This document shows, piece after piece, positions 1 to 64,000 of a DNA stretch of 64,000 nucleotides. How positions within the stretch are numbered: position 1 is the first letter of the stretch; each line of letters begins with the position of its first letter. The position numbers and the translations under genes are program-made. Source of the stretch: Xiphophorus maculatus (taxonomy: Eukaryota > Chordata > Actinopteri > Cyprinodontiformes > Poeciliidae); NCBI RefSeq assembly GCF_002775205.1, contig NC_036453.1, positions 14,092,594-14,156,593 on the forward strand. The letters are read 5' to 3'. The notes beneath the pieces were generated by a model. The model was given only the letters and a program-made list of their open reading frames with translations. It did no database searches and was not told the DNA's origin.

Positions 1-1950
1 GATTGCATTACCATGGATTGTTCCAGCAGCTGCTTTCCTGTAAATGCACTTTTAATATTCTTATCACGGCTGTTGGAAAGCCAACGGGGAGCAGAGCTGC
101 AGCAGCTGAGATATTAATGGTTTTTACTGATCTGTTTTGCGGCGGTACGGACGGACGGAGATTAAAGCATGAAAATGATATGGTAACAGCACACGGACGG
201 CGAGGGATTGTCTCCAGAGAGTTTCAGTGTTAGACTCAATCCCTGAGTTAATCTCTGCTGTCCGAAAACATAATGACGGACCAGGAACAGTAACAGAACG
301 AGCAGGAGAGAGTTTAATGTGACTCGTTTTTAAATAACTCGTTTGGTTTGAAGACGCAAGGAAGAAATGTGTCGGATTAATATAAAAAGAATAAAATAAA
401 GTTTGTTCTCAGCGGCATAATGCTGATGGAACCCTAATAAGAGTTCGTCACACCCTGGTTACAAAAATCTGAATTTTAAGTTGATTAAAAAAACTAAGAC
501 CAAGAAAATCCTTAAAACATTTTTCCATTTTTATTCTGAAATGTGTCCTGTTCACTTCAACTGTGAAACAAATAAATCTGTTTGGAGGAAAATTGTAAGA
601 AACAAAGTTGCCTGAATGTATTTCGTGCACAAACTTAAACTAAAACTTGAGTAGAATTTCAGTTTTCTGTCTTTGCCATCACATCATTAACATAACGTAA
701 CGCATCCATCTATAGACTGAAAAATGTAATCCTCGTTCAATTTTCTGCTTTCCAGGATTTCTAACTATTCATGTGATGACAAAATAAAACCTCAAAGGTA
801 ACCCCATATTATGATGCTGCCACCAACATGTTTTACTGTGATTACGATGACTCTCTGCGATGTTTTTTGTTTCGTAATTTTTGAAATTGAGGCCCAGACA
901 TTCATGTTTGGCGTCATGAGAGCGTAACTCATCCTCCGACATGGGGGAGACTTTATTGATGTTTTCTTTTAGATAAAAGTCTTCGGAGCCTCCATTTTGT
1001 TTTCGTTTACTTCTGACAACCAGGATTTTATGGCCTTATGAAAAGCTTTGCAGTACTCTAGGGTTCAAAATGCACAGTAGGAACAAATAGCTGAATGTCA
1101 TCAGCGTACCAGTGATTGGAGATATCTCAGATAGTAAAAAATAACACGCGGCCTTTATTAATGACGCACTTCAAAGTGGTTCACAAATTTCTATGCAAAT
1201 GGCATGAAAATACACAAAAAATAAACATATTGGAGTCTATTAAATTAAATTGTGCCAAATGCTAAAGCAAAAAAAAAATACACATAATAGCGTTTCACAT
1301 CACCTGCAGATGCCTAATGGATGTTTGACTCGCCACAAAAAAAGCTTCTTACATTACATGGTGATGCTCATATAAGATAAGGGAAACAAATAAGACACAA
1401 ACTAAACAGGATCGAGAACAGAACCCTGTGGAATTCCATGCATTAAGAATAACCAATGAGAATTTAAAGTTTGATTTTGCAAAATAAATATTTCTAAATC
1501 AAAAATATGCCTCCCTAGCTTCTTGGTGTCAAAGTCTGAACTTGAATCCAGGGCTACTAAGACCGCAGATTGTCCTGCAAGTCATGCAAAACAAGTCAAT
1601 TGAAACTTGACATAAAAAAAATGATTTAGTAGATGCAACAAATAAAAACAATACAGACTAACAATTGTAGGAGTCAATCAGAGCATCTAAAAGCTCTTGT
1701 TCAATCACTTTTTGCAATAAAAGGGAGTTCAGAGCCTCTAAAACATGGTCATTCTTTTAGGGAAAAAAAGAAATGCAAAACTTTTAGATAATTGTTTATA
1801 AAATCTATGACTTAGTAATACCATTTACAGTGAGTTTGTCTAAATTGAATGACTTCTCTTCTGAATGAGTTTCCCAATCAGCGGTACTGGTTGAACCGAA
1901 CCACCAAGTTGATCGTATTTCAGGAGCCGGGGCCTCAATGTGCTGCTGGC
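1..1950. other. 3' flank of htr3b, no gene found
   Basis: No coding exon is supported here. AT-rich DNA with a degenerate Tc1-like fragment around 790-960, which resembles the GATGCTGCCACC...TTTCACTGTG part of fish Tc1 elements in one orientation. The part nearest 1950 is presumably the htr3b 3' UTR; no poly(A) site could be assigned with confidence. Confidence 0.5.
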
Positions 1951-4900
1951 TCAAGTGAAGCTCCATCTGGCCCACAGCAGCAGCAGCGTACCGGTGTACA
2001 CGGCTAAAACCAGCAGGTAGAGGCGAAACAGCAAGCGGTCGAGCCGCAGGCAGAGCGACAGCCATTCGACCTGAGCTGAAGACTCGCTGTCCTCCTGGGA
2101 AAAAGCCATCCGAAGGGAAACCAGTTCCTGGAGAAGAAACTCCAGGCCAGAGGGAGGATCTGGGACGTCATTCAGGGACAGGAGATCTTCCTCCAGGGAG
2201 CTTTCAAGCTCATAATCTGTGAAAAGGTAAGAATAAGGTTTAACTAGCAGATTCTATGGAAGAAGATCAGGGCCATTAGAAGAAAAAAAAAGATTAATCT
2301 CAGATTTCTGACTTTTTCTCAGAATTCTGATGTTCATTTTGTGAGATAAAACGTCAGAATTTTGAGGAAAAAAGTCAGAATTTTTGAGATTATAGTAAGA
2401 TTTCTCAGTTTAAAGTTTGCATTCTGAGAAAAATTGTCTGTATTTTTACACGTTTTTCAGTAGCTCTAATCCTCTTCCCTGTCATTTAATCCAAACACAT
2501 GCAGGGAAGCAAAACGGCCGTCGAAAATGGCAGAAGTCTCTTGCTCGGCTGAACTTCCCCACAGAAAGTCTGGGGCGTTTGTCGACTCTATTGTTATTTG
2601 TCGAGTGAAGACAGAAAAGCTGTCAGATATCTCCGCTGTCCCCGCTGACAGGTGATCGGTTTCAAAGCTTATTGCGTACCTCCAGGCGCGTAGATGTTGT
2701 CGAGGGTTTTGATGGAGGTCAAAGCGCTCTCGCTGAGGCTGTGGCCGGCTGAGCCGTACCGGTCCAGCAGGCAGGCAGACAGTGACATTTGCTTGACCTC
2801 TTTCTCGCTGTGATGCAGCAGCTTCACCACCAATATGGACTTGATGAGACTGAGCATCAGCATGGCCATGCACACCGCGAAGAACACACCTGAAAGGAGA
2901 GCGGATCCGATCGGCTCCCTGTTATTTCACTCTGCGGATCGATTATCCCAAAGAGGCAGAGAAAAGTGTTTTCTGGTTTGTCAGGGCAATTCACGCAATT
3001 TTCCCTCTTCATCCATACAGTGACTTTACCTGAGAACTGAACCAGCTTAAGCTGAACAGTAACGCCAATCTTTTCTGTTCTGATGTTAGCTCAGGGCAAT
3101 TTCTCGAAACAAAGGTTTCTTAGTTTTAAACGCATAATTTTGCTTAAATTTTCCCTTTAACTTCTTACTGCAATGATTCTTTGATGCACAATAACAGAGT
3201 GTCATTTGCAAAGTCACAGTCAAAAATGAACCGCAATAATTTGGGTTATTTAGCCCGTCATAAGAGGAAAAAGTTGTCTTCACCATGTTTGTCCGTCAGT
3301 AATAAATGACGGACATTATGGTAAATACTAAATATTTAAAAGTAAATAGTTTTAAATATTTAGTTTTAAATATTTTAAACTAAATATTTAATCAGAAAGA
3401 AAGCAGTTAGCATTTAGCTAGCAAGCTCGATGCTAAGTATTTAGCAAATGAACTGAACGTTAGTTCTAAATCACCAGACAGAGCTTTTATTTTGGTAGTC
3501 CACTTCTGGTTTTCGGCAAGTGAATTTGAATGTGAGCTAAATATTTAGCTCAGAGCTACATTAGTTTGTAAGCAAAATATTTCCTTTGATGCCAAATATT
3601 TAGCTTGATAGTCGAATATTTAGCTTTAACTCAGAAATTCAGCGAGCTATTTAGATTGTAGCTAAATATTTAATTTGGAAACTATCCTAGTTGCTAATAA
3701 AATACGTAGTTTTAACCTGTGACATTTCCAAATGAACGAATAACATGATAAAAAAAATATGACTTGGGAAAATTATTCCCCCATTTTTCCTTCTAAGAAA
3801 TCCAAATGATCCTGCATCAGTTTGTGGCCTTAACCTGTGTTAGGATTACAAGACTCCTATTTGTTTTTATGATTTTTAAAAAACGGACTTAAACTTTGTT
3901 GAAATCCGTTGATGTGGAAAACAAAATGTTTTTTTGTGAACACGAGGAGACGTCGTACCAATGAGAGGAGTCCTGCGAGCGGTGGCGGGCAGTTCGTCTG
4001 TCAGGTTGACCCTGAAGACGGTGTAACCCAGCAGGATGCTGATCTTAAAGGCGATTCTCGTCCCGCTGTTCAGAGGCAGGCAGAAGCTCACCACGTCCAC
4101 CAGCATGAGGAAGATGCTGGGAATGAGGAGGCCGACCACGTACAGCAGGGGGCGCCGGCGGATCAGCAGCTGCACAGAATGTCAAGTGCACAGGGTTATG
4201 GAGCTGGTCAGAGAAGAAAGCATTATTTCTACTGGATGTTGCTCCTCAACTCCTCCATAGCCACATGTGACAAACTCCCAAAACAAGCTGTGACACCACA
4301 GCACGTCTCTGGCTTAAAATCCAAAAAGAGCAACAAGTTTAGACTAAAATTGCACATATGATGGCTGGTCGCTTCCTGCAAAGCAGTCAGAAATTAAGTA
4401 AGCCAAAGTAAAAGTAAGTTTCTGCTTGAAAGAAAATTTTTAAAAAATCACACTGCACAAATAAAAGTAGGCATTTTAAGGACAATGTGTGTAAATGTTT
4501 TATAGTTGTAATGATCAGATTTTGAATACTAATTTTCTCCTGATTTTTTTTTTTTATGTTTTGATGTTAGAGAGGTGAGCGTGTACATGAGCATGATTGA
4601 CAGCACTAAGAACCTCCTCCTGGCTCTGCTTGGTTGTTTTCGACTGGGAGGAGATTGATCTTTTCACAGACTACCTCTCTCATGTTATGCTGTCGCAGCA
4701 TGGCGACAGTTTTAACAAACGTATAAAAAACATCTATTTTTTAAAGGTATATACTGCAGCTTTAAGCTCTCCCTCGCTTGCTTTTCTGAGCAGGACTGCG
4801 ATCCAAAATAAATAAGATGACCTCTGAATAGATGAAAACAAACAGTCGAGTTGCTGAATCAAAAGGCCAGATCTAAATTTGAATGAAATGTTGCAGCAAG

Positions 4901-7900
4901 AAGTTCTTGTAAAAAAAAATAAAAACAATGATTTCGACCCTATTTATAAGAAAGGGCCAACCTAATGCTTTGAGCATTAGATCTGAAACATTTAACTGTG
5001 TCAAAAAAAACAGATTAAATTTGTAAGAAGGCCCATTTCTTCCCAGCACTGTATCTTTCATGTGGCACAGGGACCGAGCTGCCACCAGCCGTACAATAAC
5101 ACAGTGAGCCATGAAATGCTCCGTTACTGAGAAGCCTTCGTTCTTTGAGCTGAATAAACAGCCGCCCTCCCTGCTCTCCACCTGCATTGGGCTATGGGGC
5201 CATTTTGCTCTCGACTAACAAGAGGTCCATTGATCAGGCAGCCACTGAGACAGTCTCATTATGGTTGCTCACCCTGCCCTGTCTATCAGCTCCTCTCTCC
5301 ATCCGTCTCTTTGCTCGCCAGAAGCCGCTGCCGCCGTTTCATCGTTTGGAATTAACTCCGTGGCTCAATCCGTGAAGGTCGCAGCCAATTGCTTCACGCT
5401 TTTACACTTTGCTACACGGTTTTAAAGGGCCACGGTTTACGACGAGCCATCAGTCCTCACACTGCATTTACTCCGTCCATATGCAATAACCATTAACTTA
5501 AGATCAAATAAGATTTCTTTTTTTTTATGTGAACCATTTTATTGTCCTCCTTCATAATTACTTTCATAAAAACGGTCTTCTCGGGGTGAAAATGCGCGTG
5601 TTCAACGTACGTTGAACTGGATCTGAGCATAGTCGGCGTCGTCTTGGCGGATATGCCAGTACTGGGATGGAACGGACAGCAGTTCCCATTCGCCATCGTT
5701 CATGAACTCCCTCTTATCGCCCGCTATGGCCTCTGCGCTCCTCCACAGAGCCAGGTCGATTTCTTTCACTGCCGAGAGAGATAAAACAGGAGGGAGAATA
5801 AAACTGGAGGCGGCAAGATGGAAACCCAACAACAGGGCGCAGGGAAAATTTATTTTCTCTGTTGTGTCCTTCGTTTTGTTGCAGACTGCACCAACGAGCT
5901 TGGTGCAGTCAAAACGATTTAATCGAGTTGGAGTATGTGAGACATGATATTGTGCTATAACATGTGAAAATCATATCATATAGTAACATATAGCACCTGT
6001 TTTAAACTCCATAGGAAGATTTTTTTTTAAATGGAAATACTCTAATGTCTCGTACATTGTACTTTCACATGTGTGTTTTTACGTCACTTTAACATGTGAA
6101 ACCGCTTGCAAAAACACATGGCACACATTTGATATTTCACATGTGGTGTCAATGTGATGCTTCCACATGTGGTCAGTCAGGTACCACATGTGGAAGCATC
6201 GCATGTTGAATTGTATTTACCGGTATTAAAGGGAAAAAGAAGGAAAATTTCTGTATAACTGTAAAATGCCATGTTTTTAAAATGTGCAAAGTAACAATGA
6301 AATATTTCGAAAGAAAAAAAAAAATCACGTCTTGTTTCTTTCTTTTTTTTTTCCGAAGGTCTTCCTGTCTGCTGGGTCCCTTCGTCTCTGTTCTTCTCTA
6401 ACAAACATCTGAGGGCGAAAACAAATGCATGCCACACTTTTCAGATATGCAGAAAATTCTAGAAACCGTGACTAATTTTCCTCTTTGCTAATTTATGTTG
6501 GTCTATCATATAGGTATCTTTCACCTTCCGGACATCGTGTCCCATCTGTTAGCTTACAGGAGCAGACGTTGGAGGCGAACCTGAGTGAAGCCAGCTGCGA
6601 AAGGTGAGGCTGCAGTTCTGCCTGTCAAAAGGAAAGGCGTACATCTCCAAGCTGCACGCCAGCACCGCCTGGATGGGCCGGTAGTTCCTCACAGAACCAG
6701 ACGAGTTGACGTAAACGTAGGGGATGGGAGGGGACTTTCCCTCTTCCACACTGACAAAAGCACAAGGAAACAGAGGAATTGTGCTGGTTAATTATCCAGC
6801 ATCACGTTTAGTTTTAGTTTAAGGTTTAGACTTGGTCTCTGAATCTAAAGTTCAGAACCTGCTGCAGCTGATTTACCCTCAGAGTTTCCTGCAAACTGCC
6901 ACCAGACAATAGAAAGACGATTTGCTCTTCTATTTCATTTCTGAAAGTAAAACCATTATCACTGCTGAGTCACTTAGGTCAAATCTAAATATTTAGTTTA
7001 TATGTTTAGTCATTTGAATACAAATACAATAAAAGGATTTAAGAAATAAAAAGGTGCAATGTGTTGACATTTTATTAAACTCACAATATCAAAAAGGTTT
7101 GATCAAAATTTGATGTCTTAAAATTTTCAATAAAAATAAACTACAAAATTGGAATATTGCATAAAACTAGCATGAATAATAATAATACATGCTAACATAA
7201 CAATGTTAGCATGTAACATTTAGGTTTGAATGAAATAAATTACATGAACATTTAAAAAATTAATAAATCTTTTTATTCTACAAATGTATTTGTAGTTTTA
7301 TTCGAATTATTAAAAAAAGCCTTTGTAAATGTTTACTAACTTAATGAAACCATGAAATGTGTCACTTCTGGCTTTGCTCGAATTTGAGAAGAGGAACTAT
7401 TTTATATTCTTTCTTGTATGTTGTATTTAAATTTAATCAAAATGCTTAAGACTGTTGACAATATCTCTACATCTTCTCAAAACGTCCACAAACACTTTCA
7501 TCTGTTTACTAAAAAAAAAAAAAAAAAACTCCAAATAAGTTCTGGATTTTCCACAGAAAGTCTCTCCTAATTTGCACTATTGCTGGAGCTTCTTTTATGT
7601 CACAAATCAATGTTTAAGCCTTTAGCCCAGTGATTTTTTTAACATTTTTTTTTACATAAATTTAGCACTTCAAATTAACATCGCTTCAGTTCTGGACATG
7701 AGAATCAAGTCACATTTCGTTGACGCAAACAGATATCTTCTTAAGAGATTCTAAAAATGGAATTATGTAAGAAAAAATGCTATAACTACTTAGGACGAGG
7801 AGCAGAGATGCACAGCAAGAAAATTCCTCTTACAATTCGGTGACGATGACGTCAGGCACCCAGATGGCGTCAGAGGAGAGAGAGAGCTCAGTGATGCCGT

Positions 7901-9552
7901 CAAAGTCCTCCGGGTCCCAGACGAGGAACTCATCCCTCCAGATCTGAAAACGGCAGATTTCTGTTAAAGACTGGCAAAACATTTACTTTTCTAAACCTAA
8001 CAATAAGAAACAAATTAAATGGTTAAGAGAACACCGACCTGTCTGTACCAAATGCTTGTAGTAATGCTCTGGGTCTTTCCATCCTGGGGAAAAAAAACAA
8101 ACAAAAGAAACGCTCTGTGGTTGTCGTTATAGATGATAAATTAAGTTAGAGGTTGACATGATAAAAAAATTAAAAATTAATTAGCAACTGAAGCACTATG
8201 ACGGTTGGTTAGATTTAAACATTTCATGTCACTTTTACTGGAGTTGTGAAATTGTGTCCAAGGGTTGCGTTCCAAAAAAACCAAAAAAAAAACTTTCTAT
8301 AACTTGGGGTTATGATTTCTGAGCTTCAAGGTTATTTCAGCAAAACATCAAAACTACTGTAAGAGAATCAACAGATTGCTTTGTGAAACATACATGAAGA
8401 TTTAGTGAAATCTATTGCGCTCTGAAACTTACAGGCTATTTTCTGTACCTCTAGTTTGCTTTTGCTGAACTTTTTGGTTACTTTGACACCAGTGTAACAG
8501 AAATCTACAGATTAGTTTCTGGACCTTAATGGTTACCTGCTGTTTACTCAAAAATATTACTTTTGAATAATCAGAAGTTACTTTTGGTTTCTAGTAATAT
8601 CGGTCTACTGGAAAGCAAAGTTTATGGTCACTTGCTGGTTACTCAAAAGGTTACTGCCACTGAACTTAGGGGTCATTTTGCAGCACACAAAGGATATTTG
8701 TCCAACACTTGCAGGCCACAACAATTCAAAGAGCAACATAAACTAAACCTGTTGAAGTGACATACCACATCGAGGACAGACTGCAGGATGAGGTCAATGT
8801 AGACCGTAGTAGAGCTGGTCCAGTTGTGGACAGGTCGAACTCCACTGTCATATTTCCTCAGCAGGGTTCGGGTCAGCTGGTTCAGAGCGGATCTCTTTGG
8901 CTTCTCTGGCACGCATTCAGCCAGATTAACTATGAAACAAAAATATATACTGATAGCTATGATAAATATGCATCTGTTATAATGGTATATGTGGTTAGTT
9001 ACTTTGAATGGTCCCATTTTGAGAAAGGCTTCATGGTAGAAAGACGTCTTAGCCATTACTCATGTTCAGAACTACAACTGAGATATTGCTGCGAACTTTA
9101 TTCATGGAGTAACTAAAAAAAACCTCCAGTCTACGTTAGAGCGCTAAAACTTTAACTGCATTAGTAGGTCAAATGTATTGCTTCTGTAGCTTTAGGAAAA
9201 TTTAAATTAAGTAATATAGACTATCCTTGGTTATGCTTTACGTTTTTATGCTTGTTTGAAATACTAATCAGTCACTCTTGTTAAACTGCAATGAAAAAGC
9301 ACAGCAGCTCAAAAGAAATATTCATATCACTTTAATATTTATATTTATGACTTGAAGCACCAGGTAACCGATTAAAGATACAACATGAAGAAAACGTTCT
9401 TTAACTTGCATGTCTGTGTAGAGACTAAGCCTCTGAAATCTAACCAATAGGTACTAATTTCTACAGCCTCATGCCTACAAATTGTAAAATACAGTCTTAC
9501 CTGATAAAAACAATACGATCCACGCCAGAATCATCATGCCAGAACCAGCCAT
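1951..9552 (-). CDS. htr3b: 5-hydroxytryptamine receptor 3B subunit, complete, 9 exons
   Basis: Subunit of the pentameric serotonin-gated cation channel (Cys-loop family, plasma membrane). Exons in transcript order: 9552-9501, 8929-8766, 8083-8039, 7943-7834, 6750-6581, 5768-5611, 4169-3959, 2889-2680, 2216-1951. They sum to 1386 nt (461 aa), all GT-AG, and the frame closes at TGA 1951-1953. Visible features: signal peptide at residues 1-17; ligand-binding domain with IWYRQ and WVPD motifs; Cys-loop Cys156-Cys170 with 13 residues between; M1 after IRRRP; M2 containing GYTVFRVN; M3; a loop of about 100 residues; M4 in the last 25 residues. GYTVFRVN and the C-terminal EWLSLCLRLDRLLF stretch match remembered human HTR3B better than HTR3A, and usp28 is the expected neighbour. 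The M2 -1' glutamate of 3A is replaced (GTR), as in B subunits, while DELPATA is 3A-like. Subunit call is by memory, not by tree. Confidence 0.94.
3080..3795. repeat. AT-rich dispersed repeat with AGCTAAATATTTAGC core, copy 1 (htr3b intron 7)
   Basis: Multiple degenerate TAAATATTTAG(C/T)T units at about 3320-3720, each near-palindromic. The flank at 3230-3290 (GGGTTATTTAGCC on plus) is the reverse complement of sequence at about 19200-19265. The phrase TTTTATTTTG.TAGTCCACTTC at 3485-3507 recurs at about 19018. Superfamily unknown. Confidence 0.7.
6156..6200. repeat. Perfect 17-bp inverted repeat with CACATGTG cores
   Basis: GATGCTTCCACATGTGG (6156-6172) is the exact reverse complement of 6184-6200, with an 11-nt spacer. 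It lies in htr3b intron 5 in a stretch (about 6040-6200) with several more ACATGTG words. Confidence 0.9.
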
Positions 9553-10970
9553 CCAAAAGTTCACTTTGTTAACAGCAGAAATATCCACAAAAACGTTCAG
9601 CTGCATGTGAACTGAGAGGCGTTCAGGAACAATATGCGGGGTTGTGCGGACATTTTGGTTTGGTATTGATTTCCCATAGCGATGGTAAGATGATATGAAT
9701 GATAGTGGAGCGTGCAGCAGAGGAAAAAAGAAAAACAGGTTCTGCTGGTTCAGTGCCGTAGAAACTAATAGGGTCATTTAGGAAGGTGCTTGTGCAGAGG
9801 TTCTTTTTTTTAACACATCTGCAAATGAATACAAGAAATAATAACAAAGGAGGAGTTGTATAGTAGTGCTGGGAAATACTGTGATTCAGAGATCTTCACA
9901 CAGAACAGACGAAGTCAAACTGTTCAACCACCGGTAATTAGTCACGTTTTAGCAATTTACCAAGGTGCAGGGTTCTTTGGACCTTCCACAATGGTTCCTA
10001 ATAATTTGGTTAAAAAATAAAAAAGAACCAGCTAAACATCTGTAAATATAGGCAGAATAACAAATGCAGGTTTGATTATTTTTCCTGCAATGTTAGCATT
10101 GAAATTCCATAAAGAATGACACTGAGAGTACCATTAATATGCATTTATATCTAGTTTTCTAGTTATTAGGTTGGAATCCATGCTTTTTTTTTGCTATTTC
10201 ACACCACTGTCTAGCCTAAAGAAAAAGCTATCGATCTTCTTTTTGCAAAATGTTGTTTATCTTTATTTTAAAACCTAAAAACAGAGATAGAGTGGAGGTT
10301 CTTTAAAATTACAACAAATTTCCTAAAGTAGATATTCTTCTACGATGTCTTTTTCCAAAAAGTTATGTGACATTATATTTCTTTTTTTTCTTTTTTTTTT
10401 TAGTCTGACCTGAGGTGAAAATGGCTCTTCGGGTTATAATGGTGACTAGTTCATGACACTGTTGCTGGACGATTTTAATTGAATTTCAGGATTTTGTTTT
10501 TGGGGGCGGAGGGGGGATATTTTCCCATCTTGACCCAAGAACATTTACAATGAACGGTTATTTTGTGTGTCCATATCCGCCGATTTGTTTTGTTTTTTTT
10601 CCTCTTTTACTTATTGAACTTGTCTGCTAGAGGATTCAACATCTTTATGCGTAACAACGAAGCAGAAACAGAAACGCATCCTTTTATATAAAGAGAACCC
10701 GGTATGTTAGCCTCTCCATGGCCTCCAGAGCCTAAGCAAGCTGCTGCTGCTTACAGGGTTACTGGGTTGTCAGTGCGCGTGCCCTTCCTCGCGCGCCTTC
10801 TAAAGAAAGCGCACCGCAGCTGGCTGCTCGCTCTCGGCGCGTGGCAGATGGAGTCGATTTGAACGAGACAGAGAGAGAGAGCGTCTGCCGCGAGCCCTTT
10901 TTGGAGGGGAAAAGACGTGAATAAATCGAGATTTTTATTTATTTTTTGTTTTGTTTGTTTTAAATCTGCA
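9553..10970. promoter_or_regulatory. Shared head-to-head upstream region of htr3b and usp28
   Basis: Divergent start codons leave 1.4 kb. The usp28-proximal 250 nt (about 10700-10960) is richer in GC and CpG than its surroundings, with a TATATAAA at 10685-10692 and GCGCGCC-type words near 10790. A short G-run lies at 10500-10516. The htr3b-proximal half is AT-rich. Transcription starts were not determined; a CpG-type usp28 promoter is plausible. Confidence 0.4.
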
Positions 10971-12859
10971 ATGAGAGCTGAACAGAGTGAAAATGGAGAA
11001 AACTCAACGAACTCGGTGAGAAAATGATGGAGACTTTGATTAACGTCTACTAACGTCAACACATCTAACTCCACCCAGCCTGTATTCGACAAAATTTAAC
11101 TTTCTTTTTTTTTTTTTTTCCAATTTACTAAACCATTATTAAAAAGAAAATGTTCTCATCTTGCACGTGTTAAACATGTATGCCTATAGGCACTCAGGTT
11201 ATATTTTTGATCAACTCTTTTTTTAAAATGTAGACGTCATAAGTTCAACGTGTGGACTGGTGATATCTGGTGGCTTTTTCCCATCATTAAATTACAGTCA
11301 TTTTCAGAGAGTTACGTTTAAATCTGGTTCTACTGTCGTCCATTACTGTCACTGCAGCAATAAACAGGTCATTGCAGTTATTCCTGCTCAGTGCATGAAG
11401 TGGTCTGCTTGTATGGTGTTTGTATGCAGCCTATGGATAGTTTAACATGTGTTGCTTAAGGTGTGGTTTAAAAAAACCCAAAAGGTTTACCTGCATTACT
11501 GGTGTTTGGTTGTTGGTGGTGTGTGTATGGGAGGATAAAAGAGGCACCCTGGTGCCCGGTGGCATGGTGAGCAGAATGATAAACAGAAGCTTGCGCTATC
11601 CATGTCAGTACCCTAAAATAGAGGCAAACCAAGTGGGTCTCAGATTGCCCCCTGGGCTCCATATAAGTCTGGTCAGCCTGATCCTGGCTTCCTCTCTGTG
11701 TTAGAGAGAGAGAGAGAGCAATACAATGACATGAGCACCTGCTGCCGGGACAGCCAGCTTTATTTAGCGCCTCTCACTGTGCAGAATTAGGTGATTTATT
11801 TTTAAATTGAGTGCATCCCTTAGGTTCCTGCATTGTCGTTTGTGTTTGCAAAGGTTTGGAGACGACTGGAAGCCAGGCTCAAAACTTTAAGAACAAAATA
11901 AACAGGTGTGAAATACTGAATTTATCAGCACTGTGTGCAGTGGTAAAGTTGGTAGCAATGATGCCTTGCCTTGGTTTGAATCCTGGTTTGGTCTGTCTGC
12001 ACGAAGGTTTCATGGGTTCTTTGTTGTAACAAAGGTCATTATGGCCAAAATTCTTCAATTATTCTTCCATCAAACAATAAGACTTCGTTTGCTAACTGTG
12101 GTCTGGGTTTTCATGTTGCTTCGGGAGGAATGGCTTCTTCCTCTCTGAGTGGCCTTTCAGCCTGTTGATCTTTATCTGCGCCTCCATTTAACTAAGATGT
12201 TGTGAATTAACCTGTCAGAATCTCATAAATCTGTTTGGGCTTTCCAAAATAGTTTAAAGGCATATTCATCAGAAGATTAATTTGAAGAAAACAATAAAAG
12301 AAAACCAGACCTAAAGCTTAAAAAAAACATCTGATTAAAAGTATAAAAATGGGGGGGAAGGAAAAATACGATTGTGTATTTTGATATAGTGGATGTAAAC
12401 ATTTGATTTCAACTTCCTTTCTCTTTCCAGTTGTATTTCCTAAGTCGTAAAAATTGTTTTTAGACTTTTTGAGGGACTTTTTTCTAGACTTCAGCTGCTT
12501 TTTTCACTCCAGTATGTGACAAAGGAACAATTTCTTTTTAGCTGCTTAAACCTGATCTTTAAATCCTTCACAAACTCAAAACGCAAGTGATGATATTGTG
12601 TCGACATGTAAACACATATAATGTCTAATTTCTTTATTTACTATTCAAATACTGTGTGAGACATGGTTTGTGGTCAGGTCCAGTGATTCCTCAGAGTGTT
12701 TCTGGACTTGTGCAGGAAAGAACTCAAGTTGTTTTCTGTGAACAGCTCAAAATGCTGATGGAGCAGCTGAAGGAGATCACTGGCATCCAGGACCAGCAGG
12801 TCCTCTACAAAGCCCTGAAGGTAACACACACACACACACACACACGCACACACACACAC

Positions 12860-12897
<38 letters not shown>

Positions 12898-15259
12898 AGC
12901 AGCAGTTAACAGGGTACTTCCTGGGCTTTGTCTAGTTCAAACTCCAGATCTGATCAGTGTAAACATCCAAAGGATTCAGGATTCAGTCTTCTTCAGTAAG
13001 AGTCTATCCGCATCTATTCTCGACTTGCTCATTTTCCCCCTCAATCTAAAAAAGTCTTCCAGATTTGAGGACATATCACCACCTTCTTTAGGTTGTAAAA
13101 TCTAGACATCTTGGATCTGCAGTACGTTGGAAATATCTTTGCCGAATGTTGAAACAAGCAGAAACTGGGTTCAAACCGAGTAGTTGCAGTAGAAACGATG
13201 TTCGTCTTGCCATAGTGGAGTCGTTTTCTGGGAAGGTTTTCTCTGTGCTCTCCCCTTCAGGCCAGCCAGGGGGACGTTGGACACGCTGTGGGACTACTGA
13301 CCACCCAGACTGTGGAAGTTCAGGACTCTGCAGAGCCACAGGAGTCCGGCGCGTCTGCAGAGACCTGGGACAAACAGAGAGGTGCACCGTGGCAATATCT
13401 GACTGGAAGACATTTAGATGTACCATTGTGCATGTTTTAATTTATAACAGCATAGGAAGGCAGAATGAAGGAAGATTTTGATATGGTAGCTGAAACTCTA
13501 TAAGAACTGTATCAACTTAAAAAAAGATTGAAAGCTGTAAGCATGATATTTATAAGGTTACTTCTTATTTTGGTAAAGTGAAGGATTGATCCATAAGCTC
13601 TGATTTCCAACAGAGTTGAAGGTCACAACATTTCTAAAGTCACAAACTGCAAACTGCTCAAAAATGCCGCATTTTTCAGAAGTCATGTATTATTTTTCTT
13701 CACCTTTAAAACAATGTATTGTTTTGTGTTGAATTGTCATATAGAATTGTAATAAAAGACATTTCATTTTGTGAGATAATGTGAAAAAGAGGCATGAATG
13801 TGTGAGGCACCATATTTTTGTGGGTAATAGTGTAAAAAATAGAGTCCTTAATAAGATACATTTAAGTAAATGCTTGTAAATTTTGTTGTTTGAAACTAAA
13901 CAAACATGAGACAACTATAAATGCACACATGTTGAGTTTAAGTTTATCTGATGTTTCTTCGGGGTTTTTTAGGACTTCCTAAAGATGAACTGCAGACGGC
14001 CATTGAACTTAGCCTGCAGGAATCCCACAATGCTGAGCAAGAAGAGCGTGAGTTCAACAGGTAGGTTTAATTAATTACTCTGTTTTTCTTTCAGAGTTAG
14101 AATTATTCTGTCATTTATTTGGGGTTTTATCGACATGATTATGACGATAATCATATCGTCCTTATGATTAGGACGATAAGATACATCATGTTTCATATTT
14201 ACTGGCACTTGTTTTAAGAAAACAAGAAAAGAAAAAGAAAATAAAACCAACTTTCGTACACTTTCCAATATTTAATTCCAACAGTAAAAGAAAAAAAAGT
14301 TTTTGGTTTATTTTTTTTTACAAAATAAGGTTTCACAATTTGTGACACGGAACAATTTCTTTGAAGGTAACAGGGGAAACAATATTTTTTTCTATGTTTG
14401 TGAAGCCCATTCTCTCACCCAGCTTCAAAAGGGGAAAGACAGGAAAAAGTCTTTTTGACCAATTTTGATATAAAGCTTTCTAGTTGCTTTTTCTTGACGT
14501 GTCCAGTAGCTTTGATCATGATAAATCAGTTTGAGCTTTTCCACTCAACTGTTTTCCGTGAACGAACTGATATTCATGACATCAGTCAATGTGGTATTCT
14601 GCTCACAATCAATGACGGGATAGTTACTTTGAAAAAGTAACGTTAATCAGATTACTGATTTCTCCTTGAGAAAGTAACTTACATTACCGATTACTTGATT
14701 TGGAAAGTAACTAAATTAGATTACAAGTAACGTTTTAGTTACTTTCAGCAGCAGCTGACAACAACCCCTCCACCACCGGTGAAAATGACATTGAGCTTTG
14801 CCAATACTTATGTGATTGCTGATTATTTCAGTACCATCAACGATGTCTCTAAACTTATAAGGCTGACCTCAAGGGGAAACTGTTAAATGGTTACAACAGT
14901 CCAAAATAAAAACTTAACTAAAAGTAATTTTTACGTGTTTTTATGTGTTCCACTATTATCAGAAAGACTCTAGATAGGGTTTTAGGGCCTCCTCCCCCCC
15001 AGCCTCCAGGTTCTGTGTTACGGCCCTGCGTTTGGTGTCACAGCGCAGAGCGCAGCGCTTCTCATGCGGCTCCACAACTCAGATGGCTGCACAGATTTGC
15101 GACACTTGTCTTAATCTTAATGATTATAATGGCGTTCAGTTGTGCAGCTTTACGGACACGTTCATTCGTGGCTGTTTTTGCGCTTATTGCGCCGCTCATA
15201 TTAGTCTCGATGTTTGCAGTTCTCTGGAGCGCAACGCGAAGCCCGACGTCATTCACAGG

Positions 15260-15351
<92 letters not shown>

Positions 15352-18300
15352 ACTTATATAAAAACATATATTTATATTTATACATATTTATATTACCTTG
15401 ACATTAGCAATGACACAGATGAACATTTCCCTGTTCATTCGGGAAATGATGAACAGGGAGAGCCTGACTAAAACTACCTGGATGTCAGACAACATCTGGG
15501 TCTCATTGTGTGTCTCTACTTATTTCCAGGCCCAAATGAGCAACTTCATGTTCAAAAACAAGCCCAGAAAAACCGCAATTTGCGACTTTAAAAAAAAAAG
15601 TAATAAATAAATAAAATGCAAGCAAAAAGTCACTTATAATAATCGGACTTGACAGAAACTCAAAAGAGTTTCTGATTGTCCAGCAACAAAATGCGCATCT
15701 CTCTCCTCCCTCCATTGTTTACGTTTCTGTCGCTGCTGACAACTGTCGCCTAGAAACGGCGGTCGCTCCCCAAGACACCTAGAGGAAATAAAATTACATT
15801 ACTAAAGAAAATAGTAACGAACAGTGATTTGGATAAGTAACTTTAATCTGGTTACTGGATTTGAAATAGTAACGCATTAGATTACTCGTTACTGAAAGAA
15901 GAGGTCCGTTGAGACAAAGTGACGAGGTGGCACAGATCGTCTGATTTGTAGGCCTATTACGTCACAGCGCTGCGTGTACTCTTGTGCTGAGACGTCATAG
16001 GTTGTGATGTCACTACTGCTTTGTTGTGTAACACAGTGTATATATAACTCCTGTTGGTAAAATTCTACCACATTCCAAGACAGTACTAGAGGAGACAGCA
16101 TCGAATTAAATTTAACACAGCAATGGATTTACTGGCAGATTCACTGAGACAAGAGCTGCAATATTTAGTAAAGGACTGTGTCATCCCTGCGATCCAGGAA
16201 TACATCAGTCAGATTCTGGAGGAGGATTGGGACCATTTTGAACTGCTACACCTGGGGGAGAGTATTACAGAGAGGACAACATACCTTTTACATTACCTGA
16301 CGGAGGTTTTCTCTGATTTCGTTTGGGACGTCCATGAGAACCTGAAGTACAAATATGGCGATTTAAAAGCCATATTTGGAAGCCAGGTGTCTCAGGCCTT
16401 TGCCCGGGCTATGGGAGTCGACGAAATCATTCATGGAGAGTGTGCCGAGGTATTTGACGTGCTTTTTCTGAAGCACGTTATATCTGTGGTGACATCTACT
16501 GTGGATGATGAAAACCCCAAGTCATTCCTTAAGCTGGGTTTAAGGCTCGGTTCTTTGGTTAAAACTGTGGTCAGTATCGTCCAAGAACTGACAACAGCGA
16601 GAAGACAAATTGAAGAACTGAGGACGTCCTTTGAGGAAGAGAGAAAGGACATAATCCGACTTTTTGTTAAGTCGTTGATGTGTCGAGGCATCAGGGAGTC
16701 CAACACACGTTGTTGTCTTGGCTCCCTGAAAGAGGCACAGGAACGCATTGTTCAACATATCTGCGCTAACATCGAGGGCCAGCCAGACGAAATCCGGCAG
16801 AACTGGATTCCAAGCTTGACCAAAAAGGTCTTCAGGGACCTTACGAAAAGCTTGGGCTGTTCTGCTGGATGGACTCTGGCGTTCATGGAGCATGAGGTAG
16901 TTGACGACACAATTGTGTTGTGTCTTTTGAGTCAACTGGAAAAGCACCAGAAAAAGGGTTGTCATTTTATTACAAGACTTTTTTCTGGTGCTAGGAATAT
17001 CTTGTCCCGGTGTTTCAACAAATGAGGGCCGATAGTGACATACCTTTGTCAATCCTGGCTCCATGACTCCCCACTGTGCCTCCGCCTCTTTGCGCCTCCG
17101 TCGGTCCTGGTATCGTAGACGCCTTTCTGTTCCTCCATCGGTCCTGGTATCGAGACGCCTTTCGGTTGGTTGGTTGGTTGGTTGGTTGGTTGGTTGGTTG
17201 GTTGGTTGGCTGGTTGGCTGGTTGGCTGGTTGGTTGGTTGGTTGGTTGGTTGGTTGGTTGGTTCTTATTCATTAATTTTAAATATGTATTGTTTTTAATA
17301 CTGTGTGAGCACTTAATTTTTGGTGAAACTGAAACTTCAACGCTCACGTGGGCAATGACAGTGAGACCTGGAGGGGCATGTTTGCGAGGTACACCCCCTC
17401 CATCTGAACTCGAGTGGTGACAGAACAACAAAGAAATAGTAACAAAGACACAGGTGAACATTTTCCTGTTCATCCGGGAAATGGTGAACAGGGAGAGCCT
17501 GACTTAAACTACCTGGATGTCAGACAACATCTGGGTCTCATTATATGTCTCTGCTTATTTCCAAGCCCAAATGAGCAACTTCATGTTTAAAAACAAGCCC
17601 AGAAAAACCACAACCCGCGACTTCTGGAAAAAACAAGCCCAAAGTCAGAAACTCAAAATAGTTCCTGATTGTCCAACAACGAAATGTGCGTCCCTCCCTT
17701 CTTTACGTTTCTGTCGCTGCTGATACTGTCATAGAAACTGTGGTCGCTCCCAAAGACGCCTAAGAAATACAATGAAATTACAAAAGAGAATAGTAACGCA
17801 CAGTGATTTGGATAAGTAACTTTAATCTGATTGTGGTATTTGAAATGGTAATGCCACTTTGGCATCGGACCACTTTTTTCAGTAACGAGTTACAACACTC
17901 GTTACTGAAAAAAGTGGTCCGGTGCCAAAGTGGTCCACGTTGCAAAGTGACGTGTTACTGATATCACTGATCACTATACCTAGTGTTCTAATTTCCCAGT
18001 CTTATATATTTATTTATTGACAATTTTGGCTGGATCTGTCCTCCATAGATACAATCTTTAAAAATAATAATGTTTAGCAATCTCTTCTCTGTTTAAGGTA
18101 TTTTAGAGCCTGCCTGTATTTAATATAGCCGTCAGTCTGATGTTTTCAGGAAGATAATTTGATGTCCCACAGAGCTCTGGAAGCCAGCGCTGAAGAAAAT
18201 GCAGCACGAATGAAGAGGAAGAGATGTGAAGCGCAGAGTGAGATGTGCAGCCCTGCAGACTGGATCCGTCAGGATGACTGGCCCGTCGGCATCCGCAACA

Positions 18301-21300
18301 TAGGAAACACCTGCTGGTTCAGTGCTGTCATCCAGGTGAGAGTGAACACCTCGCGTTACGTTTGTGTCATTTCTGTAAACCAGAAGCTTGTAGTGTGCAG
18401 AAGCTTCCACTTGGTGTATGTACTCTATGGGGCAAAGTAGCTTTGCACAACTATTCAACTTAACAGCTAAGCTTTGCAGAAATTCTGTAAAAAAAAAAAA
18501 AAAATTTTAAATACAATATAGAATTTTATTTCATTTATTTAAACACAAAAACTGAAAGTAAATTAGTCCCCATTCACTCTAATAGGTTCAAATTACTTTC
18601 CACAAGGAATTCAACAAAGTATTGCACATGAAAAGTTAAATAAACAATCAGAACAAAAAGCATAAATACCGCAGCCTCAGAAATATCTGGTAAAAATGTA
18701 TAAAAAGCCTTTAATAAAATAGTTTTATTGCAGAGTCACGAACCAATCTTGTAATTTCATTTTAAAGGCAGCAAAAAAAGCTTCAACTTCCTTTAAAATA
18801 CATGCAACTAAGATATTTTATCATTTATGCTTTCATTAAGTTGATCTGTGTATCTAAGGATATTTCCTTCATAAACTAAACATTTAGCTAACTAATTAAA
18901 TATTTGGTTTGAACTCATATATATAAATTTTTTCATAAGATAAGCCGTTTTAATGGGAATACAGATGTTTACCGTTGCACCGACTCACCAGCAAGAGTCT
19001 ACTTCGCAAGGTCCAGCTTTTATTTTGATAGTCCACTTCCAGTAGTGGAATTTTTTGTGAATATTTAGTTTAGAGCTAAATATTTAGCTTATTTTCTAAC
19101 TAAATGCTAACTGCTTGCTTGCTAATTATGTGTTTAGTTTGAAACTGACATTTTTATGTGAAAAATATAGGCTTGAAAATGTAAAAATTAAACCTCCATT
19201 TCTTTCCTCTTCTGAGAGGCTAAATAACCAAAATGATTCCTGTTCATTTTTGACACTTTTCTGAATGGAAGCACAACACACACCAACACCATCGTATATT
19301 TGTTTTAGCGGGGAGCAGAATAAATGTAGATACAGTTGTTCAAATGTTCAAACAAGCTTTTACACTTCTGTTTCTGCTTCTTGCCAAATTTATGAGCCTC
19401 CCAGATACTTCAATTTATTGCTGCTGTTTAGCAAGGTCCTATGTGACTCCAAACCAGCGTTGACGACATGGCTGCAAGGGGATGTTGCTCAAATTTCCTC
19501 CTCATCATTATTTCCTGCTAATGAGGTTAAAAATCGACCTGAAAAACAAACTGGAGAGAGGAGGGGAGGGGGAGGGCGGCCTTCAGCTAAATCAGAGCAA
19601 ACAGTTTTTATCTCAGCTGCTAATTGTGTTATAAGTCCATTCCAGACTGAAGCCACGCAGGCCTATCAGGTGGCTCGACAGAAACCAGAACCCTCTCTGA
19701 GGTACGCAGCCTCTGCGGTTAATTGAGCGCGGAGCGATGCGAGGACGTCCACAGCAGACAGAGACAGGAGAAGGGGATTGTTTGTGTCTGTTAAACTGAG
19801 ATATGCTTCTGTCTCCATTTAGGCGTCAGGCGGTATTATCTGAGGAGGTGTTGTTGGAATACTAATGCTCTCCTATTTTCTGAGTTAACGCCATTTCCTC
19901 TGGTTCAGATCGAAGCTGAGTGACTGCAGGATTCAATGGGCGGCTCATAAATTACAGTAAACCTGAGATAAGGCATAACTGAATTTCCCTCTCTAACGGG
20001 AACGCTGAGAAGCATTCTTCACTCACCAGGTTATCGTGGTATTGACCGCAGGTGTCCTGTAACAAACAAGTAAAACTTTTTGACATTTGTCACAAAACAT
20101 AATCGGCAATGAAACAAAACGTCTTATGTTAATAGAGTCATATTTTACAAAATTTACTTTGTTATCCACATCTGGCACAAACTTTAAGGTTGATACAGGG
20201 CACATTCACACCAGTCCTGTATAATCCCCTTTAATCCAACTCCAGTCCATTTTCCTAGAAGGCCCGGTTGGTTTGGGGAGGCGTGAATGCGTAATCAAAA
20301 TCAAAAAGGCGAACTCTGGTCTAACTACAACCCTCGGCCTCAGTTTGATTGAAGTGAACTCTGGTGCAGTTTGAATGCATACTTAACGCCATGTGGTTCG
20401 AAAGCAGGAAGGTTTTTGGCATTCCTGCAGCCTACAGCCAGGGCATTCTGGGTAAATACAACCAAAACAAACACAAGAGTCTGGCGATAACGGGAGAAAT
20501 GACTCATGGTCTTTTAGAAAAGACCAAAGCGAAATCCTACAACTGCTAAAATCTGATGCCACTCCATGTTTTTTTTTTTACATTTTGTGAGAAAGAAAGT
20601 TATTCTCAGTGTCTTCTTCAGACGTTTTCATGTTGTGGCTTTCAGTTATTCTTGGTGCAGCGCCACCACAGGCGGGGAGGAGAGCAGGATTCTTAATTGG
20701 TTTGGTTTGTTTGACACAGGGCAGTGAGAAAGCGACTTGGAGCAGCTGAAAATGTAGCAAATGTTCCAATTTTAGTCCCCAATTAAACCGAATCTACCAG
20801 ACTGTCAGGAGTGAAAACATTGTTAAATTGCTTGTTCTGTCATCTTGTTGCAGTCACTCTTCCACTTACCTGTGTTCAGGAGGCTGGTTCTCAACTACCA
20901 TCTGTCAGAACGAATTCTGGAAAAGTGTAAGAGTCATGCTGTGAGTAGTTAGCTTTCTGCTACATATTTCCTTCCTGCAGACAAAATGCAACTGGCCATG
21001 GCAAAACCAGGAACACGTTTCCCTGAGGGCATGTTGAGTTATGTAAGATTCTGAAAATGTAGATTCTAACCTTTCTTTCACTAGTATATTCAGGAAAAGA
21101 ATCTTTATTTTCCCAGAAATTGGTAGTTGCTATCTTTTCTCCCGGGTTTTGCTCCGGCCTCTTGTTCCTGGATTTCCTGTGGCGCGTCACAACTGGTTTT
21201 TTTGCATATAAATTGTCCTTAAAAATGACCTAAATTTCAAAGACATTGTGACAGTGTTTAAGCTGATGTTTGACTGAGACTTTCTGACGGCAGGACAAGA

Positions 21301-24300
21301 GGAACATTGCCTTCATGCAGGAGCTGCGGTGCCTGTTTGCTCTCATGGTGGGATCCACTCGCAGGTTTGTGGATCCCTCTGCTGCGGTGGAGTTGCTGCG
21401 CGACGCCTTTCGGACCAGCGAGGCTCAGCAGGTACAAAACACAGCTCTTTCCTAGAAACAGGATACCTGAAGAATCCAACCCACTTGTTGATGAACAAGT
21501 GTCTCATAGCTCAGTCACACTGGGCAGAGACTGTCCAACAACACCTCATTATCAGCTGCAGACCAGTTTAGCTTCCCTGAAATATGGACCCGTTGCTGCC
21601 AGGAACGTATGAATGTGCAGCTCTGACACGTAAACAGTCTCATGCTGTCAGATTGAGAAATAACTGTCAAAATTAGAGGCAAATTTAAAATCTAAGTTCA
21701 CCTCTGAGTGCTTAAATGGACAAATAAAGGGTCTAGAGTGGTCTAGTCAAAGTCTACACTCATGATGTACCTTTACACAGGTTGTTTGTGCTGTGGAATC
21801 CTCCACTCTGGTTGAATTGAAGCGGGTGGGCGGATGGCTGGACGGACGGATGTTTTGTTGTGACAGACAGTTAAATGTCTTCGTCTGCTACTTTCAGGAT
21901 GTCAGCGAATTTTCCCACAAACTGCTCGACTGGTTAGAAGATGCCTTTCAACTGGCCGCCAACGGAAAGTAAGTCATTAGTTAAAGCTGTCAGCAGCTGC
22001 TTTTCACTTACAAATGTGCACAAAACTTTGTCAGGATTGTGTTAATGATGACAAAACACAATTTTGCAATTACTGTGTTTCCATTAAATAAGAAATGCAG
22101 CTACAAATCACATGTGAATAAGTTAATTTAGAGCATAAGTCATTAAACATAATGGATGTGATGGATGTAAGCATGTAATTCAGCCATGAATTACATCATC
22201 TATCAGTCATCAGAGGAGACCTTGCCGTCTTAATCAGGCTTAGGGAGGACAAGCTCCGCCTACTTGGGAGCTGCTATGTATGCAGCGTTTTGCTATGGAT
22301 TCAACCCTCTGGTGAAGTCACCTGCACATTCTCCAAGGAGGTTGCTTCTGTATACAAACTGGTGTGACTCCTGTCATTCAAAGTGTTTCCATTGAAGTTC
22401 TGCAAAAATACATAAATTTTGATACGGCTGAGAAACCACCTCATCCTAGAGGGAAAAGTTTTTATCAAAAAAATTACTTCTTTTTTTTTTCCAAAAGTGG
22501 CATGTTTTCATTAATCAAATTTATTTTGGCAATTCCAGTTTGGAAGCTGAGCTAGTAAAGCAACTCACTCTGACAGAAGATCAATTCAGGCAGAACTGAG
22601 GAGGTGAAATCTCATTATCTGAGAAAGAGTTTGTGCAAAAAATGCAACAAAGATGTTTTATGTAACACATAGAGGTATCCTATTGTCCTTAAAAGGAAGC
22701 AAAACATTTAACTTTTTATGAATCAACGTGAAAACATAACATCCACCTTTGTATTCAGGAACGCAGAAGACAAGCAGCAAAACCCAATGGTTCGGCTTTT
22801 CTATGGCACCTTTGTAACGGAGAGGCGACATGAAGGTGAGTGCTTTACGACTCTTCATCCTTCCGTCACCCACCCGGGGTTCTGTCTCAGTCCAATCTGT
22901 GTGGTTCGGTTCAGGCAAGACGCTGTACAACATCGAGCAGTTTGGTCAGTACCCTCTGCAAGTCAACGGCTTCAGCAACCTGGATGAATGCCTGGAAGGG
23001 GCGATGGTTGAGAAGGAGATCGAGTCGCTGCACTCGGACCACGCCGTCACGTCTGGCCGAGAGGTGAGCGGTTCGAAATAAGTCAAAATATTAAATGCTG
23101 AATATTCCGTAAGTTTCTGTCTTCCTGCTAAAGCTCGCTGTGTCTTTTCTGACTTGCAGAGGTGGTTTAAAAAACTACCGCCGGTCCTGACCTTTGAACT
23201 TTCCAGATTCGAGTTCAACACTCAGCTCGGGCGTCCCGAGAAGATACACAAAAAATTAGAGTTTCCACAAATTGTTTACATGGACAGGTAATACAAAAAT
23301 CCTATTTAATTTCATGAAAACTTACAGAAATATCTTAATCTGCACCTTAGTAAATTTGAATATTAATAATACAATCCAAAAGGGAAAATAATAAACAAAT
23401 CATCTATTACTCTCTGTATGTGCAAGCTAAATAAATGAGATAAAACAACTTGTTTATGCTACTTTAAGCATGTTTTATTTCACAGATATCTTCACAAAAA
23501 CATAGAACGGACCAATGAGAGGAGAGGGGAAGTGAAGAAGCTCAAGGAGCAACTTGCCGCACTTCAACAGAAACTTGAGTGGTAAGAAACAGGAATCCAA
23601 TAAAAATATAAATTATTATTATTATTATTATTATTAAGAATCCAATAGGGACTAAAGAAGCAGAAAACAAAGGCTAGGTTCACACAGCAGCCAAATGCAA
23701 CCCAAATCTGATTTGGGCCGAATAAACTTTTCACAAGAAATAACTTTGGCCATTATTTAAGGAAGGTTAGAATGTTTTACTCTTTCACAGATGTCTGCAA
23801 TTCTGATCTTTTCACCTAAAACAAAATCTGATTTGTGGCACTTCCATATGTGGAATTAAGTCACATTGCATTTTATCTGATTTTACATCATTAATGTGAG
23901 ACACGTCATAGTTCTGCACAGAAGAAGCCAGACGTGGTAAATCCAGACGTAAACAGTGGCTAGAAAGCAGAAATGTGAATTATAGAACCTAACATCAAGA
24001 TCTGCTGAATGAAGGTAGCCAAAGAAATAAACTTAGTTTTTGTCAACAATGATTGGAACAGGACACAAGAAGCATTAAAAGAAGAATAAAAAAGAATAAA
24101 AACTGATGATTAAGCAACCTTCCAACTGAGACGCTAAACATCTGAACACCAAAGCAGCAGATCATTATAAGTCTTTACCTAAATCTGTTTTGTTTCTGGT
24201 CTAAGTTATAAAAACTACGGCTCTGGACCGATGAAGTACCCTCTAGCCGACATGCTCCAGTTTGTTCTAGAGTTTGCCACCACCAAACCCACCAGCGTTT

Positions 24301-27300
24301 CCCCAGCTGAAGATTCCAGACTCGCCACGTCTTCCCCGCCTCCTGTGAGCCACCCGCTGCCCGACGCCATCGCCAAAGACAGCAGGTTCCTTTAATATTT
24401 GACGTGTTTTGATAATTATGACTATGGCACTCGACGCAATGCAATGTTTGTTACTTGTTTTTCAGTTGGTGATTGTATGATGTTTTTATGACTTTTTATA
24501 TTTGGGATTTTATGATGTAAAGCACTTTAAACTGTCTTGCTGCTGAAATGTTCTGTACAAATACATTTAACCAACATAAAAAGCTACAGTGTGCTGGATT
24601 TGAGTTTGACACTTGAATGAGTCTAGAAGCATTTTTGCCTAAATTCTTGTTTCCATCAGCGAACCTGGAGATAAAGACTCATCGGACGGCCTGGTTTCCA
24701 GTGTTTCAAACTGCCAGCAGACGCCCATTTACAAGCCCTTCACCCAGTGCAAACACCCGTCTGACCGCCCGCCCCACCCAGCTCCTCACAGCGCCACAGA
24801 AGAAGAGCTGCACTTCGTGAAGACCTGCCTGCGGCGCTGGAGGACTGAAGTAGAGCACGACATAAATGGTGCACCAGACAGAATGTTCACAAAGAAATAG
24901 ATTTAAAATTTCTTTATCAGAGGGAGAGTTTTGTAAATCTGGTTTCCGTCATGGCTTTGTGTTGGTTCTGTGTTCCAGAGCTAAAGACCAGCATAGACAA
25001 ACTCACTCAGACGCTGGAAGGCATGTACTCAGACAACAGTCTCTGCCAGGTGACACTTCTTTTGACTTCATTTTCTGCATACAAAAAAAATCCCCTCACT
25101 GACTTACCACAAGGTGGCTTCCAGAAGTATTCACACCGCTTGGACTTTTTTTTTACATTTGTCACATTACAACCTCAAATTTTAATGTATCCAGTTGAGT
25201 TTTCAGTGGAAATCCCAACTGAACACCTCATCCTTCCAGTAAAGCATGGTGGTGGCAGCATCAGCATATGGGGTAGTCTGTTTTGGATGGAGAGAGTTGA
25301 TGGATGGAGCCAAATACATGAAAACCATGTTGGAAAACCTGTTAGATGCCTTAAACATACAACCAAAGCTACAATAAGAGAACGGAGCTCCAACTTTAAA
25401 AAATTTAATTAATTTGTAACATTTAATGGAATTAACTTTGTCAAACTTAAGTCTTTACGTTTATTTAACATAACCCCTTAGCAAACTTAATACATTTTTA
25501 CATAGATAAACTTAATTTGATGTAACAAACTAACAAAAATGTTTTTATTTGGATCACCCGTTTTCTTTTTTGAGTGTGGGATGAATTAGATAAAAGCATA
25601 TTTTTGTGTCAGCATGGTCCCAGTCACAGTCAAGACTTAAAGCAAATTGAAATTTTGTGGTAAGATGTAGAAATGTATGTATACACTCTGACTAAGATTC
25701 AGCTGTTTTCTCTGGGCTCTGAAAATCGACAATGAAGCTCCAACTTAAAAAAAAAATAGTTTGTCAACGTAATATATTTGCTTTGATAAACTTTATTTGA
25801 TTACTTGTGGTGCATTAACAAAATTTTTATTTTTTTTTACCCCTCCAGGGGGTCTTTTGTGGGCTCTAGTGTCCCTTATATGATAGTAGGCTGACAGGAA
25901 ACAGGGAAGAAGAGGGGGGAAGACATGCGGCAAATGTCGTCAGGTCCGGGAGTCGAACCCGCGTCGGCCGCGTCGAGGACTCAAGGCCTCCAAATATGGG
26001 TCACGCTAACCACTACGCCACCACGGCACGCCCTTAACTCAATTTTTAAAGTTGGATCACCTGTTTTCTTTTTCCAGTCTAGTCTGTAGACGAGTAAAGC
26101 TGGTGGAGATAAACCTGTAAAAACCTACAACAACAAACACATGCTGACGGCGCACAATATAATGCAAATATAATATGCGTGTGTAGTATTTACACCGGAA
26201 TAGACTGTTTGAAATGAAATATTTGTTCATCGCTATGAAGGAAATGACAAACTGTATGCCAGGATAATTTAAAAAATTTAAAAAAAGTAAAATAAAATGG
26301 TTCTTTGCACAGGTGCCCTACAGACTGCATGCAGTGCTTGTTCATGAAGGTCAGGCCTCGGCAGGTCATTACTGGGCGTACATCTACGACCACGCCAACC
26401 AGCGCTGGATGAAGTACAACGACGTCAGCATCACCGAGTCTTCGTGGGAGGAGCTGGAGCGAGACTCGTTTGGGGGGATGACCAACGCCAGCGCGTACTG
26501 CCTGATGTACATCGATGACCGGCTACCCCAGCTGATCACAGGTACAACAGCACTCAGCCATAGCAGCACTCGTCAGTTCTCCTTTGATTTCTGTCACAAG
26601 GTTTTTGCAAATCCAGCCATTAATTTGAACATATTTTATAAAAATTTCCACTTATGTCGAGGTGTTAAATTAACAGAAATAATTTGGGGGTCTTAGTCTG
26701 TCATAGTTGCTAGCTGCATATTTAGTTTGAAGTAAAATATTTAGTTTGCTAAATAAATATTTAGATTTACGTTAAATATTTAGTTTGTTAACTATATATT
26801 TAGTTGGCATGCTAAGTATTTAGCTCAATCTAAATATTTAGCTTAGCCTGAAGTTGAATATTTAGCTTGCTAAATAAATGTTCAATTTGAAACTTTAGCT
26901 TCGCAGCTAAATACTTTGTACGAAGCTAAATATTAGGCTTACTAACTAAATACTGAGTTTAAAGCTAGATATTTAGCTATCTAATTATATATTTAGTTTG
27001 AAACTGACATTTATAAATTAATAAATAACATGATGAAAAAATTACTTTAAAATTGGAACCCCCATTTTTTTTCTGTCATGACTAAATAACAAATATTCAT
27101 TGCTGGGTTTTTTGTTGTTTTTTTTCAATTTGCACCCATGAAATAAGAAACCATGGCATGCTTGTTGAGTGAACCCTCTGTCTAACCACACGTTCCACCC
27201 AGAAGACACAGACGATGAGACAGGCCAGGTGCTGCACGGCATGGACTCCCTGCCGGCCGCGCTCAGACGCTACGTTCAGGAAGACAACCGCTGGTTCCAG

Positions 27301-30300
27301 CAGGAGCTCAGTGAGTGGGAGGAGCAGTTCTGCCAGACCGCCACTCCGCAGGAGGAGTCTGCGACCCCGGCGGAGCCTCCAAGCCCCAGCGTGGAGAACA
27401 CGGAGCTAACACCTGTGGAACCAGCACCCCAGTCTGGACCTTCCACTGAAGAGCCGGAGCAAGGAGCGGCTTTAGAGGCCCGGTCCAGCTCAGAAGAGGA
27501 GAAGACTGCAGATCGTGAAGTCAGAGAGACGCCTGAAGGTGTGTTACACTAACTGGAACAAGAAAAGCAAATATGAGTTTCCATAAAGACCCATTTTGCC
27601 TTCAACGATGCAACGATCCACCTTTTTCTCTTCCAGTACAGATATTTAAGGTCTAGTATTGGCCGATGCCAATACCGATCCGATACGGAAAGACAGCCGA
27701 GTTTACTTAAGACCTTTATAAACAGACATAAATGTACTGAATTGCAAATGTTTTTGATAACTCTGCACCAGTACAGCACACCTAAATACACCTATATCGT
27801 CACAAGCTTGACCAAACATGTAAAAACAACACGACTTTAATTTGTACAGTAAGCACAATTAGGAGCATCACAGCAAATGTAAAACAAATAATAAAGAAAC
27901 TGACAAAAATAAACAGCAACAAACCGTCTTTCAAATTGTTCAGAAAATGCAATTAGAATATGGTGCAAAGTAAATAGTAAAGCATGAAGTCACTGAGAGT
28001 ACAAAGCATAGAATTAGACTGAATAGATCTGCCCTTATGCATCCGGCACATTGTCATCAACACCCAATTTAATCCATCCATCCATTTTCTGTTCACCCTT
28101 TGTCCCTAATGGGGTCGGGACCCAATTGAATCTAATATCTAATAAAAAAAAACTTTGCTAATACATGCACTGAATGAAGGCCTCTGTCTGTTTTACTCAG
28201 CAGCAGAGGAGTCTGAGATCGTGCCCCCATCTACGAGTCCTGGCTGCCAATCAGATCCCACCGACACTCCCACAGTCAGCGACACCCTGGAACCGGGCCC
28301 GGACCCTGCAGGGCTGCAGAGTCAGGTGGGAAAGTCCCATCCCCAACCCCGTCAAACCCCCTCCCCGGCTCCTCCTACAGTCCCACTGCTGGTATTCCTG
28401 CAGACAGGGTGGTTCCTAGGTTTGTGGGGGCCCTAAGTGAGATGCTGGTTTGGGGCCCCTAGTTTGTGAAACTACAATGAAGAAATAATTAACCTTTTAG
28501 AAACTTGCCCTGCAGCTCTATAAGATATTCAATAGTGTAAAAAAATAGTAAATCATGTGACAAAAGTCCAAAACATTCTTGTCCCTGGTGTCTTTTTCAG
28601 ACCTCTGGCTCAGATGCAGAGCTGTGTAACCAGGCTGAAGTGTGTGTGCCTGGGGAGACGTTGGGACCAAACTCAGAGGCTAACGATGGACCCGGAGCGT
28701 CTGGGGAGGCTCCCGGACACGGAGCAGATCCGGGAAACGAGGAGCAGCAGCAGGAGCAGCAGGAGGCTCCAGCCAGGCAGAGGCAGGTGGAGAACGAGGT
28801 GTCGGAGGTGGAGATCCCCAACGTGGGCCGCATCATGGTGAGGGCCGATGCTGACGGATACAACGAAGAGGTGAGGAAGTTAAAATGTTGAATAAGATTT
28901 TTAATCAGGGTAACTCCACGTTGATTTAAACCATTTATCGACATTGTTCTTAATCTGTTCTGTAGGTTATTCAACCATCAGATTGGTTCAAGCATTATTA
29001 TACCGTTTCAGCTTTCAGTTGTTTCAGGAACCTCTGATCGTTCAAGGAACACAGGAGTGTCCAAAGTGCGGTCCGGGGGCCATTCATGGCCCCGGACTGA
29101 TTTTTTGTGTCCTCCAACTCCACTTCAAGATCGATATCAATTTGTTTATTTCACGTAAAAGTATTACTGACAACATTTTCTTGCAATGGTAAATATTCAT
29201 CTTTTGAAACTAAACTTTTTTTATAATTACAGCCACATTTATCCAGAGATTTTGCCAAAGAAAAACAAAAAAAAACATTGCGATTAATTGCATTTAAAAA
29301 AAATTATAATTTAAAATCTTTGCTATTCTATGTCATTTTTAATGTTTTCATTTATTCTGTTAAGGACTGTGGTCCCTTTGGGAAGGAAAATACTTTATAA
29401 AAAAAATCTATATTGCACTGAATTAGTTTGAATGACAGAAATCTCCTTTTGTCGACTTTTTCTACAATAAACTTATAGTAAACACCACCTAGATGATACT
29501 TACTTTTTTCTGAAGGTTCTTATATTACTTTATAACAAAAGTCATTCACTTCTGTTACATTAGAATTTAGAAATGGTGGATTTGTGTGGGCCTGATGACC
29601 TCTTTTATTCATGGTTTCAAATGGATCATTTCTGATAGAACGATTGTTGAGTTTGTGTTTTTGCGCAGCAAGATGTGCAAGTTTGAATTAGTGAGCAATA
29701 AATGACTTGCAGGGCTGCACAGTTGGTGCAGCAAGAGGCAGCAAGAAGGTCCTGGGTTCGATTCCCGGCCCGGGGTCTTTCTGCATGGAGTTTGCATGTT
29801 CTCCCTGTGCATGCGTGGGTTCTCTCCGGGTTCCTCCCACAGTCCAAAAACATGACTGTCGGGTTGATTGGTCTCTCTAAATTCTCCTTAGATGTGTGTG
29901 AGCATGGCTGTTTATCCTGTCTGTCTCTGTGTTGCCCTGCAATGGACTGGTGACCTGTCCAGGCTGACCCCAGCCTCTCGCCTGTTGAGAGCTGGAGACA
30001 GGCACCAGCACAGCTCCAGACCCCGAAGTGATAAGGGTGTTAGAAAATGGAGGGATGGATGGAAATTACATGCAAGCCTTTAGATTTAAATAGAGATCTT
30101 AGTTTATGGAGAATTGCTTCTGACTTTCTGCAGTAAGAATGTTATCTCTTTTTTTTTACAGGACTGTTTTCATTAAACATCTTCTCATCTCGTTTTCATT
30201 TCATAGATGATGCTTACCCCGGCTATGCAGGGTGTCATCCTGGCCATAGCCAAGGCAAGGCAAACGTTTGACAAAGAGGGCCCTGAGGCTGGCCTCATCA

Positions 30301-33300
30301 AGGTAAGATATTCAAATGTTTAATGTCTTTCTCCATCATGCTCGAATTTGGATAAGAAACAAAACATGCATTCCCACAGGACCTTTTTTTGTTTGTTTTT
30401 AAATAAGTAATTTTTGAAACATCAATGGAAAAGTTCATGAAGTAAGACCTGCATTAAATTCTTCAAAAACTTCTGCTCTATTAATAATGATAAAGGTTTA
30501 GGGTTTTCAAATTGTGCATAAAAATGCAGAAAATTCTTAAACCTGCAGCATGCCGAGTCCCGGCCTCACTAGCTGTGTTTCCATTAGCCATAGAATTGCA
30601 CAAATTAAAATTATGAAAATAAATTTGCTTAATGGAAATAAAAGAAAAAAACTCAGTTTTTCAATAAAAGGTTTTTGCTCTAGAATGAGGCGACTTTTCG
30701 GACGTTTTAAGACAGATGTACCAAAATGGAGCTGCTACGCGTGTGAAGCCGCTCCCAAGCATAATGGGCCTCTCGCTCCAATGACTGAATAAGACGCCGA
30801 TGTCTCCTCTGATATATTTCATAACTGTTTACATCCGTTGCGGCCATTATTTTTAACAACTCATTGTGTGAACAAGCTTATTCACGTGTGATTTTAACTT
30901 ATTTTCTTAAACACAGCAATTATGAAATGCTGGGTTTTTTGACGTTAGACAAAGATCTGCGCACATTTGTAAGAGAAAGGCAGCTAGTGACACGTTGAAG
31001 CTCAGATTTCTCTGCGGTGTTCCAGGCCTTCCATGAGGAGTATTCCCGGCTGTTTGAGCTCTCCCAGGAGGAGATCACCCCCCAGGAGGACGCCCGTCTG
31101 CAGCACGCTCTGGTTTACTTCTTTCAGAACAAGGCGCCCAAGCGTGTCATCGAAAGGACGCTGCTGGAGCAGTTTACAGACCGCAACCTCAGCTTTGACG
31201 AAAGGTGTGCAAACAGAATCAGCTCTTCTTTCAGGGTTATAATAGTTCTGGATTTTTCATTAGACTTTAGTTTTATTTTATTGTAACTTTTTGTTTGTCT
31301 AGTTCAATTAGTTTTAGTTAGTTTTTACAGTGTGTTTGCTAGTTTTTATTTGCTACTGTTACTTAAATATTGTTTAGTTATAGTTATTTTCCCCATTAAT
31401 TACAGTTTTTGTTTATTTCAGTAAACACAAAAAGGTTTTCTCAATTTCAATTTTCAGAGTTTGGTTAGTTTTAATAACAGCTTTTCTGGCTACGTGGGCT
31501 TGATCAGAATTTAGAAATCTCTGTAACAAAAAACACACAACTAAAACTAAACTCTAATAAAGGAAAATCCTCTCTTTAAGTGAAAAGAAATGTGTTTCTT
31601 TTTTTTGGACACCAAATATTTAATTTGAAAGATTTTTCTAATGTAGCTGAAAACAGCCATACGTCGTTCATCTGCTGCCATCTAGTGTCCAAAGCTGGTT
31701 GTGACATTATTTCACCTGCAACAATAAACTCCAGCTGTCCTTCCTGTGCATGCAGGGCCATCAGCATAATGAGGGAAGCCCGAGCCAAGCTCCGCCTCAT
31801 TAAGCCAGAAGACATGGACATGGAGGAATACATGGTACTGTCGGGTTTATCCAACCCAGTTTGACATTATTTGCCCTGCATGTCTCTTGTTTCTTTTGTT
31901 AGTTACTACAAATGAGCTAATTATTTGTTTCCTCCAGCTTGTTGATTTCAGGATCAGAACAATGTAAATGTGAGAAAAAACTGTACATTTCAGTCATATT
32001 TTCACTGAAAACTGAGTCTTGCTGAATGGCCAGACTAGTGAAATAGAGTTGTGACTTCTATGAAGTTACAGTGCTGTAACTTACTTGATTCTTACAGTGA
32101 CTACAGCAGCTAGTTAAAACTGAGGACAAACTCAAATAACCTTTTTTTTAATGTGCAATAGTTCAAAACTATTGAGAATGTCTTTTGTCTTGCATAAAAA
32201 GAGGGCTACTTTTAACCACAAGTTGCAAGAGGCTTTGCGCCTTTCAATAGACTTCTCCTTTTTGTGACACCTGCTGAACCTTCAGCAGTAAAACTGCTCC
32301 GAAGTGCAAAAAACAAACAAATTATATTTATACACCAAGCAAAGCCATAGCTACCAGATGCATCTCCCTACTGTTTGTTAACTCTACAAATTAAGAGGAA
32401 GATTAAACAGGCACTGGTTATTGTGTGTGTCTGTGCGTGTGTTTTCTTGCAGCAGTGGCATGACGACTACAGGGACTTCAGGACGGTGTTTGTCTACTTG
32501 CTAACTGGGCTCGAGCAGTATCAGCACGGAAAGTAAGGCAGAATTATCCTCTATTTCTATTGAGCGATTTGCAAAAGTATCTTCTCTCTAAAACCAGTTT
32601 ATTAGTAGAAAACTAATACTATGAGGGGAGGCAAACAAATGCTGCACATCATCCTGAACACATCAACCACACAGTGACAGGAAGCCAGTCAGAGTTCAGT
32701 GACCCGAGTCATACAGCAAGATCTGCAATAGTATGGTTTTTAGAGCAATGACCTAAACAAAGTCCAGAGCCAAATGAACTTGCAAATTAGGTTAAAAAAT
32801 TTGTTTCAAATTCACCTTTACTGAATGGCAATGAATTCAAACAGAAAAAAATGCTCCAAAAATAAAATAAATGCCTCTGTTAAGTAATTAATTGATGTAC
32901 TGGTACTGTAATTTCAAACACAAGAAATGTACGAGTACATTTTTAAAAATTTGAATATTGCTTAAAAGTGCAACACTTCTTGCCAGTCATCTTGGAAGAA
33001 TTCCAAGTTTCTTGTAATTTTGGTGACGATGGCAGACAGATAATGAAAACACAAAATTTTGTGTCTCAGAAAATTAGAATACTATGAAAAATGTAATTAA
33101 TGAAAACTCATGGTGTCACATTCTAATCAGCTAATTCACTCAAAACACCTGCTGAGGTTTCCTGAGCCTTTGAACGGTCTCTCACTTTGGGTCAGTCCGC
33201 TACACATGTCATGGGGAAGACTGCTGACTGGACAGTCGACAGTCATCAGTTCTGCATTCAAACATATTAACAAAAAAATTCAGTGGAAGGAAGAAACGTG

Positions 33301-35899
33301 GGAGGAACTCATTAAATCATAAAAGTTTGAAATATATATATAAAAAAACAACTTTCTGAGATGACTGGCAAAAAATATTTCACTTTTATGCTATACTCTA
33401 ATTTGAGACATGTTGTACTACACAGTTAAAGAGTGGCTGTGGTTTTTGGTGCTTATTTGGTTTCTTTCTGACTGTGTCACAGGATGCGAGAGGCTTTGAA
33501 CTACTTGGCTCATGCGTATGAGACCAACACCACTCTGCTGGGAAAGGGAGAGAAACATGGTGTGAACAAAGCTCTTATTGCAGTTTACAGAAGAAAGTGC
33601 CTCACTGTGAGTAAAGCAACATTTCCAACCCTAGCTGTTTCAGTTGTTTTTAGCCTAAAACAGCCACTTAATTAAATATTTTTATATCTAAGAGGTCTTG
33701 GCTTGCACTAGAGGAAACTTTGAGGGTCATCAAAATCATCGCTGGGACCCATCATTTTTATTTGACATGTTCTGGCGTTCAGCCAGCTTATGAAGTAGTT
33801 TTTTTTTTCTAGAGCAGAACTTTAGACGTGAGCGACTGGTGGGATAATATTCCTTATTTAGACTTTCTCTGCAGCAGGACTGAGGCTAGGTTGGTTTTTC
33901 CCATATGCAAATACACATATTTGTGGTTTATACCCAGTTTAGGGAGTCACATTTAAAGTAGATGTTTCATTTTTGATGGATTCGAGCCATGAAGCCGAGG
34001 TTATTTTTGTTGCCACAAACTTTACCTTGAAGTTTATCGTGGACCCAATCTGAGTTCATTTGGTTATTGACGTTTCTTTGATCAGAGAAGACAGACATAT
34101 TTTCAATTAACCATTAAGTTAAAAAAGACCTAAAAAACAAATAAAATATTGCTTTTCAATCCCATATGGATGAGTTACTTCGAACTCGTCATGATTTGTT
34201 GGCGAAACAACCAAGTATGGTTCATTCTGGTCTGAATCAAAACCTGGAAAGTCAGAATTTTGCAATTACCCTCTACCTCAAAAATCCAATATGGCTGCCA
34301 TGTGTTTTCAAAAATGCTCTCATCACATTTCTGAGAGTTTAAGTCTTATTTGTTCTTCCACACAGGATTGACACGTGACAAAGTACACCGCCTGTTGGTG
34401 AATATGTTCCTTTATTGCATAAACGTACAAAAACATACACTGTTTTAGCTAGTTTATCGTCGCGCTTTGAAAATCATGGCGGCCCTTGTAAGGGAAGATT
34501 TTTATGAGCTTTTCGATGACTTCTTTAAAGAGATTTCACAATTAGCAGACAGTCCAGAAGTTGAAGAGTTGATTGTAAACTAGTGGAGTTCAGCAGGTTA
34601 GTGTAAGCCCCTCCCACAGCCCCGTCCCTTGACTTTAATGGGTGAGTTTAACAGAATTATCTCATTTTAACAGAATTATTCCTTTTCCTGTAGAAGCAGG
34701 AATGAATACAAAATAAGCAAATATCTATTTAATTAATTATCTGCACTGATGATTATAAGTTGCGTTTTAAAGATTTAATTTTGACCCTCCAGACAGCGTA
34801 GGATCTGAACACAAGCTCTAACACAAAGCTGGTTGTTCAACCTCCATATCGATTTCATCTAAACTATTTCATATGAATAAAACTGTATGTAAATATTAAA
34901 GTGGAGACCTTGACCCGAGGACTCTCTGTACTTATCCACCAATCAGGCGCTGAACGACAGCGCGTCCCGGCTGTTCTGCAGCGGCGAGGAGGGCAAAGTG
35001 GAGGAGGGTCTCTCCATCATGGACGAAGCCGTCATTCCCTGCCTTCACCTGATGAGCCGGGACTCGACTTTGTCCCAGGAGGACCGGGACGCTATGGAGA
35101 ACATCCGCAGCCACTGGTGCTGCTGCCTGGGTCAGGACATGGATGGTGAGTTATTAAGAAGAACGTGAGAGGATAATGAGAAGTTTAACTGCTGTAATTG
35201 TTCATTTGTTTATTGCTGTAAGGATTCGCATGAGTCTCATCACAAATATTACAATAAAAAAATCATACTTTTACAAACATTACAAAAAAGACATACTGAA
35301 ACTCCTTAAGTCAAAACACAAAATTCAAATCAACCGCCTCAACAATTCTAACATTTTTAGAAACACTACAAAAGAACATCACAAAATACCTTAAAACACA
35401 CAAACAAAATTAAAACACACAGTGTCAGCAATTTAAAAACTAAATTAAAAACAAACAATAATTCTGATCTCAAGCATAAATTTACTTATTTCATCTATTC
35501 CCTATTTTTTTAAAATAGGGAACAAAGAAAACGTACACAATTTTAAAAAATTGTGTACGTTTTAAATGTTTGGTTTAAAACGTACACAATCAGGACTAAA
35601 TTTGATTACAGAAGATGACTTGTTCCAGTAAGAAATTGCTCTACATAATCAATCATTCAAAACCAGAAACTCCCATCTGAAGGACTCATTTCTGCTGGGT
35701 TTTGTTTTTTCTGTTTTCTGTAGATTCGCTGCAGGTAAAGTTGGGCGAGTTGCTGCCGCGGGTTCTGGACGGCTCCAGTGGGACGGTGGTGTTGAAAGAT
35801 CCACCAAAAGTTCACGTCAACCAGGCTCACGACCTGTGCAGCCGCCTGGCCGCTGTGATGGAGTCCATTCACAACACCACAGTAGTAACTGTCCAGTAA
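10971..35899 (+). CDS. usp28: Ubiquitin carboxyl-terminal hydrolase 28, complete, 26 exons
   Basis: Nuclear deubiquitinase (USP/C19 family) that removes ubiquitin from substrates such as MYC and DNA-damage proteins in mammals. Exons: 10971-11015, 12746-12820, 13261-13381, 13973-14060, 18173-18335, 20854-20940, 21294-21431, 21898-21968, 22759-22835, 22915-23063, 23160-23287, 23486-23581, 24206-24385, 24660-24868, 24979-25049, 26313-26541, 27203-27538, 28201-28325, 28601-28870, 30207-30302, 31026-31204, 31756-31834, 32453-32532, 33483-33606, 34947-35145, 35724-35899. Total 3591 nt, 1196 aa, frame closed at TAA. N-terminal UBA-like segment (EITGIQD), then a UIM-like AIELSLQES helix (exon 4), then the catalytic domain with Cys157 in GNTCWF, His585 in AGHYW and Asn602 in KYND. 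The catalytic core is interrupted by a coiled-coil arm in exons 12-15. The C-terminus ends [13 protein letters not shown]. The Pro/Glu/Gln-rich exons 17-19 make it longer than human (1077 aa). Confidence 0.97.
11935..12020 (+). mobile_element. Decayed SINE-like fragment (usp28 intron 1)
   Basis: GTGGTAAAGTTGGTAGCAATG and GTTTGAATCCTGGTTTGG resemble A- and B-box regions of the second SINE family, followed by degraded body sequence. Weak call. Confidence 0.35.
12824..12895. repeat. (CA)n microsatellite at the usp28 exon 2 donor
   Basis: CA repeat with three CG interruptions that begins four bases into usp28 intron 2, directly after the donor GTAA. Length variation here could affect splicing of exon 2, but that is inference. 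Confidence 0.97.
14600..15945. mobile_element. Left repeat copy flanking the nested ORF (unclassified DNA-transposon-like)
   Basis: Both ends are rich in GTAAC/TTACT words in opposite orientation: left about 14620-14745, right about 15800-15895. This subterminal structure is typical of DNA transposons. It contains a (TA)n microsatellite at 15262-15348. Its right part (about 15400-15930) recurs at about 17430-17950 in the same orientation with moderate divergence. Superfamily not assigned; exact ends and target-site duplication not found. Confidence 0.5.
15262..15348. repeat. (TA)n microsatellite
   Basis: An unbroken TA run of more than 80 nt inside the left repeat copy of usp28 intron 4. It produces spurious Tyr-Ile ORFs in both strands. 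Confidence 0.97.
15957..16047 (+). promoter_or_regulatory. Putative promoter of the nested ORF: three CRE-like octamers and a TATA box
   Basis: TTACGTCA at 15957, GACGTCAT at 15991 and TGATGTCA at 16005 resemble CREB/ATF sites, and TATATATAA lies at 16039-16047. A TATA box here predicts a start near 16070 and a short 5' UTR before the ATG at 16123. Function is inferred from motif spacing only. Confidence 0.45.
16123..17025 (+). CDS. Intronless 300-aa ORF of unknown family nested in usp28 intron 4
   Basis: I do not recognise this protein. It is an uninterrupted 301-codon ORF, far longer than chance in this AT-rich intron, with a good start context (G at -3 and +4). The predicted product looks all-helical. 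It has a hydrophobic N-terminal half, a charged stretch around residues 150-183 rich in Glu, Arg and Leu that could be a coiled coil, cysteines at 19, 107, 187, 197, 198, 214, 246, 267, 280 and 297, and a basic C-terminal tail. No signal peptide or clear transmembrane segment is seen. It lies on the same strand as usp28, between two direct copies of a repeat. A TATA box stands 84 nt upstream of the ATG and CRE-like octamers lie further up, so it may be transcribed independently. No AATAAA is seen in the 400 nt after the stop. It could be a mobile-element cargo gene, an amplified fish-specific gene or a retrocopy. Coding status is inferred from ORF length and promoter layout only. Confidence 0.6.
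17095..17163 (+). repeat. Two tandem copies of a 32-33-bp unit 3' of the nested ORF
   Basis: 17095-17127 and 17132-17163 both read CCTCC(G/A)TCGGTCCTGGTATCG followed by AGACGCCTTTC, with two small differences. The second copy runs straight into the GGTT tract. Confidence 0.85.
17164..17264 (+). repeat. (GGTT)n microsatellite
   Basis: About 25 GGTT units with a few GGCT variants. It is G-rich on the plus strand and lies 139 nt after the nested ORF's stop codon. Confidence 0.95.
17430..17960. mobile_element. Right direct-repeat copy flanking the nested ORF
   Basis: It shares long near-identical blocks with about 15400-15930, including GATGTCAGACAACATCTGGG, CAAATGAGCAACTTCATGTT and GTTTCTGTCGCTGCTGA. 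It also shares the terminal GTAAC-rich end (AGTGATTTGGATAAGTAAC) and the following GTTACTGAAA...GGTCCG stretch. Scattered substitutions and indels show the copies are old. It carries a large palindrome at 17854-17933. Confidence 0.6.
17854..17933. repeat. Palindrome, 37-bp arms, 6-nt spacer
   Basis: Arms 17854-17890 and 17897-17933 are reverse complements except for one T/C difference. They contain the GTAACGAGT end motif of the surrounding repeat. It looks like two element termini fused tail to tail. Confidence 0.9.
18840..19265. repeat. AT-rich AGCTAAATATTTAGC repeat, copy 2 (usp28 intron 5)
   Basis: Shares the core units, the TAGTCCACTTC phrase and the TGAAACTGACATTTT...CCATTT tail with the copies at about 3.1-3.8 kb and 26.7-27.1 kb. 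Confidence 0.7.
22380..22555. mobile_element. GTTTCCATT-family MITE relic (usp28 intron 8)
   Basis: Diverged copy of the element at about 60720-60900, with the shared blocks GTGTTTCCATTG and GCTGAGAAACC. Confidence 0.5.
25110..25390 (+). mobile_element. Tc1-like transposon relic (usp28 intron 15)
   Basis: Begins GGTGGCTTCCAGAAGTATTC...CACATTACAACCTCAAATTT, the familiar outer part of fish Tc1-like elements, and jumps to AAAGCATGGTGGTGGCAGCA, a conserved piece of the transposase gene. It is internally deleted and non-coding. Confidence 0.7.
25830..26033 (-). mobile_element. tRNA-derived SINE, copy 1
   Basis: On the minus strand it reads TGGCGTAGTGGTTAGCGTG (A box) then GGGTTCGACTCCCGGAC (B box), a SINE body and an A-rich tail (plus-strand T-run at about 25827-25838). 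The flanks TTAACAAAATTTTTA and TTAACTCAATTTTTA look like a decayed target-site duplication. Strongly similar to 40970-41173. It sits inside an older repeat. Confidence 0.85.
26695..27075. repeat. AT-rich AGCTAAATATTTAGC repeat, copy 3 (usp28 intron 16)
   Basis: About twelve degenerate units of TAAATATTTAG(C/T)T, then GAAACTGACATTTATAAATT and ATAACATGATGAAAAAATTA, which matches the tail of copy 1 at about 3722-3790. Confidence 0.75.
29705..30065 (+). mobile_element. tRNA-derived SINE of a second family
   Basis: B box GGGTTCGATTCCCGGCC at about 29756, then GCATGGAGTTTGCATGTTCT, CACAGTCCAAAAACATGACT and a GGATGGATGG end. This composite is common across teleost genomes. Located in usp28 intron 19. 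Confidence 0.8.
30565..30960. mobile_element. GTTTCCATT-family MITE relic (usp28 intron 20)
   Basis: Opens with GCTGTGTTTCCATTAGCCAT followed by AATTGCACAAATT and CTTAATGGAAAT, the pattern of this dispersed family. The right boundary is approximate. Confidence 0.4.
35500..35590. repeat. Cluster of inverted repeats just upstream of usp28 exon 26
   Basis: CCCTATTTT/AAAATAGGG at 35500-35520, then a perfect 17-bp pair (35528-35544 and 35547-35563) around ACGTACACAA with a 2-nt spacer, then a third direct copy of its left arm at 35577-35590. Confidence 0.9.
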
Positions 35900-36730
35900 A
35901 ATCCTGAAGGAAACCCATAAAAACTTCTGGGAGCCAAACATCTGCAGCAGCATGGCAGGCAGAGAGCTCTGTGCTGATAGGACAGTATTGTTCACACCTG
36001 CATGTAGTATCTAATGGCTGCTGGTTTGGAGTTGCACATGAGTAGAAAATTTGATGTGATACATACAGCAATCACTCGTTGTGATTAGATAGATAGTGCA
36101 CAAATACAAGCTCGTCGAGAATAGGAAAGAACTGAACGAGTAGTTTCTGAGGATAATGATTTAGCCCTTCCTGTTTGCTTTCTCCCTTCTCACCTAACCA
36201 ATACTAACAGTCCTTCAGAGTCATTAAACCTTTTGCAGGCAAAGCAAAAGGTTGCCAAAAATGCAGATGTTTAGTGACCAATATCAGACAACATCTACAC
36301 GTTTTACATTTAAATCTGTTGTAAATAAACAAAACTGATTCCTGGTGTAAAGAAACGACAACGTCTTTAAATGGAAGGGTTTCACATTTCAGGACATAGT
36401 AATAATGATTTGGGCCTTAGTGAGGTTCTAAAGGGATTTAAATCTAACCCCAGGTTCCATATTTATGAAACAAATTGCAAACGTAGCAGCCAGGTGCTGC
36501 CAGACACGTTCACATGACTAACTGCTCAACTTTATAAAAATATGACTCTATCACTATCACTCCCCAATTGGGTGTACAGTAGAAGCAGGGCCTCAAGAAT
36601 CTACAAACCAAAAGGGAAAATTTCTGACAATTAGAGTAACAGAACATAGAAATAAACTAAGAAACTAAACACAAAGTAATGAACTAATACAGCAAGACCT
36701 GTGAGATAATACTGTAGACAGGGAAATTAA

Positions 36731-37328
36731 AGGGACAGTATTATGTAAGAGTAAGTCTTTTTTAGCTTTACATTGTGCTATAAAGTTATGCCCTCATTAA
36801 AAACATGCCTGGAGTGTTGCCTTGATTCTTTCACGCATGTATGAGAAATACTTTAATCTCCATGGCAACCATTCAGCTGTGCAAAATGCCTGGTTGAATT
36901 TAGCCCCCGCCTTTGAAGCGCAGCTCCTCCTCGAAGGTGCAGTTGCCAAGCTTTCAAGCATCTGCTTCTCCCTGTCACTCCCCCCCCTCAGCTCCTTCAG
37001 ACCAGCCAGCAGCAATTAGCAAACACCTGGTGAAACTGCTCATCTCCTGAGCTCATTATACAAGCTTCTTCTCAGTGCAAGGCTGGGAAAAATGTTGTTA
37101 AAGGGTTATGAGTGGAGCGATGTTGTGATGACTTCCTGAAGGCCGAGTGTCAGAAAGAGCAGGGGTTTTCACAAAGAGGCTTTCAAGGCGTTAAGTTACA
37201 AATTAAAATTTATTTCATATATATGGCATTTTTATAACAACCAAACGCAACATATTACTTGATTATGCTATAATCTATAAATATGCTATAATTGACACTG
37301 TGCCTGGAAGAGACATAATGCTCCCCCT
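36731..37328. mobile_element. piggyBac-like MITE flanked by TTAA
   Basis: Left end AGGGACAGTATTATGT and right end ACATAATGCTCCCCCT are imperfect inverted repeats. Each abuts a TTAA tetranucleotide (36727-36730 and 37329-37332), as expected for a piggyBac-type target duplication. No transposase remains. Lies between usp28 and orai2. Confidence 0.7.
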
Positions 37329-38249
37329 TTAAGTGAAATAGGCCAAAACCTAAAGAGCATAAAAACAATGAAGTGATCGAAACACAAAACGATTGTAGCA
37401 CTTCCTCCACTTCCTTCTATGCCTGCCACCTGCCTCTTCTGATTATTGATCTTCCTTCGGAGCAGTTTATTGGTAGATCTGATATTAAGTGCATTATTAT
37501 GTTCTCTTCTGGTAGTTGGTGTGAATAAAAGTATCTCCTAAATGCACAAACACATAAAGATAAACTCTTATTAATGTCCTGAAATGTTCATAAATCAGAT
37601 ATGTTTCACTGGTTGATTGTTTTGTTAACTGTACACAATAATATTTAGACTCAGTTCTGCAGGACGCCGTTTATATTTGAATAGTTGTGTTGCTTAGTCA
37701 GCTCCCTGCACAGTGATGCTCATTAGGTTTAAAAACACTAAATTTGTTCTGCACAACAAAGAAATATGGTTTGTTGGCTTTTTTTTAAATACATCTTTTA
37801 TATCATCTCTTTGTATTGCTCCAAAACAGAAATTAGAACTGACAGAAATGTATCAACAGCACTATAATAAATAATTACATCTTAAAAGTTATAAGTGACA
37901 ACGCTGTAGAAACCCTTTAACTGTGAGGACTTCATGTTGTTTCTGTGCCTTAAATTCAACTCATCACTGAAATCTCTGAATCTAGGTTTTAGAGGTGACA
38001 AATGGAGCAACTCAAGCCCGTTTTGCAGATGTTTCACTTGTACTCTATGATGACCTTCAATAAATGTTTTAAATAATCTCTGTACTAATTATTGTCTGGC
38101 AGTCCTGACTTCTTGATTTTTTATGATAGCTCAAGAAAACGTTGTACATAACTGTGTAGTAGAAGGAGAATTATACATGGTTTTCACATTTTCACTTATA
38201 AAATTCCCAAAAGTGAGCCATCCATTCATATTCAGCTCCTCTGAGTCAA

Positions 38250-38460
38250 TCATTTGTAGAACCACTAGGGTGTCTCCATCGTCTTTGGATGTATAAAACC
38301 TGAAATTACTGGCATCCTTCTTTGCAGAACAACTTAATCTCGGTCAGATTATTTGGAAAGCACTTGTGAACATCAGGTTTCAAGTCTTGCCATAAATTCT
38401 CCATTGGATTTAAGTATTAACCTTGACTAGGCCATTCTGACTTGATGAATTTGATCTAAA
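38250..38460. mobile_element. Tc1-like relic between usp28 and orai2
   Basis: TTTCAAGTCTTGCCATAAATTCTCCATTGGATTTAAGT and the following GACTAGGCCATTCTGAC are the classic non-transposase end of fish Tc1 elements. The rest is decayed. Confidence 0.65.
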
Positions 38461-38598
38461 CTAAACGTGATCTAAACTTGGATCATTTTAGTTTTAGTTT
38501 GCTGATCCAAGGCATGAGCAAACTAACCAACATTAGTCTCATTAGTCACCCAAAGTTAGATATACTCATTAATAATAATGTAATTGTTTTAATATTGT

Positions 38599-38605
38599 AT
38601 TATTA

Positions 38606-38680
<75 letters not shown>

Positions 38681-38690
38681 TATTATTATA
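38599..38690. repeat. (TTA)n microsatellite
   Basis: About 28 ATT/TTA units with two imperfections. It produces a spurious poly-Leu ORF. Confidence 0.97.
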
Positions 38691-38899
38691 AATAATGCAA
38701 GTTAAACTAAGCAACTAATTGGCCACTTTCATTTCAAGGTGTTCTTTATTTTCTTTCATGTTGTATTTTAAAAAAAAATTACTCCTTTTTTTTATTATTT
38801 GGAAAAGTCCGTTTCCGAACAGGTTTGTATTTGTTTCCAACAGAGACCGGCCATAAACCGGCCATTTACAATATGGCGGAGGTGCTGACGTATCGTTCC

Positions 38900-39306
38900 C
38901 TAGACCAATGAGGCCCCTGCTTTTACTTTACGTCAGGTTTTTGTCTACGTTTGTGTGTTCTTTTATTTTGAAAGCAGCACACAAAACCGGAAACCATGAG
39001 TTTTGCAGCTTTCCTTTTCTGTTCTGTCCCACCCGAAATCATCCGAACCTTAGCGACCGGGTTTCAGGTGGCAGTGCGGAAGGAAGTCTGCCTTTTCGCT
39101 GTGGGTTCAGACATTAAACTGACTGAACGTGAATTTTTTTTACTGCAGAAGCAGAAAAACGGGCCGTCGTTGGCTGCAGAAAAAGACGTTAACCGGTGAA
39201 CTAAACCCTGGTCGGACCTGCGGGATATTCTACTTTCTCTAACAGCGTGGAGACAAGACTGTGGTTCAGTTTATATCTGAGGTTCCGAAGGCACCTTTGT
39301 GAACAG
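38900..39306 (+). other. orai2: Probable non-coding first exon and promoter of orai2
   Basis: A locally GC-richer stretch ends in a strong donor, CAG|GTAAGA at 39306/39307. It lies upstream of the coding exon whose acceptor is TCCTCCAG at 44380. It contains a 67-codon upstream ORF (38996-39199). Exon boundaries on the left and its link to orai2 are inferred; vertebrate ORAI2 has a 5' non-coding exon. Confidence 0.4.
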
Positions 39307-40187
39307 GTAAGAAAAATAAACTTTAATTAATACATTTGACCAAAAACTTGATAATTTTGCTGTTTTCAAACTGTTCCGTTAGTAGCTATATTAGCTAGCA
39401 AGAGGAGTCTTTTTAGATTGCCTGAAAACTTGCCGAGGAGTTTTTTGCGTCGTTTATCTTTAAATGTAAGCTGCTTAAATGTATTTCCTTCTTTTTTTTC
39501 TTTTTTCTTTTTTTTATTTTTAATTGTCCGCTTTTCTTTCCTAGGTTTTCACAGACTACAGATAACTGTAGTACTTTGAATTAACTTTCTACATAAGTCT
39601 GTAAACCTATCCTGCTAACTTCTAGCAGGTTTCTAAATATACATGAAGGCGTGAAGGAGCTGATATCTGCTGAACTGTCTGTCTGTCCTCCAGACTCTGG
39701 GAAGCACTTTCGGGTTGAATAAACGCCACAAAAAGCGGTTTAAATCTACTTTCTCTAAAGCTAGCTCCCTTTATAAATATACAAATCCCTTCAATTGTTT
39801 TTATTCGATTGCTGAAGATATTTTGTCAGTATGTCAAATTAGTAGACTTCTCCCGAGTCTACTAATTTGCATATATTTTTGATAAATATACTAAACGCGG
39901 GTGAAAACATCAGTAGTGTGTGTTTTCTAAAATAAACATAGAAAGAGAGCCTATATTTCTAAAACTGACCTTCTAAGGGCTTAAAACCTCCAAAGATTCA
40001 TAAATATTTATTCTGTGTGGTGAGTTTTCTGTGCCAAGGTCTCAAATGGAGCAATTATTTCATAAACAACTTTATACATGAAACACAAACTTGATTTGAT
40101 CCGGTTTGCACATGTGCGATTGGGTTCTATTCTAAGAACCATCATTTTAAGGGTTTAAAATTCTGACTTGAGAGATAAAACGCAGAG

Positions 40188-41260
40188 TAGACCAAAATGA
40201 AAATGGGATTGTCAAAATGCTGATCGAGACCTATAAGGGTAAAAAAAAAACACAGAACAGTGTCCTTACTGTATTGGAAAATAGAGGCACTAATACTTTG
40301 GATATTAAAACAAAATGGGAGAGGGAATTGGAAATTCTGCGAACGGAAGATGACTGGTTGAATATCTGGAAGACCCAAACTACGACATCCTCTGCCAGAA
40401 TTTGGAGAGAACATTGTTGGAAAAATATAATCAGATTTTTTATAACACCCAAAACTACCAGTAAATTCAAATCTACTGTTCAGCCGTGTTGGAGAAATTG
40501 TGGAGCATCTGATGTTAATCATGCCCATATTTTTTGGCTTTGTCCGAGAGTTACACAGTTCTGGAACGAAATACACAAAAAGACTGTAATAATATTAGGT
40601 TACATCATACCTAAGACCGGTCTGGTTTTATATCTTGGCCTTTTGGAGAATGTTGTTCTTAATAATGACTGTTGTTTGTTTAAAATTCTGTTGGTGGCTG
40701 CCAAAAAGGTAATAACTAGGAAGTGGTGCCAATCTGATCCTCCCACCACAAAGGAATGGATACAGACTGTGAACTCATTATATGAGATGGAGATTCTAAC
40801 GCATAGACTGAGGACACAAGAAGAGCAATGTGAGGACAAATGGGAAAAATGGATAAACATCACATCAACGTTACAGGACTAATATTGGATATGAACGGTA
40901 CCCTTGAATTTTGTAATTCTGGAATAGGAGTCTCCCCCCAGTAGGTTATATTTGTTTTGTTTGTTCTGTTTTTTTTTTTTTACCCCTCCAGGGGGTCTTT
41001 TTGTGGGCTCTAGTGTCCCTTATATAATAGTAGGCTGACAGGAAACGGGGAAGGAGAGGGGGGAAGACATGCGGCAAATATCGTTGGGTCCGGGAGTCGA
41101 ACCCGTGACGGCCGCGTCGAGGACTGAAGGCCTCCAAATACGGGTCGCGCTATCCGCTACGCCAGCGGTCCCCTGTTCTGTATTTTTTGTATTGTTTGAT
41201 TTTTCTTTTTGAAAGTATTCTAAAAATTTTCAATAAAAATAAAGTTATAAAAAAAAAATA
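40188..41260 (+). mobile_element. 5'-truncated L1/Tx1-type LINE, 3' end
   Basis: An open frame from about 40190 to the stop at 40882 encodes the C-terminal end of a LINE ORF2. Marks are KWERELEI, W.NIW, a CWRNCG...HAHIFWLCP zinc-knuckle-like motif and FW. It is followed by a 3' UTR and CAATAAAAATAAAGTT plus an A-run ending at about 41260. No reverse transcriptase or endonuclease domain remains, so it is a dead insertion in the orai2 5' intron. A SINE interrupts its 3' UTR. Confidence 0.82.
40970..41173 (-). mobile_element. tRNA-derived SINE, copy 2, inserted in an L1 3' end
   Basis: Same family and orientation as the copy at about 25.8-26.0 kb. It is flanked by the direct repeat TGTTCTGT at 40962-40969 and 41174-41181. 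The LINE 3' UTR resumes after it. Confidence 0.9.
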
Positions 41261-42334
41261 ATAAGCACAATAACCTGCCAGTGGAAATAACACTTTCTAA
41301 ACTAAATATTGGGTAGATATTTGCTTAAAACAAGTTACTATATCATGCTGAAAAGTTACTTGTCTTATTTCAGGTGTACTAAGATATTCTAGATAAAACT
41401 AGACATATTTCGATATAAGATTTTGTTTTTTTGCAGTGTTCACACGTGTAATTATACAAGCACGTAAAATTGGTTGCATTATACCAATTACACGTTTTTA
41501 CAGCGTTCACACTGCGGGGACACAGAGTCTTGCCAAGTGTGTTTGGTCTGGTTTCTGGTGCAGATTATTACACTTAACATAAAACAAAACTGGCTTGCTT
41601 TTCAGTGACATAGAGGCTTGTTTTCAGTAAATAGTTATTTAATATTGATTAAAAATAACTACTTCCACTTGCAGATTATTTCAAAAGAAGATATTCTTTC
41701 CCATGATGTAAGTGTAAAAAATCTGTCTGTGGAAAAAAATGCTTTTTTAAAATCATTATTCAAGAATTACTGACTTGAAATAATCTCCTGTGTCTTGCTG
41801 AAAGGCAGCTTTTGTCTTGTTTTGGGTGTATTAAGATATTTGCGCTTGAGGCCGGACAGAGATGCTTGGTGGGATTTTGTGTTTTTGCGGTGTTAGCTAG
41901 TGATGGCCAAATTGTTCAAAGTAAAGACGACAAAACACTTGAGTTTTACAAAATTGACTGACAAGAGAGGAAAAAATAGTTTCTGATGTATCGCTTCTCA
42001 CGTTGTTTGAAAGCATTTTAAACTTCAGCGGTCGTGTTTCTTTTTCTGTTTCTTCCCCGCAGCAGTCAGCTCACTGGTGTGCTGCTCTTTCTTTCCACAA
42101 ACAGGAAGTCTAAGGGCAACTGTCTGCGTGTGTGAAAATATCTCAAAGGACATTAAATGTGGTGAACCTTTAAAAAAAAAAAAAAAAATTCTGACTGTGA
42201 AGATATAGCGACGATTGAAAATAATATAAGCATTCATCAAAAACTGGACAGAAATATGTTTGCATAATAATATCCTGTAAAAGTGCAGTTTTTTGTGTCA
42301 AAGGATCTATGCAGTGCAACATGAAGGCAGCCCT

Positions 42335-42680
42335 CAGTCATCCATCCATCCACGCTAATCCCTAGTGGGGCCGCAAAAATAGTGCTGGTGCCTATCTCCA
42401 GCGGTCAACGGGCGAGATAGGCACCAGGTCGCCAGTACATCACAGGGCAACACAGAGACAAACAGGACAAACATCCATGCACATGCACACACACACACAC
42501 ACACACACTCGCACCTAAGGAGAATTTAGAGAGACCAATTAACCTGACAGTCATGTTTTTGGACTGTGGGAGGAAGCCGGAGTACCAGGAGAGAACCCAC
42601 CATGCACAGGGAGAACATGGAAACTCCATGCAGAAAGACCCTGGGCCGGGAATCGAACCCAGGACCTTTTTGCTGCAACA
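42335..42680 (-). mobile_element. Second-family SINE, inverted copy (orai2 intron)
   Basis: Reverse-complement copy of the element at about 29.7-30.06 kb: GGGAATCGAACCCAGGACC near 42650, GGACTGTGGGAGGAAGCCGG near 42560 and CCATCCATCC at its end. A (CA)n run lies inside it at about 42487-42509. Confidence 0.8.
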
Positions 42681-44385
42681 ATAAAGTATAAACAAAAATA
42701 TTCCTCTGATTAAAAGTCTTATGCTGAATTTCTAATCTTAAAATATGTTGACTCTCCTTCATAAAAGCTTTTCTTTCTTCTCTTTCAAAGAAACCATCAG
42801 TTTTAACTCTTCTGAATATTTTTTACACGATTTCATCAGTGAGGAGCAAAATGTACAATTTTTGCAAAACTAACTTGTCTGGTTAATCGAAAGCTGAAGT
42901 ATTGGTACAAATGCTAATTATTAATAAATTGAATCTTTGCTCTGGATCCCAGTTTTATTCTTTTAATATTTTATTAACTTTATTTTTTTTTTTTGCAACA
43001 GTAGCAGAGACAGCAAGCTAAATATTAAACATTTTGTTTCATAACTTTATATTATTTGCACACTTTTGCCAAGTTTGTTGCTTTATGCTCAATTTTACCA
43101 TATTTCTTCGAGCCTCAGTATGCTATTTTTGATAACTGCATAGTATGTTTTCCTGATGCTGTAAATTTGCCCTGCCTGCTCAGTCTCTCCTTTTTTCTTT
43201 TTTGTTTTCATATTTTTACTTCTGCGTGAATCTACATGCTTTGTCTTGTCTGTCACTTTGCTTTTCAAACATCTGAATTTCCCCACCAGGGGGTAATAAA
43301 GTAATTTGTGTTTATTCTATCCTAAACAGTAACACCAACATAACAGCATAACATCTTGCAGTATAATAATATTCCTTATGTATTTTTTTTTTATTTAAAA
43401 AATTTGCTGAAATGTTTCCTATCACAATATTTGTGCTGCTGGAAGATAGTTTATTTTTTTTCTTTCTGTTTTGTCTTCCTGTTTCCTCCTCTTTAATTCC
43501 CACAGCGGCTCCTCTGGAATGTCACAAGGAGCAACTTAAAGTAGAACATTCCTGTGACGGATACACTCTGTGTCCTAATAAGCTTAGCTGAGGATTGTGG
43601 GAATATTTCAGGTCTTTACTGATGACATGAATAGGAACTTGGAGTTAGAGCAGCTGATTGACAGGAGAACACAGACTGCAGAACCGCTGGGAGACGGTCA
43701 AAAATAGCTGCTGGTGTTCAGAAACCAGTACTCTGCCAGAGGACCGTGGGATAAAATGCTGCATAAATTCCTCCATTACTAACTAAATGTGTTTTATCCA
43801 CGTTTTTGTCGGTTATTCGTATTTTCTTCCTGGGCGAAGCCTTCAATCGCTGCAGACTTCAAATCTTAATTGAGCAACACATGGAAGTGAAAATCAATCA
43901 GTCAGTTTATTCACTTGATTTAACAAATTTCAACATTAAGCTACAAACATAATCAACACAAGTGAGAAGACAACAGGAAGAAGAAAAAGGTTTTGTGTAA
44001 TCCTGCCCCTTTCTCAATGAGTGCAATCATTTTTGTTGGGACAGCAGTCGTTAGGCAGTTAGTTCCTCCCGTTACCAAAAATCATGACAATTTAGTTTTT
44101 ATTCCAGTTTGTCGGTAACTTCCTGTACGTAAACCGATCATGAAGTTTAGACATTTCACAAGCCATATGTTTTTCTATATGTTTTTTAATTCGTTCCCAG
44201 AACAAAATGCATTTATGTAATCTCCAAACACGATGAATTGTAACATTTGTGAAACTTCACAATGATTTTTTTTTGTTCTTCGTGTTTCCTCAATATCTGT
44301 CCCCCGTTTTGAAACCACTGGGTAAATAAAAGATGATGAAGCTGCATTGATGACGGTGTTTCTGTGTTTTTATCCTCCAGGCGCC

Positions 44386-45649
44386 ATGAGCCGGGAGCTG
44401 AGCGTGCAGATGGGCTCCCCGGTCCCCGGGGTCTCTGAGCCCCCGCCTCCTGACAACGGGGGCATGGACTACAGGGACTGGGTGCGGCGCAGCTACCTGG
44501 AGCTGGTCAGCTCCAACCACCACTCAGTCCAGGCCCTGTCCTGGAGGAAGCTTTACCTGAGCCGGGCCAAGCTCAAGGCCAGCAGCCGCACCTCCGCCCT
44601 GCTCTCTGGCTTCGCAATGGTACGTCTAAAAAAAACCCAAAACAAACCACTTTCTGTAGGAAGTCTGTGTTTTGTTTTTTTGTGGACTTAAAGACTGGAA
44701 ATCATTTTGGCTTCACCATTATCTCCACAATCATCCCTGAAACCAGGAAGTGGTTGCAGGTTTCCTCTTTGTGGCTTCGGTTTTGCACTGAAGGTTTTGG
44801 ATAGGCATATCGTTTACTTTTTATTGTGATATATTTCTTATCACAGCAAGAACTTTGATTTATAGTTATGGTGTATTCCAAATATAGCAATAACATAAAC
44901 ATAACAATAAAAGTTATCCTTATCAATAAAAGTTATTTTATTGATAACATTCCACTTTACCATGGAATGTAGTGATTAAACTTGCCAACCCCTGATTCAG
45001 ATATTCCTATCGGATCGGTGCGTCTTCACCACACAGTTTGTTCTAACGGGGTTTTGTGCTGCAGGTGGCCATGGTGGAGGTGGAGCTGGATTCGAAGTAC
45101 AGCTACCCTCGAGAGCTGCTCATCTCCTTCGCCGTGTGCACCACGGTGCTGGTGGCCGTTCACCTCTTCGCCCTGCTCATCAGCACCTGCATCCTGCCCA
45201 ACGTGGAGGCCGTCAGCAACATCCACAACCTCAACTCGGTCAGCGAGTCACCGCACGAGCGCATGCACCACTACATCGAGCTGGCCTGGGGGTTCTCCAC
45301 GGCGCTGGGCATCCTGCTGTTCCTGGCCGAGGTCGTGCTCCTCTGCTGGATCAAGTTCCTGCCCGTCGACCGTGGCTCCAAGGACGACGCCAAGGAATGC
45401 CCCAGCAGCCCCACCAGCCCCACCAGCCCCAGCCCCACCAGCTCCAGCGCTCCGGCGAGCGGCTGGCAGGCGGCGCTGGCCTCCACCATCATCATGGTCC
45501 CGGTGGGAATCATCTTCCTCATCTTCACCATCCACTTCTATCGCTCCCTGGTGGGCCACAAGACGGAGCGCCACCACCAGGAGATTGAGGAACTGCACAA
45601 GATTAAGGTGCAGCTGGACGGCCAGGAGAGAGGCCTGCAGACGGTGTGA
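44386..45649 (+). CDS. orai2: ORAI calcium release-activated calcium channel 2
   Basis: Pore subunit of the store-operated (CRAC) plasma-membrane channel gated by STIM proteins. Two coding exons, 44386-44619 and 45065-45649, give 272 aa. The first exon begins at 44381 after TCCTCCAG. Seen in the protein: [16 protein letters not shown]-terminal region, basic inner-pore residues with Arg68, TM1 [13 protein letters not shown] with filter glutamate Glu83, TM2 with [16 protein letters not shown]3 with Glu167 (counterpart of ORAI1 Glu190), TM4, and a C-terminal STIM-binding helix [21 protein letters not shown]2 rather than ORAI1 is chosen because the N-terminus is short, lacks the ORAI1 proline-rich extension, and the C-tail matches ORAI2. 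The TM3-TM4 loop carries a low-complexity SPT repeat. Confidence 0.96.
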
Positions 45650-46206
45650 TGACGGGACTCACAGCGGCGCCACAGACTCCGCCATGTTGGATATTTATAG
45701 AGCTGGGCCTCAGACTGCCAAGTTCTTCTAAAGGGGAACGATTTGGGAATCCTGGCCTGATCTGCAGACCTGTTGAGGTCAAAACTATAAAAAGTTTACA
45801 GACAACAAAAAGGGCTATTGCTTACCAAAATGCACTTTGCCTCTGATTTACAATGGTAGCTTCATATGGAAATGAGCAACTTCCTGTTTTCATCTCGTCT
45901 TATCAGTGGAATCTTTCAGGATTTGACTTGCAGCTTCTGTTCGAACCAACCTAGTTTTCATGCTCAGCCAAAGAGAGTTCTCATTTAGTCAGGTGGGCTT
46001 TTAGTTGGATTAACCATAATCTGTGATGAAAAAGTGATGCCAAAGCTCCTTCAGAAACAATGTTACATTTCCATGGTGTCCAAAATGACGGTGCCCTCTA
46101 GGGGACATGGAGGAATTTTTATCTTTTGCGATCTCTTCTAATAATATCACAGCATAAATGGGCCATTATAGCTGGAAAAAGGGAGTAAATTTATGCCAGA
46201 ACACTT

Positions 46207-46234
46207 GTATGATGGCACTAACACGCCATCATAC
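46207..46234 (+). repeat. Perfect 10-bp stem-loop in the orai2 3' UTR
   Basis: GTATGATGGC at 46207-46216 pairs with GCCATCATAC at 46225-46234, with an 8-nt loop. Confidence 0.8.
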
Positions 46235-47291
46235 AATAATGTATTTGCTAGTCTAATTTATATTATCTCCTTTGAGATCTCTGAAGGTTTTGATATATTT
46301 TTTTCTTTAAGATAGAAACATTTCAAACTTGTGTGCAAAATGCCAGAATAAAACAGGCCAGACATGAAGTGTCAATCTTTACTCTAAAGGATAAACGCAA
46401 CAGAAACTTTCAGTGAGAAATAAATAAATAAATCCAAATTATTTAGACTATTTTGGAGTGGTTTAGACAAAAAAAAAAAACTAAAAAAATACAATAAGCA
46501 TAGCCCAACTTCCTGTCTTTTTCCTTCCACTTAATTTTACTTCAACTTGCTTGCATAAACCAGTCTTTGAACAGCCATCTTCATTTTCAGGAAGGTCTGA
46601 TGTGATATTTAAAATTTTTAGAAAGCAAATTGTGGGTTTTTATTGACTGTAAGTCAGAATCGTCAAAGTTAGAGAAATGAATGCGGGTTGTGAATAATTT
46701 AGTTTCTTTTTTTCTTTTCATTCTCTGAAAATGAAATGTTTACTTCCTGTTCTCTCATCATCAGTTGAGTGTTTCTCTTTTGCAAGGTTCTGCAAGGTGA
46801 CTGATTCAGAGCAGACACGTATATATAACTTTTAAAAAGATGCATTAACTTATCCCAAGCTGACTGACTTCACTGTGCTTTTATAGTTTCTGAAAGTTTC
46901 TTCTGTTGCCTGTTACAAAGGAAAGAAACCCGCCTGGATGCTGTTTGAAATGCTTCAGTATCTGAACTTGTTCCTATTGCCTTACAGAAAAACTGCCTTG
47001 AGTTTGCTGGATGAACTGTTTATATTTTATTTTATTTTATTTTTTTAAGGAACATGAACCAAATTATTGTCACATTCCAAAAAAAAACCAAAAAAAAAAA
47101 AAAACCACGACAGACCAAAGTGCCGTTCAGTTCATTTTTATTTAATTTTTTTTGTTGTCAGAAGAAAAAAAAAAGTGCACTTTTTCTATTTGTTCTGTAA
47201 AGTCATAAGTAACTTGATCCGTTTGTTTCATGCCTGTGGACCCTGCTGGGTTCTGCAGAGGTCACGGGTCGGAACCTGGAATGTACCGCTC

Positions 47292-47297
47292 AATAAA
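47292..47297 (+). terminator. orai2: Candidate orai2 poly(A) signal AATAAA
   Basis: AATAAA followed within 30 nt by a T/GT-rich stretch (TGTTTTCTTTGTCTTGTGTG). It gives a 3' UTR of about 1.65 kb. An alternative AATAAA lies near 46346. Confidence 0.5.
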
Positions 47298-50200
47298 ACA
47301 AAGGTCAATGTTTTCTTTGTCTTGTGTGACGCCTTTGTTCAGTCACAGAGAAGTCGGCGTGGAGGCAAAGGGTGGAACCGATAGCCGTGGAAAAGATGCA
47401 TCAGAAAGAATCTCGGCATCATTTTACTGTTTTTGACTTACGTCAACATGCAGAAGAAATTTTCAGTCCAAAGACTAAATGAATAATTGTAGATCGCGTG
47501 CAGTAGACCCATTTACTGCATGTGCAACCTTTACTCTTTTTTTTGCTCACACAATTTAGCACTGGCTATCCTTGAAATGTCCTTGTTAGGCTAACATTGA
47601 TAGATTTGGCCACGCCCACCAACGCTGTCAGTCATTGTGTTCATACATCGTAGCGTACACACACGTTCTCCTTTTTAGTTACTTTTTTTTATTTGTTGCT
47701 TCAAATAAGGTAATTGCAAAATTAGTTGACAATTGTTTGAATAATTGACTCATCCAGTTAATGCTTTGCTATGTGTCGTTGGAAAAGCTGTCATGGGAGC
47801 CCGAACTAGACTGGAGGGTCATACGGTAGCATGTATGTTAGAATAATGAGCATCCTATTTTACTATCCAAAGATAATGCATGTAATGTGAAATCATACTG
47901 TAGCATGTGTTCAAGAAGGCTCAGAGTCAAAGATGTGAACAGGCAAAATTTAATTTCTACAAAATCTTGGAACAAAACAAAATTCATGAGAAACCAGCGT
48001 CAGTCCAGAAGACAAAAACTCTTCGTGACAGCAGATTTTTTTTCAGTAACACAACTCTCTATGTTCAAATCCTATTTTTATTTTAATCTAAAAAAAATCT
48101 AGTAACCGATTCCAAAATGAAAAAGAAAATGGGGAAAGAAAGAAATAGCCATTTTGTCTTCAACGTTTTCTCCCTGCTTCAACTCTTTTAGACCAGCAGA
48201 GGGCGACAGTGCACATTTTATGACACCGTCAAATTGAAAATCTCCTCCCTCCCTTCAACATTGTTCCAGCAATATTTTTGGAATAAGGATGCTAATAAAC
48301 TATTAATGCTTTATAGGCTTAAGCTACATTTTTTCCCCCATCTTTATAGCTTCCAAGACCTTTGGAGTTACAATAACAACATTAGTCCATGTACACCATT
48401 TAACCAAGAAATGTAGGTACTGATAACGATCATCTTTTTCTTAATAATAAGGTGAGAAATAAATACTGCGGCCTTTTAAAAATGAAAGCAAATGTTTTCT
48501 ATTTTACAAATAAAATATGTTCGCAACACCTCACAAGCCAACAATTCATTTAAATGTCTGTGTGTAAACTTTACAAATGCCCAGGAGATATTTTGACAGC
48601 AAGTAAAGCTGCTAATCAAAAATATTTGAGCATTTTATTTGTGGGTTTCATGTTATTAAACCAAAAAAAAAAAAAAAACTTTACTTTGGAGAGTTTTTAC
48701 TGTGGAAAGCTGAAAACATGTGGGGTTAAGCTGGGTTCCTGACGCCCTTTCACCTTTAAAGGAGGACAGCGAATGCAGCAGTTAGAAATCTTGCTACGTG
48801 AAAAAGAAAATGTAAATGTAGCGTTCAGGAGGATCTGCTGCACAACAACAGCACCACTCTGGGGAATGTTCGCCACAGTCACGGGAGTGCTCATAGTGTT
48901 TATTATGTTGTAAATCTCTAAACCACACGAATCAAGGCTTTTTAAACATTTCTTTGACTGAAGGGGGGAAGTTTAGTCACTTTTGTTCATTCAAGAACAC
49001 AACTTAGCCACCTTAGCTTTCTTTTCCCTCCCAACTTTGAGGCCAGATGTTGGAAATCTGCTAAATCTAATAATAAAACATCTTTTTAGTGAGTTCTTGG
49101 TTAATAACTTCTGTTTTCTATCCTTATTTGCCTTATTAATCCAACATAGATGCTTTATGTCTGTGGTACTTTCCTTTAAATGAGAGGTTTCTGTACCCCA
49201 ACCAGCAGTTTCGTCCACACCATAGAAGAAGAAATACAATCAGTGTTTTTGAATCAGCATAATAAGACCATGCAGATACAGGGTTCCATCAACAATGTTC
49301 ATAACCTTCCATGTATTTTGGCTGGACTTGCAGATCCGATCAAGGCTGAGAACCGAAGCCCGACTGTATTAAAACTACGAGCTACAAACAGGAGCCGGAG
49401 AATTTTATCCTTCCCATTGGACTCCCAGCAACCGTATGCCCAATTTGGAGGTGTGCACACTTCACCCTCACTGGAAACCCGACTGACTCAAGCTGCTACT
49501 TGGCCAAATGAATGCAAATTAGCAAAAATAAAAGAATTATAGTGCAACAAACTCGGTTGGTTAGCTTTTCATAAACATGATCAAACGGAAACCTATCTCA
49601 AAGACCACAAACGTCTAACGAAACTCCAACACTTAGAAAAAAAGAAAAGTTAAACACTTCTCTGGTATATTGTTAGCTTGTGAGTTGCTATAGAAATGTC
49701 AGAAACGGCTGTGATTGGTGAGGAGAGCCAAGCATTACCACACAAAATCTACTAATAGTGGAAAACCAACAAACGGATGTGTTTGAATGCTACGCTGTGC
49801 ATCTGTGTGAACTGATGAAGGCGTCGGACAGTAGAATAAAAAAAAGTTTTAAAAAAAGGAAAGTAAAAAGTCATCATGCAGTTCAGTTGCACATTAAGGC
49901 TGATGAACATCTCCAGTCCAGAAAACAGATTTAAGTTTCTTCTAAGCAGAAGCAGAGACTGGAAGCAACTGGAGTTTTGGCAGTTTGAATATTTTACGTT
50001 TCGTCTGCGTCTGTTATTAAAGCCACAAGATCCAAAACCCCTTTAACTCTAAAGACGAGGTCTGAACTCATTTACTGCTTTGAGTCTCACCGTTTGTCCC
50101 TGGTAGGCTTTAGATTTTGAAAAAGAATAAAACTCACTAAATGTGGTGATGACTCGTGAAACCTGTGAGCTGACCTTGTTTCAAAACAAGAAACATCAAC

Positions 50201-50514
50201 GTGAAGCTCTTAAATAATGAAGCTTCTTCTTTTAAGAGAAAGTTTCCGATAAACAAAAACATTCAAGAGTTCATGAACCGCCAAATCGTAAGAGATGACA
50301 TGCCACAGGGTGCAAAACACAAAAGACAACCGAAATCATTAAATCGAGAGCTAACATAGCTTATAATCAGTAAAAGGCGAAACAAAGACGATCTGACAGA
50401 GTGATCTGAAGGCTGCCTCATCTCATATAAGCTCATCTCTGCCTGCCTTCACGTGGGGAAGAAAACCCTCTAACGTGGCCTGATTCCTTCGTTTGGACCT
50501 ACAGGGAGCGACTT

Positions 50515-53500
50515 CTACACTCTGAAGCTTTCTCCTTTGCCATCGATGTGGCGCAGACGCAGGTAGACGTCGGTGCCGATGCCCTGCATGGACTGTACGG
50601 ACAGGGAGCCGCCGAGGTACTCCGCGTAGGCCCTGGATGTGGGCAAGCCGAAACCAAATCTACGGGAGTAAAAAAAAAATGAATAAATAAAACAAATTGC
50701 CAGATTAGTGACGAATGGAAAAAGAAAGAAAGGGTGCGTCTGCACGTCCCATTCTTACCCATGCATCGGGCTGGACTGGTTCCCGCTGTTGGTGATGGTG
50801 TTGAACAGGTTGCTCATGCGGGGGTCCTGCACGCTCTCCTCTGCGGTGCTGAAGTGGTAATCCATCACCTTGTCGATTATTTTGTGAGGGATGCCGCCGC
50901 CACGATCTGCAATCCTGAACGCGCACAAAATGGAACCGTCACCGGAGGAAACCGCTGCAGGTAAAACGACGTACCGTCCTACACAGCGATGCACTGGAGG
51001 TAAGATGGTACGTAAATGAACGGTTCGGTACGTACTTCGGCCTTAAACAGGGCTGGAACATTTGTGCAAAGCACAGCTGCTGTTTGGAGTCACCAGGCCA
51101 GGTTAGATGTCTTCACCACTATTGCTACTCTTAACTTGTCGATATTCCTCTTCCTATGATGCTCCAACTACTAACTTCCATGGACTTTGGGGGATTTTAT
51201 TCGACTAACCAAGAGGGCGTCAGTGGGGAGCAAAAAGACACGAGGAAAATAAAAAAAACCTGAACATAGTAACTCGGATTTCTTTCACTCCCTTTTTATG
51301 CAGCAGTTCTGTTTCCCCTTTAAAGAGCAACCAGCAGCATAAAGACCAAGGAACCCAGCAGACGGTCAGGGAGAAGTGTCAGACAACGGCAAACAGCTTG
51401 AGGCAAACTGTTGTGATGACAAATATTAGTTGTGTACTCCACAAATGTGGCCTTTATGCCAAAAATATGGACTACACTGTCTAATTAGGGCAGTGTTTTT
51501 TAAAGTGGGTGTCACTAAGGGGGCGTCAGACGAGCCTCAGAAAGTTGGGGAGATTGTAAAAAAAATAAAATAATCCCATCCATTCATTCAGTCATCATTA
51601 TGGAACAGTTACCCCCCCCTACCAGCAGGAGGGGGTGCTGCTACCCATGTCCAGCGGTCAGCGGGTGAAAGGCAGGGTCACCCTGGACAGGAAGCCAGTC
51701 CATCGCAGAAGAAGAAAACTGAATCGGATAAACTTTTTTAATTCTATATTATTTAAAAACAAAATCTGTTAAAGTAACTTGTAGAAATGTTGCCGTGCTC
51801 ATCTTTCTGATTGGCTGCCAGTCACATTTATCAAGCTAATGTAGCGAGAGCAAAATGGAAACGTTTCTGACAAGAAGACCAAAACGGTCCAGCAGCCCAG
51901 CATGAAACCATAAGAACAGTAGAGATTAGATAAGCTTTCATGTGTGATTGGTATAAAACATAACACATTTTCATATAATCAAAAGCAAGGGATTGTGATG
52001 AAAAATGATTAGGTCATTAATTAAGATTAATAAAGCCTTAATTAAACACCTGATACTAATATTCCCACCGCAAAACTCATGGACAAGTAAAATCCGAAGT
52101 TATGAGGCAGCATGAATGTAATAATGACTGAATAGAGAATAAAGTGAGAAAAATAAACATTGTAAAGGTCAAACCTTCTTTACATACTTTGTAGTGTTTG
52201 TCTGTGCGGTCAGAAGCTAACGCTGTTTGGGAACTCGTGTCTGAGAGGATGGTTGATTTTCAGCAGGGATAGGGAAGTCGAGAGGACGCCTGAGTTTAAA
52301 TACAGGACGGTCAAATCGGAGTTCAACTTCCTGCCCGGTGCCCACATATGACATGCTCAGGTGCTGGAATGGCCCAGTTAAAGTTCAGCCAGCTGAATAT
52401 TAATGCAAGCCACAAGTTTCCTCTTTCTTGGTAAACATTGATCTTGCGGGCCAACATTTGGTCTCAAGAGTCGAACTCTTTGCATTTAGACCTGAAGCCA
52501 CTGACCTGATGACAAAGTCGATGTCGTTGTTGGCGATGGTGACCACCACATCGGGGACGTTGTACGGAGTGTCCAGGTGGCTCTCCATGGTGGCTCTGAA
52601 GGAGGAGCATCAATAAAAAGGTAAAACACTAACAGAAACGTTGCCCCCGGAAACAAAAATAACTCAAAACTATTCTGAGTCACGTAAGACACAGGAGATC
52701 GATTCAGTCTTTGTTCTGTTTTCACAGCCTAAAAACCATCAAACTAAACAACATTTTTGCTCTTCTTTTTTAACCACTTTCAATGGATCTCCTGATGACT
52801 GAAAAGTTCTTAGTAACTGTAAGGGAGGTGATACTTTCCACCAAAGTTTCAGAAGAGGAAAAAGAAACAGTTGAATCTTTCGGTCTTCAAACATCCTTCC
52901 TACAAACATCATTCATTACTAATCCCTCTTCTCCACTGCCTTCATTCATCATGCCTTCCCGCCATCATTCCCCCATTTTAACACATTTACCCATCATCCC
53001 AGCTTCCTACATCCCTCACCCTTCAAATACATAAAGATAAGCCTTCCTCAATGTGGCTCTGTGACGCTGCGGCGGGACGAGAGCTGACGCTCCGGTCTGT
53101 TACCTCATGGCGTTCTTGAGGAGCTCTGGCAGGATGTAGTCCAGCGGCAGCGGGATGAAAGGGAACCGGGCCGCCACGTGTCCGTTGATCCGGACCCGGG
53201 GAGAGTTACCGTACTGGTGTTCACACAGACGCCTGTCGACGCCACAGAGAACGAACCACAATGACCATTTCTCCATCTGTCCTGCAGTATTCTTACGCTG
53301 CTGCTATATTTAGTATTTTCATTTGTCTTTTCTTGTTTTATTTTACCCTTTAAATTTGTCTTTTTTTCTTCTTTTGTGTGCTTATTGTTGTTGCTGTTGT
53401 GATTTTGATGAGGTCACGATAATAAAAAAAGTCAAAGGCTTACTTCCACCAACACGTTTTCCCGTCCACACCTCGACTTCTTGCCTTTGCAGGAATTCAA

Positions 53501-56500
53501 ATATTGTTTATTACATATTTCTATGTTCATTTTTTTCTGCGTTGTGTATTTTTGACTGGGTAGAAATGGCCAAAAAAAAACTATACTATAGTTACTTTAA
53601 ATTCCTAACCTTCTGGAGAGATTAATCTAATCAAATTTAATCTAATCTAATAAGCAGTGAAAAGCAGCTTGTTCCAATTTCAAATCTTTGTCTGTCAATG
53701 AGTGATTCTAACTGAAATCAAGCTGATTTTATAGGGAAAAAATGCTTTAATTAGCATTTATGTTCAGCTATGTTTATTTTTCAATACAGTTTAATAAAGA
53801 TTAGCACATAAATACATGAGATTAAAGCCAAGTGGCTAATTTCCATCTCTAGTCCTGCTGGCAGGTTGGTGTCAAAACAAACAAGGACAACCTTACAAGT
53901 TTTCTTATTGACTTTGTGTAAACAATGAAACTATGTCTATTAAAGTCTTTCGTGAAATAATAACTTAAAAGTACAAAACACTTCAAATATTTGGTCCAAC
54001 GGCCACTATCGCTGTTTGTAGACAAACTATTGTAGAAATCTCTTCTTGAAACGTTGCTTTCAGAAGAAAAGGAACTATTTAGACTCCATGAACATCACTG
54101 CTCCCAACAAACTCAACGGGTTTTGCATATTGATGAAGATTTGTGCACACGTTCAGCTTACTCAGAGCACATAAACACTGCATGCTGTCATAAATATAAC
54201 CCACGAATCAGAACCGTAAAATAATTCCAGTCAGAATTTTGAATTCCTGAAACGGCGCAAAGATGACGAGACGAGGAGCGCAGCATTTTTAAACTTGATT
54301 AACATCAGGCTAATTTTTAAAACATTTACACTCACGAAACCGTCCCGCCCGCTGAGCAAACATCCCAACTAAAAATACAGCAAAATTATCACTGGGACGT
54401 ATGAACCCTACTAAATAACTGATTTGTGCCTCAATTTAAAAGGAAAATCATCCGAAACCCAGCAGGAAGCTGCTGACGGATTCCAGGAGCATCGCTTGAC
54501 AGGAAGACTCACGGTAAACAGAGCGATGGCTCATATCTCATTCACCTGTGTATAGCAGCCGACCTCTGACCTTCCTCTGCCAATAAAAGAGCTGAAAGCA
54601 GCAGGAAGCCATCTGACGGCGCCGAGCAAACAAACTCACCTGGAAAAGTCCACCCACTTCTCGATGATCTTTTTAGGAGAAAGGCGTCTGCAAATGATCC
54701 CCACAAAATCCGCCTGGAAAACAAACAAATTCCTGTCACAGAAAAACACCTGATATAAACATCAGCTTCTTTAAATTATCGGCTTTTATTTATAGACTTT
54801 CTCAAACCAGAGTCAACTATCAGAATCAGAAGAGGAATGTTTTTTCTGTAGCGCACTAATTATCACAACCCAAAGTGCTCAAAGGGAATAAAAATTATAA
54901 AATAAAATTAAGGTGCAGATATGAAAAGGCATAAAAGAATAAACTTTAATAAAATCTTTAATAAATCTTTCAGTCCAGATTTAAATGTTCCTGGTTATCT
55001 CATGTTTTCAGGGAGTTGATTCTAGAGCGGAGAAACAGGATGAGCTGAAACTGTCTGATTGTTGTTGTTTTTTTTTTTCAGAAAACACAGCTGCAGTGAC
55101 TTAACCTACTGGAAATAAATGAGAACTTTTATTCTGGTGATGTTTTTTTTAACTGACTTTAAGTTGTCAGAATTTAGATCCGAGACCAAAACTACTCCCT
55201 CGTATGCTCTGTAGCCTAAACCCCAGTTCAACCTTTTTTTGGAGCTAAGCTATATAAACTGGGTGCCATCTTTATGTTTCTGTGTAAATTGTATAACAGC
55301 GTATTAAGAAAAAGTCAATTTACGCCACAAGACTCAGAAATTTTCTAGAAAAAACCAGGACATTTTTCAGTTTGAAAAGTCAGAAAAAGCAGAAATTTTG
55401 AGATCAGTCATAAAAGTCGAACATTTTTTTTACTTTTTACAGAAATTGACTCCTCTTTTTATTCTACGATCAGCGGCCCTAATACGCTGTCGGAAAATTG
55501 TGAAATTTCTCGTCAACTTCTTAAATTCTGCAACATTTGGTAAAAACTTCTCAGTGCTTCCCTCTATGCATTAAATGGTGCCTACTGCAGTTTAATTTTT
55601 CTATTGGTAACAATCATTCAGGTATAAAATCATCTCACTAAGACACACGCCCTCTGGTGGCAAGTCAGAGGTTGTCAGCAAAGTCTCAATAAGAGAAAAA
55701 AATCTCTGGATTTGTCACAAGTCACTTCTTTTCTTAAGTGCTAGAAGAGTTCTGAAAGTTGTTAAATAAAGCGACAAAATCTACAGAGTCTTCCCTCTTC
55801 CTAACCACAGCCCCGCTTAACTCTTTGCACTCATCCCCACACATGGCCACGCCCCTATTAATCACTGGGCTCCGCCCACTTCAGTGGAATTTTTCAATAT
55901 TTCTGTTTTTACATCGGATAATTCAATACTCGCACTTTATTTTATTATACATACAAAGTCTGAAAACTCTACATATAAATACTAATTCATGTAGCAGTCA
56001 GACATACATTTTCTTCATGAAGAGCCAGATGGTGTGTGGCTAACATTCGGATTCCCAGACGGGAACACAGCGTTGTATCCAAGAAGTTCCTGATGATGGT
56101 CTCATCCTGGAAGACGGAGAAAACAGAAAACGGTAACTGACGAGGCTCCCGGTCTTTCTGTCCTGAAACCCTCAGCCATAATTCCTCCAGTAAATAGTAA
56201 TAACGACCAGAGTGCAGCTCTTGCCTGGATGTGTCGTCGACACTCCCGGAAGCCCTGGGCCAGCATGGTCACCACGTCTTTGTGGTCGTCCAGCAGCTGC
56301 TGCACCAGTTTACAGAAACGAGCCTCGACCTCCTGGTCCTTGATCTGACCACAGAAGCAAACTTCACACTGAGTCTGAAAATGATTTCCTTCAGTCAAGG
56401 AATTTCGTTTCACACGATGACATTTGAAGTGGTTGTAAAGACGAACCCAATAAATCCATGTGTAGAAGTGTGTTTGTTTGTTCCTATAATCATTTTTTCC

Positions 56501-59500
56501 AGGCAGGAAGTGATGCTGAGCAGAACCTTTTGCCTTTTAAAGTCAACTACAGTGTCTATAAATACTTTTCACCGCCGTGGATGTTTTACCCTTTTTACTG
56601 CTTGTGCAAATCAACCAACCATGAGCAACAAAATGATTTTCACAAAAAAATACCCAACAACTTTGATATCAAAATGAAACCTGATTTCTGCATATTAACA
56701 CAAAATAGCAGTAAGTGATCCAGTCAAATAGTGCTTCGAGTCAAACTGAGTGGAACGGAGATCGCCTGAATGCAGTAACTGCGGTAAAAAGGAGCCAGTA
56801 TTCATGGCTGAAGAAACACTCCGACCAATCAGAGAGAAGATTATTGAAACGTATTGCAAAGTCAGGGGATGGATAGAAAACAATTTCTAAGGCCCTGGAT
56901 ATGAACAAATGTTGTCATTGCAGCCAAAAGTACATTTACTAAATACTAACTTGAACGGGGTGAATATTTATGCAATCACACATTTTATGTTACATTTTTA
57001 TTTAACCATAAATATGTTCGTTTTTTTGTAAACTTTTTGTCAGAAAAGCCACATTTTGTTGATCATGACTGATTTGTAAGAGAAATAAAAAAAAAATGAA
57101 ACATTCAAAGAGATGAATACTTTTCATCGGCACTTTATCTACTAAATTCTTATTAACCGGCAGACCGAAGTAAAAATGAGAGAGAGCTTCTCACCTGGGT
57201 CTGCAGTGTCCTGTTGTTCTCGTCTATGCCAAACATTTCAGATTAAAAGTACTTTTTGTTTGCTAACAAATAAAATTACAAAAAAATAATAATAATAAAA
57301 CAATATGTTTGAACTTGCTTAACAGTAAACTAAGCATCCAATATTTTAATTAAATAGTCAAATGGTAGAAAATGTGGCATAAATCATTGTAAATGTAGAA
57401 AGGTTGTCATGCACCAGCTGAGCTGTTTTCACAAGAGACAGGAGGGAAGCAGATTAGCTTCACTAGTCCATGACGGGATAAACCAAATAAATCTGTAACA
57501 GGGGTGTACAAACTTCTTGCGATGGAGGCCAAAGTTGTTACCCTGAAAGCATGCCCGGGCCACAAACATAAAGTCAAAAATGTATTCATCAAAATAAGGT
57601 TCTCGTGTTTTTTGTACTTTTGTCTCCTCAACAACAAACTAAACTTTTGCAAATCTGGCCGATTTCTTCACCCAGATCTGAGGAACAGTTGCTCAATGTT
57701 TGTGGTTCAATTTACTGCAAAATGAAGATGACTGCTTGAATCTTGCTAATAAATGAGAAGTTGCCTTGTGCCTAAATCATTCTTTATTTAAACACAGTTT
57801 TATCTGCAAAAATGTCTAAAAGATAATAAAAAAGTCAATTTGCTTCAATGACCTGCTTACAGGCCAGATTTGCTCAACTGCTGAATAGCGGTCGCTTTCG
57901 GGGGCCACAGCACATTATGCAACGGGCCAGAATTGGCTCTCAGGCTGCACTTTGCACATCCGTGATCTACACTGCTAATGATTTTTTTCCTTTTATTAAT
58001 TTGATGAAATTTTGTGCAAAAGAGTCATTTACCTAAATGTTCTCTATCCTTAAAGCTAAAACGGCTGTTTCCTGGTTCAGAGCAGATGAAAAAGCCGTGA
58101 AGCTGCTGTTTTCAGGTGAATCCATGTTTTTAACAATAGATGACATCTTCCCCCCTCTCCCTCCCCCTCCCTTGAGAAATGCTGAACTTGAACTCATGAA
58201 CCCAAACCGTGTGCCGTTGCAGTATTTCCTGTTTGCGTGACACTCACCTGGGGAAAGTCGCTGAGCATGTGGTAGGCTCTGATGTACAGCTCGTGCTGCA
58301 AGAAAGAGCAAAAGAGACGGATCTCAGTCACATGACCAGAATCGACCGCACAGCGACGCCAACAAACTCTCGCATGGGTCGCGTTACAGAAGCTCTCAGG
58401 ATCCTCCTCTGTTTTTCCTTCTGTGTAAATAACATTTTGTAGCAGTTATAATTCATCTGCTAACGGATATTTGAGCTGACCTCCGTTTCTTCTGATTGCA
58501 CGAAGAAAGGAGTCGGGCTTTATGCAACCAGAGGAGGAATCTGGGTGAAGGTTCATCAACCACGTTGAGAAGAGCTCAGAGGGAGAAAACTGGCTGGAAG
58601 AGACGCCGACTCTGCTTTTATGTCACAAAAAGCTCTTTCTGTTCCACAGAAGCATTTATTCTGGCTGATTAGAGCGGCTGTGCAGCCTGTGCAGAGGAAT
58701 GCTGCCTGTTTAATCTCAGCCTCCAAGAACAATGTGTTCCCGCTGGATGTTCTGGCACCCGACTTTACAGCCAAAAAAAAAACAAAAAACAACAGACGGA
58801 TTCATCATGAGACAGCGTCATTACAACCTTTAAAGATGTGCCTTGTCTCAAAGTATTCATACCCCTAAAATGTTCCTGTATTCTGTCACATTACAACCAC
58901 AAATCTAAGCGGAAGGAAAAATAGTCACAGTTTTCAAAAATCAGTCAACCAGCTAAAACCTCAGGCAAACGTCAGGGTGGAGAATATTGTAACATCAATT
59001 TTCAAGTATTTCCACAGATTCTCATCTAGATTTATGTCAAAGCTTTGACTAGGCCAGCAGTGGCCAAACGTTTTGCCGTGGGGGGCACAAATCATCAAGT
59101 TGAAAGCTCTTGGGGGCCACAAAAATATTTCTTTCTCGATAAAACGTTTAGACTAAATACATTGTGCCTTTCTTATTTTTATTTGCTCAATAGTAAACTA
59201 AACCAAATATGCAAAATAGTCACATTTTTGTAGAAAATCAATCTATAGAACATTACAGATTTTTTTTCTGGGCTCTGCAACACCAACAAGGTGTGGATTA
59301 ATGTTTCATCTGAAGCATTTTGAAATTAAGATTAATGTAGAAACCTAGTAAACAAATTAACACTTTGTTGATTCTATGTTTTTTTATTTTAAGGCTTTAC
59401 TTGTCAAAAAAAATCCATTCTAAAGAATAATATAAGTTATTAATGTCTGATTTATTCTAGAACTTTTCGGAAGGTGAAAATTTCAGTGTTGACACAACAA

Positions 59501-61395
59501 AACGACGTGTCAACATGTAAACACGTCCACATGACAACATGTGTTTACATACGACAATATGTAAACACGACAGCTTGTCAACACGACGACACGTCGACAT
59601 ATCAACACATCGACGGAAGCGTTCCAGGAGAACAGACTGGAAAGTTTGTTTGAGGATTGTTGCAGAGGATCTGACAAGACAGCAGGAACTAAAATTAAAT
59701 CTAATCACACATCATTTATCCGTCTGTTTTGATTTTTCACTTTACCAAACATTTAAGTGGTTAAAAGGATTTAAAAAGGGAAGAGAGAGCAGCAGACTGC
59801 CACAGTTAGCAGGTCAATCCTGCAGAAAGGTGAAGACAGAAGCTCCTCCACTCTACTGGGATCAGCAACTTCAGCACAAAATAACTGGAAAACCCTGACC
59901 AGCACAGAGCTTTTGTGTTTAGTGGGAAGGCCCTTCATTCCCAGGCCGGGTGAACCTGTAGCGGCGGTGGATGTTTCTCCGTTTTCAGCTCTGCTCAGCA
60001 GTTAGTGAAACGTTACACCCCGGAGCACGCAGGTTACGCCTCTGATTTACTCGTTTGTTTTGGCTCTAGCGTCTGATTTACAACGACTCACTGCTGCATA
60101 AGAAGCGTCGTGGAAATGGGGTCATGTTTTGACGTTGGGTTTCTGAACAACCATGTAATAGTAATAAATATTTGTAGGCGCTGGACTCAAGAAATGAGAC
60201 TCAGCAGAAACTTTGGATTCAGTAGCACTAAATCTTCTCTATTTGGATGAAAACAACATCTAAAATTTAAATACAAATCTGGATTGTTTTGATTTTTTAG
60301 CATGAACAATTAAAAGAATAATATTACTGAATCCCATTTGAATTCAGAATGTTACCTCTCTGATATGAATAGAATGAAACAAAACTATTTTCATGTTATA
60401 ATCTTGTACATTATATTATTATTAATATTGTTTATTTATTTATTTATATATTATTTTATTTTATTAAACTTTTTGCTCTTTCTTGTGAGCCTTTATGTCT
60501 ACAGGCTGCTGTTACATTTGAATTTTCCCACTGTGGGACAATAAGGGCTACTTCTACTCTAAAATGAAAAGATATTGCATTTCCAGACGCAAATCTTCAA
60601 AGTTTTCCATCAATTTTTGGGAGCAAAGCCTGAAAACATATCATCATCCTGTCTTCTTCTTCGTGGTTTCTGTCAGTAGTAACATCAGGTTGTTGATCAT
60701 ATGATTTGTGTGATGTGAAAAAAGTGTTTCCATTGCAGTTTTGCGAAATGCATTAATTTCGATACTGCTGAGAAACCCCCCCCCCCACCTCATCCTAAAG
60801 CAAAAACTTTATATAGAAAAATGAGAGTGTTTCGCAAAATTGTGGAGTTTCTATTAAGTAGATTTATTTTCGAAATGTTACATGGAAACGCAGCTTGTGT
60901 TTCTGTCGTGAATTTAAAATGATTGACAGTTTCAGTTTCAAATTTCCACCAGTTATTCCACACCTTTCTCCGGTCTGTGGAAGTTCAGCACTGACTCATG
61001 AGGACAGTCCCAGTTCTTATTATGACCTCAGCTGTAGCGGGTTCCTTCATGTTTAGCTCTAAAAAATAAAATACTGACTTTACCAAGGAGTTTCTACAGG
61101 ATTGTGCCCTTACCACTTGAAGAATGGTTGGGTTGCAGCCGATGATGAAGGGCAGACTGCGGAAGCCCTTGATGCGATGGGCGATCCGCACAGGCAGCTC
61201 CTTGTGAAGGTACTTGGCACTGCTCTGGGATCACACACATACACACGCACGCACACAGTGAAAAGCTGCAGAGCGTGAAGGCACTGCGGTTAGATGATGT
61301 ACTCTCAGTGTGGGTGAAGTGTTTACCAAGATGTGGTGTCCATCAGGAGATTTCCCAGAATACAGCAGGGTCGCTAAGGTCAACCGCACTGAGGC
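50515..61395 (-). CDS. bckdk: Branched-chain alpha-ketoacid dehydrogenase kinase, ten 3' exons (start outside window)
   Basis: Mitochondrial matrix kinase that phosphorylates the E1-alpha subunit of the branched-chain ketoacid dehydrogenase complex, inactivating it and sparing Leu, Ile and Val. Exons in transcript order: 61395-61327, 61224-61114, 58295-58248, 56344-56225, 56106-56008, 54713-54640, 53232-53104, 52595-52506, 50914-50759, 50659-50515. They give 346 aa plus TAG, with no frame break. Seen: SVRLT start of the four-helix domain, [31 protein letters not shown], then the GHKL ATPase domain with N-box [10 protein letters not shown]1 box DRGGGI and G2 box GFGFGLP. The C-terminus is [14 protein letters not shown] plus RV. 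Compared with about 412 aa in human, the first exon with the transit peptide and about 65 residues is missing, presumably beyond position 64000. The intron after 56225 begins with GC. Confidence 0.95.
51565..51725 (-). mobile_element. Truncated second-family SINE fragment (bckdk intron)
   Basis: Retains only the 3' part: CCATCCATTCATTC, CCAGCGGTCAGCGGG and CACCCTGGACAGGAAGCC. A similar short fragment starts near 28075 (CCATCCATCCATTTTCTG). Confidence 0.55.
56520..57140. mobile_element. Tc1-like non-autonomous element (bckdk intron)
   Basis: The left end ACAGTGTCTATAAATACTTTTCACC and the right end GATGAATACTTTTCATCGGCACTTT are approximate inverted repeats. The interior holds GGGGTGAATATTTATGCAATCAC, a Tc1 3'-end hallmark. 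No transposase frame. Confidence 0.6.
57495..57980. mobile_element. hAT-like 'ggggtgt...gggcca' repeat
   Basis: One end reads CAGGGGTGTACAAACTTCTT and the other GGGGGCCACAGCACATTATG...GGGCCAGAATTGG, as in a common teleost hAT-derived family. A partial relative lies at about 59055-59250 (CAGTGGCCAAACGTTTTGCC...GGGGGCCACAAAAATATTTC). Confidence 0.55.
58840..59050. mobile_element. Tc1-like relic (bckdk intron)
   Basis: CAAAGTATTCATACCCCT, CTGTCACATTACAACCACAAATC and TTTTCAAGTATTTCCACAGATTCTC correspond to the outer part of fish Tc1-like elements. Confidence 0.65.
59505..59615. repeat. Degenerate minisatellite of ACACGTCGACA-type units
   Basis: Roughly eight units alternating CAACAYGT, AACACGAC and CACGTCGACAT, several of them palindromic. 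In a bckdk intron. Confidence 0.6.
60720..60900. mobile_element. GTTTCCATT-family MITE relic
   Basis: Shares CGATACTGCTGAGAAACC and CCTCATCCTA blocks with about 22420-22450, and ends ACATGGAAACGCAGC, roughly inverted to its start. Confidence 0.55.
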
Positions 61396-61919
61396 CTGCA
61401 GACACAATTGCAAAGGAAGTCAATTAAAATCCGTTTTTAATTTAAAAAAAACCCATGTTTCTTTATTTTAATTAAACGTGCAAAGCAAAACTTTAAGTAA
61501 GAGTGTGTTTTGCTTGCATCTATAAGGAACAATTACTGGATAATATCATAAGCAATCCTATAAACTTGTTTATTGGCTTTAGCATCCAATCAAAGTAACT
61601 CATTCTAAGTCATTTTGATTCACACAATTTGATCATTTCCTAAATATAAATGGGGAAAAGAAAATCCTGAAAGCTCTTGCATAAAATGTGGGACAAGTCT
61701 CAGTAAGATTTTCAGGATAAAACAATCTGTGTGACAAACACCATGACACGTAGAAAACAAACATGTTAGGGCAAAACTCTCCAGCAACTGCACACCAAAT
61801 TACAGGTTCCTGTGATTACACTCTAAAAGATCCATTATGGCTGACTATAATTTAGGAGAAAATAAAACTAAAAATGTTATTGCCTGCAATCCATAAATCA
61901 TACATCAACTAGGAAAGAC

Positions 61920-62232
61920 GTAATTGACGATTGCCAGACTGGTAAAATCAAGACATGGTTTAAACAGAACCTGTTTGACAACACGAAGAAGACTGGAAAC
62001 CTTACAAAGCAACACATCCTGTCCCAATCAAAAGAAATTCAAGTACAGGAACAAATTTATTGACATTTATCCGTTTGGAAAGGTTACATGGTAATTTATT
62101 AAGACTTTGGGATGTCAGAAAACAGCAGTGAGACCCTTCATCACACACGGAGAAAACATGCAAAAGTAGAGAACCTTAACAGGAGATGCCGACCTACCAA
62201 GGCTACTCCAAGAATTCATCGATAGCTACAGT
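61920..62232 (+). pseudogene. Degenerate Tc1 transposase, N-terminal part
   Basis: Translation across frames and stops gives SKEIQ..., a broken helix-turn-helix region, then RRKHAKVENLNRRCRPTKATPRIHR. This matches the RKHG...NLPRSGRPTK.TPRAHR region of fish Tc1 transposases from memory. Several stops and frame breaks make it inactive. Downstream it is abutted by a MITE. Confidence 0.75.
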
Positions 62233-62737
62233 ATGTTTCCATCCAATTGTAATGCAAATTTTGAACAAACATTTGCACTGTTGCCAAAGGGGGGGGGGGG
62301 GGGGGGGGGGGGAATGTAAATTATTTGTGCTTGCATTTACTGGTGTGCATCAAATCAACCAGACTATGCAAAATTTGTCAAATTTTGAAGTTCTGTTCGG
62401 TTGTAATAAACAGGAAGTAGAGGTTGCAAACTAGCATGGACCACACATATCAGAAAAATGGAAAGTTCTCGAGATGCGAGGTCGGGAATTAGATTTTTCT
62501 CAAGGTTACGTGACTCCCATCAACTCCCAGTCTTCAGAAAATTTGCTTTTTCAGAACTTATTCAGCAAATGTGTTTCCATCTCTCCTTTAGCATATTAAC
62601 TCTTTTTTGGAAAAGCCCAAACCCCCTCAAGCAGGCGCAAAAACGTTTTTGCTAAATTATCTTGAATTTTGCCATTTCTATCAACCTTTTCTAATGAGAC
62701 ACTTAAAAACATACATAAAACACATGGATGGAAACAT
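62233..62737. mobile_element. MITE with perfect 12-bp terminal inverted repeats
   Basis: ATGTTTCCATCC at 62233-62244 and GGATGGAAACAT at 62726-62737. It belongs to a GTTTCCATT-type family with relatives at about 22380-22555, 30570-30960 and 60720-60900. It contains a 24-nt poly-G run. Confidence 0.65.
62289..62312 (+). repeat. Poly-G run of 24 nt
   Basis: Uninterrupted G homopolymer inside a MITE. Length should be treated with caution because homopolymers are error-prone in sequencing. Confidence 0.9.
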
Positions 62738-62959
62738 CGTTCCACAACGATGTAAGAAACTCAATTAAACTCCAAAGACTTTATAGCAGTTGTTGCTTTC
62801 AAGTGCTTCGCAGCAGCAGGGTTGGTAACAAACTAAACTGCATCTTGTATTTACTCTGGTTAATTCAGTCAGGCAACAAAATGTGTTTGATCTTAAAAGG
62901 GCAAAAATCTGAAAGGACACAGCGCTGCAAATTTGTAGCAAAAAAGATGTCATCTAGAG

Positions 62960-63148
62960 CAGTGTTTCCCACCGGTCTTCAATGCACACTATCCTGCATG
63001 TTTTAGATGTTCCCCTGCTTTAATATGCCAGATTCAGCTGATTGCAGTTCACAAAACACTTGTCAATTGAGGTCACCTGGGCTGAAGCAGGGAAACGCCT
63101 AAAACATGTAAGGCAGTGCGCCTTGAGGACCAGGGTTAAGAAACACTG
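62960..63148. mobile_element. hAT-type MITE with perfect 8-bp target-site duplication
   Basis: Starts CAGTGTTTCCC and ends GAAACACTG. It is flanked on both sides by ATCTAGAG (62952-62959 and 63149-63156). Internal segments TGCATGTTTTAGATGTTCCC and GGGAAACGCCTAAAACATGT are also inverted. 189 bp, non-coding, typical of hAT MITEs. Confidence 0.85.
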
Positions 63149-64000
63149 ATCTAGAGAGCAACAAAAAAAAAGACAAGTCATCCTACATCTGCATGCAATC
63201 TGCTTCCCCCAGAGATCGGATTTCACCTTCATAACAACAAATGAGTCCTAGCAGGCACGCCTAACAGACAAACAGTCATGCTGTGTCTGTTTACCTTAAT
63301 TTGAACCTGAGGGAAAAAAAAATCTTGGCAAGGTGTACACAGATGCAAAACTTGTAAGTACAAGTGGAGGATAGTCAGGGGGAACAATCTGACCTAGTTT
63401 CTCCTGGTCCAACCACACCAATGCACACAGCAATTTCAAGCTTTCCCTTTTGTCTGGTGAACAGCGCTAATCTGGGAACTGCTCTGCAGGATTAATGTCC
63501 AGTTAAATGACGAAGTTAAAGTTAAAGCTAAATATTCACCGTTTAGAAACTCAACATCTTTTAAACTTTCACAGGTATCATGTAAAGAATTTAAAGTACA
63601 CCTTGGGTTTTGTTTCTACACTAAAAAAAAAACACTTTACAAAAAGATCATTGGTAAACACCTGACTGAAAATGATTGAGTGTGAGGAACTAAAACATCT
63701 GAGTTTGCGAAAAAGAAAGAGGAAGGAAAAAAGTGTTGACAGCTGTGAGAAAAAACTGAGTCTTGTGTAAAAAAAAAAAAAAAAAAAAAAGTACATCTAT
63801 GACGATATAAAACCGGAAGGAGTTCTGTTAATTAATCCTCAAATTAGTCGGACTACTAATTTACACTTTTATTTTAATCGAAATGAAAGTTCAAATAGGG
63901 TCAAAAGGTCAGATTAGCTACCAGAAGCAACAAATAGCGACTTTCTAGTAATAACTGGGTTATTCAATCTCCGATTTTGAAACCGTAACCCTTTCTCAGC

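Follow-up and report, generated by a model that had tools for sequence, protein, structure and literature searches.

An intronless gene of an undescribed multicopy superfamily, associated with a hAT-type MITE, in a usp28-type intron of Xiphophorus maculatus

An intron of a usp28-type gene of Xiphophorus maculatus, located in a 64-kb stretch of DNA that was analysed as a whole (hereafter the window), holds an open reading frame (ORF) of 300 aa which is very probably a working single-exon gene of the host genome. It belongs to a superfamily that is undescribed in the libraries, and its history would be one of copying as DNA together with its promoter, in linkage with a MITE, followed by selection; arrival as a passenger of that element and transcription from its own promoter are the parts of this explanation that we infer. 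The ORF has a family in the same genome, a promoter region conserved among its copies, a MITE associated with it and a record of selection. Below we describe the gene and its family, weigh the alternative origins and compare the arrangement with systems already known.

The open reading frame and its host intron

The ORF is genuine, not a frame left open by chance. It runs from an ATG to a TGA with zero internal stops and is the longest of the ATG ORFs in the window (Table 1). A length of 300 aa was reached in none of 1000 order-2 simulations of positions 15912–17160 (maximum 276). When 64 kb was simulated 60 times at order 3, ORFs grew to 210 aa at most, versus the 300 aa observed. GC content by codon position is coding-like (51/34/51%) and the start context, GCAATGG, is good. 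The initial annotation had described a 301-codon ORF with a good start context, lying between two repeat copies and preceded by a TATA/CRE-type region, and all of this was borne out: coordinates, length and context agree, same-orientation repeat copies lie at ~15405–15911 and 17440–17932, a TATA box is found at 16039–16046, and two CRE half-sites precede it, at 15959 and 15992.

Table 1. Features of the ORF-holding intron and its surroundings (window positions)
Feature	Position	Strand	Evidence or remark
Intronless ORF (300 aa) of the undescribed multicopy gene family	16123..17025, stop codon included	+	ORF scan, simulations, genome copies, branch selection test
TATA box (16039–16046) and downstream core motif TATATATAACTCCTGTTGGTAAAATTCTACC	16039..16068	+	Conserved among close copies
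Two CRE-like sites, TTACGTCA at ~15957 and GACGTCAT at ~15991	15957..15999	+	First conserved in C19 and C17/C16 copies
Left MITE copy, terminal inverted repeat CAATGACGGG (CAATGACG) at 14610	14610..15911	+	Element positions 1–1189 of 1204, body to ~15909
Right-half MITE copy, element positions 682–1155 (17440–17854), hairpin, end GATATCACTG (17960–17969)	17440..17969	+	Repeat alignment
Near-perfect hairpin in right MITE copy	17855..17933	.	80-bp stretch against its own reverse complement, 90%
CTCACAAT, candidate left target-site duplication	14602..14609	+	6/8 match to 17970–17977
ATCACTAT, candidate right target-site duplication	17970..17977	+	6/8 match to 14602–14609
Host-gene exon, USP28/USP25 Cys box	18150..18335	+	Downstream of the ORF-holding intron, same strand as the ORF

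The host-gene exon scores 42.7 bits against USP28 chains and 33.3 bits against a USP25 chain over the same 29 residues; its top-scoring match overall, with 49.8 bits across 56 residues, is to a longer USP25 chain. A pattern search for the short upstream usp28 exons found none. Just 3' of the ORF, GC-rich repeats of 33–37 bp and a (GGTT)n run occupy 17083–17260; related GC-rich units also occur around the copy on contig C17, both upstream of it and within it. Between the gene and the right MITE copy lies GTGAAACTGAAACTTC (17325–17340), which we take to resemble an interferon-stimulated response element. Elsewhere in the window, a tblastn match to the ORF at 37.4–37.6 kb (E 0.016) was taken as chance; it adjoins a region whose translation reads by eye as a Tc1-like remnant. 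Two further ORFs, at 40217–40882 and 45071–45649, look by eye like a LINE tail and a partial ORAI channel gene, respectively.

Identity of the protein

With the window protein as query, no Pfam or NCBIfam family scored past its curated cut-off and neither PHROGs nor PDB gave a convincing match; the same was true of its relatives and their profiles against Pfam and PDB. The best near-miss, found in a relative, was MGMT_N with 20.1 of the 22.1 bits required; together with DUF6279, DUF7079, Listeria phage frames and the designed protein OR386 it was rejected as falling below cut-off or varying between relatives. No title in the literature searched was recognisably on this gene family, and related terms may exist elsewhere; "undescribed" therefore means absent from the libraries and literature searched here. 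Such proteins are presumably annotated in fish only as "uncharacterized", among many predicted ones of similar look. No stretch of the product has the hydrophobicity that a clear membrane span would require, and judging from its sequence it is likely to be a soluble two-domain intracellular protein.

A gene that is multicopy, dispersed and intronless, with a compact promoter, fast divergence and mobile elements as neighbours, could also be viral, or could encode a structural or accessory protein of a mobile element, rather than being a host gene. We consider this unlikely. Viral contigs held no relative by protein or by alignment, phages gave only noise and PHROGs no relative, a result of little weight, given how thinly these collections cover animal viruses. 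No relative was confirmed in bacterial or archaeal genome contigs, and exact patterns of the flanking repeat were absent from the viral contigs. A Pfam search of the ORF found no transposase, reverse transcriptase or integrase family, which argues against a mobile-element origin and concurs with the earlier claim that nothing in the ORF resembles such proteins.

A dispersed gene family

The family was searched for in the assembly from which the window comes (704 Mb, 101 contigs), so that the counts describe one genome and are mostly lower bounds. With the window protein as query, 76 candidates, all of them scored, yielded 41 matches, which by place correspond to 32 loci. There are 21 close loci, the window copy included, on 12 contigs, and 11 remote loci with 22–29% identity, mostly in much longer open frames (159–736 aa). 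Besides the window copy, seven close members are full-length and uninterrupted (four in a cluster on C19 and one each on C17, C16 and C23), and these, like the window copy, consist of a single uninterrupted coding exon; the remaining close members are broken, truncated or fragmentary. A second query, a 722-aa member on C5, gave at least 68 matches (62 of 163 candidates scored), and the union of both queries comprises at least 78 loci on 22 contigs.

Comparison of profiles built from six close and seven long members aligned both ends (probability 99.4%, E 2.6e-21). The long members carry N- and C-terminal regions like those of the window protein, set apart by long linkers; the window protein is a short form, composed of the N-domain and the C-domain without the long linker. 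Nine C-terminal matches, each in a 531-aa frame, occur over ~110 kb at C7:17147908–17257106 (L040); this array at 17.15–17.26 Mb is a tandem expansion of a long member. The subfamily on C17, C16, C23 and C18 (L017–L021) shares blocks of 3.2–3.7 kb across chromosomes at 80–88% identity. These blocks terminate in an AT-rich stretch, without the MITE, and no inverted ends are visible on them by eye. The initial annotation had proposed an undescribed real gene and had suggested counting its copies. The first part stands, and 20 further close loci exist in the same genome; the scale needs correction, since the gene is not a lone unit but a short member of a superfamily that numbers at least 78 loci.

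The promoter region

Alignment of 14 upstream regions shows a shared TATA box and, after it, a CTCCT-TTGGTAAAATTCT-like core; 10 of the regions match the strict core pattern and the other four deviate by a few bases. Upstream of these elements, the window, C19 and C17/C16 copies have a TTACGTCA or CACGTCAC site in common. CRE sites were counted in the 250 bp upstream of six chosen representatives, one per subfamily, with overlapping hits counted separately. Five of the six contain one or more strict CRE half-sites, compared with 7.7% of 1319 background tiles. All six contain two or more hits of a looser CRE set, compared with 2.7% of these tiles. The long members have CRE-like sites and lack the TATA core of the close copies. 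From these motifs, transcription of the ORF from its own promoter appears likely. Promoters that combine CRE and TATA elements are common in male germ cells, and the expression of the gene might be driven by CREB/CREM/ATF factors, possibly in the germ line.

The TATA box, the core motif and the CRE-like sites lie upstream of the predicted transcription start and are common to the copies, and for this reason the gene would have spread as DNA that carries its own promoter, not as a copy of its mRNA. The contrary proposal, a processed retrocopy of a spliced parent gene, would account for the lack of introns and for the 5' truncation of copies on C17, C20 and C12. It is scarcely credible in view of the shared CRE-like sites and TATA box, the absence of a poly(A) tract at the 3' ends, and the finding that every full-length copy retrieved is intronless, with no spliced parent seen, albeit without a dedicated search.

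Selection on the window copy

Pairwise omega is 0.06–0.14 among the four C19 copies and 0.30–0.43 among the C17, C16 and C23 copies. Between the window copy and the seven intact copies it is 0.24–0.29, rough values given a dS of 1.2–1.5 and the resulting saturation. In a tree of 18 copies, the window copy and a C17 copy with a broken frame (L010) are sisters with 100/100 support, and the C7, C20 and C12 copies come next. Changes were polarised with four outgroups (the C7, C20, C12 and C21 copies). The window branch carries 42 polarised changes, 21 synonymous and 21 non-synonymous, versus 17 and 68 on the branch of its broken sister (Fisher p 0.0009). With the transition bias set from 1 to 4, the window branch departs from neutrality (p 0.0001–0.006; omega 0.30–0.42, and 0.28 by an initial count) and the sister branch looks neutral (p 0.057–0.61). 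The frameshifts of the sister may inflate its non-synonymous count; it still serves as an internal control that the method shows decay.

Since half of the changes on its own branch are synonymous and its decayed sister behaves as neutral, the window copy has, on this comparative evidence, been retained by purifying selection and kept functional. The dN/dS comparison that the initial annotation had proposed thus comes out in favour of a maintained gene. Many close copies are broken, and the end branch of the window copy is at least as long as those of several broken copies, both of which would suit a decaying copy whose open frame survives by chance. The departure from neutrality on the window branch, set against the decayed sister, makes such a survival very unlikely.

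The flanking repeat and the composite block

On C20, the flanking repeat exists as a complete ordinary copy (L038), which measures 1204 bp, has CAGTGATG at both ends and is flanked by a perfect 8-bp target-site duplication, GCCACCAC. On the strength of these inverted terminal repeats and this duplication, the repeat is classed from its sequence as a hAT-type MITE. The inverted ends and the 8-bp duplication also led us to reject an LTR element, which direct flanking repeats might otherwise suggest, and the ORF has no reverse transcriptase or integrase domain of an LTR retrotransposon. In the left copy of the window, the final ~15 bases are unrecognisable. A 152-aa frame lies at 14943–15401 within this copy. 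Its middle resembles a signal anchor, with a GT donor-like site and an (AT)n run after it, and a 44-residue part of the frame had zero matches in NCBIfam. The end of the right copy agrees with the element end at 9 of 10 positions, and it is the one match of at least 8/10 in the 450 bp searched, where ~0.2 would be expected by chance. The hairpin within the right copy has sub-threshold matches to several unrelated miRNA families; Rfam matches, all below the gathering score, falling mostly on this hairpin and differing in family, were discarded as hairpin noise.

Fifteen MITE pieces were found in 29 loci and the window, all 15 in gene orientation. They lie near 11 of the 21 close loci (the window, C7, seven of the C19 cluster, C4 and C21), so the shared flank that the initial annotation had suggested looking for is present at about half of them, the seven C19 loci being one cluster and hence non-independent cases; none of the 11 remote loci has one. 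The other ten close loci, including the C17/C16/C23/C18 subfamily, have no MITE piece in the stretch examined, and three of these (C17 at 18.4 Mb, C20 and C12) lack the 5' part. As the junction between MITE and gene is identical in the window and C19 copies, the association predates their split. In this lineage the gene would have travelled with the hAT-type MITE just upstream of it and in the same orientation. The MITE is not the sole vehicle, because ten of the 21 close loci are without it and the C17/C16/C23/C18 copies share their 3.2–3.7 kb without it.

MITE ends at 14610 and 17969 enclose the gene in the window. The candidate target-site duplications immediately outside them agree at 6 of 8 positions, a level attained by 0.67% of random pairs. 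Downstream of other gene copies, no right MITE end was found at any of the loci examined, nor was a second arrangement of left end, gene and right end (40 of 504 candidates scored genome-wide). The six best non-self matches of the right copy, among the 40 candidates scored out of 504, are the left copy of the window and five gene-linked copies on C19. On the same chromosome, 1.37 Mb away, a 183-bp piece at C11:12741071–12741255 is 92% identical to the right copy.

From this arrangement, the block 14610–17969 may have been delivered into the usp28-type intron in one transposition with the gene as passenger, after which purifying selection would have retained the gene; the right copy could also be an unconnected remnant in the vicinity. 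In an alternative account, a MITE already resident in the intron and the one that preceded a donor gene underwent ectopic recombination or template switching, which would give a similar block without transposition of a composite element; we regard this as plausible, though on the whole less than probable. A nearly complete left MITE facing a right one that is a half is expected if repair copied the donor and then returned to the resident MITE, and the right half is found in the window only, with no other copy among the loci examined. The right copy is closest to gene-linked and not to ordinary MITEs, which speaks against recombination, although the same pattern would result if the resident MITE belonged to that subfamily.

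Significance and relation to known systems

A superfamily that numbers at least 78 loci in a single vertebrate genome, has members under purifying selection and is unnamed in Pfam, NCBIfam, PHROGs and PDB represents a sizeable annotation gap, and the repeats and intronic positions of this superfamily mean that pipelines may easily mask or skip its members. The link to a hAT-type MITE offers a concrete case for asking whether animal transposons move intact, promoter-bearing genes that are later selected. A bolder and rather doubtful extension is that a self-sufficient cassette, made of a CRE/TATA promoter and one exon, rides vertebrate hAT-type MITEs and is selected where it lands. If true, the family would spread like a transposon and yet be preserved as genes are, for instance through a role of its product in the germ line, where transposition and CRE-driven expression would both take place.

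Four known systems invite comparison. MITEs of the hAT superfamily are non-autonomous DNA transposons, and the C20 copy, with its 1204 bp, CAGTGATG ends and perfect 8-bp duplication, resembles them; the window block differs in having an intact selected gene, a duplicated right half and an imperfect target duplication. Gene-capturing transposons, Pack-TYPE and similar (PMC8903248; PMC13317346), likewise hold host-type coding sequence between the ends of a non-autonomous element. In the window, by comparison, the captured unit is an entire intronless animal gene that has its promoter and shows evidence of selection, and its mobilisation as one unit is putative. Lineage-specific (orphan) multicopy genes of teleosts are similar in having no library family, many recent duplicates and a chromosome-wide spread, whereas the window family has a distinct two-domain architecture and a CRE-like promoter. 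Nested intronic genes share with the window gene the own promoter, the single exon and the position in a host-gene intron on the same strand; unlike them, it belongs to a dispersed family linked to a mobile element, in which a stable and ancient nesting is not seen.
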